Below, in pieces: positions 1 through 49,039 of a DNA stretch of 49,039 nucleotides (the first letter of the stretch is position 1; every line of letters begins with the position of its first letter). Both the position numbers and the translations under genes were made by a program. The notes beneath the pieces are model-generated. The model was not told where the DNA came from and did no database searches. It saw only the letters and a program-made list of their open reading frames with translations. This DNA is from Oscillospiraceae bacterium (lineage in GTDB: Bacteria; Bacillota; Clostridia; UMGS1883; UMGS1540): positions 1 through 49,039 of the forward strand of contig SVJY01000010.1 of the NCBI GenBank assembly GCA_015068765.1, written 5' to 3'.

Positions 1-157
1 TGCGTTTCTCTGCCCATTCCTCTAAATCTTTTCTGTCAAACTCTAACGGGTCAATGTTATATTTCGCATAAACAGGATTACTAGTGATGCGTGCCTGTTT
101 GTCCGCATAGGTTTTAAAATCAGATATTGTAAACCTACAAAGCTTAATATACTTTTT
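1..157 (-). other. possible 5' end of a broken or partial minus-strand gene
   Basis: The minus strand is open from about 157 to the window edge. It reads as protein-like sequence with charged helical content, including NPVYAKYNIDPLEF and DLEEWAEKR. A stop (TGA) lies directly upstream at 158-160. No ATG, GTG or TTG start is in frame. A GTG at 159-161 sits next to an A6 run in another frame, so a one-base indel would restore GTG-AAA-AAA and a normal start. It may be a decayed gene, a sequence error, or not coding. I do not recognise the family, and the rest lies outside the window. Confidence 0.25.
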
Positions 158-169
158 TCACCAAATCTC

Positions 170-198
170 TTTACATTTCTTCTTTTTTTTAGTAAAAT
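170..198 (+). promoter_or_regulatory. sigma-A promoter of the ligA operon
   Basis: TTTACA (170-175), a 17-base spacer and TAAAAT (193-198) match the housekeeping consensus at 5/6 and 5/6. The predicted transcript starts near 205, just before the GAGGTG ribosome binding site (208-213) of ligA. The leader is therefore very short. Confidence 0.6.
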
Positions 199-209
199 AT
201 AAAAAATGA

Positions 210-2189
<1,980 letters not shown>

Positions 2190-2192
2190 CAG

Positions 2193-2912
2193 ATGCAGCG
2201 AGTATTAAGCTACGTTCGCCGTTGTGTGGACGATTACCATATGATTGAAAACGGCGATAGGGTTGCCGTGGGCGTTTCCGGTGGGAAAGACAGTGTAACG
2301 CTGGCACTTGCCCTTCATGCCCTCAGCCGGTTTTATCCGAAGAAATTTACCGTTGTGCCGATTACGCTCAATATGGGCTTCCCCGAAACGGACTATTCTC
2401 CTCTCGTCTCCTATTTTAAAGAGCAAGGCATGGAGCTCATCGTAAAAGACACAAATATTGCTGAAATTTTATTTGACATACGCAAGGAATCAAACCCCTG
2501 CTCCCTTTGTGCAAAGCTTCGGAGAGGTGCCCTTCACGATGCGGCACTGGAAGCAGACTGCCGCAAGGTGGCACTGGGGCATCATAACGACGATGCACTG
2601 GAAACCTTTATTCTTTGTTTGTTTTATGAGGGAAGGCTGCATTCTTTCAGTCCTGTTACCTATCTGGACCGGAAGAACATTCATCTCATACGTCCCATGC
2701 TATATATGCAGGAGGCAGATGTTGTGGGCTTTATTAACCGCAGCGGTGCACCGGTTGTACATAACCCATGCCCTGCAAACGGATATACAAAACGCCAGTA
2801 CGCCAAAGAACTGCTGGCAGACCTAAGCCGCGAAAACCGCGGCCTGAAAGAAAGAATTTTCACTGCGATGACAAACGGACTTGAAAATTATCGAAAGGAT
2901 GAAGAAATATGA
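2193..2912 (+). CDS. ttcA: TtcA-family tRNA 2-thiocytidine synthetase (PP-loop ATPase)
   Basis: Predicted to adenylate and thiolate cytidine 32 of certain tRNAs. The PP-loop SGGKDS is at residues 29-34. The Fe-S cysteines are C103 and C106 in NPCSLCAKLRRG, with a third in NPCPANG (C193), and GHHNDD follows around 129-134. This arrangement fits TtcA better than TilS or ThiI. At 239 residues it is shorter than the E. coli protein (about 311) but normal for Clostridia. It starts 3 bases after ligA, and its stop overlaps the galU start by 4 bases, indicating translational coupling. The exact tRNA target is inferred from the family. Confidence 0.8.
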   Translation: MQRVLSYVRRCVDDYHMIENGDRVAVGVSGGKDSVTLALALHALSRFYPKKFTVVPITLNMGFPETDYSPLVSYFKEQGMELIVKDTNIAEILFDIRKESNPCSLCAKLRRGALHDAALEADCRKVALGHHNDDALETFILCLFYEGRLHSFSPVTYLDRKNIHLIRPMLYMQEADVVGFINRSGAPVVHNPCPANGYTKRQYAKELLADLSRENRGLKERIFTAMTNGLENYRKDEEI

Positions 2913-3781
2913 AAATCACGAAAGCTGTTATCCCCGCCGCAGGTCTTGGCACCCGTTTTCTCCCCGCCACAAAGGCTGTCCCCAAAGAAATGCTGCCGAT
3001 CGTGGACACGCCCACGCTGCAGTATATCATTGAAGAAGCCGCACAAAGTGGTATCGAAGACATTTTGATCATTTCCGGTCGCGGCAAGCGTGCCATTGAG
3101 GATCATTTTGATAAGTCCTATGAGCTTGAAACAGAGCTTGCAAGAGCAGGTAAGACGGACTGGATTCAATCTTTGGAGTCGATTTCCTCCCTTGCCAACA
3201 TTCATTATGTACGGCAAAAGCAGGCGCTGGGGCTTGGACACGCCATTCTTTGTGCCAAATCCTTTGTCGGTAACGAGCCTTTTGCCGTTCTTCTGGGCGA
3301 TGATATTGTACGTGCCCAGAAGCCCTGTCTCCGACAGATGATTGATGTATACGAAAAATACGAGGCCTCCATATTGGGCGTGCAGGAGGTCAGCAGAGAG
3401 GACATTTCTAAGTACGGTATTATTGACGCTATGCCCGTCGAGACAGGCGTTAACCGTGTTCGCGGCATGGTGGAAAAGCCGAAGCCCGAAGAGGCTCCCA
3501 GCAACATCGCCGTGTTAGGTCGCTATATTATTACACCGGAAATCTTTACGCTTTTAGAAAATACCCGCCCCGGTGCCGGCGGTGAAATTCAGCTTACGGA
3601 TGCCCTGTGTGCTCTGGCACAAAAAGAGCCTGTGTATGCATATACCTTTGAAGGCAAACGGTATGATGTAGGCAGTAAAATCGGTTTCCTGCAAGCCACG
3701 GTGGAATACGCACTCAGTCGCAGTGATATCGGTGCACAGTTTGCGGCCTATCTGAAAACCGTAATTGGTGACAAGGCATGA
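2909..3781 (+). CDS. galU: UTP-glucose-1-phosphate uridylyltransferase GalU
   Basis: Makes UDP-glucose from UTP and glucose-1-phosphate for cell-envelope glycans and glycolipids. The nucleotidyltransferase signature GLGTRFLPATKAVPKEMLPI is close to the N-terminus. It is followed by QALGLGHAILCA, the metal-binding LLGDD, the catalytic-region VEKPKPEE, and GKRYDVGSKIGFLQA near the end. The 290 residues match the family size. It overlaps ttcA upstream and ispE downstream by 4 bases each (ATGA junctions), so the four genes ligA to ispE are probably one transcript. Confidence 0.95.
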   Translation: MKITKAVIPAAGLGTRFLPATKAVPKEMLPIVDTPTLQYIIEEAAQSGIEDILIISGRGKRAIEDHFDKSYELETELARAGKTDWIQSLESISSLANIHYVRQKQALGLGHAILCAKSFVGNEPFAVLLGDDIVRAQKPCLRQMIDVYEKYEASILGVQEVSREDISKYGIIDAMPVETGVNRVRGMVEKPKPEEAPSNIAVLGRYIITPEIFTLLENTRPGAGGEIQLTDALCALAQKEPVYAYTFEGKRYDVGSKIGFLQATVEYALSRSDIGAQFAAYLKTVIGDKA

Positions 3782-4626
3782 TTACAATTCGGGCACATGC
3801 AAAAATCAATCTGTCGCTTGACATAATCGGAAAACGGCAGGACGGATACCATGACCTTCGTTCCGTTATGCAATCCGTGCGGCTGTATGACGAAATCACG
3901 CTTCATCCCCAAAAGGAAATTTCCGTCCGGTGCGACCTTCGTTTTCTGCCCTGTGACAACCATAATATTGCATGGAAGGCCGCCCGTCTTTTCATGGACG
4001 AGATAGGCACAAAAGACGGCATCGGTATCCAAATCAAAAAGCATATTCCCGTAGGCGGGGGTTTAGGCGGCGGCAGTGCAGATGCCGCCAGTGTACTCAT
4101 GGGTCTCAACCGTCTTTACGGTTTCCCCATCCCCTTCAGCCGTCTTCTGGAACTGGGACTAGCCTGCGGTGCAGATGTGCCGTTTTGTATGACAGGCGGT
4201 ACATGCCTTGCTGAGGGCTTGGGAGAAATACTTTCTCCCCTGTCGCCACTACCCCACTGTCACATTCTCCTTCTGAGACCACGGTTTCCACTGAGCACAA
4301 AGAAAATTTTCAGCTTAGTAAATGTAAAACAAATCAAGCACCATCCGGATACAAAAGGGCTTATCAATGCACTGCAGAACCGGGATACGGAGGGTGTGCT
4401 TGTTCGCCTCTTTAACTGTCTTGAAGATTTCGTGTCGCGTCCGGAAATCAAAGAATATAAAAAGCTTCTTTTGGACGAAGGTGCAAAAGCGGCACTTATG
4501 ACAGGAAGCGGCTCGGTTGTATACGGTATTTTTACGTCTATGGATAAAGCAAATGCCGCAAAGGAACGTTTTACGGCAATGGGGCTTCGTCCCTGTTTAA
4601 CGGCACCCGTTTCCACCATTTTTTAA
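3778..4626 (+). CDS. ispE: 4-diphosphocytidyl-2-C-methyl-D-erythritol kinase IspE
   Basis: GHMP kinase that phosphorylates CDP-methylerythritol in the MEP route to isoprenoids. It has AHAKINLSLDIIGKRQDGYH at the N-terminus, the glycine-rich ATP loop GLGGGSADAA (about residues 95-104), ACGADVPF, and the late GHMP motif MTGSGSVVYGIF. The 282 residues match the family. The preceding and following steps of the pathway, IspD and IspF, are encoded elsewhere in this window (32.8-34.0 kb, minus strand). It is the last gene of the ligA run before the separate spoIIR promoter. Confidence 0.96.
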   Translation: MITIRAHAKINLSLDIIGKRQDGYHDLRSVMQSVRLYDEITLHPQKEISVRCDLRFLPCDNHNIAWKAARLFMDEIGTKDGIGIQIKKHIPVGGGLGGGSADAASVLMGLNRLYGFPIPFSRLLELGLACGADVPFCMTGGTCLAEGLGEILSPLSPLPHCHILLLRPRFPLSTKKIFSLVNVKQIKHHPDTKGLINALQNRDTEGVLVRLFNCLEDFVSRPEIKEYKKLLLDEGAKAALMTGSGSVVYGIFTSMDKANAAKERFTAMGLRPCLTAPVSTIF

Positions 4627-4641
4627 TTTTTTGCTTGTATT

Positions 4642-4671
4642 GTATATTACGCCTCACTTATGGTAATACTC
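4642..4671 (+). promoter_or_regulatory. sigma-F (forespore) promoter of spoIIR
   Basis: GTATA (4642-4646), 15 bases, then GGTAATACTC (4662-4671). The Bacillus sigma-F consensus is GYATA-N15-GGnnAnAnTR, and only the last base departs from it. SpoIIR is a known sigma-F target in B. subtilis. Transcription would begin near 4677, right at the GAGGTG binding site for the ATG at 4690. This rules out the upstream in-frame ATG at 4660. Confidence 0.75.
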
Positions 4672-4689
4672 TGCATTGAGGTGAATTAC

Positions 4690-5316
4690 ATGAAAAAAAG
4701 CATAATCGCACTATGTATGGGTCTCCTTATAACAATCGGGTTTACCGTTTATTCAGACGCAGAGCAAGGCAGGATTGCTGAAAACGTACTGCGTCTCCAT
4801 GTTCTCGCTAACAGCGACACGCCGGAGGACCAGACTTTAAAACTTTTTGTACGTGACCGACTTCTGACAGAAAGCCGTTCTCTTTTTATAAATTGCGAAT
4901 CACCTTCCCAGTCCCGTGCGGTTTTTCTGCAGGAACGGGCGGCACTGGAAAAAGCTGCCGCAGATGAAATCCAAAAGCAAGGATTTTCCTATCCCGTTAC
5001 GCTGTCACTGGAAAAAACTTATTTCCCTACCCGGTATTATGACGGTGTTGCCTTCCCTGCCGGTGAGTATGATGCAGTACGGGTAGAAATCGGTAAAGCT
5101 GAAGGGCAAAACTGGTGGTGTGTCATGTTTCCGCCGCTGTGCTTTGTAGATGGCAGTGTTTCTACGGACAGTGCCACGCAGATTACCGACGCCATAGGCA
5201 GTGATGCCGCACTTCTCACCCCGGATTCCACAGGGGATGTGCAGATTCGTTTTAAGGTGGTTGATTTTTTTCAAAGTGCCAAGCACGTGATTAAAGGTGC
5301 TTTCCGTCGTACCTGA
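4690..5316 (+). CDS. spoIIR: stage II sporulation protein R (SpoIIR)
   Basis: Secreted signalling protein made in the forespore. In Bacillus it triggers SpoIIGA to process pro-sigma-E in the mother cell. The start at 4690 has GAGGTG 6 bases upstream and lies after the sigma-F promoter. It gives 208 residues with an N-terminal hydrophobic signal segment (IIALCMGLLITIGFTVY). The family signature LRLHVLANSDTPEDQTLKL follows, then the typical KAAADEIQKQGF and PAGEYDAVRVEIG blocks and NWWCVMFPPLCF. The gene lies at the end of the ligA run but has its own promoter, and a hairpin terminator follows. Confidence 0.93.
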   Translation: MKKSIIALCMGLLITIGFTVYSDAEQGRIAENVLRLHVLANSDTPEDQTLKLFVRDRLLTESRSLFINCESPSQSRAVFLQERAALEKAAADEIQKQGFSYPVTLSLEKTYFPTRYYDGVAFPAGEYDAVRVEIGKAEGQNWWCVMFPPLCFVDGSVSTDSATQITDAIGSDAALLTPDSTGDVQIRFKVVDFFQSAKHVIKGAFRRT

Positions 5317-5323
5317 TATAACC

Positions 5324-5389
5324 AAAAACCTCCATGATTTTTTAGTAATGCGGTCGCCAAACCTTTACTATTTTATCCGGGAGGTTTTT
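5324..5389. terminator. hairpin terminator between spoIIR and the QueG-like gene
   Basis: AAAAACCTCC (5324-5333) pairs with GGAGGTTTTT (5380-5389). A second stem, TAGTAA (5343-5348) with TTACTA (5365-5370), lies inside it. The end is T-rich on the plus strand and the start is A-rich, so it can serve both convergent genes. Confidence 0.65.
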
Positions 5390-5409
5390 CTTATGCTAAA
5401 TGGCTCCAT

Positions 5410-6072
5410 TCATGATTCGGGCTTTGACTTTCCCCTGGGGCATATCTGCATACAAACGCCACACACCGCACCCCGCCCGATATGCCGGAACTTCTCCTTC
5501 ATATACGCACTACAGGCACGGGCATCGAGGATATCGTCTCTCGTCATTCCCTCACAGTAATTTACATTTCGGATTGCCATAGCACCGCAGGCACGGGAAC
5601 ACAGATCACAGGCGCCGCATTCCGATTTTTGCGGAAAGCACGCCGTCTTTATAGGTGCATCGGTAAACACGGTGCCAAGCCGAACACGGGGGCCAAACTG
5701 TCCGGACAAAAACAGTCCGCTTTTTCCGATAAAGCCAAGCCCTGCACGAACTGCCGCCGTTTTATGTGAGAATATCCCTGCAAGACCTGTGGTGGACTGG
5801 CTTGCCGGCACGGCAGCAGCACGGTACCCCCTCTCCTGCAAGAAAAGCACAAGCCGGAGTGAAACAGAATCAATATAGGCATTCATGGTTCTGTAATGAT
5901 GGAAATAGGTATGGGTGGGTGCATCGCCGATCTGATCCACCACCGCGTCGGAAAGCCGAAAAACAAGTGAAACGGCATTTTCTAAATTTTCAAAAGGTGA
6001 ATCCGGACAAGCGGCAAAACCCACTTCCGACACCATATGCTGTGACAAAAATTCCTTTATCTGTGCATTCAT
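5410..6072 (-). CDS. short QueG-like double [4Fe-4S] cluster protein
   Basis: It resembles the iron-sulfur half of epoxyqueuosine reductase QueG. GLGFIGKSGLFL (about 111-122) corresponds to a QueG hallmark. Two ferredoxin-like clusters follow, with C152, C155, C158, C162 and C187, C204, C207, C211 plus C173. At 220 residues it is far shorter than QueG (about 380) and lacks the C-terminal HEAT-like part. Such short forms are common in Clostridia, so it is probably not a broken gene. The true substrate is unknown, and queuosine synthesis is only one possibility. No other queuosine gene is in the window. Confidence 0.75.
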   Translation of the reverse strand: MNAQIKEFLSQHMVSEVGFAACPDSPFENLENAVSLVFRLSDAVVDQIGDAPTHTYFHHYRTMNAYIDSVSLRLVLFLQERGYRAAAVPASQSTTGLAGIFSHKTAAVRAGLGFIGKSGLFLSGQFGPRVRLGTVFTDAPIKTACFPQKSECGACDLCSRACGAMAIRNVNYCEGMTRDDILDARACSAYMKEKFRHIGRGAVCGVCMQICPRGKSKPES

Positions 6073-6159
6073 TTTTCTTTGCTCCTTATAAAAAGCTACC
6101 GGACGGTAACAGGCACGGATTTAACCTGCGAATATATATTTCCGCTTCTTCCGTTTTTT

Positions 6160-6188
6160 ATTATACAATGTTTCTCTGTATATTACAA
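6160..6188 (-). promoter_or_regulatory. sigma-A promoter of the QueG-like gene
   Basis: On the minus strand TTGTAA (6183-6188), 17 bases, TATAAT (6160-6165). The leader of about 80 bases contains a small TACC/GGTA hairpin before GGAGC and the ATG at 6072. I looked for a preQ1 riboswitch in the leader and did not recognise one. Confidence 0.6.
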
Positions 6189-6209
6189 GTATAAATATAT
6201 ACCGCTTAT

Positions 6210-6248
6210 AAAAAAACAGGGCCGCCCACAAGGACAGTCCTGCTTTTT
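6210..6248 (-). terminator. terminator of the creatininase/aminotransferase operon
   Basis: Read on the minus strand: AAAAAGCAGG, a mismatch, CTGTCC, loop TTGT, GGGCGG, a mismatch, then CCTGTTTTTT. It is a long stem (with G-U pairs) ending in a U-tract, 8 bases after the aminotransferase stop. Confidence 0.7.
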
Positions 6249-6256
6249 GATTTTTC

Positions 6257-7567
6257 TTATTTGCCGGCCTGCATTTCAGCAACACATTCCAGTACCGTAT
6301 CCGCCATATAGGTCAGTTGTTCCTCAGAAAGACCGTACAGCGGCAAGTGGGTAAAGCGATTGTTGAACACCTCTTCACACACCGGGCAGGTTTTGGCAAC
6401 CTCATCCGGATCAATTCCCTGCATCGTATTAACGATAGAGAAGCGATACAGCGGTCCAAAATGCGGAATGTTCGTAATGCTCTTTTCTTCCAGTTTCTTT
6501 TTCAGTGTCTGGACATTGCCGCCTGCCTTTTGGGGGTCAATCTGAAGAAGATAAAGATGGAAGGTAGGCTTTGTGCCTTCATTACCAAGATCCTGGGGAA
6601 TAATCGCATCGTTTTCTTTAAACCGATTTGTGAGATACTCTGCAGCTGCCCTTCTCACGGCGATAATCTGTTCATTTCTTGCAAGCTGAAGCGAAAGACC
6701 AAGGCCTTGTATTTCCGTCGTACTGCTGTTACCGGCAACAAAGGGTTTTTCCTTGCCGGGAATGGGCGTAATATTATACAGCCAGTTTTTAATCGGTGCT
6801 GTAAAGTCAAGACCCAGAAAACGAGCACGCTTCATTTCACTTGCAAAGCCGGGAACGGTCGTTGTCAGAATGCCGCCTTCACCAAAGGAAGTAATATTCT
6901 TAACCTCGTGAAAGCTAAAGCCTGCAAAATCGCCGATTGTACCGACCTTGCGTCCTTTATAGAGTGCTCCGAAGGCATGTGCCGCATCCTCCAGCACAAC
7001 GATATTGTGCTTTTTGGCAAGCTCCATGATAGGGTCCATGTCAACGGGATAGCCGCCAATATGAACCGGGACAATCATTTTTGTTTTCGGGGTGATTTTC
7101 CTTGCCACGTCTGCCGGGTCCATATTGATTGTCACCGGGTCTACGTCTGCAAAAACAAGCTTTGCACCTACTGCCAGCGGATAAGCCATTGTGGCTACAA
7201 ATGTAATAGCAGGAACGATTACCTCGTCCCCGGGGCCGATATTGGCATATTTATAGGCAATCTCAAAGCCTGCTGTACAGTTGGCAACAAATGCACTGCC
7301 CTCGATGCCCAAATATGCATCGCAGGCCTGTTCAGCCTCTTCCACCTTAGAACCAAGCGAAAGCTTTCCCGGCGGCGTGGAAATCGCATTCAGCTTTTCA
7401 ATCTGTGCACGTACATTCCGGATAGCGGTTTCGTATTCTTCACCCTCGCCCTGCATTAAGAATTTAACGATTTGCATTAAATCCTCTACGTTGTAGTTTT
7501 CCCCAACTGCCGCCCACGGCACCTTTGCCTCTCCGGTATTGTACCGAAAGTCTGTTGATTTTTTCAT
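6257..7567 (-). CDS. DegT/DnrJ/EryC1/StrS-family PLP aminotransferase
   Basis: Fold-type I PLP enzyme of the sugar aminotransferase/dehydratase family. Visible motifs are ANCTAGFEIAY (cofactor phosphate loop, about 95-105), PAITFVATMAYPLAVGA, the aspartate in LEDAAHAFGA (D194), and the Schiff-base lysine K223 in SFHEVKNITSFGEGG. The 436 residues are longer than the typical 370-400, with an N-terminal lead containing VPWAAVGENYNVEDLMQIVKF. It follows the creatininase-family gene by 18 bases, so the two are one operon. No nucleotide-sugar genes are nearby, so the usual amino-sugar role is not supported by context. The substrate is unknown. Confidence 0.88.
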   Translation of the reverse strand: MKKSTDFRYNTGEAKVPWAAVGENYNVEDLMQIVKFLMQGEGEEYETAIRNVRAQIEKLNAISTPPGKLSLGSKVEEAEQACDAYLGIEGSAFVANCTAGFEIAYKYANIGPGDEVIVPAITFVATMAYPLAVGAKLVFADVDPVTINMDPADVARKITPKTKMIVPVHIGGYPVDMDPIMELAKKHNIVVLEDAAHAFGALYKGRKVGTIGDFAGFSFHEVKNITSFGEGGILTTTVPGFASEMKRARFLGLDFTAPIKNWLYNITPIPGKEKPFVAGNSSTTEIQGLGLSLQLARNEQIIAVRRAAAEYLTNRFKENDAIIPQDLGNEGTKPTFHLYLLQIDPQKAGGNVQTLKKKLEEKSITNIPHFGPLYRFSIVNTMQGIDPDEVAKTCPVCEEVFNNRFTHLPLYGLSEEQLTYMADTVLECVAEMQAGK

Positions 7568-7585
7568 CCCTTATCCCTTCTTTTA

Positions 7586-8368
7586 TTAACTGTTTTTTTC
7601 ATTCAGCATCGTAACATAATTGATGAGACCTTCCACGATTTCGTTTGCGATAACCTCGCCGTATTCTCGCGTCGCCTGTTCCGGGAAGCCCATAACCCCT
7701 ACCCGGATTTCTTCCCTCTGGTGTGTATTCGGCAGGACGAAGAGGTGCTCCACGGCTTTTTCGCTTGTTGCATACCAATCCTGATCGGTCCGCATATTTC
7801 GGGAAATCTCCGGCGTATCCATTACAATTTTGTCCCGGACAAGCTCCGGTGCCCAATACAGCATAAGAGATGTTTCTGTTTTCCCTGCATGGAAATCAGC
7901 CTCCCCGTTTTCATCCTTTTTAAACCAATGGGAAGGAGATAAATCCCACGGACAAATCAAGGAAACCGTAATATCCTTTCTGTCCAACGAACGCATAAAC
8001 ATTTGCAGACTGTCACGGAGCGCGTTTATGTTTTCTATGCCGGCGTGCCCCATAAATAAAACGATGTTTCTAAAACCCAACCGGACAAATTCTTTGCATA
8101 TATCCGTTACATACAGCCCAAAAATGTTGGGGGTGACGTTAATTGTACCTCGGAGCGTACCGCCGGAAAAGCAATAGTTTACCGTTGGTGCAATTAAAGC
8201 TTCCAATCTGTCTCCGGCAAGCTCAATCGGTTTTTCCGCATTACAGATATCCGTACAAAGTGGAAGATGAAATCCATGCTGTTCCACAACTCCCACAGGA
8301 ATAATGACCGTCTTGGTCTTAAGATTATTCATGTCCTCTACGGTCATGTTCTTCATAATACAAGCCAT
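7586..8368 (-). CDS. creatininase-family amidohydrolase
   Basis: Metal-dependent hydrolase of the creatinine amidohydrolase family, whose members open cyclic or linear amides. The metal ligands are visible: Glu29 and His31 in PVGVVEQHGFHLPLCTD with Asp40, then FMGHAG, and His/Glu in DFHAGKTETSLMLYW. The 260 residues fit the family. GGGAGA lies before the ATG at 8368. It is the first gene of a two-gene operon with the PLP aminotransferase and is divergent from a LacI-family regulator 134 bases away, which probably controls it. Creatinine itself is an unlikely substrate without neighbouring creatinase or transport genes; an unknown amide is inferred. Confidence 0.85.
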   Translation of the reverse strand: MACIMKNMTVEDMNNLKTKTVIIPVGVVEQHGFHLPLCTDICNAEKPIELAGDRLEALIAPTVNYCFSGGTLRGTINVTPNIFGLYVTDICKEFVRLGFRNIVLFMGHAGIENINALRDSLQMFMRSLDRKDITVSLICPWDLSPSHWFKKDENGEADFHAGKTETSLMLYWAPELVRDKIVMDTPEISRNMRTDQDWYATSEKAVEHLFVLPNTHQREEIRVGVMGFPEQATREYGEVIANEIVEGLINYVTMLNEKNS

Positions 8369-8468
8369 ATTTTTCTCCCCTTTTTTTTTTATTGTAACGA
8401 ATATAAAGAAGTATTACCATGTACAAACTGCATAAATTTAAAAAAATTTTTTGGTGAACTTGGATATA

Positions 8469-8496
8469 TTAATACGCTGGCTTTATTTGATATACT
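8469..8496 (+). promoter_or_regulatory. extended -10 promoter giving a leaderless lacI-type mRNA
   Basis: TTAATA (8469-8474), 16 bases, then TGA-TATACT (8488-8496), an extended -10. Seven bases after the -10 is the A of the ATG at 8503. There is no Shine-Dalgarno sequence between. ATAC-taaac-GTAT (8492-8504) is a weak inverted repeat over the start. Confidence 0.5.
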
Positions 8497-8502
8497 AAAC
8501 GT

Positions 8503-9465
8503 ATGAATACAAATGAACTTGCCAGAAAATGTAACATTAGTGTATCGGCTGCTTATAAAGCACTGTACCACAAACGGGGCGTGGACGCAAAGACCCGAGA
8601 GAAGGTTTTTGCCGCCGCCGATACTGTTCCTGTCGCTACGGCAGGCGGAAAACCGTCTGTCGGTGTTGTGCTGCCCGCAAGGCCCGGCTATTATTGGGAT
8701 GCTGTATACCGTGGCATCAAAAGCGAAATCCCCTCTTCCGCGGAAGCGCATTTTGCCTTTTTCTCTTCTCTCGGCTCTGGCAGCGAAGGTCTACACGCCA
8801 TTGACTTTGTACAGAATCTGGATTTATGTATTGTTGCTCCTGCCTCTGCACCTGTCGTACAGGCAAGGGTTGCGGCACTCGCTATGAAAAAACCGCTTGT
8901 ATATGTAAACGAGGGGCTTCCCACGCCGCATGTGGCTACTGTTTGCGGGAACCACTATAACGACGGATACAGGCTGGGTGTGGCGTACAATTCGGTTTTC
9001 CCGGATAAAAAACGGATTCTGGCACTCCATGTACATAACGGTCTTGGTGCCCAAATGCGAACAAACGGGTTTATAGATGCCATCAGCGAGGGTGGTGCTT
9101 CCATTATCGGGAATATTTCTTTAGAAGATATTTCCGCACCGCTGGCATCCGTGATTGCCCGAAAAATCAAAGCGGATTATATGGAAGAATTTGACTGTCT
9201 ATACTGTGCCACCGGCGTGACCAACTATGTGTGCCTTGCCCTGCAAAAGCTAAAGCTTTTAAATGAGGTCATCTGTATCGGGTATGAAAATCCCCTGGGC
9301 AACGCCGCCTATATTGAAAACAGACTTATTCGTCTTCTTTCGGTGAGCAATCCCTTTGAAATGGGACGCACGGCCGCACGGGTTGCCGTGTCCTTCCTTT
9401 TGCATGGCAAAGAACCTAAAGAAAAAACCATTTATATTCCTTCCACAATTTTTGAAAACAAGTAA
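8503..9465 (+). CDS. LacI-family transcriptional regulator
   Basis: N-terminal LacI helix-turn-helix (MNTNELARKCNISVSAAYKALY, then RGVDAKTREKVFAAAD), followed by a periplasmic-binding-protein-like effector domain from about residue 50. The total of 320 residues is normal. The effector half has VGVVLPARPGYYWDAVYRGI and a C-terminal IGYENPLG-type segment. It is divergent from the creatininase/aminotransferase operon, so local control of that operon is inferred. The start has no ribosome binding site and is placed at the predicted transcription start. An internal start would delete the DNA-binding helix, so this ATG is favoured. Confidence 0.88.
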   Translation: MNTNELARKCNISVSAAYKALYHKRGVDAKTREKVFAAADTVPVATAGGKPSVGVVLPARPGYYWDAVYRGIKSEIPSSAEAHFAFFSSLGSGSEGLHAIDFVQNLDLCIVAPASAPVVQARVAALAMKKPLVYVNEGLPTPHVATVCGNHYNDGYRLGVAYNSVFPDKKRILALHVHNGLGAQMRTNGFIDAISEGGASIIGNISLEDISAPLASVIARKIKADYMEEFDCLYCATGVTNYVCLALQKLKLLNEVICIGYENPLGNAAYIENRLIRLLSVSNPFEMGRTAARVAVSFLLHGKEPKEKTIYIPSTIFENK

Positions 9466-9492
9466 CGCTTTTGCCGCCTACCGCATAGGATA
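9465..9492 (+). promoter_or_regulatory. candidate mother-cell (sigma-K/sigma-E type) promoter before spoVM
   Basis: AC (9465-9466), 17 bases, CATAGGATA (9484-9492) fits the sigma-K form AC-N16/17-CATAnnnTA. The -10 is also shared with sigma-E, but no good sigma-E -35 is visible. It lies upstream of the small membrane protein and spoVM. The motif is short, so chance is possible. Confidence 0.4.
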
Positions 9493-9513
9493 AAGTAAAC
9501 GGAGGTGTACATA

Positions 9514-9663
9514 ATGTGTGGTAAGCGCAGAGCAATCGGTGTTATTATCCTTTCCTTTTCCACGGGTGCATTGCTTGCAGCCGCTCTGCCTCTGTGGATT
9601 CTGGCCATTATTGAAGCGATTATGCTAATTGTAATCGGCTGGTGCTTCTTTAGCGGCGATTAA
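9514..9663 (+). CDS. 49-residue membrane protein upstream of spoVM
   Basis: GGAGGTG (9501-9507) precedes the ATG at 9514. The peptide starts MCGKRRAIG and contains two hydrophobic segments (about residues 8-25 and 27-45) separated by a proline, ending CFFSGD. It is probably a hairpin in the membrane. The next gene, spoVM, follows after 18 bases and shares the candidate mother-cell promoter. I do not recognise a named family. A role in sporulation is inferred from position only. The strong binding site and clean hydropathy support a real gene. Confidence 0.7.
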   Translation: MCGKRRAIGVIILSFSTGALLAAALPLWILAIIEAIMLIVIGWCFFSGD

Positions 9664-9681
9664 GATAGGGAGGTGCGTCTT

Positions 9682-9753
9682 TTGAAGGTTGTGGTATGGA
9701 AGGCGCCCCGTTTCTGGGGCGGAATTTTGAAATGCATTTTTAGAGTGAAATAG
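9682..9753 (+). CDS. spoVM: SpoVM-like spore morphogenesis peptide (TTG start)
   Basis: A 23-residue amphipathic peptide, MKVVVWKAPRFWGGILKC and five more residues ending in RVK. It aligns without gaps to B. subtilis SpoVM at K2, K7, P9, F11, G13, G14 and I15. SpoVM recognises the convex forespore membrane and anchors SpoIVA for coat and cortex assembly; Pro9 is the residue known to matter for this. Translation would start at TTG (9682) after GGGAGGTG (9668-9675) with 6 bases spacing. It lies directly downstream of a small membrane protein and upstream of a terminator. It is easily missed because of its length and start codon. Confidence 0.85.
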   Translation: MKVVVWKAPRFWGGILKCIFRVK

Positions 9754-9790
9754 GGCGGGATAAATCCTCCCCCCTATTTTTTATTTTTTT
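9751..9790 (+). terminator. terminator after spoVM
   Basis: A GC-rich hairpin, TAGGG (9751-9755) with CCCTA (9772-9776) and inner GGA/TCC around a TAAA loop, followed by a long T-rich run. It overlaps the spoVM stop codon. Confidence 0.7.
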
Positions 9791-9801
9791 ACAAAAAATT
9801 C

Positions 9802-9830
9802 TTGACAAAGATAAATTTGTGTGGTAGAAT
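9802..9830 (+). promoter_or_regulatory. strong sigma-A promoter of tRNA-Glu
   Basis: TTGACA (9802-9807), 17 bases, TAGAAT (9825-9830) with an upstream TGG extended -10. The predicted start is about 6 bases before the mature tRNA. Confidence 0.75.
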
Positions 9831-9842
9831 AATTCCTGTTAA

Positions 9843-9918
9843 GGCCCCATCGTCTAGCGGCCTAGGACGTAGCCCTCTCACGGCTAAAACAAGGGTTCGA
9901 TTCCCTTTGGGGTCACCA
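9843..9918 (+). tRNA. tRNA-Glu (anticodon CTC)
   Basis: A cloverleaf with acceptor stem GGCCCCA/TGGGGTC, D-arm, anticodon stem TAGCC/GGCTA enclosing loop CTCTCAC, and T-arm GTTCGATTC. The anticodon CTC at 9877-9879 reads GAG. CCA is encoded at 9916-9918. It stands alone with its own strong promoter and terminator. Confidence 0.95.
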
Positions 9919-9952
9919 AATTCTGCCTTTTGGGTAGAAGCATAAAGAAGAA

Positions 9953-9999
9953 AGAATATCGAATACGCTTTTTATGTATTTCTATATTCTCTTTTTTTT
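9953..9999 (+). terminator. terminator after tRNA-Glu
   Basis: AGAATAT (9953-9959) pairs with ATATTCT (9984-9990), with GAATAC/GTATTTC continuing the stem. C and eight Ts follow. It separates the tRNA from radC. Confidence 0.75.
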
Positions 10000-10027
10000 A
10001 TTCAAATACGGATTGGAGAGAATGTCA

Positions 10028-10693
10028 ATGCACGAAGGACACCGGGAACGAATGCGTGAAAAATACATACAAAACGGCATTGGTGCGTTGGCACCGCATG
10101 AGGTTTTAGAGCTTTTACTGTTTTATTCTCAGCCTCGCGTCAATACAAATGAGGCTGCACATCGGCTGATTGATACGTTTCATTCCATCCACGGCGTTTT
10201 GAATGCGGATATGGATTCGCTTTGTACTATAGACGGCGTTGGCAAAAACAGTGCACTTCTCCTGCACCTTATCAAGGATGTGGTGAATCTTTATAACCGT
10301 GGAAGCCTGGAACGGAATCCGTTGCTTCCCACTGCTATGGAGGCCGGAGACTATATTCTTCGCATGATTGGTGATCAGACAAAAGAAGGCTTCTACGTCT
10401 TCTGTCTCGATCCGGAGGGACGTGTGATTTCCTATAAGAAAATCTTTGAAGGGTCTACCTACCGGGTATATATCGATATCCGCCTTGTGGTAGAATATGC
10501 ACTGACGCACCGTGCTTACTCGGTTATTTTAGCACACAACCATCCTTTAGGTCTGATTGAGCCATCCGAAGAAGATATACAGCTCACCCAGCAGATTCAG
10601 TCCGTACTGAAGCCGCTTTCCATTCCCGTAACAGATCATATCATTTGTGGGGATGGCTGTTTTTACAGTATGGCCGCCCACTGCTTACTTTAG
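10028..10693 (+). CDS. radC: RadC-family JAB-domain protein
   Basis: An N-terminal helix-hairpin-helix region (GALAPHEVLELLLFY, IDGVGKNSALLLHLI) is followed by an MPN/JAB domain. Its metal motif AHNHPLGLIEPSEEDIQLT keeps the H-x-H and downstream Asp. The family was once linked to DNA repair, but its real role is unsettled. I chose ATG 10028 (MHEGHRERMREKY), 9 bases after GGAG (10015-10018). The ATG at 10022 is too close to the site, and an upstream in-frame ATG at 9974 falls inside the tRNA terminator. It gives 221 residues, the usual length. Confidence 0.88.
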   Translation: MHEGHRERMREKYIQNGIGALAPHEVLELLLFYSQPRVNTNEAAHRLIDTFHSIHGVLNADMDSLCTIDGVGKNSALLLHLIKDVVNLYNRGSLERNPLLPTAMEAGDYILRMIGDQTKEGFYVFCLDPEGRVISYKKIFEGSTYRVYIDIRLVVEYALTHRAYSVILAHNHPLGLIEPSEEDIQLTQQIQSVLKPLSIPVTDHIICGDGCFYSMAAHCLL

Positions 10694-10703
10694 GAGGCTT
10701 TCC

Positions 10704-11666
10704 ATGGATAAATTCACTTCCGTATGTTTTATCGGGGACAGTATTACTGCCGCCGAAAAGTACACCCGTATTCTGGTAGACTACTTTGTTCTGCATTTTC
10801 CGGAAAAGAAAATTCTGTTTCATAATGTTTCCATCCCCGGCATCGGTGCCGGTTTGTTTCTTCAGAACTGGGACGCACTTATCACATCCCGAAAACCTAC
10901 CCATGCTGTCGTAATGTTCGGAATGAACGATTTACAGCCTTCTCTGTATGCAGACAGTGCAAAAATCACGGACAGTCTTCTTGCTAAGCGAGAAAACGCC
11001 TTCGACGTTTATAAAAAGAATATGCAGGAGGTTCTGTCGCGGCTAAAGGACGTTTCCACCTTGGTGATGACGCCTACAGTGCACGACGAATCCCCCTCTA
11101 TATCTGCACCGCTTTATGGCGGCTATGATGCAATGCTTAAGAGGGCCGGTGGCTATCTGCTGGAAACCTTCCCATCCGTGCTGGATTTACACACTCCCTT
11201 ATCTCTCGCCAATTCCAAAGGACTTGTTCAAACGGTTATCGGACCGGATCGGGTGCATCCCGGCAATATCGGACACGCCATTATTGCCTACACAATTTTA
11301 AAGCATCTTGGCTTTGAAAACCCTCGTCTTCCCCTTTGGGACGAGTCTATTACCGCAGAAGAAAAATCTGTTTTGGAAAAGCTTGGCATTTTCGAGGATA
11401 CAGCACCGAAAAACCCGTACAGCGATGCCCGTAGTGCTGCTGCAAGGCGGCTTGCACTTCTCTATTATGTGGAAATGAACGTTCTTGCCGGTCAAGGCAT
11501 TGACAAAACCGATGGCAAAAAGGTCGACGAGTATTTAACCGCACAGCTTACCAAACCCATCGAAGAATGGCGTATCGAAACATATAAAGATTATATGAAA
11601 AACCGAGAACGGATTCCCCAATTTGAAGAAGAAGTTTTAGAAGCTATGAAAAAAATGTACCGCTAA
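10704..11666 (+). CDS. SGNH/GDSL-type hydrolase with helical C-terminus
   Basis: Esterase-like fold: block I serine in CFIGDSITAAEKY, block III asparagine in MFGMNDLQPS, and the Asp/His pair in DRVHPGNIGHAI. The 320 residues include about 100 C-terminal residues rich in charged helix that are not part of the catalytic core. AGGAGG lies 6 bases before ATG 10704, which starts 10 bases after radC ends. No signal peptide is visible, so it is probably cytoplasmic. The substrate is unknown; acyl or acetyl esters of carbohydrates are typical for the family. A second SGNH protein is encoded at 38.1-39.0 kb. Confidence 0.85.
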   Translation: MDKFTSVCFIGDSITAAEKYTRILVDYFVLHFPEKKILFHNVSIPGIGAGLFLQNWDALITSRKPTHAVVMFGMNDLQPSLYADSAKITDSLLAKRENAFDVYKKNMQEVLSRLKDVSTLVMTPTVHDESPSISAPLYGGYDAMLKRAGGYLLETFPSVLDLHTPLSLANSKGLVQTVIGPDRVHPGNIGHAIIAYTILKHLGFENPRLPLWDESITAEEKSVLEKLGIFEDTAPKNPYSDARSAAARRLALLYYVEMNVLAGQGIDKTDGKKVDEYLTAQLTKPIEEWRIETYKDYMKNRERIPQFEEEVLEAMKKMYR

Positions 11667-11677
11667 TCCCGAAGCAG

Positions 11678-11720
11678 AAGAGCCTGTAGCAAAATGAAAT
11701 TCATTTTATTACAGGCTCTT
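11678..11720. terminator. bidirectional terminator
   Basis: AAGAGCCTGTA (11678-11688) pairs with TACAGGCTCTT (11710-11720), with an inner AAAATGAA/TTCATTTT stem. It lies between the convergent SGNH and glycerate kinase genes. Confidence 0.8.
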
Positions 11721-11734
11721 ACTAATGCCGTATA

Positions 11735-12862
11735 TTATTTTTGAATGTTCATACCTGCCTGCACCGTTCTAAACATTCGTTCCGCCGCCTTCCGCATCAT
11801 GGGTGCGGCGTTTTCGATCGCTTCAGATAGAGGCATAGCATTGTCAAAGACAGAGAATACAGAGGAAATCCCTTGTTTATATACGGCCTCAAAGCCGTGA
11901 CCGATGCCGCCCACCATGGCAATGACCGGTATGCCCCCGCATCGCTTTGCCACGCCGACCGGTGCCTTCCCGTAGGCAGACTGTCCATCCATTTTTCCTT
12001 CCCCGGTAATAACCAAATCGGCATTTTTCACCTTTTCATCAAAACCAATAATATCCAGTACTGTTTCTATGCCGGGGCAGAACTTTGCACCTAGAAAGGC
12101 GAGAAGGGCAAATCCGACGCCCCCGGCCGCACCGGCACCGGGTAGGGGGTCAAACCGTTCTCCCAACGTTTCTGCCACACGTTGGGCGTAGTTCTCCATT
12201 CCCTTTTCTAAAAAATCCAGGTCCGCCTCATCCGCACCCTTTTGCGGACCGTAAACACGGGTTGCCCCGGTCTCGCCCAGAAGGGGGTTTTGCACATCGC
12301 AGATGATATAACAACTTGCCGCCCGAAGAAGAGGCGTCAGACCGCCGAGATCTATTTTCGCGATTTTGCCGAGGCTCTCTCCACAGCCACATAGCTCTTC
12401 CCCGTTTACATCGTGGAAACGAACCCCAAGTGCTTCCATCATCCCCACACCACCGTCGTTTGTCGCGCTGCCGCCTATAGCCAGATACAGTGTTTTTGCT
12501 CCGCCCTCCAGTGCATGCAGAATAGCCTCGCCAAACCCCCGTGACGTGGTTTTCTTCGCCGCCCGTAGCCGGGACATACAAAGACCGCTTGTCCGTGCCA
12601 TTTCTATATATGCGGTATCATCCTTTTTTCCATAAGATGCTTCGCAGGCTTCAAAGTCCGGTCCTGTGACCGATATGGTGACTGTTTCCAGTTGCACGCC
12701 CTCCATAATAGCATCCAGTGTTCCTTCACCGCCGTCTGCCACAGGGGCTTCGATTATTTCAGCGTCTTCAAAAACAGCCCGTGCCGCTTCTGCGATTTTT
12801 GTCGCAACCTCACCGGCCGAGAGACTGCCTTTAAAAGAATCAGGTGCAATCAAAATTTTCAA
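11735..12862 (-). CDS. glxK: glycerate kinase
   Basis: Phosphorylates D-glycerate, probably to 2-phosphoglycerate as in class II enzymes. The N-terminus KILIAPDSFKGSLSAGEVA is diagnostic, followed by VADGGEGTLDA, YIEMARTSGL, AIGGSATNDGGVGMMEALG and VITGEGKMDGQSAYGKAP. The start is TTG at 12862, with AAAAGGAGGG just upstream. An in-frame ATG at 12901 lies upstream of the promoter -10 and cannot be the start. This gives 375 residues, the usual size. It is a single-gene unit between a promoter and a shared terminator. Confidence 0.93.
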   Translation of the reverse strand: MKILIAPDSFKGSLSAGEVATKIAEAARAVFEDAEIIEAPVADGGEGTLDAIMEGVQLETVTISVTGPDFEACEASYGKKDDTAYIEMARTSGLCMSRLRAAKKTTSRGFGEAILHALEGGAKTLYLAIGGSATNDGGVGMMEALGVRFHDVNGEELCGCGESLGKIAKIDLGGLTPLLRAASCYIICDVQNPLLGETGATRVYGPQKGADEADLDFLEKGMENYAQRVAETLGERFDPLPGAGAAGGVGFALLAFLGAKFCPGIETVLDIIGFDEKVKNADLVITGEGKMDGQSAYGKAPVGVAKRCGGIPVIAMVGGIGHGFEAVYKQGISSVFSVFDNAMPLSEAIENAAPMMRKAAERMFRTVQAGMNIQK

Positions 12863-12883
12863 GTAAATCCCTCCTTTTCCTTT

Positions 12884-12912
12884 ATTATACACGATTATCA
12901 TACAAAAAACAA
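12884..12912 (-). promoter_or_regulatory. sigma-A promoter of glycerate kinase
   Basis: On the minus strand TTGTTT (12907-12912), 17 bases, TATAAT (12884-12889). The -10 lies 22 bases upstream of the TTG start and supports that start choice. Confidence 0.65.
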
Positions 12913-12920
12913 GTCTTTCT

Positions 12921-12950
12921 GTATGTTTACCCTACAATCCGGAAATACTA
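12921..12950 (+). promoter_or_regulatory. candidate sigma-G promoter of the coat protein pair
   Basis: GTATG (12921-12925), 18 bases, AATACTA (12944-12950). The sigma-G consensus is GNATR-N18-CATNNTA, so there is one mismatch. It lies 35 bases upstream of the first small coat protein. Confidence 0.4.
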
Positions 12951-12985
12951 TTTTTGAATCTTAAAATGAAAAGGAGCGATTTTAG

Positions 12986-13165
12986 ATGACCCCGAAAGAA
13001 CTGATGTATATGGAAGACGCTTTGGGTATGGAACAACAGCTTCAGACAAAATGTAACGACTATGCGTCCAAGGTACAGGATGCCACATTGCAGAACACTC
13101 TCCGCAATCTTGCCACACAGCACCAGAAGCACTATTCCTGTCTTTTAAATCAACTCAACCAGTAA
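12986..13165 (+). CDS. small CotF-like spore coat protein (59 aa)
   Basis: AAAAGGAG precedes the ATG at 12986. The 59 residues (MTPKELMYMEDALGMEQQL...) form an amphipathic helical pair typical of the short spore coat proteins found next to CotF-domain proteins in Clostridia. A second CotF-like gene follows 15 bases later on the same likely transcript. A coat location is inferred from similarity of style and the pairing. There is no signal peptide or cysteine-rich motif; one or two cysteines are present. Confidence 0.75.
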   Translation: MTPKELMYMEDALGMEQQLQTKCNDYASKVQDATLQNTLRNLATQHQKHYSCLLNQLNQ

Positions 13166-13180
13166 CGAAAGGAGAAAAAT

Positions 13181-13444
13181 ATGGCAGCAAAACAAAATAT
13201 GACCGACCGAGAGTATATGGACGATATTCTCCTCACCTCTAAAACTATGTCCGGCCTGTATCATTACGCCGTACAGGAATCGCCGACCGAATCCGTTCAC
13301 ACGGAATTCAAGACTATTTTAAACCAGTCTCTCGATATGCAACACGAAATCTACTCTTTGATGGAACAAAAGGGCTGGTATACGACTACTGAAGCACCCA
13401 CCCAACAGGTGGATCAAGTAAAAAATAAATTTAGCATAAGCTAA
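13181..13444 (+). CDS. CotF-domain spore coat protein (87 aa)
   Basis: Contains the coat F pattern: MTDREYMDDILLTSKTMSGL, YHYAVQESPTESVHTEF, and LDMQHEIYSLMEQKGWY at the end of the helix bundle. These are ferritin-like four-helix coat proteins assembled on the spore. At 87 residues it is a single compact CotF module. AAGGAG lies 8 bases before the ATG. A strong terminator follows directly. It forms a two-gene unit with the 59-residue protein upstream. Confidence 0.85.
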   Translation: MAAKQNMTDREYMDDILLTSKTMSGLYHYAVQESPTESVHTEFKTILNQSLDMQHEIYSLMEQKGWYTTTEAPTQQVDQVKNKFSIS

Positions 13445-13446
13445 CA

Positions 13447-13480
13447 AAAGCCCGGAAAACCATGCGGTTTTCCGGGCTTT
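13447..13480. terminator. bidirectional terminator between coat gene and ppdK
   Basis: AAAGCCCGGAAAACC (13447-13461) pairs perfectly with GGTTTTCCGGGCTTT (13466-13480) around a 4-base loop. The genes on each side converge on it. Confidence 0.9.
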
Positions 13481-13497
13481 CAAGATTTTAATAGCTA

Positions 13498-16116
13498 CTA
13501 ACGAAGGGCTGCTTGCGCTGCTGCCAGACGTGCAATCGGTACACGGAAGGGCGAGCAGGATACATAGTTAAGTCCTACATTATGGCAGAACTCTACGGTA
13601 GACGGGTCGCCACCGTGTTCGCCGCAAATACCAAGCTTGATATCCGGGCGTGTTTCACGGCCAAGTGTTGCCGCCATTTTCACAAGCTTACCGACGCCCT
13701 TCTGGTCAATTTTTGCAAAGGGATCGTTTTCGTAAATCTTAGTGTCATAGTATGCATCCAGGAACTTGCCGGCATCATCACGGGAGAAGCCGAAGGTCAT
13801 CTGGGTAAGGTCGTTTGTACCGAAGGAGAAGAATTCTGCTTCCTTCGCAATCTCATCCGCCGTGATCGCCGCACGGGGGATTTCAATCATCGTACCAACT
13901 GTATAGGTAAGGTCAGAGCCTGCTTCCTTGATAACTGCATCCGCCGTCTCTACAACAACCTTCTTAACAAATGCAAGTTCTTTGATTTCGCCTACCAGGG
14001 GAATCATAATTTCAGGCACAATCTTTACGTTCTTTTTCTTTGAAACATTGATAGCAGCCTTGATAACCGCACGGGTCTGCATGGCAGCGATTTCCGGGTA
14101 GGTAACTGCCAGACGGCATCCACGGTGACCCATCATGGGGTTGAATTCGTGGAGAGAAGCAATAATTGCCTTAATTTCTTCTACCGTCTTGCCCTGGGTC
14201 GCAGCTAAAGCTTCAATGTCTTTTTCATCTGTGGGAACGAATTCATGCAGCGGCGGATCCAGGAAACGAATGGTTACGCCGTAGCCTTCCATAACGTCAT
14301 AGAGTTTTTCAAAGTCACCCTGCTGCATGGGTTCCAGCTTCGCAAGAGCCGCTTCTCTCTGCTCTTTTGTATCAGAGCAAATCATTTCGCGAATAGCCGC
14401 AATTCTGTCGCCCTCAAAGAACATATGTTCCGTACGGCAAAGACCGATGCCCTCTGCACCAAGCTCTCTGGCGCGGGCGGCATCCTGGGGAGTATCTGCA
14501 TTCGTGCGGACCTTCAGTACTCTGTACTTATCTGCCCAAGCCATAATTCTTCCAAACTCGCCGCCAATGGATGCATCGACTGTGGGAATCAGACCGTCAT
14601 AGATACAACCTGTGGAGCCGTCGATGGAAATTTCATCGCCTTCCACAAACGTTTTGCCTGCCAGTTCAAATCTCTTGTTTTCTTCGTCCATGTTAATGGC
14701 ACTGCAACCGGATACACAGCAAGTACCCATACCACGGGCAACAACAGCCGCATGAGAGGTCATACCACCGCGAACAGTGAGGATACCCTGGGAAGCCTTC
14801 ATGCCTTCAATGTCCTCGGGAGAGGTTTCCAGACGAACGAGAACAACCTTCTCACCTCTGTCTGCCCATGCCTTCGCATCATCAGCCGTAAAGACTATCT
14901 TACCGCAAGCGGCACCGGGCGATGCTGCCAGTGCACGACCGATGGGTTCAACCTTCTTCAGTGTTGCCTGGTCAAACTGGGGATGTAAGAGAGTATCCAG
15001 GTTTCTCGGATCAATCATCAAAACGGCTTCTTTTTCGGAAATCATGCCTTCGTCCACAAGATCACAGGCAATCTTCAAAGCTGCCGCTGCTGTTCTCTTA
15101 CCGTTTCTTGTCTGGAGCATATAGAGCTTCTTATCTTCAATGGTAAACTCCATATCCTGCATATCTCTGTAATGGCCTTCCAGCTTTGCACAGATCTTTA
15201 CGAATTCATCGTAAACTTCGGGCATAACTTCCTTCAACTGGTCAATCTTCTGCGGCGTTCTTACACCCGCAACAACGTCTTCGCCCTGTGCATTCATCAA
15301 AAATTCGCCGAAAAGCTTCTTTTCGCCTGTAGCAGGGTTACGGGTAAAGGCAACACCCGTACCGGAGGTTTCGCCCATGTTACCGAATGCCATCATCTGT
15401 ACATTTACAGCTGTACCCCAATCATAGGGAATATCGTTATCACGACGGTAAATGTTTGCACGGGGGTTGTCCCAAGAACGGAAAACTGCCTGTATAGCAC
15501 CCATGAGCTGTTCCTTCGGGTCTGTGGGGAAATCGTTGCCGATTTTCGCCTTGTATTCAGCCTTGAACTGGCTTGCCAGTTCTTTAAGGTCATCTGCCGT
15601 AAGATCAACGTCCTGGGTGATGCCCTTCTTTTCCTTCATTTCATCAATGAGCTGTTCAAAGTACTTCTTGCCCACTTCCATAACAACATCGGAATACATC
15701 TGGATGAATCGACGATAGCAGTCCCAAGCCCAACGGGGATTACCGCTCTTTGCAGCCAGAGCTTCCACAACCTGCTCATTGAGACCCAGGTTCAAAATTG
15801 TATCCATCATACCGGGCATAGAAGCACGGGCACCGGAACGAACGGAAACCAAAAGCGGGTTTTCCATATCGCCGAACTTTTTGCCGGTGACCTCCTCCAT
15901 TTTTCCAATATACTCCATGATTTCAGCCTGAATATCCTCGTGGATACGCTTGCCGTCGTCATAATACCGTGTGCAGGCCTCCGTTGTAACCGTAAAGCCC
16001 TGGGGCACCGGCATACCAAGCTTCGTCATTTCAGCAAGGTTAGCACCCTTGCCGCCGAGAAGGTTACGCATGCTTGCGTCGCCCTCGCTGAATAAATAAA
16101 CATATTTATTTGCCAT
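13498..16116 (-). CDS. ppdK: pyruvate, phosphate dikinase PpdK
   Basis: Interconverts pyruvate, ATP and Pi with PEP, AMP and PPi; in anaerobes it often runs in glycolysis or gluconeogenesis. The nucleotide-binding N-terminus starts LFSEGDASMRNLLGGKGANL. The phosphorylated His455 is in GGMTSHAAVVARGMGTCCVS, and the C-terminal PEP/pyruvate barrel has FSFGTNDLTQMTFGFSRDD and LGICGEHGGDP. The 872 residues match the clostridial enzyme almost exactly. GGAGA precedes the ATG at 16116. It appears to be a single-gene unit. I saw no clear -35/-10 pair in the 130 bases upstream. Confidence 0.97.
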   Translation of the reverse strand: MANKYVYLFSEGDASMRNLLGGKGANLAEMTKLGMPVPQGFTVTTEACTRYYDDGKRIHEDIQAEIMEYIGKMEEVTGKKFGDMENPLLVSVRSGARASMPGMMDTILNLGLNEQVVEALAAKSGNPRWAWDCYRRFIQMYSDVVMEVGKKYFEQLIDEMKEKKGITQDVDLTADDLKELASQFKAEYKAKIGNDFPTDPKEQLMGAIQAVFRSWDNPRANIYRRDNDIPYDWGTAVNVQMMAFGNMGETSGTGVAFTRNPATGEKKLFGEFLMNAQGEDVVAGVRTPQKIDQLKEVMPEVYDEFVKICAKLEGHYRDMQDMEFTIEDKKLYMLQTRNGKRTAAAALKIACDLVDEGMISEKEAVLMIDPRNLDTLLHPQFDQATLKKVEPIGRALAASPGAACGKIVFTADDAKAWADRGEKVVLVRLETSPEDIEGMKASQGILTVRGGMTSHAAVVARGMGTCCVSGCSAINMDEENKRFELAGKTFVEGDEISIDGSTGCIYDGLIPTVDASIGGEFGRIMAWADKYRVLKVRTNADTPQDAARARELGAEGIGLCRTEHMFFEGDRIAAIREMICSDTKEQREAALAKLEPMQQGDFEKLYDVMEGYGVTIRFLDPPLHEFVPTDEKDIEALAATQGKTVEEIKAIIASLHEFNPMMGHRGCRLAVTYPEIAAMQTRAVIKAAINVSKKKNVKIVPEIMIPLVGEIKELAFVKKVVVETADAVIKEAGSDLTYTVGTMIEIPRAAITADEIAKEAEFFSFGTNDLTQMTFGFSRDDAGKFLDAYYDTKIYENDPFAKIDQKGVGKLVKMAATLGRETRPDIKLGICGEHGGDPSTVEFCHNVGLNYVSCSPFRVPIARLAAAQAALR

Positions 16117-16248
16117 TGGAAATCTCCTTTCAAAAATAATTTCTTAACTCTATTAATATACATTCCATAAAGATATTCGCCGTTAAATAAGAAAATCCTT
16201 CTTTTTTTTTACGAACTTCGATATTTTTTTCTTTAAAGGAGCCTAATT

Positions 16249-17046
16249 ATGTATTTTCGCCTTACAAATCACTTTTTTCTACATATTACCGTGCCGGTTA
16301 TGTTAGGACTTTCCTTCCTGATTCCCACGGCCGAAGTTTTTCGGGCGGCACTTTTTTCCGCTTTCCTCCATGAGCTTTGTCATACCCTCGCCGCTTTCGC
16401 TTTACACGTGCCCATTCTTCGTCTTACCGTGTTTCCTTACGGCTGTCACCTTCGGCTTGGTGTCACCGACTTCTGCACGGAAGCGAAAATTGCCGCTGCA
16501 GGTCCGTGTGGCAGTCTTTTGCTTTTTCTTTTATTTCGTCATTCTTCTTTTGGTCAAATCAATCTTCTTCTTTTTCTTTTTAACCTCATTCCGGCACTAC
16601 CGCTTGATGGAGGCCGTATTTTACGGCTCGTCCTCCTTCAAAGCCATGGGGTTTTCTTCGTATGCCGAGCTCTTCGCCGCATGGGTGTGTTGACAGGAAT
16701 TTGTCTTTCCCTATATGCACTTATCCGTCCCTCCTTTTTTTGTCTCTGCATTGCCGTACTCATTTTTTCCCACACAAGTCCCTCACCCATGCCCTTGCCC
16801 ATTCTGCTGAAAAAGGCCACCTGTATAAAACGTGTGAAATGCTTTCACATACGAAGTACAGACAGCCTTCTATCCTTAACGCATTATTTTTCGCCCTTTT
16901 ACCGTGTTCTTTTTATCGTCACCGACCAAAACAAACTGCTCCATGAAGAAGATGCTGTTGCCTGTCTTCGACAAAACGCCGCCTGGAAAGTGGCCGATGC
17001 TCTCCGATTAATCGGCACGGGTAAGATTTCGCCACTGCCGCGGTGA
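16249..17046 (+). CDS. SpoIVFB-like site-2 intramembrane metalloprotease (M50)
   Basis: Polytopic membrane protein with zinc-binding HELCH in AFLHELCHTLAAFALHV (about residues 40-57) and the third ligand region NLIPALPLDGGRIL. This is the SpoIVFB/S2P arrangement. SpoIVFB cleaves pro-sigma-K in the mother cell during sporulation in Bacillus. The C-terminal part (FIVTDQNKLLHEEDAVACL) resembles the CBS-like tail of SpoIVFB. The 265 residues fit. AAAGGAG lies 8 bases before the ATG. No spoIVFA partner is adjacent, and the last 39 bases overlap the end of the opposing AraC gene, so the assignment is by motif only. Confidence 0.8.
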   Translation: MYFRLTNHFFLHITVPVMLGLSFLIPTAEVFRAALFSAFLHELCHTLAAFALHVPILRLTVFPYGCHLRLGVTDFCTEAKIAAAGPCGSLLLFLLFRHSSFGQINLLLFLFNLIPALPLDGGRILRLVLLQSHGVFFVCRALRRMGVLTGICLSLYALIRPSFFCLCIAVLIFSHTSPSPMPLPILLKKATCIKRVKCFHIRSTDSLLSLTHYFSPFYRVLFIVTDQNKLLHEEDAVACLRQNAAWKVADALRLIGTGKISPLPR

Positions 17047-17802
17047 CATGCCTCGATACCGACGGAAAAGATCGCCGAAATAGTTACTGCTGGAAAATCC
17101 GCTTTGCAAGGCGATTTCCGTAATGGAAAGCTCTGTGTTTTCCAGAAGATTTTCGGCAGAGCGAAGACGCATACTATGGATATATTCGATCGGCGAAAAA
17201 CCCGTCACCTTTTTAAACTGCCGGCAAAAATGCGAACGGCTTAAAAATGCTCTCTCCGCAAGCTTCTCTACGCTCAGCTCCTCCGCATAATTCTGGTTAA
17301 TAAAGCGGACAATCTCCAAAATCTGCCGTGTCGCTGCATCCGGGGCTTTGCTCCTTGCCGCAGAAAACCGTGCAATTTCCAGTACTAAGCACGCAAATTG
17401 TGCCGCCAGAAAAATACGGGACCCGTTTTCTAAATACTCTGCATTCATTCTTTCCAGGAGAAGCTCTATATACTGCCGGCTGTTGGCCGGCGTATGAATA
17501 ACTACCTTGGAAAAGCAGGTGTCCACCGCTTCCCTAAGCGGTTCCGGTATATCTTCATATTCAAAATTCAGCAGAATCCGCTCGAAATTCTTTCCGCTGG
17601 TTTTATGCAGAACATAGCCGGAAATCAGTGCAAAATCGCCCGGTAAGAGTGGATAAACATTATCCTCAATAAAATAGTTCTTCTCACCGCTCTTTAGATA
17701 ATAGATTTCATAGCTCTTATGGGCATGATGCTTGACCATTCCCGATTCCTTCTTCTGGGTTCTTGTTCCGGCTTCCACGCGTAAACTCTGCATCTTTTTC
17801 AC
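17008..17802 (-). CDS. AraC-family regulator with N-terminal cupin
   Basis: A cupin sensor half (HHAHKSYEIYYLKSGEKNYF, then the PLLPGDFALI turn) and two C-terminal helix-turn-helix motifs (LSVEKLAERAFLSRSHFCRQFK; ITEIALQSGFSSSNYFGDLFRR). The total of 264 residues is typical. It begins 2 bases after the stop of the YcdB/SLH surface protein, with its GAGGTG inside the end of that gene, so translation of the two is probably coupled. A sugar or envelope-related signal is plausible but unproven. Its 3' end overlaps the 3' end of the SpoIVFB-like gene on the other strand by 39 bases. Confidence 0.88.
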   Translation of the reverse strand: MKKMQSLRVEAGTRTQKKESGMVKHHAHKSYEIYYLKSGEKNYFIEDNVYPLLPGDFALISGYVLHKTSGKNFERILLNFEYEDIPEPLREAVDTCFSKVVIHTPANSRQYIELLLERMNAEYLENGSRIFLAAQFACLVLEIARFSAARSKAPDAATRQILEIVRFINQNYAEELSVEKLAERAFLSRSHFCRQFKKVTGFSPIEYIHSMRLRSAENLLENTELSITEIALQSGFSSSNYFGDLFRRYRGMSPRQWRNLTRAD

Positions 17803-17804
17803 CT

Positions 17805-19835
17805 CTATTTTAAATAATTATAGATAATGACAGCAGCTTCGCCTCTTGTAATCTCCCGATTGGGTGCAAAATTACCGTTCCCGTCGCCGCGGACAAGCCC
17901 CATACCTTTGGCTATGGCCACATAACCGTAGAGGGCAGGTGTTATATTGGCTTCGTCTGCAAAATCACAGCGGAAAATTCCTTCGATTTCTGCAAATGCA
18001 CCATAGTCCATGGCACGCAAAAGATATGCCACTGCCAGCTCCCTCGTCAGCGGTGTATCCGGGGCTTTTTCCGATGCCGGCAAAATGCCGCGGTTTACAG
18101 CGAAGGAATACAGGCGTGCCTGGTCGGGTGCACCGTCAACAAGCGGATAATAGTCCATAATACAGTTGGAAACCAAGCCCACAAATTCCGCCTGTGTAAT
18201 AATCGCATCCGGCATAAAAGCAGAATCTCCGAGCCGAGCACCGACGGAAGCCAGTGCTAAAATGGCCTCCTCGGCGTAGTGTCCCGCCACATCTGTATAC
18301 GCCCCTGCCGTTTTGTTTATGTATGGTTTTCCGTCATAGTTTAAGAGCGTGCCGTCTCCGGCAGCGATAAAGCTGAATTCTCTGCTATCGGTGACGTATA
18401 TTACTGTTCCCTGCCCACTCTCTGCATAATAGCTAAGGCGGGGTGCACCGTTTCCAAAAAGAATCGCATATGCCTCATCCTCCGAAAGGATACCATCCGG
18501 CGAAGGGAATGTTTTATTTTGTTGCCAATTCAGTCGATAGCTCGTAATGTTTCCATTTCCATCCACTGTCACTGTTACGGCATCCCCGTAGACCGGAATT
18601 CCGTTTTCTTCTCGCTCCGCCGTAATATTCACTCCATATTCCGTCACATCAATTTTCTTCTCGGACAGAGAGCCTTGGTAGGCACTAAGATATGCCGCCA
18701 CAAACGCATCGTAGACAGCCTGTGCCGCTTCCCCATTCTGCACCTTTTTTTCCTCGTTTCGATTATTCGTATAATAGTACAGAATTTCACCGGTTTCGCC
18801 GTCCAGCTCTCCGTAGGTATAATTCATGTCCTTACCGCCAAGGCTGACACGCAGTATATACCGTCCGTTTGCATCCTTATATGTGTTGCCAGCCTCCAAT
18901 GTTGCTTCGGCAGGAATATGGAAGTAAGGCACGGACTTCAGTTTTGCTGTAGCCTCCTCATAAGAAAGCAAGCCTGCCGCTTCCTCTACCGCTTTTCTTT
19001 CTTGCGGTGTAAGCGTTGCAGCTACACCGTTTACCGAATCTGCCGCCATCATGCTTTCCGCTCTGCCTGCTTCTTTATCAAAAACTGTCCCATCGCCACC
19101 GGGTGTAAACGGTTCACCCGTCATGGCAGAAATCAGATTTTCCGTTTTTCCGGGTACATAAACAAGTTTTGCTTCTTCGTTAAAGAACCGATATTCCAGT
19201 CGCATATAACCGTTCTGCTTATAAGCCGCCTGTGCCGCTTCTATATCGATACTGCCTTCTGTGCCGGTAAATACAGACTTTTCAGAATGGGTCAGGTTAA
19301 AGGTTTCTACTTGCCCTGTTTGACTGCAAATCCAAAGATTTGCACTGTTATTGTACACAGGAATGCCTTCCACGATACGAGGCACCAATATGCTGTAATG
19401 ATCACCGGAAAGTGTTGCCACAGCCTCTGCGGTATACTGGCTTGCCAGAGTAGGGTTCATCGCGGCACAGAAATCCACTGCCTTACAAATTACGTCCTCC
19501 GAAGACAAAAGCGGTAATGTTTTGCCCGGCTTATATGCAGTCTCTTTGGACAAATAGGAAGAAAAACCGGAAATAATATTTTCCGCACGAAGGGTTACAC
19601 GTATCTGCATCTGTGGCGTAACCTCTTCCGGGGTTGCCCATGAAAACTCCCAGCTCGTTTCGCCTTCATACACATTCTTTCGTCCGTTGAATTCTGTACA
19701 GTTTTCCGGGATTTCCACTCTTTCCTTGACCAGAGCAATGGCCGTTGCCATCTCCTCTGTGCTGTCCGCAGTCGCCACGGTTCCCCCTACGGAAAACAGC
19801 AGTAAACCTGCTAAAAATGTTGCGATCTTTTTCAT
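17805..19835 (-). CDS. YcdB/YcdC-domain surface protein with C-terminal SLH repeats
   Basis: Signal peptide MKKIATFLAGLLLFSVGG, then YcdB/YcdC-type repeats with PepSY-like folds (AIALVKERVEIPENCTEF, SWEFSWATPEE, a second copy around AEATLEAGNTYKDANGRY). Three SLH modules follow from about residue 520: YTDVAGHYAEEAILALASVG, LTRELAVAYLLRAMDYG and FAPNREITRGEAAVIIYNYL. It is 676 residues from ATG 19835, which has GAGGAAT upstream; the longer frame to 19901 lies in the leader. It is anchored to the cell wall by SLH. YcdB domains have no clear biochemical function. The AraC gene downstream is coupled to it. Confidence 0.85.
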   Translation of the reverse strand: MKKIATFLAGLLLFSVGGTVATADSTEEMATAIALVKERVEIPENCTEFNGRKNVYEGETSWEFSWATPEEVTPQMQIRVTLRAENIISGFSSYLSKETAYKPGKTLPLLSSEDVICKAVDFCAAMNPTLASQYTAEAVATLSGDHYSILVPRIVEGIPVYNNSANLWICSQTGQVETFNLTHSEKSVFTGTEGSIDIEAAQAAYKQNGYMRLEYRFFNEEAKLVYVPGKTENLISAMTGEPFTPGGDGTVFDKEAGRAESMMAADSVNGVAATLTPQERKAVEEAAGLLSYEEATAKLKSVPYFHIPAEATLEAGNTYKDANGRYILRVSLGGKDMNYTYGELDGETGEILYYYTNNRNEEKKVQNGEAAQAVYDAFVAAYLSAYQGSLSEKKIDVTEYGVNITAEREENGIPVYGDAVTVTVDGNGNITSYRLNWQQNKTFPSPDGILSEDEAYAILFGNGAPRLSYYAESGQGTVIYVTDSREFSFIAAGDGTLLNYDGKPYINKTAGAYTDVAGHYAEEAILALASVGARLGDSAFMPDAIITQAEFVGLVSNCIMDYYPLVDGAPDQARLYSFAVNRGILPASEKAPDTPLTRELAVAYLLRAMDYGAFAEIEGIFRCDFADEANITPALYGYVAIAKGMGLVRGDGNGNFAPNREITRGEAAVIIYNYLK

Positions 19836-19959
19836 ACCCGATTCCTCACTTTCTATGTGTTTATCTATTAGACTGACAAAAAAGAGAAAAAGTTCCTGCA
19901 TTTCAAAATTATTTAATGCGCATCCGGTTTTGTGGCAAAAATGCGTTTTCTATAGTTTT

Positions 19960-19988
19960 ATTGTATCATACATAAACGAAAAAAGCAA
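19960..19988 (-). promoter_or_regulatory. sigma-A promoter of the YcdB/SLH gene
   Basis: Minus strand TTGCTT (19983-19988), 17 bases, TACAAT (19960-19965). It leaves an untranslated leader of about 118 bases, in which I saw no recognised riboswitch. Confidence 0.55.
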
Positions 19989-20045
19989 GAATTTATCCTT
20001 TTCTATACAATGGGAAAGAATTTTTAAGATTTTAAAATTATTTTA

Positions 20046-20074
20046 TTGAAATTTATGGGACTTTGTGGTACAAT
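20046..20074 (+). promoter_or_regulatory. sigma-A promoter of the aldose epimerase
   Basis: TTGAAA (20046-20051), 17 bases, TGG-TACAAT (TACAAT at 20069-20074), an extended -10. GGAGGG lies near 20088, ahead of the ATG at 20101. Confidence 0.65.
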
Positions 20075-20100
20075 GAAAAAAAATTACGGAGGGTAAAACT

Positions 20101-20970
20101 ATGGATTATACGATTAAGAACGAGACGCTTACCGTTGTCATTTCTGACGAAGGGGCTGAAATGATGTCGATACAAAAGGGGGACTGTGAATATTTATGGC
20201 AGGGTGATGCAAAATACTGGGCAGGCAGGGCTTGTAATCTCTTCCCTATCTGTGGAAGACTAACGAACGGCATATATACATACCGGGGCAAGGAATATGA
20301 AATGATGCTGCACGGCTTTGCTAAAAATTCCACTTTTGCGGTTGTAAAGCATACGGAGGATACGATTGTTTTCGTTTTAAAAGCGAATGCGGAAACGAAG
20401 AAAATGTATCCCTTTGATTTTGAATATTTTGTTGAATACGCTTTAAAAGGAAACACCGTCCAAATGAAATATACCGCCAAAAATACCGGCGAAAATGTCA
20501 TGTATTCCGCTTTTGGCGGACACCCTGGGTTTAATGTTCCGTTAGGAGGCGAAGGTGCCTTTGAAGACTATTATCTCGAATTTGCGTGCCAAACACCTGC
20601 AAAAAAAATGCTGTTTGATTCCTGCTACACAACGGACAATACCGAGCCCTTTAATTTGGAAGACGGCAAAATTCTTCGCCTGACACATGATTTATTTGAT
20701 GACGATGCTATTTTTATTAAGGATATGTGCCACTCTGTAACGCTAAAATCCGATAAAACAGCGAAAAGCGTAACCGTCCACTATCCCGATATGCAGTACC
20801 TCGGTTTTTGGCATGCACCGAAGAGCGATGCACCCTATGTTTGTATCGAGCCCTGGCAGAGCGTGCCTGCTTATCTGCATGTGGTGGATGACCTTGAGAC
20901 AAAGCGTGACCTCTATCCCTTAAAGCCGGGCGAAACGAAAAGTGCACAAATTGATATGACGATTGAATAA
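20101..20970 (+). CDS. aldose 1-epimerase family protein (LacX/GalM-like)
   Basis: A mutarotase beta-sandwich protein interconverting sugar anomers. ISDEGAEMMSIQKGDCEYLW and NLFPICGRL are typical of the LacX subgroup. The probable catalytic histidine is in FGGHPGFNVPL and the glutamate in VCIEPWQSVPAY. The 289 residues fit. It is a single gene with its own promoter and a strong terminator. There is no sugar operon around it, so the substrate cannot be named. Confidence 0.87.
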   Translation: MDYTIKNETLTVVISDEGAEMMSIQKGDCEYLWQGDAKYWAGRACNLFPICGRLTNGIYTYRGKEYEMMLHGFAKNSTFAVVKHTEDTIVFVLKANAETKKMYPFDFEYFVEYALKGNTVQMKYTAKNTGENVMYSAFGGHPGFNVPLGGEGAFEDYYLEFACQTPAKKMLFDSCYTTDNTEPFNLEDGKILRLTHDLFDDDAIFIKDMCHSVTLKSDKTAKSVTVHYPDMQYLGFWHAPKSDAPYVCIEPWQSVPAYLHVVDDLETKRDLYPLKPGETKSAQIDMTIE

Positions 20971-21017
20971 TATTCGGTCGTTTCCGTTATATAAAATACC
21001 GGCTCCGATAAAAACTG

Positions 21018-21059
21018 AACCGCCCCCAAAAAAACAAACAATTTTGGGAGCGGTTTTTT
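21018..21059 (+). terminator. terminator after the aldose epimerase
   Basis: AACCGCCCCCAAAA (21018-21031) pairs with TTTTGGGAGCGGTT (21042-21055, one mismatch), followed by a T run. Confidence 0.8.
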
Positions 21060-21128
21060 CGTGGAAAAATATGGTTTTAAATCAAAAGGCTGATTCTTTG
21101 GGTCACGCCAGTCGTTTACGGCAGTTTT

Positions 21129-21764
21129 TTATTGCGTTATTTCTGAATTTGCGGTGATGTGCTGTGAAAGAGTCATCAGACTATCGCTCAGATGCACATT
21201 CTCCACATATATTCCCTCCGGCGGCGTAAGCTCCATAAAGGAGAAATTCCAGATTCCCCGGATGCCCAGCCCCGGCAGACGATTCGCAACCTCTACGGCC
21301 GCCGGCTTGGACACGGTCAAAACTGCAATTTCCGGTTTTTCTCGCTTGCAAAACGCTTCCAGTGCATCCATGTGTTCAACGGTAACACCCTGCACCGTCT
21401 TCCCCACGACGTCGGGATCGATATCAAACATACCTACGAGACGGAAACCACGCCTTACGAAACCGGCGTAATTTGCCAGTGCGTGCCCGAGATTACCGGC
21501 ACCGATAATAATCAATTTATAGTGTCTGGAAAGTCCCAAAATATCACCGATAGCTTTATGCAGCTGTTCCACGTTATAACCGTAGCCCTGCTGACCGAAG
21601 CCACCAAAGCAATTCAGGTCATGCCTTATCTGGGATGCCGTGACATGCATCTTCCGGCTCAGCTCCGTGGATGAAATCCGCTCCACGCCTGCCGCATGTA
21701 GGTCGCTGAGATAGCGGAAGTATCGCGGCAAACGCCGTATTACCATTTTAGATACCTTTTTCAT
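21129..21764 (-). CDS. rex: redox-sensing transcriptional repressor Rex
   Basis: Senses the NADH/NAD+ ratio and represses fermentation and redox genes. The N-terminal winged helix (SSTELSRKMHVTASQIRHDL, then CFGGFGQQGYGYNV) is followed by a Rossmann domain with GAGNLG at residues 88-93. The 211 residues fit the family. It follows the dehydrogenase gene by 15 bases, so both are probably on one mRNA from the consensus promoter at 22981-23009. I found no clear TTGTTAA-type Rex operator near that promoter. Confidence 0.94.
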   Translation of the reverse strand: MKKVSKMVIRRLPRYFRYLSDLHAAGVERISSTELSRKMHVTASQIRHDLNCFGGFGQQGYGYNVEQLHKAIGDILGLSRHYKLIIIGAGNLGHALANYAGFVRRGFRLVGMFDIDPDVVGKTVQGVTVEHMDALEAFCKREKPEIAVLTVSKPAAVEVANRLPGLGIRGIWNFSFMELTPPEGIYVENVHLSDSLMTLSQHITANSEITQ

Positions 21765-21779
21765 AATCGTTTCGCTGTT

Positions 21780-22937
21780 CTAAATATTCCGGATGGTCTC
21801 CATCACATAATCAGCAAACTCGGCACCGGTAGCCCCGTCTGCTCGGCCGGTAATCACCAGCTTCTTTTCTTCAAACATACATTTATCCAGTGCACGTGTA
21901 AGACGCTCTGCCTTCTCCACGAAGCCGATGTGCTCCAGGAGCATGGCCGCCGCACGGATAATACTGCAGGGGTCTGCATACTGGGCACGGTTCTCTTCTA
22001 CCATACGGGGTGCAGAGCCGTGAATCGCCTCAAACATTGCGTACCGCTTACCCATATTAGAGCTACCGGCTGTGCCCACGCCGCCTTGGAATTCTGCGGC
22101 TTCATCTGTCAGAATATCGCCGTATAGATTGGGCAAAATCAACACCTGGAACTGTTGACGGCGTTTTTCGTCCACCAGCTTTGCCGTCATAATATCAATG
22201 TACCAGTCATCCACCTCAATCCCGGGATATTCCTCGCCGATTTCCTTACAAATCCGCAGGAATTTACCGTCTGTGGTCTTAACAACATTTGCTTTCGTTA
22301 CAATGGAAACACGCTTTTTCCCCATTTTCTTTGCATACTCAAAGGCTGCACGGGCAATTCGCTCCGTACCGTCCGTGGTGGTTACGCAAAAATCGAAAGC
22401 TAAATCGTCATCCACATGCACGCCGTTTGAGCCGAGGGCATAGGAGCCTTCCGTATTCTCTCTGAAGAACGTCCAGTCGATGCCCTGTTCCGGCACTTTG
22501 ACCGGGCGGACATTTGCGAAAAGATCCAGTGCCTTACGCATTGCCACATTGGCACTTTCGATATTGGGCCACGGGTCACCTGCACGGGGTGTAGTGGTCG
22601 GGCCTTTCAGAATAACGTGACAAGCCTTCAGCTGTTCCATAACATCATCCGGAATGGCCTTCATAACCTTAACGCGGTTTTCAATAGTCAATCCGTCAAT
22701 AACGCGAAATTCAACCTTCCCCGCCTTTACCTCGTCTTCCAGAAGGTATTCCATGATTCTGTGTGCTTCCGCTGTAATGGCAGGACCAATGCCGTCACCA
22801 CCGACAACACCGATTATAATCGTATCCAGCTTAGCATAATCAATAAAGTCCTTCTCCGCCTTCATACGCTCCACCCGCTCCAGCTGGGAACGAATCAGCT
22901 CGCTGAATTTTTCGGTTGCTACCTGTATTTTATCCAT
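21780..22937 (-). CDS. isocitrate/isopropylmalate-type NAD(P) dehydrogenase
   Basis: A beta-decarboxylating dehydrogenase. The fold signature IIGVVGGDGIGPAITAEAHR is near residue 42. FRENTEGSYALGSNG is the substrate/phosphate loop, and NLYGDILTDEAAEFQGGVGTAGS carries the metal aspartates. NTEGSY and the absence of leu genes nearby favour isocitrate over isopropylmalate, but this is inference. An N-terminal extension of about 40 charged residues (TEKFSELIRSQLERVERMKA) precedes the core, giving 385 residues. It is co-transcribed with rex, so an NADH-producing enzyme would be made with the NADH sensor. Confidence 0.82.
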   Translation of the reverse strand: MDKIQVATEKFSELIRSQLERVERMKAEKDFIDYAKLDTIIIGVVGGDGIGPAITAEAHRIMEYLLEDEVKAGKVEFRVIDGLTIENRVKVMKAIPDDVMEQLKACHVILKGPTTTPRAGDPWPNIESANVAMRKALDLFANVRPVKVPEQGIDWTFFRENTEGSYALGSNGVHVDDDLAFDFCVTTTDGTERIARAAFEYAKKMGKKRVSIVTKANVVKTTDGKFLRICKEIGEEYPGIEVDDWYIDIMTAKLVDEKRRQQFQVLILPNLYGDILTDEAAEFQGGVGTAGSSNMGKRYAMFEAIHGSAPRMVEENRAQYADPCSIIRAAAMLLEHIGFVEKAERLTRALDKCMFEEKKLVITGRADGATGAEFADYVMETIRNI

Positions 22938-22980
22938 TTCCTTTCGTCCTTTCCGTTTTACATTTAATCTAATTTCCTAT

Positions 22981-23009
22981 ATTATACACAGAAAGTACGA
23001 ATTTGTCAA
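22981..23009 (-). promoter_or_regulatory. perfect-consensus promoter of the dehydrogenase-rex operon
   Basis: Minus strand TTGACA (23004-23009), 17 bases, TATAAT (22981-22986): a complete match to the sigma-A consensus. The predicted start is near 22974. Confidence 0.85.
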
Positions 23010-23041
23010 TTGTTTTTACGGTGTTCCTGTAAAAAAAGGGC

Positions 23042-24220
23042 TCATGCACTTTCGATTGCACGAAAGCGGTTGATCCGATGGATAAATACAACGGAAACCA
23101 GCGATATGACAACCCAGGAGATAAACATAGGCTGATATCCGAAGGCCTTTATTACAACGCCGTATATCACGCTTGCAATACCGCCGCCCAAATATGTAGC
23201 AAAATCCATAATACCACTGACGGAGGCTACGTTCCCGGTTTTCAAATAGTGTAGCGGATAAATCGACAAAATGGAGGTGTTAATCATGGAAACTGCGGCG
23301 TAGATCAGGCTCAGAGCCAAAACCGAGGTGACCATTCCAACCCGCCCTACAGAAAGGAGCATCGCTGCAGCTGTGCACAGGATAAAGCCGGCAAGCGACA
23401 CTGTATTCTCTCTCCCACGGCAAAGCTTTAGACTCAAAGGATAGACGCTTCTTCCCAAAAAGCCCAGGACAGGAATCAACAGCACATAGTAGGAAGAGGT
23501 TGATAAATCCACGCTGAATTTATCAACAATATATACGGTCATCCAAAGGCTGATATTTTCCTTCATCACGCCGTGGAACATAGCCGGTGCACTCATCAAA
23601 AGGAGTTCCCGGTCTTTCAAAAGTTTCCACATGGACATGTGTTTTTTCTCCGTTCCCTCCACAGGCTTTATGTGTCGGGTAGTAAAAAAGACAAGAATGC
23701 CCAAAATCACCGTCAGGATACCCGGAACAAAAAAAGCAAACCGGACACCGAGGCGGGTAATCAAAAAGGTATTGATGACAATACCGAGAATATTACCCAT
23801 GGCAACCGACGTTACCATCGCCGAGGTCTTTTTCTTGGCAACCTCTTTTTCGTATATGCCGGAAACCACACAAAGTACAGAGCTCCAGAGCATGGACTGG
23901 GCGTAGGCATTGGCGGTCCATAGGAGAAAAATGCCGATATAGGGCGGAAAGAAGCCAACCAAAACATTGCTGACGCCTGCCGCGGCGAGCCCGATTGTGA
24001 GCATCCGGTAGGGCGGTTGCCGGTCACTGAGGCCCCCGTTAATCAATCGACCTATGGCGTATACCGTAGAAAATACGCTACCCAAAATCCCCATCTGGAC
24101 CTCGTCCAATATGCTTGTGCTTATCAGTGAGGGTCCGGCCTGGGAAAGGTTAATCCGGGCAATATAAATGGCGGTATACGCAAGATACACCACTGCAAAA
24201 ATAAGTCTGTTTTTCTTCAT
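23042..24220 (-). CDS. major facilitator superfamily transporter
   Basis: About 12 membrane segments in 392 residues. The segment FSTVYAIGRLINGGLSDRQPPYRML holds the family loop-2/3 motif (G-x-x-x-D-R). The start YLAYTAIYIARINLSQAGPSL is like organophosphate/sugar-phosphate antiporters of the family. It follows the RpiR regulator by 12 bases in the same operon. RpiR proteins sense phosphosugars, so a sugar or phosphosugar substrate is likely but unproven. Confidence 0.85.
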   Translation of the reverse strand: MKKNRLIFAVVYLAYTAIYIARINLSQAGPSLISTSILDEVQMGILGSVFSTVYAIGRLINGGLSDRQPPYRMLTIGLAAAGVSNVLVGFFPPYIGIFLLWTANAYAQSMLWSSVLCVVSGIYEKEVAKKKTSAMVTSVAMGNILGIVINTFLITRLGVRFAFFVPGILTVILGILVFFTTRHIKPVEGTEKKHMSMWKLLKDRELLLMSAPAMFHGVMKENISLWMTVYIVDKFSVDLSTSSYYVLLIPVLGFLGRSVYPLSLKLCRGRENTVSLAGFILCTAAAMLLSVGRVGMVTSVLALSLIYAAVSMINTSILSIYPLHYLKTGNVASVSGIMDFATYLGGGIASVIYGVVIKAFGYQPMFISWVVISLVSVVFIHRINRFRAIESA

Positions 24221-24232
24221 TTTCTGTTCCTC

Positions 24233-25084
24233 CTAATACCGTACTGTGTCGATTAAATCCCGCGTTTGCGCGGCCCGTTCCACAGCCTCTTCATAATTTT
24301 TTGCCGAAAGGGAAACGGCGATGGCATCCAGCACACTAATGTGGGCAATGCGAGCGGATATAGCTTCTATCGGGTACTGAATTTCATCCGTGAAAATCAC
24401 AAGGGGGTAGTCACTTTCCTTTATGATATCGCTGGAAGGGTAGCTTGTAATACACGCCGTTTTTGCACCCCGCTCCCGTGCAAGGCGTAGGGTATCCACC
24501 GTGGCAACCGTGCGTCCGCTGTTGGAAATGCCGATAGCCACATCTCCGGGTTGAATATTCAGCGTAGAAACCTTCATAGAAGCAATATCTGTAAAGCAAA
24601 ATGCCGCATGGCCCAGCTGCATCAGCCTGTACTGAAAATCACTGACGATACCGGCAGATGTGCCGATACCGTAAATATAGATATTTCGGGCACAGGACAG
24701 TAAATCCACAAGCTTTGCAAGGCACGTCCGGTCAAGCCCCCTTGCCGTATCGTGCAGTGTTTTAATGTTAGCAGAAAAAATTTTATGCAGAATTTCGGAG
24801 GGGCCATCCTTGTTGCTGATATACGGTGTAAACTCGAACTGCTCGTTTCGGGCAAGCTCTCGGGACAGGGACAGCTTCAGCTCCAGGTATCCGCTAAAGC
24901 CCAAAGACTTGCAACAGCGTATAACCACAGATTTGACTACACCTGCCCTCTCCGCAAGTATACCAATGGGCATGGACACAACGGCTTCCGCATTTTGCAG
25001 AACGAAATCTGCTACCTGCTTTTCTTTTACGGTGAGCCCTTTGTATTCTGCTTTTATGGCAGACAGACATAAGCGTTTTTCCAT
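24233..25084 (-). CDS. RpiR/MurR-family transcriptional regulator (SIS domain)
   Basis: An N-terminal RpiR helix-turn-helix (LTVKEKQVADFVLQNAEAVV, then MPIGILAERAGVVKSVVIRC) is joined to a C-terminal SIS sugar-phosphate-binding domain (IYIYGIGTSAGIVSDFQYRL, AIGISNSGRTVATVDTLRLA). The 283 residues are typical. GAGGTGGAG is upstream of the ATG. It is first in an operon with the MFS transporter and has its own consensus-like promoter overlapped by paired TTTAGAAC repeats. Local autoregulation is the likely role. Confidence 0.9.
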   Translation of the reverse strand: MEKRLCLSAIKAEYKGLTVKEKQVADFVLQNAEAVVSMPIGILAERAGVVKSVVIRCCKSLGFSGYLELKLSLSRELARNEQFEFTPYISNKDGPSEILHKIFSANIKTLHDTARGLDRTCLAKLVDLLSCARNIYIYGIGTSAGIVSDFQYRLMQLGHAAFCFTDIASMKVSTLNIQPGDVAIGISNSGRTVATVDTLRLARERGAKTACITSYPSSDIIKESDYPLVIFTDEIQYPIEAISARIAHISVLDAIAVSLSAKNYEEAVERAAQTRDLIDTVRY

Positions 25085-25099
25085 TTCTCCACCTCTATG

Positions 25100-25138
25100 T
25101 TTAGAACTAATTTCTATTTTATGTTTAATTTTTAGAAC
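25100..25138. repeat. paired TTTAGAAC repeats, candidate RpiR operator
   Basis: TTTAGAAC occurs at 25100-25107 and 25131-25138, 31 bases apart (about three helix turns). The second copy sits at the predicted transcription start. Their spacing and place suit repressor binding by the RpiR protein. Confidence 0.4.
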
Positions 25139-25144
25139 TTTTAT

Positions 25145-25172
25145 AGTATACCATATTTTTATAAATTGTCAA
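25145..25172 (-). promoter_or_regulatory. promoter of the RpiR-MFS operon
   Basis: Minus strand TTGACA (25167-25172), 16 bases, TGG-TATACT (TATACT at 25145-25150). It is a strong extended -10 form. Confidence 0.75.
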
Positions 25173-25183
25173 GCTTTTTTTAC

Positions 25184-25214
25184 AAAAAAAGCAGTGCGAA
25201 AATTTTCGCACTGC
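25184..25214 (-). terminator. terminator of the gatCAB operon
   Basis: GCAGTGCGAAAA and TTTTCGCACTGC (25191-25214) form a perfect 12-bp stem with essentially no free loop, followed on the minus strand by seven Ts (25184-25190). It lies 31 bases after gatB. Confidence 0.85.
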
Positions 25215-25245
25215 TCAGATGTTTTACTGTAACTATATACTCTTA

Positions 25246-26682
25246 TTACCGCAAGGCTTCCAGTGCTTCACGGAGTTTTGTCTGAATAACGCCCGGATTC
25301 GCCTTACCCTTTGAGGCACGCATAACCTGACCGGTCAAAAAACCGATGGCCTTTTCCTTACCGGCACGGAAGTCCGCAACAGCCGCCTCATTTTGTGCCA
25401 GAACTTCCTTTATCATGTCTACAATGGCACCCTCGTCGCTAATCTGCGAGAGGCCCTTTTCCTCTACAATCTGCTTCGCCCCCTTCTTTCCTTCAAACAT
25501 TTCAGGGAGTACCTGCTTTGCAATCGTGCCGGAAATGGTACCGCTTTCAATCATGGCGATCAGCTCCGCCAGTGCCTCGCCGCCGAATGGAATAGCTTCG
25601 GCGTCCAGCATGGTTTCGTTTAGGATTTTGCTGATTTCACCTAAAAGCCAGTTGGAAGCCGCTTTCGGTGCCGCACCTTGTGCCACCGTTTCTTCAAACA
25701 GCTTGGAAAGACCGAGAGACGCCCCCAAAAGACCTGCATCGTATTTCGGCAGACCATAATCGGTTACATACCTTTTTTTCTTTTCCTGGGGTAGCTCCGG
25801 CAGCGTTTCGCGTAGGCTTTCTACCCAAGCCGCATCGACATAAATCGGTGCTAAATCCGGTTCAGGGAAATAGCGGTAATCCTGTGCCTCCTCTTTGGAA
25901 CGCATCAGGAAGCTTTCGCCTTTTGCATCGTCCCAACGCCTGGTTTCCTGTTCCACCGTGCCCCCGGCCTCTAAAATCGCAATCTGTCTGTCCCGTTCAA
26001 ACCGAATGGCACGGACAGCCGCATGGAAGGAGTTGACGTTTTTGCACTCACTGCGTACGCCGAATTCCTTCTGTCCCTCGGGACGAACGGAAACATTGAT
26101 ATCGCACCGGAGAGAGCCCTCTTGCATCTTGCAATCGGAAACGCCGATGGCCTGGAGGGTGGATTTAATCGCTTCCAGAAATGCCATTGCCTCCTCCGGC
26201 GAACGCATATCCGGTTCACTGACAATTTCAATTAGCGGCACACCGCCACGATTATAGTCCACAAGGGAGAAGTTCGCGCCCTCGGCATGGAGCAGCTTGC
26301 CTGCGTCCTCCTCAATGTGAATCCGGGTGATACCAATATTTTTCATACCGGCATCCGTATCAATTTCCACAAATCCTTCCTCGCATAACGGTAGGTCAAA
26401 CTGGGAAATCTGGTATGCCTTTGGAAGATCAGGATAAAAATAGTTTTTACGATCCTGCTTACAATAGGAAGCAATCCGGCAATGCATGGCAAGACCGGCT
26501 TTGATGCCATAATCCACCACGGTGCGGTTTAAAACAGGCAGTGCACCGGGAAGCCCAATACAAACCGGGCAACAACGGGTGTTTGTATCGCCGCCGAAGC
26601 TATTTTCACAGCTACAGTAGATTTTCGTTTTCGTGGCAAGCTCTGCATGGACTTCCAGTCCGATTACAGTTTCGTATTTCAT
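25246..26682 (-). CDS. gatB: Asp-tRNA(Asn)/Glu-tRNA(Gln) amidotransferase subunit B
   Basis: The kinase and tRNA-recognition subunit of GatCAB, which converts mischarged Glu-tRNA(Gln) or Asp-tRNA(Asn) using glutamine. Motifs include the N-terminal YETVIGLEVHAELATKTKIYC, CPVCIGLPGALPVLN, RKNYFYPDLPKAYQISQFD and RIHIEEDAGK. The C-terminal YqeY-like tail has IGFLTGQVMRASKGKANPG. The 478 residues match the family. It begins one base after gatA and ends the operon before a strong terminator. Confidence 0.97.
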   Translation of the reverse strand: MKYETVIGLEVHAELATKTKIYCSCENSFGGDTNTRCCPVCIGLPGALPVLNRTVVDYGIKAGLAMHCRIASYCKQDRKNYFYPDLPKAYQISQFDLPLCEEGFVEIDTDAGMKNIGITRIHIEEDAGKLLHAEGANFSLVDYNRGGVPLIEIVSEPDMRSPEEAMAFLEAIKSTLQAIGVSDCKMQEGSLRCDINVSVRPEGQKEFGVRSECKNVNSFHAAVRAIRFERDRQIAILEAGGTVEQETRRWDDAKGESFLMRSKEEAQDYRYFPEPDLAPIYVDAAWVESLRETLPELPQEKKKRYVTDYGLPKYDAGLLGASLGLSKLFEETVAQGAAPKAASNWLLGEISKILNETMLDAEAIPFGGEALAELIAMIESGTISGTIAKQVLPEMFEGKKGAKQIVEEKGLSQISDEGAIVDMIKEVLAQNEAAVADFRAGKEKAIGFLTGQVMRASKGKANPGVIQTKLREALEALR

Positions 26683-26683
26683 A

Positions 26684-28126
26684 CTATCTGCCTCCCTTTC
26701 CGTTTTGTTCCAGGGCGTATGCGGCCCGAAGAATCACATCGTCACGCAGTCTGCCACCGATAAGCTGTACACCGATTGGAAGACCGGCGGCATCTGTACC
26801 GCAGGGCATACTCAGTGCAGGCAGGCCGGCAATGTTTACCGATACTGTGCAGATATCCGCCAGATACATCTGTACCGGGTCAGCCGACTTTTCTCCGAAC
26901 TTCCATGCCGTACAGGGGGATGTGGGTGTCAGAATACAGTCAACATTTTCAAAGACGCGTGCAAAATCCCGGCAAATCAGGGTACGTGTTTTCTGTGCCT
27001 TTTTATAATATGCGTCGTAGTAGCCACTGCTGAGAACAAAAGTACCCAGCATAATACGCCGCTTTACTTCCTGCCCAAAGCCTTCGCTTCTTGTGCGGAG
27101 GAACAGTTCCTCCAGGTCCTTACAGCCTTCGGCGCGGAAACCGTACCGCACACCGTCATAGCGTGCCAGATTGGAGCTGGCCTCTGCGGAAGAAATCAAA
27201 TAATAAGTTTCCAGTGCATAATCCAGCATGGGCAGTGTACATTCCACCAAACAAGCCCCCATCGCTTCATATGCCTTTGCCGCATCTAAAACAGCACGCC
27301 GCACGTCCGGGTCTACTGCATCACTAAAGTATTCTTTCGGAATACCAATCCGCATTCCTTTACATTCCCCCGTAAGGGCACCCAGATAGTCCGGTACATC
27401 AGAAGATAGCGAAGTAGAATCCTTCGCATCCTTGCCGGAAATTACGGACAGCACCGTGGCACAGTCCCGTACATCTTTGGTTATCGGGCCAATCTGGTCA
27501 AGGGAGGATGCAAAAGCGATCAGTCCATAGCGAGACACAAGCCCATAGGTAGGCTTCATGCCGACCACACCGCAGAAGGAGGCCGGCTGGCGAATGGAGC
27601 CGCCTGTATCGGAACCAAGGGCAAAAACCGCTTCATCAGCGGCCACTGCCGCCGCACTGCCGCCGGAAGAGCCGCCGGGCACATGCGCTGTATTTCTCGG
27701 ATTCTTCGTCTTCTTAAAATAGGAGTTTTCCGTGGAAGAGCCCATGGCAAACTCGTCCATATTTGCCTTTCCTATCATAATGGCATCCGCGGCAAAAAGC
27801 CGTTCTGCCACCGTTGCATTGTAAGGAGGCACATAATTATAGAGCATTTTAGATGCACAGGTTGTCCGTACATCTTTCGTAGAAATATTATCTTTAATCG
27901 CCATCGGGATACCAGCAAGAGGCGAAACCGCTTCTCCCCGGGCAAGCTTTTTATCAACTTCCTCTGCTTTTTTTATGGCTTCTTCCGCTGTCACGGTCAA
28001 AAGGCTTTCGACTTCCGGCTCAGCTTTCGCAATCCGGTCGAGTTGGGCTTTTGTGAGCTCGGCAGCGGAGATTTCCCGGCTTTTCAGTTTTTCCGACAAA
28101 TCATGTGCCGTCAGTGTATACAGCAT
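26684..28126 (-). CDS. gatA: Asp-tRNA(Asn)/Glu-tRNA(Gln) amidotransferase subunit A
   Basis: The amidase subunit of GatCAB, which releases ammonia from glutamine. The amidase catalytic Lys is in [10 protein letters not shown], and the two serines are in [20 protein letters not shown] and [15 protein letters not shown], so the Ser-Ser-Lys triad is complete. The 480 residues match the family. It lies between gatC and gatB with gaps of 15 and 1 bases, so the three subunits should be made together. Confidence 0.98.
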
Positions 28127-28141
28127 AGATATCCGTCCTTT

Positions 28142-28426
28142 CTATTCAACCGTTTTCGGCACCACGAAGCATTCCATATCCTTCTCCGGTGCGTTCTGTA
28201 AAATGGCCGCTGTGGGCAAGGACGGTTTAATTTCGTCCCTGCGGAACACGTTTTGTCCGTCTGCCGCAAACATAGTGGGGTCTGCCGCCGTTTCCAATGT
28301 GGAAAGCTTGTCCGCAAAAGACAGAATGCTCTGCATCTCCCCTGTCAGCCGTTCCTTTTCTTCTTCGGAAAGTGCAAGCTTTGACAGCTTGGCCAGATGT
28401 TCAACTTCCTGCATGGTAATTGCCAT
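28142..28426 (-). CDS. gatC: Asp-tRNA(Asn)/Glu-tRNA(Gln) amidotransferase subunit C
   Basis: The small linker subunit that stabilises GatA in the complex. The N-terminal AITMQEVEHLAKLSKLALSE and the middle EMQSILSFADKLSTLE are standard for the family. The C-terminal part carries LRRDEIKPSL-like residues (FRRDEIKPSLPTAAILQNAP). The 94 residues are normal. GGAGAGA precedes the ATG. It starts 16 bases after the metallophosphoesterase gene, which may share the promoter. Confidence 0.95.
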   Translation of the reverse strand: MAITMQEVEHLAKLSKLALSEEEKERLTGEMQSILSFADKLSTLETAADPTMFAADGQNVFRRDEIKPSLPTAAILQNAPEKDMECFVVPKTVE

Positions 28427-28442
28427 AAAAGGTCTCTCCTCT

Positions 28443-29117
28443 CTATTCTACAATACATTTCGGCATAAACGACAGATAGTCTGCCGAAACGAGTAAATCC
28501 CGTTCGCTCTGTGCAAATTTATTCCACGCACCTCTGCCGTGCAGATGTCCGTACACGCAGAATTCTACGTTATATTCGTCCAGTATTTCCGCAAAACCAA
28601 CGTCCGGCGGATAGTGCATCATCACAATCCGTTTTTCCGAAAGCTTCTCCCCTTCTTTTAAGGACAGCTGCAGACGCATCATTTCCCGCTCGTAAATTTT
28701 TCGGTCCTCCCCGTTAAAATCCGACTCAAACGGGGATTTCCACCCACGGCAGGCACATATGGCATACCCGTCGGAAAGTACACTGCTATTGTGCAGGAAG
28801 GTAATCGTTTTAAATTGATTTTCGGTTAAAAAAGCCGAAAGCTTTGCGGCAGTTGTCCACCAATAGTCATGGTTACCCTTGGAAATCAGCTTCCGGCCGG
28901 GCAGATTTTCAATGAAATGAAAATCCGGCAATGCCTCTTCTAAGTATGTCGCCCAGGAAACATCGCCGCCAATCAGCACTGTATCTGTTTCTTTGACCGT
29001 AGATTTCCAATTTTCGGAAATCCGTTCCACATAGTTTTCCCAGCCACTGCCGAAAACGTCCATCGGTTTATCAATTCCGAGTGGCAGATGTAGGTCTGAC
29101 ATGGCAAAAATAGCCAT
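28443..29117 (-). CDS. calcineurin-like metallophosphoesterase
   Basis: A two-metal phosphoesterase: SDLHLP near the N-terminus (Asp and His ligands), LIGGDVSWA, ISKGNHDYWW and MMHYPPDVG are in family order, with YGHLHGRG near the end. The 224 residues have no signal peptide, so it is probably cytoplasmic. It is first in the run ahead of gatC with a 16-base gap. The substrate is not predictable; members include nucleases and nucleotide phosphatases. The placement with gatCAB is likely transcriptional convenience. Confidence 0.88.
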   Translation of the reverse strand: MAIFAMSDLHLPLGIDKPMDVFGSGWENYVERISENWKSTVKETDTVLIGGDVSWATYLEEALPDFHFIENLPGRKLISKGNHDYWWTTAAKLSAFLTENQFKTITFLHNSSVLSDGYAICACRGWKSPFESDFNGEDRKIYEREMMRLQLSLKEGEKLSEKRIVMMHYPPDVGFAEILDEYNVEFCVYGHLHGRGAWNKFAQSERDLLVSADYLSFMPKCIVE

Positions 29118-29195
29118 AATATTCTCCCTTTAGTATACAATCAGAATTTTTGAGCAAGCTATATACGAAAGCCAAATTTGAAGGAGGTTTTTTCT

Positions 29196-29384
29196 ATGCA
29201 ACCCTATACAAAACACGAAGCACTCCGGGATGTTAAATGCAGTGTGGAAAGCTGTCACTTCAACGATTGCGACGGCAGATGCACTGCATCGGAAATTGAA
29301 GTCAGCCCTTGCAGCGGTTCCGGCTGTGAGGGGACTCTTTGTGCCACCTTTGTGGACAAGACAAAATGTGACGACTGTTTCTGA
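29196..29384 (+). CDS. DUF1540-type cysteine-rich small protein
   Basis: AAGGAGG (29181-29187) lies 8 bases before ATG 29196, so I start there rather than at the upstream in-frame 29178. The 62 residues hold eight cysteines in a pattern like DUF1540 (VKCSVESCHFNDCDGRCTA, CEGTLCATF, TKCDDCF). These look like metal-binding knuckles and occur widely in spore-forming Clostridia, often without known function. It is a single gene in the gap between the two minus-strand runs and is followed by a terminator. Metal binding is inference. Confidence 0.85.
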   Translation: MQPYTKHEALRDVKCSVESCHFNDCDGRCTASEIEVSPCSGSGCEGTLCATFVDKTKCDDCF

Positions 29385-29401
29385 GTCTTTCGTACACGCC
29401 G

Positions 29402-29449
29402 CCGCCCTGCGGGAAGGAACCCCTTTTCCGCAGGGCGGTTTCGTTTTTG
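29402..29449 (+). terminator. terminator of the DUF1540 gene
   Basis: CCGCCCTGCGG (29402-29412) pairs with CCGCAGGGCGG (29428-29438), followed by a T-rich run. It is two bases before the end of the opposing thrC. Confidence 0.85.
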
Positions 29450-29450
29450 T

Positions 29451-30932
29451 TTAAATCCCTAAAAGCGTATTGACCGCATCCCGCATTTTATCCGGCGGGC
29501 AGGTCATACTAAACCGGTCAGGTTTATTGCGGAGCTCGCCCAGTGCCGACGGCACCGGAAGTCCGCTTTTTCTTTCTATCGCAGAAAGAATTTCAAAATC
29601 GTCAGCAGGAACGCTGTCGGCTATCGCCCCCAAAACGCTCTGACCAAACTTATACGGGCTTGCTGTAGACGCGACTACCGTTTTGGTAGCATCACCCGTT
29701 TTCTTCACATAGTCTTCATATACCCGAAGAGCTACTGCTGTATGGGTGTCAGCCAGATACCCATACTTTTCGTATGTTTCGCGGATTGTGGAAAGCGTTG
29801 CCTGATCATCACAGCTACCGGCCCAAAGAATGTCTTGCATCTTCACCAGTGTTTCGCTGTCCACACGGTATCCGCCCTCCGTCTTCAGGCTTTCCATCCA
29901 GGCTGTAACCTTTTCGGCATTTTCATCAGAAATATCATATAAAAACCGTTCCAGGTTGCTGGAAATCAGAATGTCCATAGACGGTGAAATTGTCAGGTGG
30001 AAATCCCGTTTTCGATTATATACACCTGTATGGATAAACTCTGTAAGTACATCGTTTGCATTGGAGGCACAAATCAGCCGTGCAATGGGCACGCCCATTT
30101 TTTTAGCATAATATGCCGCCAGAATATTACCGAAGTTGCCCGTAGGTACAACCACGTTAAAATGCTCGCCTTCAAGAAGCTCGCCTTTTTCCGTCATGGA
30201 CACCCATGCGGAAACATAATACACAATCTGCGGCACCAACCGTCCCCAGTTAATGGAGTTGGCAGAAGAAAGTACAATACCGTTTTCGTGCAGAAACGCA
30301 CCGTATTCTGCGTCTGTGAAAATCGCTTTTACGCCGTTTTGTGCATCGTCAAAATTGCCCTCGACTGCCGCTACGCCAACGTTGTTGCCTTCCTGGGTGA
30401 CCATCTGCTTCCGTTGTATGTTACTTACACCGTCCCGGGGAAAGAACACAAGTACCCGTGTCCCATCCACGTCCCGGAAGCCTTCCAGAGCTGCCTTGCC
30501 CGTGTCACCGCTGGTTGCCACCAAAATGGCCACCTCGTCCTCGATTCCGTTTTTCCGCATGGACACTGTGAGGAGATGGGGCAGAATCTGCAGTGCCATA
30601 TCCTTAAACGCACATGTAGGTCCATGCCAAAGCTCCAGAATATGGGTGCTTTCGTTGATTCGACAAAGAGGTGCAATCTCCTCCGAACCGAATTTTTCCG
30701 CCGTATAGGCCGCATTCACGCAGTGTTCTACTTCTTCCGGCGTAAAGTCCCGCAGAAATGCCGACAACACCTTCTTCGCCCGTTCCTTATAAGAAAGCCC
30801 GATAAAAGACTTGGCATCCCCCAAGGTCGGAAACAATTCAGGTACATATAAGCCGCCGTCCGGTGCCAAGCCCTTTACAATGGCCGCCGAAGCGGAAACT
30901 GCCGCACTGCCGCGGGTGCTCTTGTAATTCAT
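29451..30932 (-). CDS. thrC: threonine synthase ThrC
   Basis: PLP enzyme making threonine from O-phosphohomoserine. The N-terminus NYKSTRGSAAVSASAAIVKG and GLAPDGGLYVPE are typical of the long clostridial form. The cofactor lysine is in GPTCAFKDMALQIL, and VATSGDTGKAALEG and VVPTGNFGNILAAYYAKKMG bind the cofactor phosphate. The 493 residues match the family. It is the last gene of the long minus-strand run, 42 bases after the P-loop protein. No thrB or hom is in the window. Confidence 0.96.
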   Translation of the reverse strand: MNYKSTRGSAAVSASAAIVKGLAPDGGLYVPELFPTLGDAKSFIGLSYKERAKKVLSAFLRDFTPEEVEHCVNAAYTAEKFGSEEIAPLCRINESTHILELWHGPTCAFKDMALQILPHLLTVSMRKNGIEDEVAILVATSGDTGKAALEGFRDVDGTRVLVFFPRDGVSNIQRKQMVTQEGNNVGVAAVEGNFDDAQNGVKAIFTDAEYGAFLHENGIVLSSANSINWGRLVPQIVYYVSAWVSMTEKGELLEGEHFNVVVPTGNFGNILAAYYAKKMGVPIARLICASNANDVLTEFIHTGVYNRKRDFHLTISPSMDILISSNLERFLYDISDENAEKVTAWMESLKTEGGYRVDSETLVKMQDILWAGSCDDQATLSTIRETYEKYGYLADTHTAVALRVYEDYVKKTGDATKTVVASTASPYKFGQSVLGAIADSVPADDFEILSAIERKSGLPVPSALGELRNKPDRFSMTCPPDKMRDAVNTLLGI

Positions 30933-30974
30933 GTAGTTACATCCCTTTCTGCCTCCTCCGGTTAAAACCCGGTT

Positions 30975-31382
30975 TTAGGCAAATTTCTTAATTTTTTCGC
31001 TTGCATCTGCCACGCTCATGCTGATTGTCATCGCAATCTGCACTTCAAACTTTTGGCAGATTGCCTCCAGCTTTTCCAGAAGTTCTTCCAGTGCTGCCTC
31101 TTCGCCGGATGCAATTTTGGTGATGCTATCCACAAAAATGTAGGAAACATCATAATTCTGTGCCAGAATACCGCAAACCAGTCCGTAAAATTCTTCGTAG
31201 TTCTTTATAGAAAATTCGGAAGTATCAACGAGACGAATTTTATGGCTTACGTCTGTGATATGCTGAGAACCGTTGTTGATAAAGACAACATTGCCTTTTT
31301 CACTCTCCACCGCTGCATGTACGCTGTCCAGCAGCATTTTGGTTTTACCCGTTCCTTTTTCACCAAGAATTACTCTTATCAT
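30975..31382 (-). CDS. small P-loop protein of unknown function (PilT-annotated type)
   Basis: Residues 1-16 are MIRVILGEKGTGKTKM, a Walker A motif at the very N-terminus. A hydrophobic strand YIFVDSITKIA follows as a Walker B-like site, then a helical end with EALEELLEKLEAI-like content. The 135 residues are too short for a PilT ATPase, although similar proteins are often labelled that way. I chose ATG 31382, because the upstream in-frame start would put 13 residues before the P-loop. It sits between pgi and thrC. The function is unknown; nucleotide binding is expected. Confidence 0.72.
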   Translation of the reverse strand: MIRVILGEKGTGKTKMLLDSVHAAVESEKGNVVFINNGSQHITDVSHKIRLVDTSEFSIKNYEEFYGLVCGILAQNYDVSYIFVDSITKIASGEEAALEELLEKLEAICQKFEVQIAMTISMSVADASEKIKKFA

Positions 31383-31440
31383 ATTTTTCGCCAACCTTTC
31401 ATTGTTTATTTCAAACAGCAAGAATGCTGTTTTTTACTAA

Positions 31441-32787
31441 TTATATTTCTCCAAGACGGCGTAAAAGCTTCTCACCTTCCGCCTCATAGCCCGGCTTTCC
31501 TAAAAGTGCAAACATATTCTTTTTATATGCCTCTACGCCCGGCTGGTCAAAGGGGTTGACCCCTAAAAGATATCCGCTTATGCCACAGGCCTTTTCAAAG
31601 AAGTATACCGCCTTCCCGAAATTGTACGCATCCTGTGCTTCCATTTCCAGCAAAAGACAGGGTACGCCACCGTCGGTATGTGCCATCAGCGTTCCTAAAA
31701 ACGCCTGCCGATTTACATGGTTTACCGTTTTGCCCTCCAGGAAGGAAAGACCGTCTACATTCCCCACCATCGCCGGCACCGCGACATCTGCCGGGGGATT
31801 CTGAACATGTAAAACGGTTTCAAACAGATTACGCATACCATCCTGCAGATACTGACCCATAGAATGTAAGTCTGTGGAAAAATCCACTGCCGCCGGGAAA
31901 ATACCCTTGCCGTCTTTCCCTTCGCTTTCGCCGTACAGTTGCTTCCACCACTCCGCAAAGTAATGGAGACTGCCTTCATAATTGGCAAGCACTTCTGTGG
32001 TTTTTCCTTTTCTGTACAGTATATTTCTCGCCGCCGCATACGCGTAGCAATCGTTTTTCTCAATCGAATCGATGCCGTATGCCCCCATGGCATCCCTTGC
32101 ACCCGAAAGCATTGCATCCGTATCAATCCCCGCCGCCGCGATAGGCAAAAGTCCCACCGGCGTCAGAACAGAATACCGACCGCCCACATCATCGGGAATT
32201 ACAAAGCGTTCATAGCCCTCTTCCTTTGCTAAAGCAAAAAGTGCACCGCGGCTTTTATCTGTTGTAACATAAATACGGTTTTTTGCCTCCGCCTTGCCAT
32301 ATTTCTTTTCAAGGAGAAGCTTGAAAAAGCGGAAGGCGATTGCCGGCTCTGTAGTTGTGCCGGATTTAGAAATGACGTTTACCGAAAAATCCTTGTCGCC
32401 CACAAAGTCCATGAGTGCATCCAGATATGTGCCGCTGATATTGTGCCCTGCAAATAAAATTTGCGGTGCGGAGCGTTTTTCCTTGGGCAGATAATTAAAG
32501 AACGGCGATGTGAGCATTTCAACAGCCGCTTTTGCCCCCAGATAGGACCCGCCGATGCCAATTACAATCAGTACCTCCGATTGCTGTGCAATCCTTGCCG
32601 CCGCAGCCTTAACCCTGGCATACGCCTCGACATCTATTTTCTCCGGCAAATCCAGCCAGCCTGTATAGTCATTGCCCTGCCCTTTTCTTTCGTGCAAAAG
32701 GGTATGTGCCGCACTGACCTGTGCCGCAAGCCCTTCCATTTCCTTTTGTGTTACATAACTTTTTGCATACTTACACGAAAAATACAA
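31441..32787 (-). CDS. pgi: glucose-6-phosphate isomerase Pgi
   Basis: Interconverts glucose-6-phosphate and fructose-6-phosphate. The family signatures are [36 protein letters not shown], and [17 protein letters not shown], with the C-terminal [14 protein letters not shown] that carries the catalytic lysine. The 448 residues match the clostridial form. The start is TTG at 32787 with AGGAG 8 bases before, since no ATG gives the complete N-terminal segment. It is 14 bases after ispF and 58 bases before the P-loop gene. Confidence 0.95.
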
Positions 32788-32801
32788 CTTCCTGACTCCT
32801 T

Positions 32802-33281
32802 TTACTTATTTTTATATAAAAGACATACAGCTTCTGCCGCAATACCTTCCTCTCTGCCTGTAAAACCCATTCGCTCCGTCGTCGTTGCCTTCACGCTTAT
32901 GTTGGAGATCTCCGTCCCCGCCACATCTGCAATCGCCCGTCGCATACGGTCAATGTAGGGTGACAGACGGGGTTTTTGTGCTACAACCGTGATGTCTGCA
33001 TTTCCAAGCGTATAACCGGCTTCCGCTATTTTTTTACACACAATTCGCAGAAGCTCTGTACTGCGAACATCCTTCCACGTCGCATCAGTGGGTGGGAAAA
33101 ACTTGCCGATATCTCCCAGTGCCAGTGCACCCAGCATGGCATCCATCAGTGCGTGCAGTGCCACATCGGCATCGGAATGTCCCAGCAATCCTCCGGTTTC
33201 CGAAATCGGAACACCGCCCAGATACAGCGGCCTTTCTTCATCAAATCTATGGGCATCGTACCCATGTCCAATCCGCATCAT
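32802..33281 (-). CDS. ispF: 2-C-methyl-D-erythritol 2,4-cyclodiphosphate synthase IspF
   Basis: Cyclises CDP-methylerythritol phosphate in the MEP pathway. The N-terminus [20 protein letters not shown] has the zinc ligands Asp and His, then [20 protein letters not shown] and [20 protein letters not shown]. The 159 residues match the family. It overlaps the end of ispD by 4 bases, the usual gene pair. Together with IspE at 3.8 kb, three enzymes of the pathway are in this window. Confidence 0.97.
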
Positions 33282-33961
33282 GCTTTCTTCCTCGCCTCCA
33301 GCACAGCTTCTAAAAGTATCAGGTCAAAGGGCGTGGTAATCTTAATATTCTCATAACCGGTATCAATGACCCGTACACGCTCTCCCATCTTTTCTGCCGC
33401 CGAAGCATCGTCGGTAATGGTTCCGACACAATTCTCCATCGCTTCCAAAATCAGACTGCGACGAAAAACCTGTGGCGTCTGTGCCTGCCAGATTGTCTCC
33501 CTGTCCGGCGTTTCCAAAATGATACCGTTCTCCACTCGCTTGATCGTGTCAACCGCCCGTACTGCCGCAATGGCCGCACCGGTTTCCCGACTTCCCTCCA
33601 CCGTATCCGCAATGATTGCCGGCGTTACCAGTGGACGTGCACCGTCATGAATAATTACGATATCCGCATTTTCTGCGGCACAGATGCCTCTGTACACACT
33701 TTCGGCCCGGGTTTCGCCACCGCACACAATGGTTGTTACCTTGCGGAAATTCTCCGCCACAACAATATCTCTATATGAAAAGATGTCCTGTTCGTTTGCG
33801 ACGATCAGAACTTCGTCAACGAGGGGACAACCTTCAAAAGCCTCCAGCGTCCATGCAAGCACCGGACGCCCCGAAACCTCAAGTAATAGTTTATTTTTAT
33901 CTGCACCCATCCGAGTGCCTTTTCCAGCAGCGGTAACCACCGCTACGATTCTTTCATTCAT
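33278..33961 (-). CDS. ispD: 2-C-methyl-D-erythritol 4-phosphate cytidylyltransferase IspD
   Basis: Makes CDP-methylerythritol from CTP. The N-terminal nucleotide-binding motif [21 protein letters not shown] is present, followed by [13 protein letters not shown] and ALAKMGERV-like [11 protein letters not shown]. At 227 residues it is normal. I start at ATG 33961, with GGTGG upstream; a GTG at 33973 would add four residues with a poorer site. It overlaps ispF by 4 bases and follows carD by 47 bases. Confidence 0.95.
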
Positions 33962-34008
33962 ATACCAGACCACCGGCCGCCCTAAAAAGACGTCCGGTTT
34001 GCCTTTCT

Positions 34009-34494
34009 CTATTCTTGCTCGCGCAGTGCTTCCGTGAACATCCGCTCAATTTCTTCCTGCGCTATATTTTTTGCAAGGACAAGCTCACTTACAAGAATCT
34101 GCTTTGCATTTGTCAGCATTTTCTTTTCGCCGGTGGAAAGACCCTTGGTTTTATCACGGCACATCAGTGTTTTCACCACCGTGGCCACCTCGTAAATATC
34201 GCCGCCCTTGATCTTCAGCATATTTTCGCGGTACCGTTTATTCCAGCTGTGCTCACATTCTGCTTCCAGTGCTGCAAATTCGCTGATTACTTTGTCTGCT
34301 TCCTTATCGTCAATTACGTCACGGATACCAATTTTCTCGGCATTCAGCATGGGGATCATGACCTTCATGTCTCCCATAGGCATCTTCATTACATAGTATT
34401 GATTTACGATGCCCTGAAACTCTTGTTCCTCAATTGATTCGATAATCCCTGCACCGTACATGGGGTAAACCACCTTGTCGCCGATGCTGTACAT
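34009..34494 (-). CDS. carD: CarD/CdnL-family transcription regulator
   Basis: An N-terminal Tudor-like RNA polymerase-binding domain (YSIGDKVVYPMYGAGIIESI, then MGDMKVMIPMLNAEKIGIR) is followed by a helical DNA-binding C-terminus (WNKRYRENMLKIKGGDIYEV, GEKKMLTNAKQILVSEL). CarD proteins stabilise open promoter complexes, and rRNA promoters are known targets in other bacteria. The 161 residues are normal. GGGAGG lies 11 bases before ATG 34494, or 5 before a TTG at 34500 that would add two residues; I could not decide firmly. The gene has its own perfect promoter and leads ispD, ispF and pgi. Confidence 0.9.
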   Translation of the reverse strand: MYSIGDKVVYPMYGAGIIESIEEQEFQGIVNQYYVMKMPMGDMKVMIPMLNAEKIGIRDVIDDKEADKVISEFAALEAECEHSWNKRYRENMLKIKGGDIYEVATVVKTLMCRDKTKGLSTGEKKMLTNAKQILVSELVLAKNIAQEEIERMFTEALREQE

Positions 34495-34515
34495 ATCCAA
34501 CTACGCCTCCCACCT

Positions 34516-34528
34516 GGTCATAATGACC
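34516..34528. repeat. 13-base palindrome in the carD leader
   Basis: GGTCAT-A-ATGACC lies between the -10 and the ribosome binding site of carD. A perfect inverted repeat there could be an operator or a mRNA hairpin. I do not recognise the owner. Confidence 0.4.
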
Positions 34529-34540
34529 TTGTATGGTATT

Positions 34541-34569
34541 ATTATACTACAAAACCGCCGTTTTGTCAA
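34541..34569 (-). promoter_or_regulatory. perfect-consensus promoter of carD
   Basis: Minus strand TTGACA (34564-34569), 17 bases, TATAAT (34541-34546). The -35 overlaps the last codons of ung, so carD to thrC can be expressed independently of the trxA run. Confidence 0.85.
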
Positions 34570-35267
34570 ATATCTATTTGACTTTTTTGCGGATTTATAT
34601 TCGGAATCTGCCAATTAATAGGGCTTTGTACCGTTTCAATCAAAAATTCGTTGGCTTTTTCAAAATGTCCGCATCCAAAAAAACCGTTATACGCAGATAA
34701 GGGACTCGGATGTGGTGCGGAAAGGCAAAGATGTCGCTGTCGATTTACCCGTGCCGCCTTCTGCCGGGCATTTGCACCCCAGAGAAGAAATACCATGGGT
34801 TTTTCTCGCTTATCCAGTGCATCAATGACGGCATCGGTAAATTCCTCCCAGCCCTTCCCTTTATGGGAATTAGGCTCCCCTTCTCGCACGGAGAGAACCG
34901 TGTTCAAAAGGAGAACGCCCTGCGCCGCCCACGGCATCAGGTAGCCGTTATCCGGCACATATCCGCCCAGCTCGCTTTCAATCTCTTTATAAATATTCAC
35001 AAGAGACGGCGGTGCCGGAACCCCCGGCAGGACAGAAAAACACATCCCATGGGCTTGTCCCGGTCCGTGGTAAGGGTCCTGCCCCAAAATGACCACCTTA
35101 ACCTTATTATAAGGCGTGGCCTTCAGTGCCGAAAACAGGTTGTACATATCAGGATAAACCGTTTGCTTCTCATATTCTTCTTTCAGAAAGGCACGGAGCG
35201 TTATATAGTACGGCTTACTGAATTCACCGCCTATCACGCCGTCCCAGTCGTTACCGAGTTTAGGCAT
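34566..35267 (-). CDS. ung: uracil-DNA glycosylase Ung
   Basis: Removes uracil from DNA. The catalytic-water motif GQDPYHGPGQAHGMCFSV and the DNA-binding HPSPLSAYNGFFGCGHF are both present, so the enzyme should be active. The 233 residues match family I. It starts 9 bases after gph. The C-terminal coding end also carries the -35 of the carD promoter. Confidence 0.96.
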   Translation of the reverse strand: MPKLGNDWDGVIGGEFSKPYYITLRAFLKEEYEKQTVYPDMYNLFSALKATPYNKVKVVILGQDPYHGPGQAHGMCFSVLPGVPAPPSLVNIYKEIESELGGYVPDNGYLMPWAAQGVLLLNTVLSVREGEPNSHKGKGWEEFTDAVIDALDKREKPMVFLLWGANARQKAARVNRQRHLCLSAPHPSPLSAYNGFFGCGHFEKANEFLIETVQSPINWQIPNINPQKSQIDI

Positions 35268-35276
35268 AATCTCCTC

Positions 35277-35924
35277 CTACAGGTACGCCAGAATTTCTGC
35301 CGGTTCTTCTATGATGCAGTCTGCACCGCCTTCGGAAAGTTCTGCCCGATCCCGGAAGCCCCACAAAACGCCGACGGTATAAAACCCTGCTCGTTTTCCT
35401 GTTTCCATATCTACAGCCGTATCGCCAACATACAGGCATTCCGCCGGCACACAGCCCAAATTTCGGGCGATTTCCAGTGCCGCAGTGGGATCAGGCTTTA
35501 TAGGTACGCCTTCCATAGCCCCCCGTATTTCCGTAAAGGTTTCCTCGCCGAAAAAGCTTTTGATAATGGGCACTGTGGCTTCGTGCGGTTTATTGGAAAG
35601 CACGGCAATTTTAATGTTTTTCTCCTTTAATGCCGTTAAAAGTCCGGTGATGCCGGGATAAATTTCTGTTTTAAAAAGTGTATCGCTGTTATAGGCGTTT
35701 ATGTACATAGGATAGGCCGCATCAAACAGGCCTTCCCCATTCCGCCCTTTCAGCATCCGCTGAATCAGCACCTTGGCACCGTTGCCGATCATATATCGGT
35801 AGGCATCCTTTTCATAAGGTGCAAGTCCCAGGGTCTCCAGCGTTTTATTTCCATAATAGGACAGGGTTTCCAGCGTGTCTAAAAGCGTTCCGTCCAAATC
35901 AAAAATGACGGCCTTGTGTTGCAT
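35277..35924 (-). CDS. HAD-family phosphatase, phosphoglycolate phosphatase-like
   Basis: A haloacid-dehalogenase hydrolase: motif I KAVIFDLDGTLLDTLETL, motif II AVLSNKPHEATV, motif III PIKPDPTAALEIARNLG and motif IV YVGDTAVDMETG. A helical cap follows motif I, as in Gph. The 215 residues are typical. I use ATG 35924 (MQHKAV) with GAGGG 7 bases upstream; an earlier in-frame ATG lies inside rsmE. It starts 2 bases after rsmE. The substrate may be phosphoglycolate, but the family is broad. Confidence 0.9.
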   Translation of the reverse strand: MQHKAVIFDLDGTLLDTLETLSYYGNKTLETLGLAPYEKDAYRYMIGNGAKVLIQRMLKGRNGEGLFDAAYPMYINAYNSDTLFKTEIYPGITGLLTALKEKNIKIAVLSNKPHEATVPIIKSFFGEETFTEIRGAMEGVPIKPDPTAALEIARNLGCVPAECLYVGDTAVDMETGKRAGFYTVGVLWGFRDRAELSEGGADCIIEEPAEILAYL

Positions 35925-35926
35925 TT

Positions 35927-36643
35927 TTATCCCTCGATTTCGTATAAAATATTGCCACAAGTTACAGGTCCCGCCGTCTCTGTACGCAAAATCCGGCGTC
36001 CCAGTGTCACAACCTTAAGTCCTGCCTTTGCGGCCATGCTTTTTTCTTCTTCCGTAAAGCCGCCTTCCGGTCCTATAAGCACTGCGACGGTTTTCGGTTT
36101 TTTATCTCGCAGTACCGCCTTTAGGCTCTGCTCCCGTTCACATTCATAGGGGAACAGCGAAAGCTCCGCCTCTGCCGCTTCACGGACGGCATCGGAAAAG
36201 GATACGGGTGCACCCACCTCGGGCACAATGCCTCTCCCGGATTGCTTCGCCGCCTCCAGTGCAATCTTAGAAAGGCGTTCTCCCTTTGGCGTGCCTTCCT
36301 TTACCACTCTCGCCGTGACCATGGGTATAATCCGGCTGACGCCGATTTCTACACATTTTTGTACAATATAGTCGAGCTTCGCACCCTTTGGCAGACCCTG
36401 ATACAGTGTAATTTGGCAAGGCGGCTCCACTGTGCTTTCCTTTTGTTCTACGATCTCCGCCGTTACTGTTTTTTTATCGGACGCAGATAGACGGCAGAGA
36501 TAGTCGGTACAGGCACCGTCACAGACAGTGAAAGTATCCCCCTCACGCATACGCAACACCTTTGTGATATGAGTCACATCCTCACCCTGCATATAAATCC
36601 TTCCGTCGCAGATTGCATCTCGAGATACAAAAAATCTTGCCAT
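35927..36643 (-). CDS. rsmE: 16S rRNA (uracil-1498-N3)-methyltransferase RsmE
   Basis: A SPOUT methyltransferase acting on 16S rRNA. The N-terminal PUA-like part (ARFFVSRDAICDGRIYMQGE) is followed by the knot region VAVLIGPEGGFTEEE, LKVVTLGRRILRTETAG, a clear signature. The 238 residues match the family. It sits between prmA (15-base gap) and gph (2-base gap) in the trxA run; a prmA-rsmE pair is common in Firmicutes. Confidence 0.95.
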   Translation of the reverse strand: MARFFVSRDAICDGRIYMQGEDVTHITKVLRMREGDTFTVCDGACTDYLCRLSASDKKTVTAEIVEQKESTVEPPCQITLYQGLPKGAKLDYIVQKCVEIGVSRIIPMVTARVVKEGTPKGERLSKIALEAAKQSGRGIVPEVGAPVSFSDAVREAAEAELSLFPYECEREQSLKAVLRDKKPKTVAVLIGPEGGFTEEEKSMAAKAGLKVVTLGRRILRTETAGPVTCGNILYEIEG

Positions 36644-36658
36644 TTTCAGCCCTTCTTT

Positions 36659-37609
36659 TTACTTTTGTTCCGCTAAAATCGCCCACCATTCCCCGTCCTG
36701 CTCCTTAGAGAGCACGGCAAAGCCATTTTCTGCGAGTGCATCCAGCACGTCCTCTACCCGATCGTTGATAATACCGGAGCATAAGAATTTACCGCCACTT
36801 TTCAGATAACGGCCAACCTTTGCAGAAAGCGGGATAATGACGTCCGCCACAATATTGGCAACCACAACGTCAAAAACCTCTTCCGTCACCGTCTCTTCCA
36901 GCACATTGCCGCAATATACGGAATAGTTTTCATTTGTGATGCCGGAAAGAGCCGCATTTTCGTAGGCGATACGGGGTGCCGCCGCATCAATATCCACCGC
37001 CACTGCACGCTCTGCACCCAAAAGCAGTGATAAGATAGACAAAATACCACTTCCGCAGCCCACATCAAATACAGTCATACCCGATTGAACGATTTTCTCA
37101 AGATATGTCATGCACAGACGGGTGGTGTTGTGACTGCCTGTGCCGAACAGCATGCCGGGATTGATACGAAGCACCACGCCTTCCCCTTCGCAGTCCGTCC
37201 ACGCCGGGATGACAGTGATGTTTTTCCCTACAGTGAAGGGCTTATAGTATTGCTTCCATTTTTCAAACCAATCATTCTCGTCAATATTACATAGGGATAC
37301 TTCCAGAGAGCCAAGCGACGGATCTCCCTTTATTCTCTGCAGGTTTTCACGCAGAAGCAAAAGCATCTCCCGCCCGTTTTCGTCATCCCTAAGATAGACG
37401 CTTACCTTCGTAGGTCCTTTTTTTGCCTCACGAAGTGCATCATCCACATAATCCCAATACCGGGTATTATTCTCCAGAAAATTTTCAAAATCTGCCTCGT
37501 CCTCTATCTCTGCCCCTTCAATTCCCATAGAAAGAAGCATCCCGTAAAGCGGTTCAATACCGGCACTGGTTGTTTCAATACTGACGCGAATCCACTCCGT
37601 GTTCAGCAT
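36659..37609 (-). CDS. prmA: ribosomal protein L11 methyltransferase PrmA
   Basis: Methylates ribosomal protein L11. The N-terminal domain WIRVSIETTSAGIEPLYGML is followed by the SAM-binding TVFDVGCGSGILSILSLLLGA, and VVANIVADVIIPLSAKV is present (Asn-containing motif). The 316 residues fit. Its start overlaps the end of trxA by 7 bases. The next gene is rsmE, so two ribosome-modifying enzymes are adjacent. Confidence 0.95.
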   Translation of the reverse strand: MLNTEWIRVSIETTSAGIEPLYGMLLSMGIEGAEIEDEADFENFLENNTRYWDYVDDALREAKKGPTKVSVYLRDDENGREMLLLLRENLQRIKGDPSLGSLEVSLCNIDENDWFEKWKQYYKPFTVGKNITVIPAWTDCEGEGVVLRINPGMLFGTGSHNTTRLCMTYLEKIVQSGMTVFDVGCGSGILSILSLLLGAERAVAVDIDAAAPRIAYENAALSGITNENYSVYCGNVLEETVTEEVFDVVVANIVADVIIPLSAKVGRYLKSGGKFLCSGIINDRVEDVLDALAENGFAVLSKEQDGEWWAILAEQK

Positions 37610-37920
37610 AAGGCTTCTAACTTTCCGCGGAGTGTTTCTTCCGGCACAAAGCCAACCACACGGTCCGCTTCCTCTCCGTTCTTAAAAAGAATCAGGGTGG
37701 GGATACTGATAATACCGTAGCCGGCTGCCAGTGCCCCGTCCGCATCGGTGTTCACCTTGTAAACATAGGCACGACCTGCAAATTCCGCCGCCAGCTTTTC
37801 TACCGTGGGCATGAGCATTTTACAGGGACCGCACCAGTCTGCATAAAAGTCTACAAGCACAGGCTTATCTGCTTTCTTAACTTTTTCTTCAAAATCTGTT
37901 GTTTTAATAATTTCGGCCAT
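37603..37920 (-). CDS. trxA: thioredoxin TrxA
   Basis: A small cytoplasmic disulfide reductant with the active site WCGPC at residues 29-33 in VLVDFYADWCGPCKML, and a cis-proline near SIPTLILFKNG. It has 105 residues from ATG 37920, which has AAAGGA 8 bases upstream; the earlier in-frame starts lie over the promoter. It is the first gene of the long minus-strand run, and its stop overlaps prmA. It has its own promoter with a small palindrome in the leader. Confidence 0.95.
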   Translation of the reverse strand: MAEIIKTTDFEEKVKKADKPVLVDFYADWCGPCKMLMPTVEKLAAEFAGRAYVYKVNTDADGALAAGYGIISIPTLILFKNGEEADRVVGFVPEETLRGKLEALC

Positions 37921-37937
37921 TGTCTTCATCCTTTCTT

Positions 37938-37951
37938 CGGGCATTTGCCCG
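37938..37951. repeat. CGGGCA/TGCCCG palindrome in the trxA leader
   Basis: A perfect 6-bp inverted repeat around TT, between the promoter and the ribosome binding site of trxA. A tiny hairpin or an operator. No factor recognised. Confidence 0.35.
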
Positions 37952-37958
37952 TATAAAC

Positions 37959-37987
37959 AGTATACCATATTATTCCACAAATTGCAA
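37959..37987 (-). promoter_or_regulatory. promoter of the trxA-prmA run
   Basis: Minus strand TTGCAA (37982-37987), 17 bases, TGG-TATACT (TATACT at 37959-37964). The extended -10 makes it strong. Confidence 0.7.
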
Positions 37988-38026
37988 GGGCTTTATGCAC
38001 AATTCCTATTGTCTGCAAAAAGCATA

Positions 38027-38064
38027 AACGGGGGATGCAGTTCGATTCTCCTGCACCCCCCGTT
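38027..38064 (-). terminator. terminator of the oxidoreductase/esterase operon
   Basis: AACGGGGGATGCAG (38027-38040) pairs with CTGCACCCCCCGTT (38051-38064, one mismatch). On the minus strand a T-rich run follows. It lies 8 bases after the SGNH esterase gene. Confidence 0.75.
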
Positions 38065-38071
38065 CTTCTTT

Positions 38072-39031
38072 TTATATATTCAGTACATTTTGTATCTCTT
38101 TTTCCCGCACCAGTGCTGCGGCAAAATGTAGGAATCCGCTTTCGTTTAGGTGGACAGCCGGCTGATGATCGCCGTAAAAATCTTCTAACGGCGGTACGAG
38201 ACGCATACCGTCCAATACCCGGATGAAGGAATATTTTTCGTATTCTTTCCGTATTATTTCCCGCATTTCCGTAAAGGTCATCCCCCCATACACTGCATCC
38301 GCATCATTACGCCATGTGGGCAGAATACCGAAAATATGCCGACAGGAAAAGACTTCCGTAAGTCGAACCAAATACGCCTCCACGCTCTGTCGGAAGCTTT
38401 CTTTATCTTCTGCCTGCCTCCAATCATTCGTGCCGAACGCAACGGTTATAATATCCGGCTCTCTGTCTACCCGGTCAATATCTTCCGCAGAAAACTTACC
38501 GCCGCATATACCCATATTGATATAATCACAGCCTGCATAAGTAGCCGCAAGACGGGGATAGGTTATTGCCGGGTGGGCGCTGTGCATCCCCTGGGTGATA
38601 GAATCGCCGAAAAAGAGCCAAAACTGTTCCTTTTTGGGAATCGGACGCACGGGTGCATTCCACTGTACGTCCTTCACCCGCAGTCTGGCAAGGTGGGGAA
38701 ACATCAGCTGTACGGTCCTCTCTCCGGTTCCCGGTAGCAAAAGCGTGGCCACGCCGGAATCCTCTGTTAAATTTTCTGCCGCCTGTAACACTCCGTCTAT
38801 CAGAATATCTACATAGGCGTTTGGACGTACCCGATTGGTAATGGAATATGAAAACGAGACTTGCGTTGCCGCCGTCACGGCACCGATGCCTGTTCCTGCC
38901 GTGCAACCGGCACATTTCAGATATGCCTCTCTCCTGCTGACGGCTTTCATCTGTGCCTCTGTCAGCCGGGAAGGCACAAGGAAGCCGTCCTCCTCCAAAA
39001 CACTTGTGCAACCAATAAAATATGTTTTCAT
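38072..39031 (-). CDS. two-domain SGNH/GDSL esterase (carbohydrate esterase-like)
   Basis: An N-terminal beta-sandwich domain of about 130 residues precedes an SGNH hydrolase. It has the serine in LFFGDSITQGMHSAHP (near 140-150), Gly in NMGICGGKFS, Asn in VAFGTNDWRQAE, and the late His in AVHLNESGFLHFA. This resembles acetyl-xylan esterases with a jelly-roll front. The 319 residues have no signal peptide, so the substrate is probably an imported oligosaccharide. It is the last gene of a three-gene operon with CE15-like esterase and oxidoreductase. Confidence 0.87.
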   Translation of the reverse strand: MKTYFIGCTSVLEEDGFLVPSRLTEAQMKAVSRREAYLKCAGCTAGTGIGAVTAATQVSFSYSITNRVRPNAYVDILIDGVLQAAENLTEDSGVATLLLPGTGERTVQLMFPHLARLRVKDVQWNAPVRPIPKKEQFWLFFGDSITQGMHSAHPAITYPRLAATYAGCDYINMGICGGKFSAEDIDRVDREPDIITVAFGTNDWRQAEDKESFRQSVEAYLVRLTEVFSCRHIFGILPTWRNDADAVYGGMTFTEMREIIRKEYEKYSFIRVLDGMRLVPPLEDFYGDHQPAVHLNESGFLHFAAALVREKEIQNVLNI

Positions 39032-39052
39032 TTTCTTCTCCTCATCGTTTAT

Positions 39053-40099
39053 TTACTGCAGGAAAAACTGCAGGAACAGATTCCAATCTGCCCGGCTTAA
39101 ATAGTGCTCTCCTGCACGCAGATGGTACCCAATATCACCGGCGTGGAAGACATCTCCAATCTCCGGCAGTCTATCCGCCGAGATAAAGCCGGTTTTTCCC
39201 AGTGCTTCATAATAGGAAGAAACTGCCGCACAGTTTAGATATTCCGAAACAGGGTCTGCCCAGCTGTCTGCCGCCGCACTGGCTACATAAATCTTACGGG
39301 GTGCAATGGCCGCCAGAAGGAAATGCTGATCAAAGGGCATTTCCGCTTCCCGTCCTGCATAGGTTTTATATTTCTCACAGAACCAGTAGCCGTATCTTTC
39401 ATTGATTTTTTCTACCGTTTCTCCGTTTTTGCCACGGGCGATTGCCGCACCGCCGCAGCCGGAGTTATTAGAATACACATGGGTAAAACGTAAGTCAAAG
39501 GCGCCTGCTAATAGTGCAGTCTTTCCCAGTCTGGAATGCCCTGCCACCGCAAGACGTTCTCTGTCCACCGATTCATTCTCCAGAATATAGTCCAGTATGA
39601 GCGAAGCACAGTATGCCCACATGGAAATCTTTCCGCACCGGATACCACGTTCTGCCAAAAATCCGGCAAAGCCGTCGGTGAAATCGTTATTATCCTTTGT
39701 GACATCCTCGTAATAAAGAGATGCAAAGCCGATTCCCCGGTCAAGAAGCTCCTCTGCCGGAAGGTATTTATCCGGCACGTCCGGTCTGAAGTTAATCAGT
39801 ACCACAAACGGAAGATTCATTTTGTCCGTAGGGAAAACAAGACGGAACGGGAAAGAAAACGTTCCACCGAGAACCGAGACCGTCAGGCGGATTTTACGAA
39901 GCCTTGCTTTTCCGGCAAAGTCTGCGGGCGTCCCTTCGTCTTCTATGACGCTCTGCACAAAATCCGGTGCAGGCGGCCGCTCTCCGTATATCTCCTTCTG
40001 TAATATATCCAGAACGCGTGCACGGCGTTTGTCCGGCAAATTACCTTCTTCCGGAATCGGCGGAAGCTTTCGCAGCTCCAGTTCATTTTTCAGAAACAT
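39053..40099 (-). CDS. CE15-like glucuronoyl esterase / acetyl-xylan esterase-type hydrolase
   Basis: An alpha/beta hydrolase with nucleophile serine in VAGHSRLGKTALLAGAFD, followed by NNSGCGGAAIARGKNGE, then FDQHFLLAAIAPRKIYVASA. The probable catalytic histidine is in GYHLRAGEHYLSRADWN. This matches the CE15 type, which cleaves esters of 4-O-methylglucuronate. No signal peptide precedes the start MFLKNELELRKLPP, so it should act in the cytoplasm, unlike most CE15 enzymes. The 348 residues sit between an oxidoreductase and an SGNH esterase in one operon under an AraC regulator. The precise ester is inference. Confidence 0.8.
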   Translation of the reverse strand: MFLKNELELRKLPPIPEEGNLPDKRRARVLDILQKEIYGERPPAPDFVQSVIEDEGTPADFAGKARLRKIRLTVSVLGGTFSFPFRLVFPTDKMNLPFVVLINFRPDVPDKYLPAEELLDRGIGFASLYYEDVTKDNNDFTDGFAGFLAERGIRCGKISMWAYCASLILDYILENESVDRERLAVAGHSRLGKTALLAGAFDLRFTHVYSNNSGCGGAAIARGKNGETVEKINERYGYWFCEKYKTYAGREAEMPFDQHFLLAAIAPRKIYVASAAADSWADPVSEYLNCAAVSSYYEALGKTGFISADRLPEIGDVFHAGDIGYHLRAGEHYLSRADWNLFLQFFLQ

Positions 40100-40109
40100 A
40101 TGTCACCTC

Positions 40110-41270
40110 TCAATATGTACCTGCCGTATCCACTGTCTGTTCTTTTACATGTTTTTCTATATTTGAATTTCTGATTTTTTCCTGCAAAAGTGCATAGAAT
40201 CTGTCGTGGGGGAAATTTTTTACATCCACCGTCTCTCCCGTCCAGCCACTGAGATGAATGGCATTGGAGATAGTCAGTCCCCGGATTCCTTCCTCGCCCG
40301 GTGACAAAAGTGCTGTACCGTTTAAAATGGCTTCTGCAAAATTCTGTATGATGCCCTGATGCTGTTCGCCACCGGAAACATCTACCGGGAGCAGACATTT
40401 CCAGCATTCCGGTTTCCCGAAGGGAAGGGTGTTATTCTTTTCAAACTCCCGCTCGGAAATTACATTTCGTTCAAACAGCATTTGATTATTTTCAATGACA
40501 ATCTTACCCATATCACAGGCAACCTCAAGCCGGTTTGTTCCCGGTGCTTCGCCGGTGGAGGTAATATATTCTCCCATCGTGCCGTTTTCATATTCAAACA
40601 ACGCCACCAAATCGTCTTCGACTTCGATATTATGATATTTTCCGAAGCATACCCGGGCAAACACCTTATCCGGCATTCCGAACATCCACTGCCACAAATC
40701 CAGCTGATGGGGGTTCTGGTTAATGAGTGCACCGCCGCCCTCATCCTTCCATGTGGAACGCCAAACATTGCTGTCATGGTATGCCTGGGGTCGATACCAG
40801 TGGGTTACAATCCACGTAACACGCTTAATATGGCCCAGCTGGCCCTCCTGTATCATTGTGCGGAGCTTTTGGTACGCCGGGTTTGTTCTCTGGTTATACA
40901 TAATCGCAAAGACCCGATCCGTTTTTGCCGCCGCTTCGTTCATTTCCCGTACCTGCTTTGTGTAAACGCCAGCCGGTTTTTCGCTGAGAACATGGAGACC
41001 CTTCTCCAGTGCTTCGATAACCAGACGCGGATGATCATAATGAGGCGTGGCAATCAGAACCGCTTCGCAAAGTCCGCTGTCCATTAGTTCCTCCGCCGAA
41101 GAAAAAATCGGCACATCCGGGAACATTTTTTTTAAAGTCTCCCGACGGGCTTCGGATACGTCGCAAATGGCACAAAGCTCTGCCGCCGGCACTTTCCCTC
41201 CCATAATACTTTTTACATGGTTGCTACCCATATTTCCACAGCCTATAACACCAATTCTAACCTTTCGCAT
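40110..41270 (-). CDS. Gfo/Idh/MocA-family oxidoreductase
   Basis: An NAD(P)-dependent sugar dehydrogenase fold: Rossmann motif RKVRIGVIGCGNMGSNHVK, EKP motif LSEKPAGVYTKQ with the catalytic lysine, and the C-terminal domain with histidines in NQNPHQLDLWQWMFG. It has 386 residues from ATG 41270 with GGAG upstream; the earlier in-frame start at 41300 has no site. It is the first gene of the operon with two esterases, divergent from the AraC gene. Family members act on inositol, glucose or uronate derivatives. The substrate is unknown. Confidence 0.9.
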   Translation of the reverse strand: MRKVRIGVIGCGNMGSNHVKSIMGGKVPAAELCAICDVSEARRETLKKMFPDVPIFSSAEELMDSGLCEAVLIATPHYDHPRLVIEALEKGLHVLSEKPAGVYTKQVREMNEAAAKTDRVFAIMYNQRTNPAYQKLRTMIQEGQLGHIKRVTWIVTHWYRPQAYHDSNVWRSTWKDEGGGALINQNPHQLDLWQWMFGMPDKVFARVCFGKYHNIEVEDDLVALFEYENGTMGEYITSTGEAPGTNRLEVACDMGKIVIENNQMLFERNVISEREFEKNNTLPFGKPECWKCLLPVDVSGGEQHQGIIQNFAEAILNGTALLSPGEEGIRGLTISNAIHLSGWTGETVDVKNFPHDRFYALLQEKIRNSNIEKHVKEQTVDTAGTY

Positions 41271-41322
41271 ATTTTTCTCCTTTTTCGTCCCATATCGCAC
41301 TTAAGATTCAATGTTTTATTTA

Positions 41323-41328
41323 AGTATA
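41323..41328 (-). promoter_or_regulatory. -10 of the oxidoreductase/esterase operon promoter
   Basis: TATACT on the minus strand with only a weak -35 17 bases upstream (TTTTAT). A poor -35 next to the inverted repeat at 41348-41380 is what an activator-dependent promoter would look like. Confidence 0.45.
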
Positions 41329-41347
41329 ACATAAATAAATGAAAAAT

Positions 41348-41380
41348 AAAATGCAAAAAATTGGCTTTTTATTTGCATTT
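41348..41380. repeat. 9-bp inverted repeat between divergent promoters, AraC operator candidate
   Basis: AAATGCAAA (41348-41356) and TTTGCATTT (41372-41380), centres 24 bases apart. One arm overlaps the -35 of the AraC gene and the other borders the weak -35 of the esterase operon. Confidence 0.55.
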
Positions 41381-41401
41381 ATTGCTTTTTTATGCTATTA
41401 T
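41373..41401 (+). promoter_or_regulatory. promoter of the divergent AraC gene
   Basis: TTGCAT (41373-41378), 17 bases, TGC-TATTAT (TATTAT at 41396-41401). The -35 is inside the right arm of the inverted repeat, suggesting autoregulation. GAGGTG precedes the ATG at 41420. Confidence 0.65.
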
Positions 41402-41419
41402 AGCAAATGAGGTGATTCT

Positions 41420-42208
41420 ATGGAACAATCATTTGAGCTACGAAACCTGATTTATGAAAATCCTTCCAATGACAGATTTGTACTGCATGTGCATGAAAAG
41501 TATGAAATATATATGTTTTTGGAGGGCGAAGCACGGTTTATCGTAGAAGCCGATACGTATCCGCTTTGTCACGGTGATGTCATCATTGTCCGGAAAAACC
41601 AGATGCACCGGGCATACCAGATGAGTCAAAAGAGATATCAGTCCCTTGTGCTCTGGGTTTCTCCGTCTTTTTTCGTGCAGAACGACTGTGCGGAATACGA
41701 AACACATTTTATGCAGCCTGAACTTATGGGTAGTAAAATTGACGCTGAAACTGTACGAAGCAGTGGTCTTTATGATGCGATGATGCGACTTCGCAAATAT
41801 TCAAACCGATGCACAGACCCGGATCAGCCGGTTGTCCGCGGTATTGTCCTTGAAATTCTGTATCTTCTCCGGAATATTAATGCCTATTCCGATGCCGAGC
41901 AAGGAAACGAACGACTAAAAAATATTTTTTCATACATAAATGAAAATTTTACAGGGCAGATCACGCTTGATTCCATTGCCGAAAACTGCTTTATTTCTAA
42001 GTATCACCTTTGCCATATCTTCCCTGCGGTTACCGGCCTTACCGTACACCGGTATATTACCAGCAAACGACTTGACTACGCTCGCTCTCTGATACAGGAA
42101 GGTGCCACCCTCTCCCAAGCTGCGGAAGCCGCCGGGTTTGCCACCTATTCCTCCTTCTATCGTGCATATCTGGCCGAACACGGGCATTCTCCCATACAAG
42201 ATAAATAA
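41420..42208 (+). CDS. AraC-family regulator of the esterase operon
   Basis: A cupin N-terminus (FVLHVHEKYEIYMFLEGEAR with metal-like His, then LCHGDVIIVRKNQMHRAY) and a C-terminal AraC DNA-binding domain with two helix-turn-helix segments (ITLDSIAENCFISKYHLCHI; LSQAAEAAGFATYSSFYRAY). The 262 residues are typical. It is divergent from the Gfo/Idh-CE15-SGNH operon, so it probably activates that operon on a uronate or xylan-derived sugar. A terminator-like hairpin for the opposing gene follows. Confidence 0.9.
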   Translation: MEQSFELRNLIYENPSNDRFVLHVHEKYEIYMFLEGEARFIVEADTYPLCHGDVIIVRKNQMHRAYQMSQKRYQSLVLWVSPSFFVQNDCAEYETHFMQPELMGSKIDAETVRSSGLYDAMMRLRKYSNRCTDPDQPVVRGIVLEILYLLRNINAYSDAEQGNERLKNIFSYINENFTGQITLDSIAENCFISKYHLCHIFPAVTGLTVHRYITSKRLDYARSLIQEGATLSQAAEAAGFATYSSFYRAYLAEHGHSPIQDK

Positions 42209-42261
42209 AGGAAAGCTTCCAAAATATTTTCATAACGTACAGAATCGACCCTGTTCAAAAA

Positions 42262-42311
42262 AACCGACCTCCAAATTGTCAGATTTTAGGTCTAACTTTT
42301 GGGGGTCGGTT
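42262..42311 (-). terminator. terminator of the SLH glycosidase gene
   Basis: AACCGACCTCCAAA (42262-42275) pairs with TTTTGGGGGTCGGTT (42297-42311), with a small inner AGA/TCT pair. On the minus strand it ends in a T run. It is 48 bases after the stop. Confidence 0.75.
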
Positions 42312-42358
42312 AAAAAATATGCAGTTCGTTTTTTATTTCAAAGGTATCCTGTCTGATT

Positions 42359-45300
42359 TTACTGCACAGGACGCATCAGTTCATCCCATGTAAAGAGCTT
42401 TATATTCGCATCGTCTTCTACTGTAAGTTGTTGTCCGTCCATATAACATTCCAAAAGCTCCTTAACACTTCCGTATTGTGTATATTCCGCCGCCACGCCG
42501 CCGCGTACTGTATATGTAATGCCGGGGCGAAGGTGTTTTTCCGAAACATTACCAATGTAGAAGCCTCCTACTAAATCTTGGGATATGCGAACAAGTGCGA
42601 AGCCATAAGCCGGCAGGGATGCGGAGGAAGCGGATTGGCTTACTGTCAATGTCGTGTTGCCGCCCAGTATCTGCCCATAGCTTCCGCCATTCGCGAGAGG
42701 TATCGCAGCGGCACTGCCGGATATGTTTTGTACAAACACCGCGTCCCCGACTGGCATGTACCAGCCTGCACCGCTTTTCGTGCCAGTGCTTTGCGAATTT
42801 AAAAGTGTAGCTACCAAAGCATCTGCTTCTTCTATGGTGAAACCGCTTATAGCATTTACCGCATCTGCGTTATCTTTCCAATACAAAAGTCTGTCTGCCA
42901 GAGCTGCCGCATGGGCACGGGTCACTGTACTGCCCATGGATACGCCCCAGCGTTCAAGAGCACCCCGGAGGGTGGCCGCCACATCTAAAGTGGCAAGTGC
43001 AGCCGCTTTTTCATCGGTAAATACAGCATGTAATGCGGTACGGCAAAGGGCAAGTGCCTCGGTGAGTGTTACGGTATCGGAAGAATTGTTTCCGCTAACG
43101 GTTGTATTTAATGCACGTCCGAAGACCTCTGCAAGCTCTGCTTTGGAAATGGCTTCGCCGGGTGCAAACTCCCAATCACTTTTGCCGACCATGATGTTTT
43201 GTGCACCGATGCGATGAATTTGCTGGCGTGCCCAATTATGACCCTCAAGATCCTCAAAGCTTGTTGTGTAGAGAGAAGAAAAATCCACCGTTCCGGCCTG
43301 AGGTGTAATTTCAAAAAGTACAGCCTCTACCCCACTTATAGTCAGATTCAAGGTACCGTTTCCGGAAAAGTCAGAGGCGTTTTCTCTACCGGCAATGACC
43401 CTGGCCGTATAGGCCCCAAGCCTGATATCCCCTGAAAAGCTTTCCAGCGGAATGGATACGGTTTTCGACTGTCCTTCCTTCATTCCAAGGACAACCATAT
43501 AAAGTTTATTGTTTACCACCCAGGAGGAATACCAATAATCCGAAAGACGTTCTTCGTTAAATTCAGGAGATTTATCAAAGACATAGTGGTCATACGCAAG
43601 GTCTTTTTCCTTCTGTCCGAAGGTCACCAGTGCATTCCACAGCTTACCGCCATCCCGGGCATCCCAAATCGCAACCGCTTCCCCGTTGGCACCGACGTCT
43701 GAATCACTGATTGAAAAGTAGCCTACTGCATTTGCCCCTGCAATAAGTGCCTGATAATTATTATTTCGACCGTCTTCTGGCAGGGGGAACCGCCCGTGGG
43801 TATTGTAATAGGTTTCTAAAAGTGAATACACCGGTTTTTTATACCGAACTGCGGCCCTCGCAATTTCAGTGGAGGTAGACGCATTCTTGCCAGCCGCAGA
43901 GCTATATGGGTCTATGCAGAGCACATCTACATATTTTCCGCATTCGTCGTAATAATTCGATACGGCTTCCATCGTAATAATCGGACGCTTTTTATCCAGC
44001 ATCCGGATAAGACGGTAAGAATTTTCCATATCCTGCTGGGGATCTGCAAGGCCAAGGAATACCTCGTCCATGACCCCATAACCATACAATGCCGGGTGAT
44101 TTTGGATACGGGAGTCAGACAGGATTCGTATGGTACGTTCAATATTATCCACATGACCGGCCGGCTTCATATCGTAATATAGGCAGATAAAGCCCATGAT
44201 GCCAGCTTCCTCAGCCGCATCAAGAGCACTGACCGCATATTCCGCCGTGTCAGCAGAGCCAATCTGGACAAGGTTTACACCTGCTTCGGCTACCTTCTGA
44301 TATGCATCGGCACCTACATGATAGGCATAAATCGGATAAAACGGTGTGGTGCCGTTTTGCATATATACGCCATCTGCGCCCAGATATTGCGGTCTGTCAT
44401 ATCGGAAGATTTGTTGTACCTTCACTTCCATCACTGTATTATCCGTATTGTACAGTGTGGCCTTTGCCAGATACGTGTGTTCCTTCTTTTCCAGTAGGCT
44501 CAGCGGAAATTCTCCGGATGAGGCCTGGCCATTTTGGCTGATAACCCCTTTATTTTGCCATAAAACACTCTCGCCGTCCAGAATTTCAAAGTCAATCTTT
44601 GTATTTGCAAGCTGGGAGTAATACTGCAAATTGATAGACGTGGACATTGTTCCAACCGTTTCGTCGGTGTAGTAGAAAATGCCGTCCGTGCTAAAATTCA
44701 GCGGTTCCGGAGGCTGAACCATGCGAATGACAACATCGTCTATGTAGGCCTCAGATATCTCACTCTCAGTCCTTTGAAGCATTCTTGCCAGGACAGACGC
44801 TTCCGTTGCCGAATCGGGCGGTATAAAATACCCCTTATACTGGTGCCACTGTCCGTCATTTATGCTCGTGCCGATATGCCAGCCGCCGAGAGATACTGCA
44901 CCGGGCAGCGATCGGTCAGAATAACATTCCAGCTTAATACATACGTCCGCACCACCACTGACCACCTTATACCAATAGCTGATTTCATAGGTTGCACCAC
45001 CCACTATATTACTGATCTGGGCATAATAAGGGTGCTTTAAACCAACATTGGCGGGAACGGTGATATGGGCACAGTCACTCCCGTCATGCGAGGCATCCGA
45101 TGCCACGGAAAGATAACCACTGTGGGAAGGTCCCCATCCGGAGAAGGAGGTGCCATTGCTCGATTCCAGGGCACCATTTGAAACAATATTCTCCGGCTGA
45201 CCGGGCACCGTGGACCCATCTCCTGCCCCTGCATATGTTTTTTCTATTTTCGCACGTGTAGCCGCTTCTTGGTCTATTGTTTCTTTGAAGGAAACCAGTG

Positions 45301-45934
45301 TTAAGACTTCCCTATTGGGTAATCCGATCATATGGGTATCATCCACATGAAATTCCGCTTCCCCGTCAAGACGGATAACAAACAGAACACGTGCCGTTTC
45401 TGCATGCGTACAGAAGGTGTACTCTACCAGCGTCCAGTCACTTCCAAGTGCCGGTGTATGATAAAGTGTTTGCAAATGTGCATACGTTGACCCGCTTTTC
45501 GCTTGAAATGTGATATTCAGCGTAGGGTTGGATGCACCGGATATTTTTCGCATATATCCTCTGAACGTGTAATACTCATTCGGAAGCAAATTCGTAAAAT
45601 TCTGTGAAAAATAAATTCTTCCGCCTGCTTTACCGGAAATAACCGCGTAGTTTTTTCCTTCCTTTGCATCGTTTCCTGTTGCCGTCATACAATATGCTCC
45701 TGTGGCAGGAACCGGATGGGAAAATCCCCAATCACTGGGTGACCCGTTTTCTTGCACCAGTTCCATGCCGCCATTGAGCATCATATCATACTGCCCATTC
45801 CCCAGATTTTTGGGATAGGACTTCTGCTCTGTGGTAGCCGTAGCTTGCGTATAAGCAGACGTTGCTTGTGCCACTATGGGTGCACTAAGCGAAATCAATA
45901 TCATGCAAAGAAAAAGCGAAAAATAGCGTTTCAT
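42359..45934 (-). CDS. SLH-anchored multidomain glycoside hydrolase-like protein
   Basis: About 1191 residues from ATG 45934 (AAAGGGG upstream). The order is: signal peptide (MKRYFSLFLCMILISLSAP), two CBM4/9-like jelly rolls (starting MLNGGMELVQENGSPSDW and IVSNGALESSNGTSFSGW), a beta-sandwich, then a TIM-barrel region about 510-780 with YGVMDEVFLG and YSLLETYYNTHGRF (candidate acid residues). A further beta domain follows, then a degenerate SLH region (GHNWARQQIHRIGAQNIMVG) and about 130 residues of unassigned tail. No GH number is claimed. It is secreted and probably held in the S-layer. Having SLH internal rather than terminal is unusual. Confidence 0.78.
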   Translation of the reverse strand: MKRYFSLFLCMILISLSAPIVAQATSAYTQATATTEQKSYPKNLGNGQYDMMLNGGMELVQENGSPSDWGFSHPVPATGAYCMTATGNDAKEGKNYAVISGKAGGRIYFSQNFTNLLPNEYYTFRGYMRKISGASNPTLNITFQAKSGSTYAHLQTLYHTPALGSDWTLVEYTFCTHAETARVLFVIRLDGEAEFHVDDTHMIGLPNREVLTLVSFKETIDQEAATRAKIEKTYAGAGDGSTVPGQPENIVSNGALESSNGTSFSGWGPSHSGYLSVASDASHDGSDCAHITVPANVGLKHPYYAQISNIVGGATYEISYWYKVVSGGADVCIKLECYSDRSLPGAVSLGGWHIGTSINDGQWHQYKGYFIPPDSATEASVLARMLQRTESEISEAYIDDVVIRMVQPPEPLNFSTDGIFYYTDETVGTMSTSINLQYYSQLANTKIDFEILDGESVLWQNKGVISQNGQASSGEFPLSLLEKKEHTYLAKATLYNTDNTVMEVKVQQIFRYDRPQYLGADGVYMQNGTTPFYPIYAYHVGADAYQKVAEAGVNLVQIGSADTAEYAVSALDAAEEAGIMGFICLYYDMKPAGHVDNIERTIRILSDSRIQNHPALYGYGVMDEVFLGLADPQQDMENSYRLIRMLDKKRPIITMEAVSNYYDECGKYVDVLCIDPYSSAAGKNASTSTEIARAAVRYKKPVYSLLETYYNTHGRFPLPEDGRNNNYQALIAGANAVGYFSISDSDVGANGEAVAIWDARDGGKLWNALVTFGQKEKDLAYDHYVFDKSPEFNEERLSDYWYSSWVVNNKLYMVVLGMKEGQSKTVSIPLESFSGDIRLGAYTARVIAGRENASDFSGNGTLNLTISGVEAVLFEITPQAGTVDFSSLYTTSFEDLEGHNWARQQIHRIGAQNIMVGKSDWEFAPGEAISKAELAEVFGRALNTTVSGNNSSDTVTLTEALALCRTALHAVFTDEKAAALATLDVAATLRGALERWGVSMGSTVTRAHAAALADRLLYWKDNADAVNAISGFTIEEADALVATLLNSQSTGTKSGAGWYMPVGDAVFVQNISGSAAAIPLANGGSYGQILGGNTTLTVSQSASSASLPAYGFALVRISQDLVGGFYIGNVSEKHLRPGITYTVRGGVAAEYTQYGSVKELLECYMDGQQLTVEDDANIKLFTWDELMRPVQ

Positions 45935-45962
45935 ATAGTTTCCCCTTTCCATACTCAAATAA

Positions 45963-45994
45963 ACATGCACGACCTTGGGATGGGCCGTGCATGT
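45963..45994 (-). repeat. 9-bp stem hairpin in the leader of the SLH glycosidase
   Basis: ACATGCACG (45963-45971) pairs with CGTGCATGT (45986-45994). On the minus strand it is followed by TTTATTTG, so it could be a weak terminator of the upstream SLH gene or a regulatory hairpin. Confidence 0.5.
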
Positions 45995-46063
45995 AGTTTT
46001 CCAAAGCAGCCTCACCATCTGCCCTGTTTTTTCATTTTCCCCTTTTTAAACTAAGCCTATACC

Positions 46064-48766
46064 TTAGCGGTAGATGACGAAGAAGCTTTCATAAAGCGTC
46101 ACTCTGAAAGTAACAATTCTGTCATCTACGCCAATATCCATTGTCGAAATCTCCGAGAAGGTACCCAAATTACTGTCATACAGATAAACCTTCGGTACTT
46201 GGTTATAAGAGAAGATAACCGTGTTAACGCCGGTACCGTCCACATTCTTCGGAATAATAACTGTTGCGCCGTACTTAGAAACCGAGGAAACGACACCGCT
46301 TGTAAATATCTCGCCCGGATAATACTCAGTCGTCGGTACCACAGTATCACCGTTGACATAATTGCGACGTCCGTCAATCGGTGTTTCGGCACGGAACATC
46401 GTTCTGATAACTTTAACCACGCCATTCATATCCGGCTCACAATACCAGATAACATCACCGACATTCAGTGCGGAAACAGGAATAACATCCTTCATCATGC
46501 CAAATTCAACTTCCGGTTCCTTTGTAACATCAGATAATGCATACGCACCGAGCTTGACGACTGTTTCCTCCGTTACGGCAAAGCTCTTTTCGCCCTTTTC
46601 GCCCAATACATCTATTTTCTTTACTGCCGCACCATCTTCGTCTAAAGCAGTATAAATTCTGGAAATAACACCTGCTACAGACGGTCTGCTTGAACCGCTG
46701 CCTCTGGTTTTTGTTACCATAGCCGAAATTACACCGTCTTCATCTACGTCATACAGCGTAAGATTCGGCAGTTTGCCGTAGGTCGTTTGGTGTCCGATGC
46801 TCATCGGCGGAATCAGAGAATATGCGTCATCCTTACCTCCGTAAGTTTCCGGTACTCTGAAAACAACCGTTTTGTCACGAAGGAGATACTTAAACTCATA
46901 CATGCCAACCGGCGGACCGTAAAGTGCACCATCTGTATAGAACTGTTCTTCCGTAAAGCGGCTTACGCGCTGATCTACACTGATGGAATCTCTGTTACTC
47001 TTAATATCCCACGAGGTTTCTATGAATACAAGCTCGTCATTTTCATTTGCTTTATAGCGGATAAGCTGTTCTTTGATTTTGCCTGTATTCGTAATCTCAT
47101 CAACATCCCATACTGCTGTATCCACATCGCAAGTCAGTGTCTCCATCGGAATATTGTTCAGCTTAAACCCTTCTGCAAGGGAGAAAACCTTCATTTCGCC
47201 ATCCTGGGTGAAAACCTTAAGCGTTTCTTTTGCATCAATGCCTTTAGAAACATGATGAGAAACTGTATAACCGTATTGATATTCCTTAAAGGACTCAGAA
47301 TCCACTGCTGCAACCTTGCCGGTGAAATCGAGGGTGTATACAGCTTCCATACCAATGGCCAGATTGGGGATTTCGCTGTTTCTTGCAATGTTGCCGGCAA
47401 CACCATAGGTTTTACCGTCAATCACTACTGTTTTGTTGTCTGTGCTCAGCTCTGTAATCTGACCGGAAATATACTGTGCACTCTGAATGATGCGATATAC
47501 GTTGCCGTTTGTGGCGATGGAGAGAACATCCCATTCAGAAATATCATCTAAAGTGATCGGTTCCCCTTCTGTATTGATCATACTAATTTTAATGGAGGTA
47601 TCCTTTTCGTCCAGAACAATAGAAGCCTGCCATTCACTGGGGTTTTTGAAGGTGATGCGATTAACGTCCGGGCGAACTGCATCTACAACCATGTTTCTGA
47701 AGTTATACACAAACACAGTGTGTGCCTCGTTGCCTTCATCAATCAAGGTAACAGTACCATTATCAAAAATCAGATCAGAAGGGGTCATGTCCGTTTTTAC
47801 AACACCGTTATAGACCCATTTTGCTGTGCTTGCAACTTCGCTTTGCACAATCTTTTTATCTTCTTCTGTGCGGATATTAGTCAGCGTAGAATCTGCCAGA
47901 ATATCGCTTGCATTGATTTCCTTGACACCGTCTGCATACTTAGGAACAACTGCAACGGCTGTGTAAACATCGTCATCTTCTGTCACATAGGCCGTAACTG
48001 TACGTCCAAGAAGTTCAGAAGCATTGGTTTCCCCTTCAAAAATGGTGCGGGCACCCATGGAGAACTGATTTGCTCTTGCCGCTGCACCCCCCAGATTTGT
48101 AAGTGCATTTGCCGTAATCTGGCCACGGAAAATGTCAATACCCATGTAAGTGTTCAGAAGATTCGCACCTTCCTTCGCTTCGTATGTATAGGCATCACCG
48201 TAAGCCGTGCGAACAAGAATATCTACTTCCAGTGCGTTTGCAACGAGCTTTGCCATTGTGGCACGGCTGATTGCTTCGCCGTTATCGCTTGTGCCGCTGA
48301 GAACATCAAGCTGAGAAGCCTTGGTCATGTAACCGCTGGGGTAACCGCCCATCGTCTGTGCCTGTACCTCATAGCCAAGTGCACATACAATCATCTTAAC
48401 TGCCTGGGGGTAGGTAACAGGCGCTTCCGGTGCAAATTCTGTCTCAGAAACACCGTTTACAATGCCCATCTGTGCAGCTGTGCCGATATTAAGGCTTGCC
48501 CAGTGGCTGGACGGAACATCAGTAAAGGTTGCAGGTGTATTTCCTTCCGAAGCTAAGAGGCGAAGGACGATCGTCACCATTTCTGCTCTGGTAAGGTTAT
48601 CATTGGGCATGAAGTTTTCTGCATCCTTGCCCTCTACAATACCAAGAGAATACAAAAGGTTGATTTCTTCCTCGTATGCTTCTCCTGCGATATCCACCAA
48701 GGCGGCAGATGCCGGCATAGAAAGCATAACAACACAGAGGAGTAGCGTAAGTAATTTTTTTAGCAT
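46064..48766 (-). CDS. S-layer protein with N-terminal SLH domains
   Basis: Signal peptide MLKKLLTLLLCVVMLSMP (ending near ASAALVD), then three SLH modules in the first 200 residues: EEEINLLYSLGIVEGKDAEN, FTDVPSSHWASLNIGTAAQM and a third around YMTKASQLDVLSGTSDNGE. About 700 residues of beta-rich sequence follow without a catalytic motif that I can name. It is 900 residues long from ATG 48766, with AAAGGA 9 bases upstream. A hairpin precedes it in the leader, and a partial SLH gene lies upstream on the same strand. A structural cell-surface role is most likely. Confidence 0.82.
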   Translation of the reverse strand: MLKKLLTLLLCVVMLSMPASAALVDIAGEAYEEEINLLYSLGIVEGKDAENFMPNDNLTRAEMVTIVLRLLASEGNTPATFTDVPSSHWASLNIGTAAQMGIVNGVSETEFAPEAPVTYPQAVKMIVCALGYEVQAQTMGGYPSGYMTKASQLDVLSGTSDNGEAISRATMAKLVANALEVDILVRTAYGDAYTYEAKEGANLLNTYMGIDIFRGQITANALTNLGGAAARANQFSMGARTIFEGETNASELLGRTVTAYVTEDDDVYTAVAVVPKYADGVKEINASDILADSTLTNIRTEEDKKIVQSEVASTAKWVYNGVVKTDMTPSDLIFDNGTVTLIDEGNEAHTVFVYNFRNMVVDAVRPDVNRITFKNPSEWQASIVLDEKDTSIKISMINTEGEPITLDDISEWDVLSIATNGNVYRIIQSAQYISGQITELSTDNKTVVIDGKTYGVAGNIARNSEIPNLAIGMEAVYTLDFTGKVAAVDSESFKEYQYGYTVSHHVSKGIDAKETLKVFTQDGEMKVFSLAEGFKLNNIPMETLTCDVDTAVWDVDEITNTGKIKEQLIRYKANENDELVFIETSWDIKSNRDSISVDQRVSRFTEEQFYTDGALYGPPVGMYEFKYLLRDKTVVFRVPETYGGKDDAYSLIPPMSIGHQTTYGKLPNLTLYDVDEDGVISAMVTKTRGSGSSRPSVAGVISRIYTALDEDGAAVKKIDVLGEKGEKSFAVTEETVVKLGAYALSDVTKEPEVEFGMMKDVIPVSALNVGDVIWYCEPDMNGVVKVIRTMFRAETPIDGRRNYVNGDTVVPTTEYYPGEIFTSGVVSSVSKYGATVIIPKNVDGTGVNTVIFSYNQVPKVYLYDSNLGTFSEISTMDIGVDDRIVTFRVTLYESFFVIYR

Positions 48767-48818
48767 CTTTTTCTTTCCTTTCTTTTTCATCATAAAACAA
48801 TTTTCTGTTTTATTTTTC

Positions 48819-48853
48819 CGGCATACCCACCGTTTGTTTCGGTGGGTATACCG
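48819..48853. repeat. perfect inverted repeat in the S-layer gene leader
   Basis: CGGCATACCCACCG (48819-48832) pairs with CGGTGGGTATACCG (48840-48853), one G-U mismatch, 7-base loop. Without a T run in the minus direction it is a poor terminator. It may end the upstream partial gene or protect the S-layer mRNA 5' end. Confidence 0.6.
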
Positions 48854-48867
48854 TATGATACAATGAT

Positions 48868-49039
48868 TTAACCAAGAATTCTGTCCATGATGACGGCGGA
48901 TTCTGCACGGGTGGTATTACCCTGCGGATTGATTGTACCGTCGGCGTTACCTTTGATAAGGCCGGAGGCGATCATGGCACTGACGTGTGCCGCAGCATAA
49001 TCCGCAATGGCGGCTGCATCGGAAAATGCAGTAAGGTCC
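48868..49039 (-). CDS. C-terminal part of an SLH-domain protein
   Basis: The reading frame enters from the right edge and ends at TAA 48868-48870. The 56 complete codons read as one SLH module: LTAFSDAAAIADYAAAHVSA, then GLIKGNADGTINPQGNTTRA and ESAVIMDRILG. The rest is outside the window. It lies upstream of the S-layer gene in the same direction, so the two may be cotranscribed. Confidence 0.85.
   Translation of the reverse strand, partial: DLTAFSDAAAIADYAAAHVSAMIASGLIKGNADGTINPQGNTTRAESAVIMDRILG

Follow-up and report, generated by a model that had tools for sequence, protein, structure and literature searches.

In Bacillus subtilis, SpoVM is an amphipathic helix bound to the curved outer membrane of the forespore, where it holds the SpoIVA coat base; residues K2, I6, and I15 are needed, and Pro9 is the kink of the helix. 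A further tiny sporulation protein of this organism, CmpA, acts with SpoVM and SpoIVA in the quality control of SpoIVA. SpoVM is the textbook starting landmark of coat assembly, yet in Clostridia other than Clostridioides difficile it is often not found. In C. difficile it is nearly dispensable, and mutants of the spoVM locus show a detached coat (Ribis et al., 2017; PMC5607322). In C. difficile, spoVM is co-transcribed during sporulation with the gene for CD25622, a 50-amino acid protein of unknown function that was published as unique to the Peptostreptococcaceae; an insertion in CD25622 that is polar on spoVM gave a phenotype like that of a spoVM insertion, with nothing added (PMC5607322). 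A literature search on the gene, the locus, and spoVM in Lachnospiraceae gave Ribis et al. (2017) as the one relevant paper and no later paper that names CD25622.

Here, a pair of small genes is described from a window of 49,039 nucleotides (the whole stretch of DNA that was analyzed): a gene for a 23-residue SpoVM and, ahead of it, a gene for a 49-residue protein, referred to below as the partner.

The locus and its neighborhood

The pair lies on the plus strand (Table 1) between a LacI-like gene and tRNA-Glu/radC, in a genome that carries one strong copy of each gene and in which spoIVA, sigE, and sigK were all found. This is a relocated position rather than the thiN-spoVM-rpmB-yloU location, which is usual but not defining for the SpoVM family and varies among relatives. 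A gap of 18 nt separates the two genes. Past spoVM, RNA folding gives a terminator hairpin of -17 kcal/mol (z -3.97; 0/200 shuffled sequences were equally stable) that is absent from the list produced by a simple consensus scan.

Table 1. Features of the partner-spoVM locus in the window.
Feature	Position	Strand	Remarks
Partner gene, ATG 9514 to TAA 9661-9663	9514..9663	+	49 aa; predicted two-helix membrane protein; CD25622 homologue by profile match
spoVM, TTG 9682 to TAG 9751-9753	9682..9753	+	23 aa; NF033436 31.0 bits, dN/dS
Shine-Dalgarno GGAGG, partner gene	9501..9505	+	Sequence
Shine-Dalgarno AGGGAGG, spoVM	9667..9673	+	Sequence; 8 nt ahead of TTG; kept in relatives
-35 element AGTAACG, predicted mother-cell promoter, sigma-K type ("AC")	9461..9467	+	De novo motif; letter test with controls
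-10 element GCATAGGAT	9483..9491	+	15 nt past -35 block, 22 nt ahead of partner start
Predicted intrinsic terminator	9747..9791	+	RNA fold; hairpin 9747-9780 plus T-rich tail

Directly past the terminator lies a gene for tRNA-Glu (CTC) at 9843-9918, with a sigma-70 promoter at 9802-9830 matching 11/12, and after it a RadC-family gene (9974-10690). Elsewhere in the window, a SpoIIR gene at 4660-5313 (TIGR02837, E 5.3e-47, over the cut-off) represents a second sporulation gene, and a Pfam Coat_F match (E 1.8e-19) marks a spore coat F-domain protein at 13181-13441, ahead of which a 59-residue open reading frame (12986-13162) had no match in Pfam or NCBIfam.

The 23-residue frame is SpoVM

A sequence-only reading of the window had assigned the 23-residue peptide to SpoVM from residues K7, P9, F11, G13, G14, and I15, all of which were found in the peptide. 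Against the NCBIfam model SpoVM_broad (NF033436), the peptide scored 31.0 bits (E 1.9e-7; residues 1-23 of 26) with its start taken as Met, which is exactly the curated cut-off of 31 bits, and a borderline 23.3 bits in the six-frame scan, where the start is taken as Leu. Among the SpoVM sequences of 68 relatives, position 7 is K in 82%, P9 is kept in 88%, and position 15 is I in 65% and L in 22%, with G13 and G14 conserved loosely. The window peptide also has K2, and it carries W at position 6, which is variable across those 68 relatives. The TTG start is common to three relatives (G001, G002, and G004), and others have GTG or ATG at the same aligned residue.

Coding selection was assessed by comparison with two congeners and a further genus of the family. 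Both frames are kept in relatives, in the same order, and substitutions in both are overwhelmingly synonymous, indicating purifying selection. Estimates of dN/dS were 0.03-0.05 for the partner (where dS is measurable), 0.03-0.10 for spoVM, and mostly 0.03-0.07 for both genes together. Between the window and the two congeners, the partner shows 14 synonymous to 2-3 nonsynonymous changes and spoVM 5-10 to 2-3, with a combined dN/dS of 0.05. Neither of the outcomes named in the sequence-only reading as refuting it, a lack of conservation of the two frames in relatives or substitutions without coding selection, was observed. That the 23-residue frame merely resembles SpoVM by chance, as its very short length, TTG start, and score exactly at the cut-off might suggest, is hardly credible given its dN/dS, the start and position conserved in relatives, and the mother-cell promoter predicted ahead of the pair (see below). 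The profile score, together with these features, identifies the frame as SpoVM, and the 49-residue frame is, by its substitution pattern, a real gene. The earlier remark that this spoVM is easily overlooked also holds, as the gene is very short and starts with TTG. In the six-frame scan of 391 genomes of the class, the 31-bit cut-off of NF033436 was passed in only 15 genomes; many more have a spoVM that is clear from place and promoter.

The partner protein

The partner has no Pfam or NCBIfam family, nor have 46 of its homologues, so annotation pipelines leave the protein unnamed. Matches to these databases across the partner family were scattered chance matches and were rejected. The best that the holin family gave was E 0.73, and a match to the sporulation membrane protein YtaF (TIGR02840; E 0.047, 13.2 bits, cut-off 149.6 bits) does not make the partner a member; it reflects a weak local likeness of one hydrophobic stretch to a much longer protein. 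An AlphaFold2 model built with 38 homologues has two helices, residues 3-24 and 27-48, interrupted at L25-P26 (mean pLDDT 75.9, pTM 0.40). P26 is invariant (38/38), and G42 and G18 are kept in 37/38 and 31/38 homologues, respectively. The partner is thus predicted by the model to consist of two membrane helices folded at the invariant proline. The mean charge of the homologues is +3 in the N-terminal tail and +0.7 in the C-terminal tail, and a hairpin whose two termini lie in the cytoplasm of the mother cell would fit the positive-inside rule.

The sequence-only reading had called the partner unnamed and unknown. It is indeed without a family name, but its C. difficile homologue and the co-transcription of that homologue were published in 2017. 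Ahead of spoVM, genome G316 encodes a 50-residue protein whose sequence is the same as in four named C. difficile records. It matches partner profile A4, which includes this protein as a row, with E 3.9e-13. Profile A1, which contains neither the C. difficile protein nor its C. mangenotii-like homologue, matched the latter in G384 (E 7e-5), and between C. mangenotii and C. difficile the protein has 80% identity. Moreover, the C. difficile gene sits at the rpmB/yloU locus shared with other partner genes. By these profile matches and this shared place, the window partner is a homologue of CD25622.

Linkage and range of the pair

The partner profile matched 95 of 391 genomes of the class at E <= 0.01, and a separate search for the SpoVM family covered the same set. 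Both gave matches in 44 genomes; in 39 of these the two genes are adjacent on one strand with the partner first and a gap of 8-106 nt, and the remaining five have weak partner matches (E > 0.001), of which four fall in long reading frames. When the DNA of 70 partner loci was inspected, a SpoVM frame stood directly downstream in 68, with E-values computed for frames near the partner rather than for whole genomes. Elsewhere in the phylum, 56 of 299 genomes from other classes had a profile match, and at the best 19 loci outside the class a SpoVM-like frame followed within 1-49 nt in 18, one of which was weak (E 0.002). It should be noted that this phylum search and the family scans used alignment A3, in which the N-terminus of one row was mistyped and the start of another had been trimmed; alignment A4 was rebuilt without these two rows. 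Since homologues occur throughout the class, which is Clostridia and includes C. difficile, and in other classes as well, the published range of CD25622, restricted to the Peptostreptococcaceae, is too narrow. The proposed linkage of a small membrane protein gene with spoVM is well supported by the adjacency counts, the gap ranging overall from 1 to 106 nt. At spoVM loci that lack a partner profile match, about half show a divergent small hydrophobic protein upstream and about half show none.

The classical spoVM neighborhood is shared by 56 of 109 loci, which adjoin rpe, thiN, rpmB, or yloU; this common ancestral place supports orthology of the partner genes. At the other 53 loci, the window among them, the flanks (1.5-2.5 kb at most loci) contain no ancestral neighbor and the pair is still together. 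Genomes with spoIVA are enriched among those with a partner (86/95 versus 280/391 overall, p 8e-7). Additionally, five genomes belonging to three families (G008 contig C84, G012 C26, G247 C3, G348 C6, and G347 C39) have spoIVA at a distance of about 2-4 kb from the pair, a possible sporulation cluster.

Promoter type

The promoters read by sigma-E and sigma-K have a common -10 element and differ at -35 (ATA versus AC), where T or C is read by a glutamine or an arginine of the sigma factor (Saujet et al., 2013; PMC3789822). When 70 upstream regions were searched without supervision for a two-block motif, the result was nGT[A/C]ACA, a spacer of 14-15 nt, and GCATA[T/G][A/T]AT, with a log-likelihood of 374.7 versus 15-26 for shuffled sequences; a scan with the sigma-70 consensus gave no information on this operon. 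The location of the motif, ahead of the partner (Table 1), supports the earlier suggestion that partner and spoVM share a likely promoter. To assign the sigma type, a neutral scan in which C and T carry the same weight at -35 was used, because a motif learned from spoIVA alone fell in a shifted register. Counted in gene sets from overlapping genomes, the ratio of C to T was 56:4 ahead of the pair, 5:22 ahead of spoIVA (sigma-E control), and 23:2 ahead of dpaA (sigma-K control), and in shuffled sequences, which reached the threshold far less often, it was 43:38. Further, the window genome encodes a sigE product with ISQSYISR and a sigK product with ISRSYVSR, matching the residues said to set T or C at -35 (PMC3789822). 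In the window, the -35 block shares letters with the stop codon of the LacI-like gene ahead of it; that the block is conserved among the closest relatives is therefore not independent evidence, while the class-wide motif is.

These results point to a mother-cell promoter of sigma-K type that is conserved class-wide. Since the -35 letter is of this type, most Clostridia probably express the pair late in the mother cell, in contrast to B. subtilis and C. difficile. The C. difficile site has T at -35, in agreement with its published control by sigma-E; sigma-K control is therefore not universal. At spoVM genes without a recognized partner (e.g., loci L002, L013, and L159-L163), the ratio of C to T at -35 was 16:3, and late expression of spoVM may, from this AC-type element, be general in Clostridia. 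The sigma-K-type promoter makes it easy to test at which stage, early or late, SpoVM acts in organisms other than Bacillus.

Retention of the partner without detectable SpoVM

In one spore-forming family, designated f22, the partner was found in 17 of 17 genomes, beside rpe, thiN, or yloU, and spoIVA was found in all 17. None of the 17 has a SpoVM-like frame at the partner locus, and the broad SpoVM profile found nothing in the eight genomes of this family in which it was applied. The partner compared between two f22 genomes gave dS ~3.2, dN 0.057, and dN/dS ~0.02. In 12 of the 17, a second, divergent partner-like frame precedes the partner, and this tandem occupies the position that partner-spoVM has in other lineages. 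The tandem lies at rpe-thiN-[X]-yloU (loci L281-L298; genomes G275, G375, G198, G046, G324, G293, G176, G257, G358, G341, G238, and G218), and its upstream copy (MRYTYKRYAG...RFMPLFLW) is a distinct subfamily. A genome of another class, G646, provides a further case of a partner without detectable spoVM. Family f22 is possibly the Lachnospiraceae, judging from the report that spoVM was not found in C. phytofermentans and C. saccharolyticum (PMC3533761).

Unless SpoVM has diverged beyond detection in f22, the retention of the partner indicates a role of its own. This bears on two readings in which the partner serves spoVM. If the upstream frame were a mere leader or translational coupler and its product inert, the short gap and the predicted shared promoter and terminator would be accounted for; such a role is very improbable and a leader peptide was rejected, given selection at the protein level (dN/dS 0.03-0.05) and retention of the gene in lineages without spoVM, to which are added the Shine-Dalgarno sequence that spoVM itself has and the variable gap. 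The other reading grants the protein a function, exerted solely on SpoVM, for example by bringing it to the outer forespore membrane or by protecting it from the membrane protease FtsH. SpoVM is a known ligand of FtsH in B. subtilis, and this fact and the near-constant adjacency and order count in its favor. We nonetheless regard a function confined to SpoVM as unlikely, as f22 keeps the partner under strong selection where no spoVM is detected and many spoVM genes have no visible partner.

A proposed role at the outer forespore membrane

We propose that partner and spoVM form a two-gene sporulation operon expressed in the mother cell. From the sigma-K-type promoter at 9461-9491, one short message would be made that ends at the terminator past 9753 and encodes the partner, whose basic N-terminus would face the mother cell, and SpoVM. 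Both proteins would most likely be placed in the outer membrane of the forespore and anchor the coat base there at a later mother-cell stage, and a membrane role of the partner's own would let it persist after loss of SpoVM. The sequence-only reading had raised a possible partnership in forespore membrane recognition. Joint action of the two proteins at this membrane is plausible and is the best-supported reading because of the linkage, the co-regulation, the membrane nature of the proteins, and the enrichment of spoIVA. Counting against it are the CD25622 insertion that adds nothing, the near-dispensability of spoVM and the sigma-E control of the operon in C. difficile, the roughly half of partnerless spoVM loci without a small hydrophobic frame, and the low pTM of the model. 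Taken as a whole, a late operon whose two products anchor the coat base, the partner having its own role, is the account that we favor with moderate confidence.

The sigma-K-type promoter, the predicted helical hairpin, and retention without spoVM would suit a membrane protein made late in the mother cell for a task apart from coat anchoring, such as transport, membrane remodeling, or holin-like lysis of the mother cell, and co-regulated with spoVM for timing only. This is rather improbable, since the pair stays intact where the ancestral neighbors are absent, spoIVA lies within 4 kb of it in five genomes of three families, and the holin family match is so poor. A bolder version of the coat-anchoring account, which we hold to be doubtful though not far-fetched, has the partner as the older and steadier part of the locus and a coat-base anchor in its own right in the outer forespore membrane of Clostridia and neighboring classes, SpoVM as a late, sigma-K-timed accessory, and the duplicated partner as the replacement of SpoVM in f22. 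If this were true, most anaerobic spore formers would not follow the B. subtilis model, where SpoVM arrives first and brings in SpoIVA. The persistence of the partner beside or without SpoVM suggests an overlooked part of spore building, and a protein so widely conserved and kept without detectable spoVM is a direct candidate for the coat anchor in Clostridia where SpoVM is nearly dispensable or is not found.

Comparison with described systems

The window SpoVM resembles that of B. subtilis in its length class, K2, K7, P9, a hydrophobic residue at position 15, and a basic residue at position 17. It differs in having 23 rather than 26 residues, a TTG start, and W at position 6, and the window copy has a partner gene ahead of it, a promoter that appears to be of sigma-K rather than sigma-E type, and no thiN-rpmB location. 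CmpA and the partner are both tiny sporulation proteins; CmpA is not known to form a membrane hairpin, and its sequence is different. The closest described system is the CD25622-spoVM operon, in which, as in the window, a protein of about 50 residues is encoded directly upstream of spoVM. Co-transcription was demonstrated in C. difficile, and in the window it is suggested by a predicted shared promoter and terminator; the C. difficile promoter is of sigma-E type, with T at -35, whereas most others have a sigma-K-type -35 element. The existence of the pair was thus already known, and what is new is its range, its putative sigma-K-type control, and a family in which the partner is kept without detectable SpoVM.
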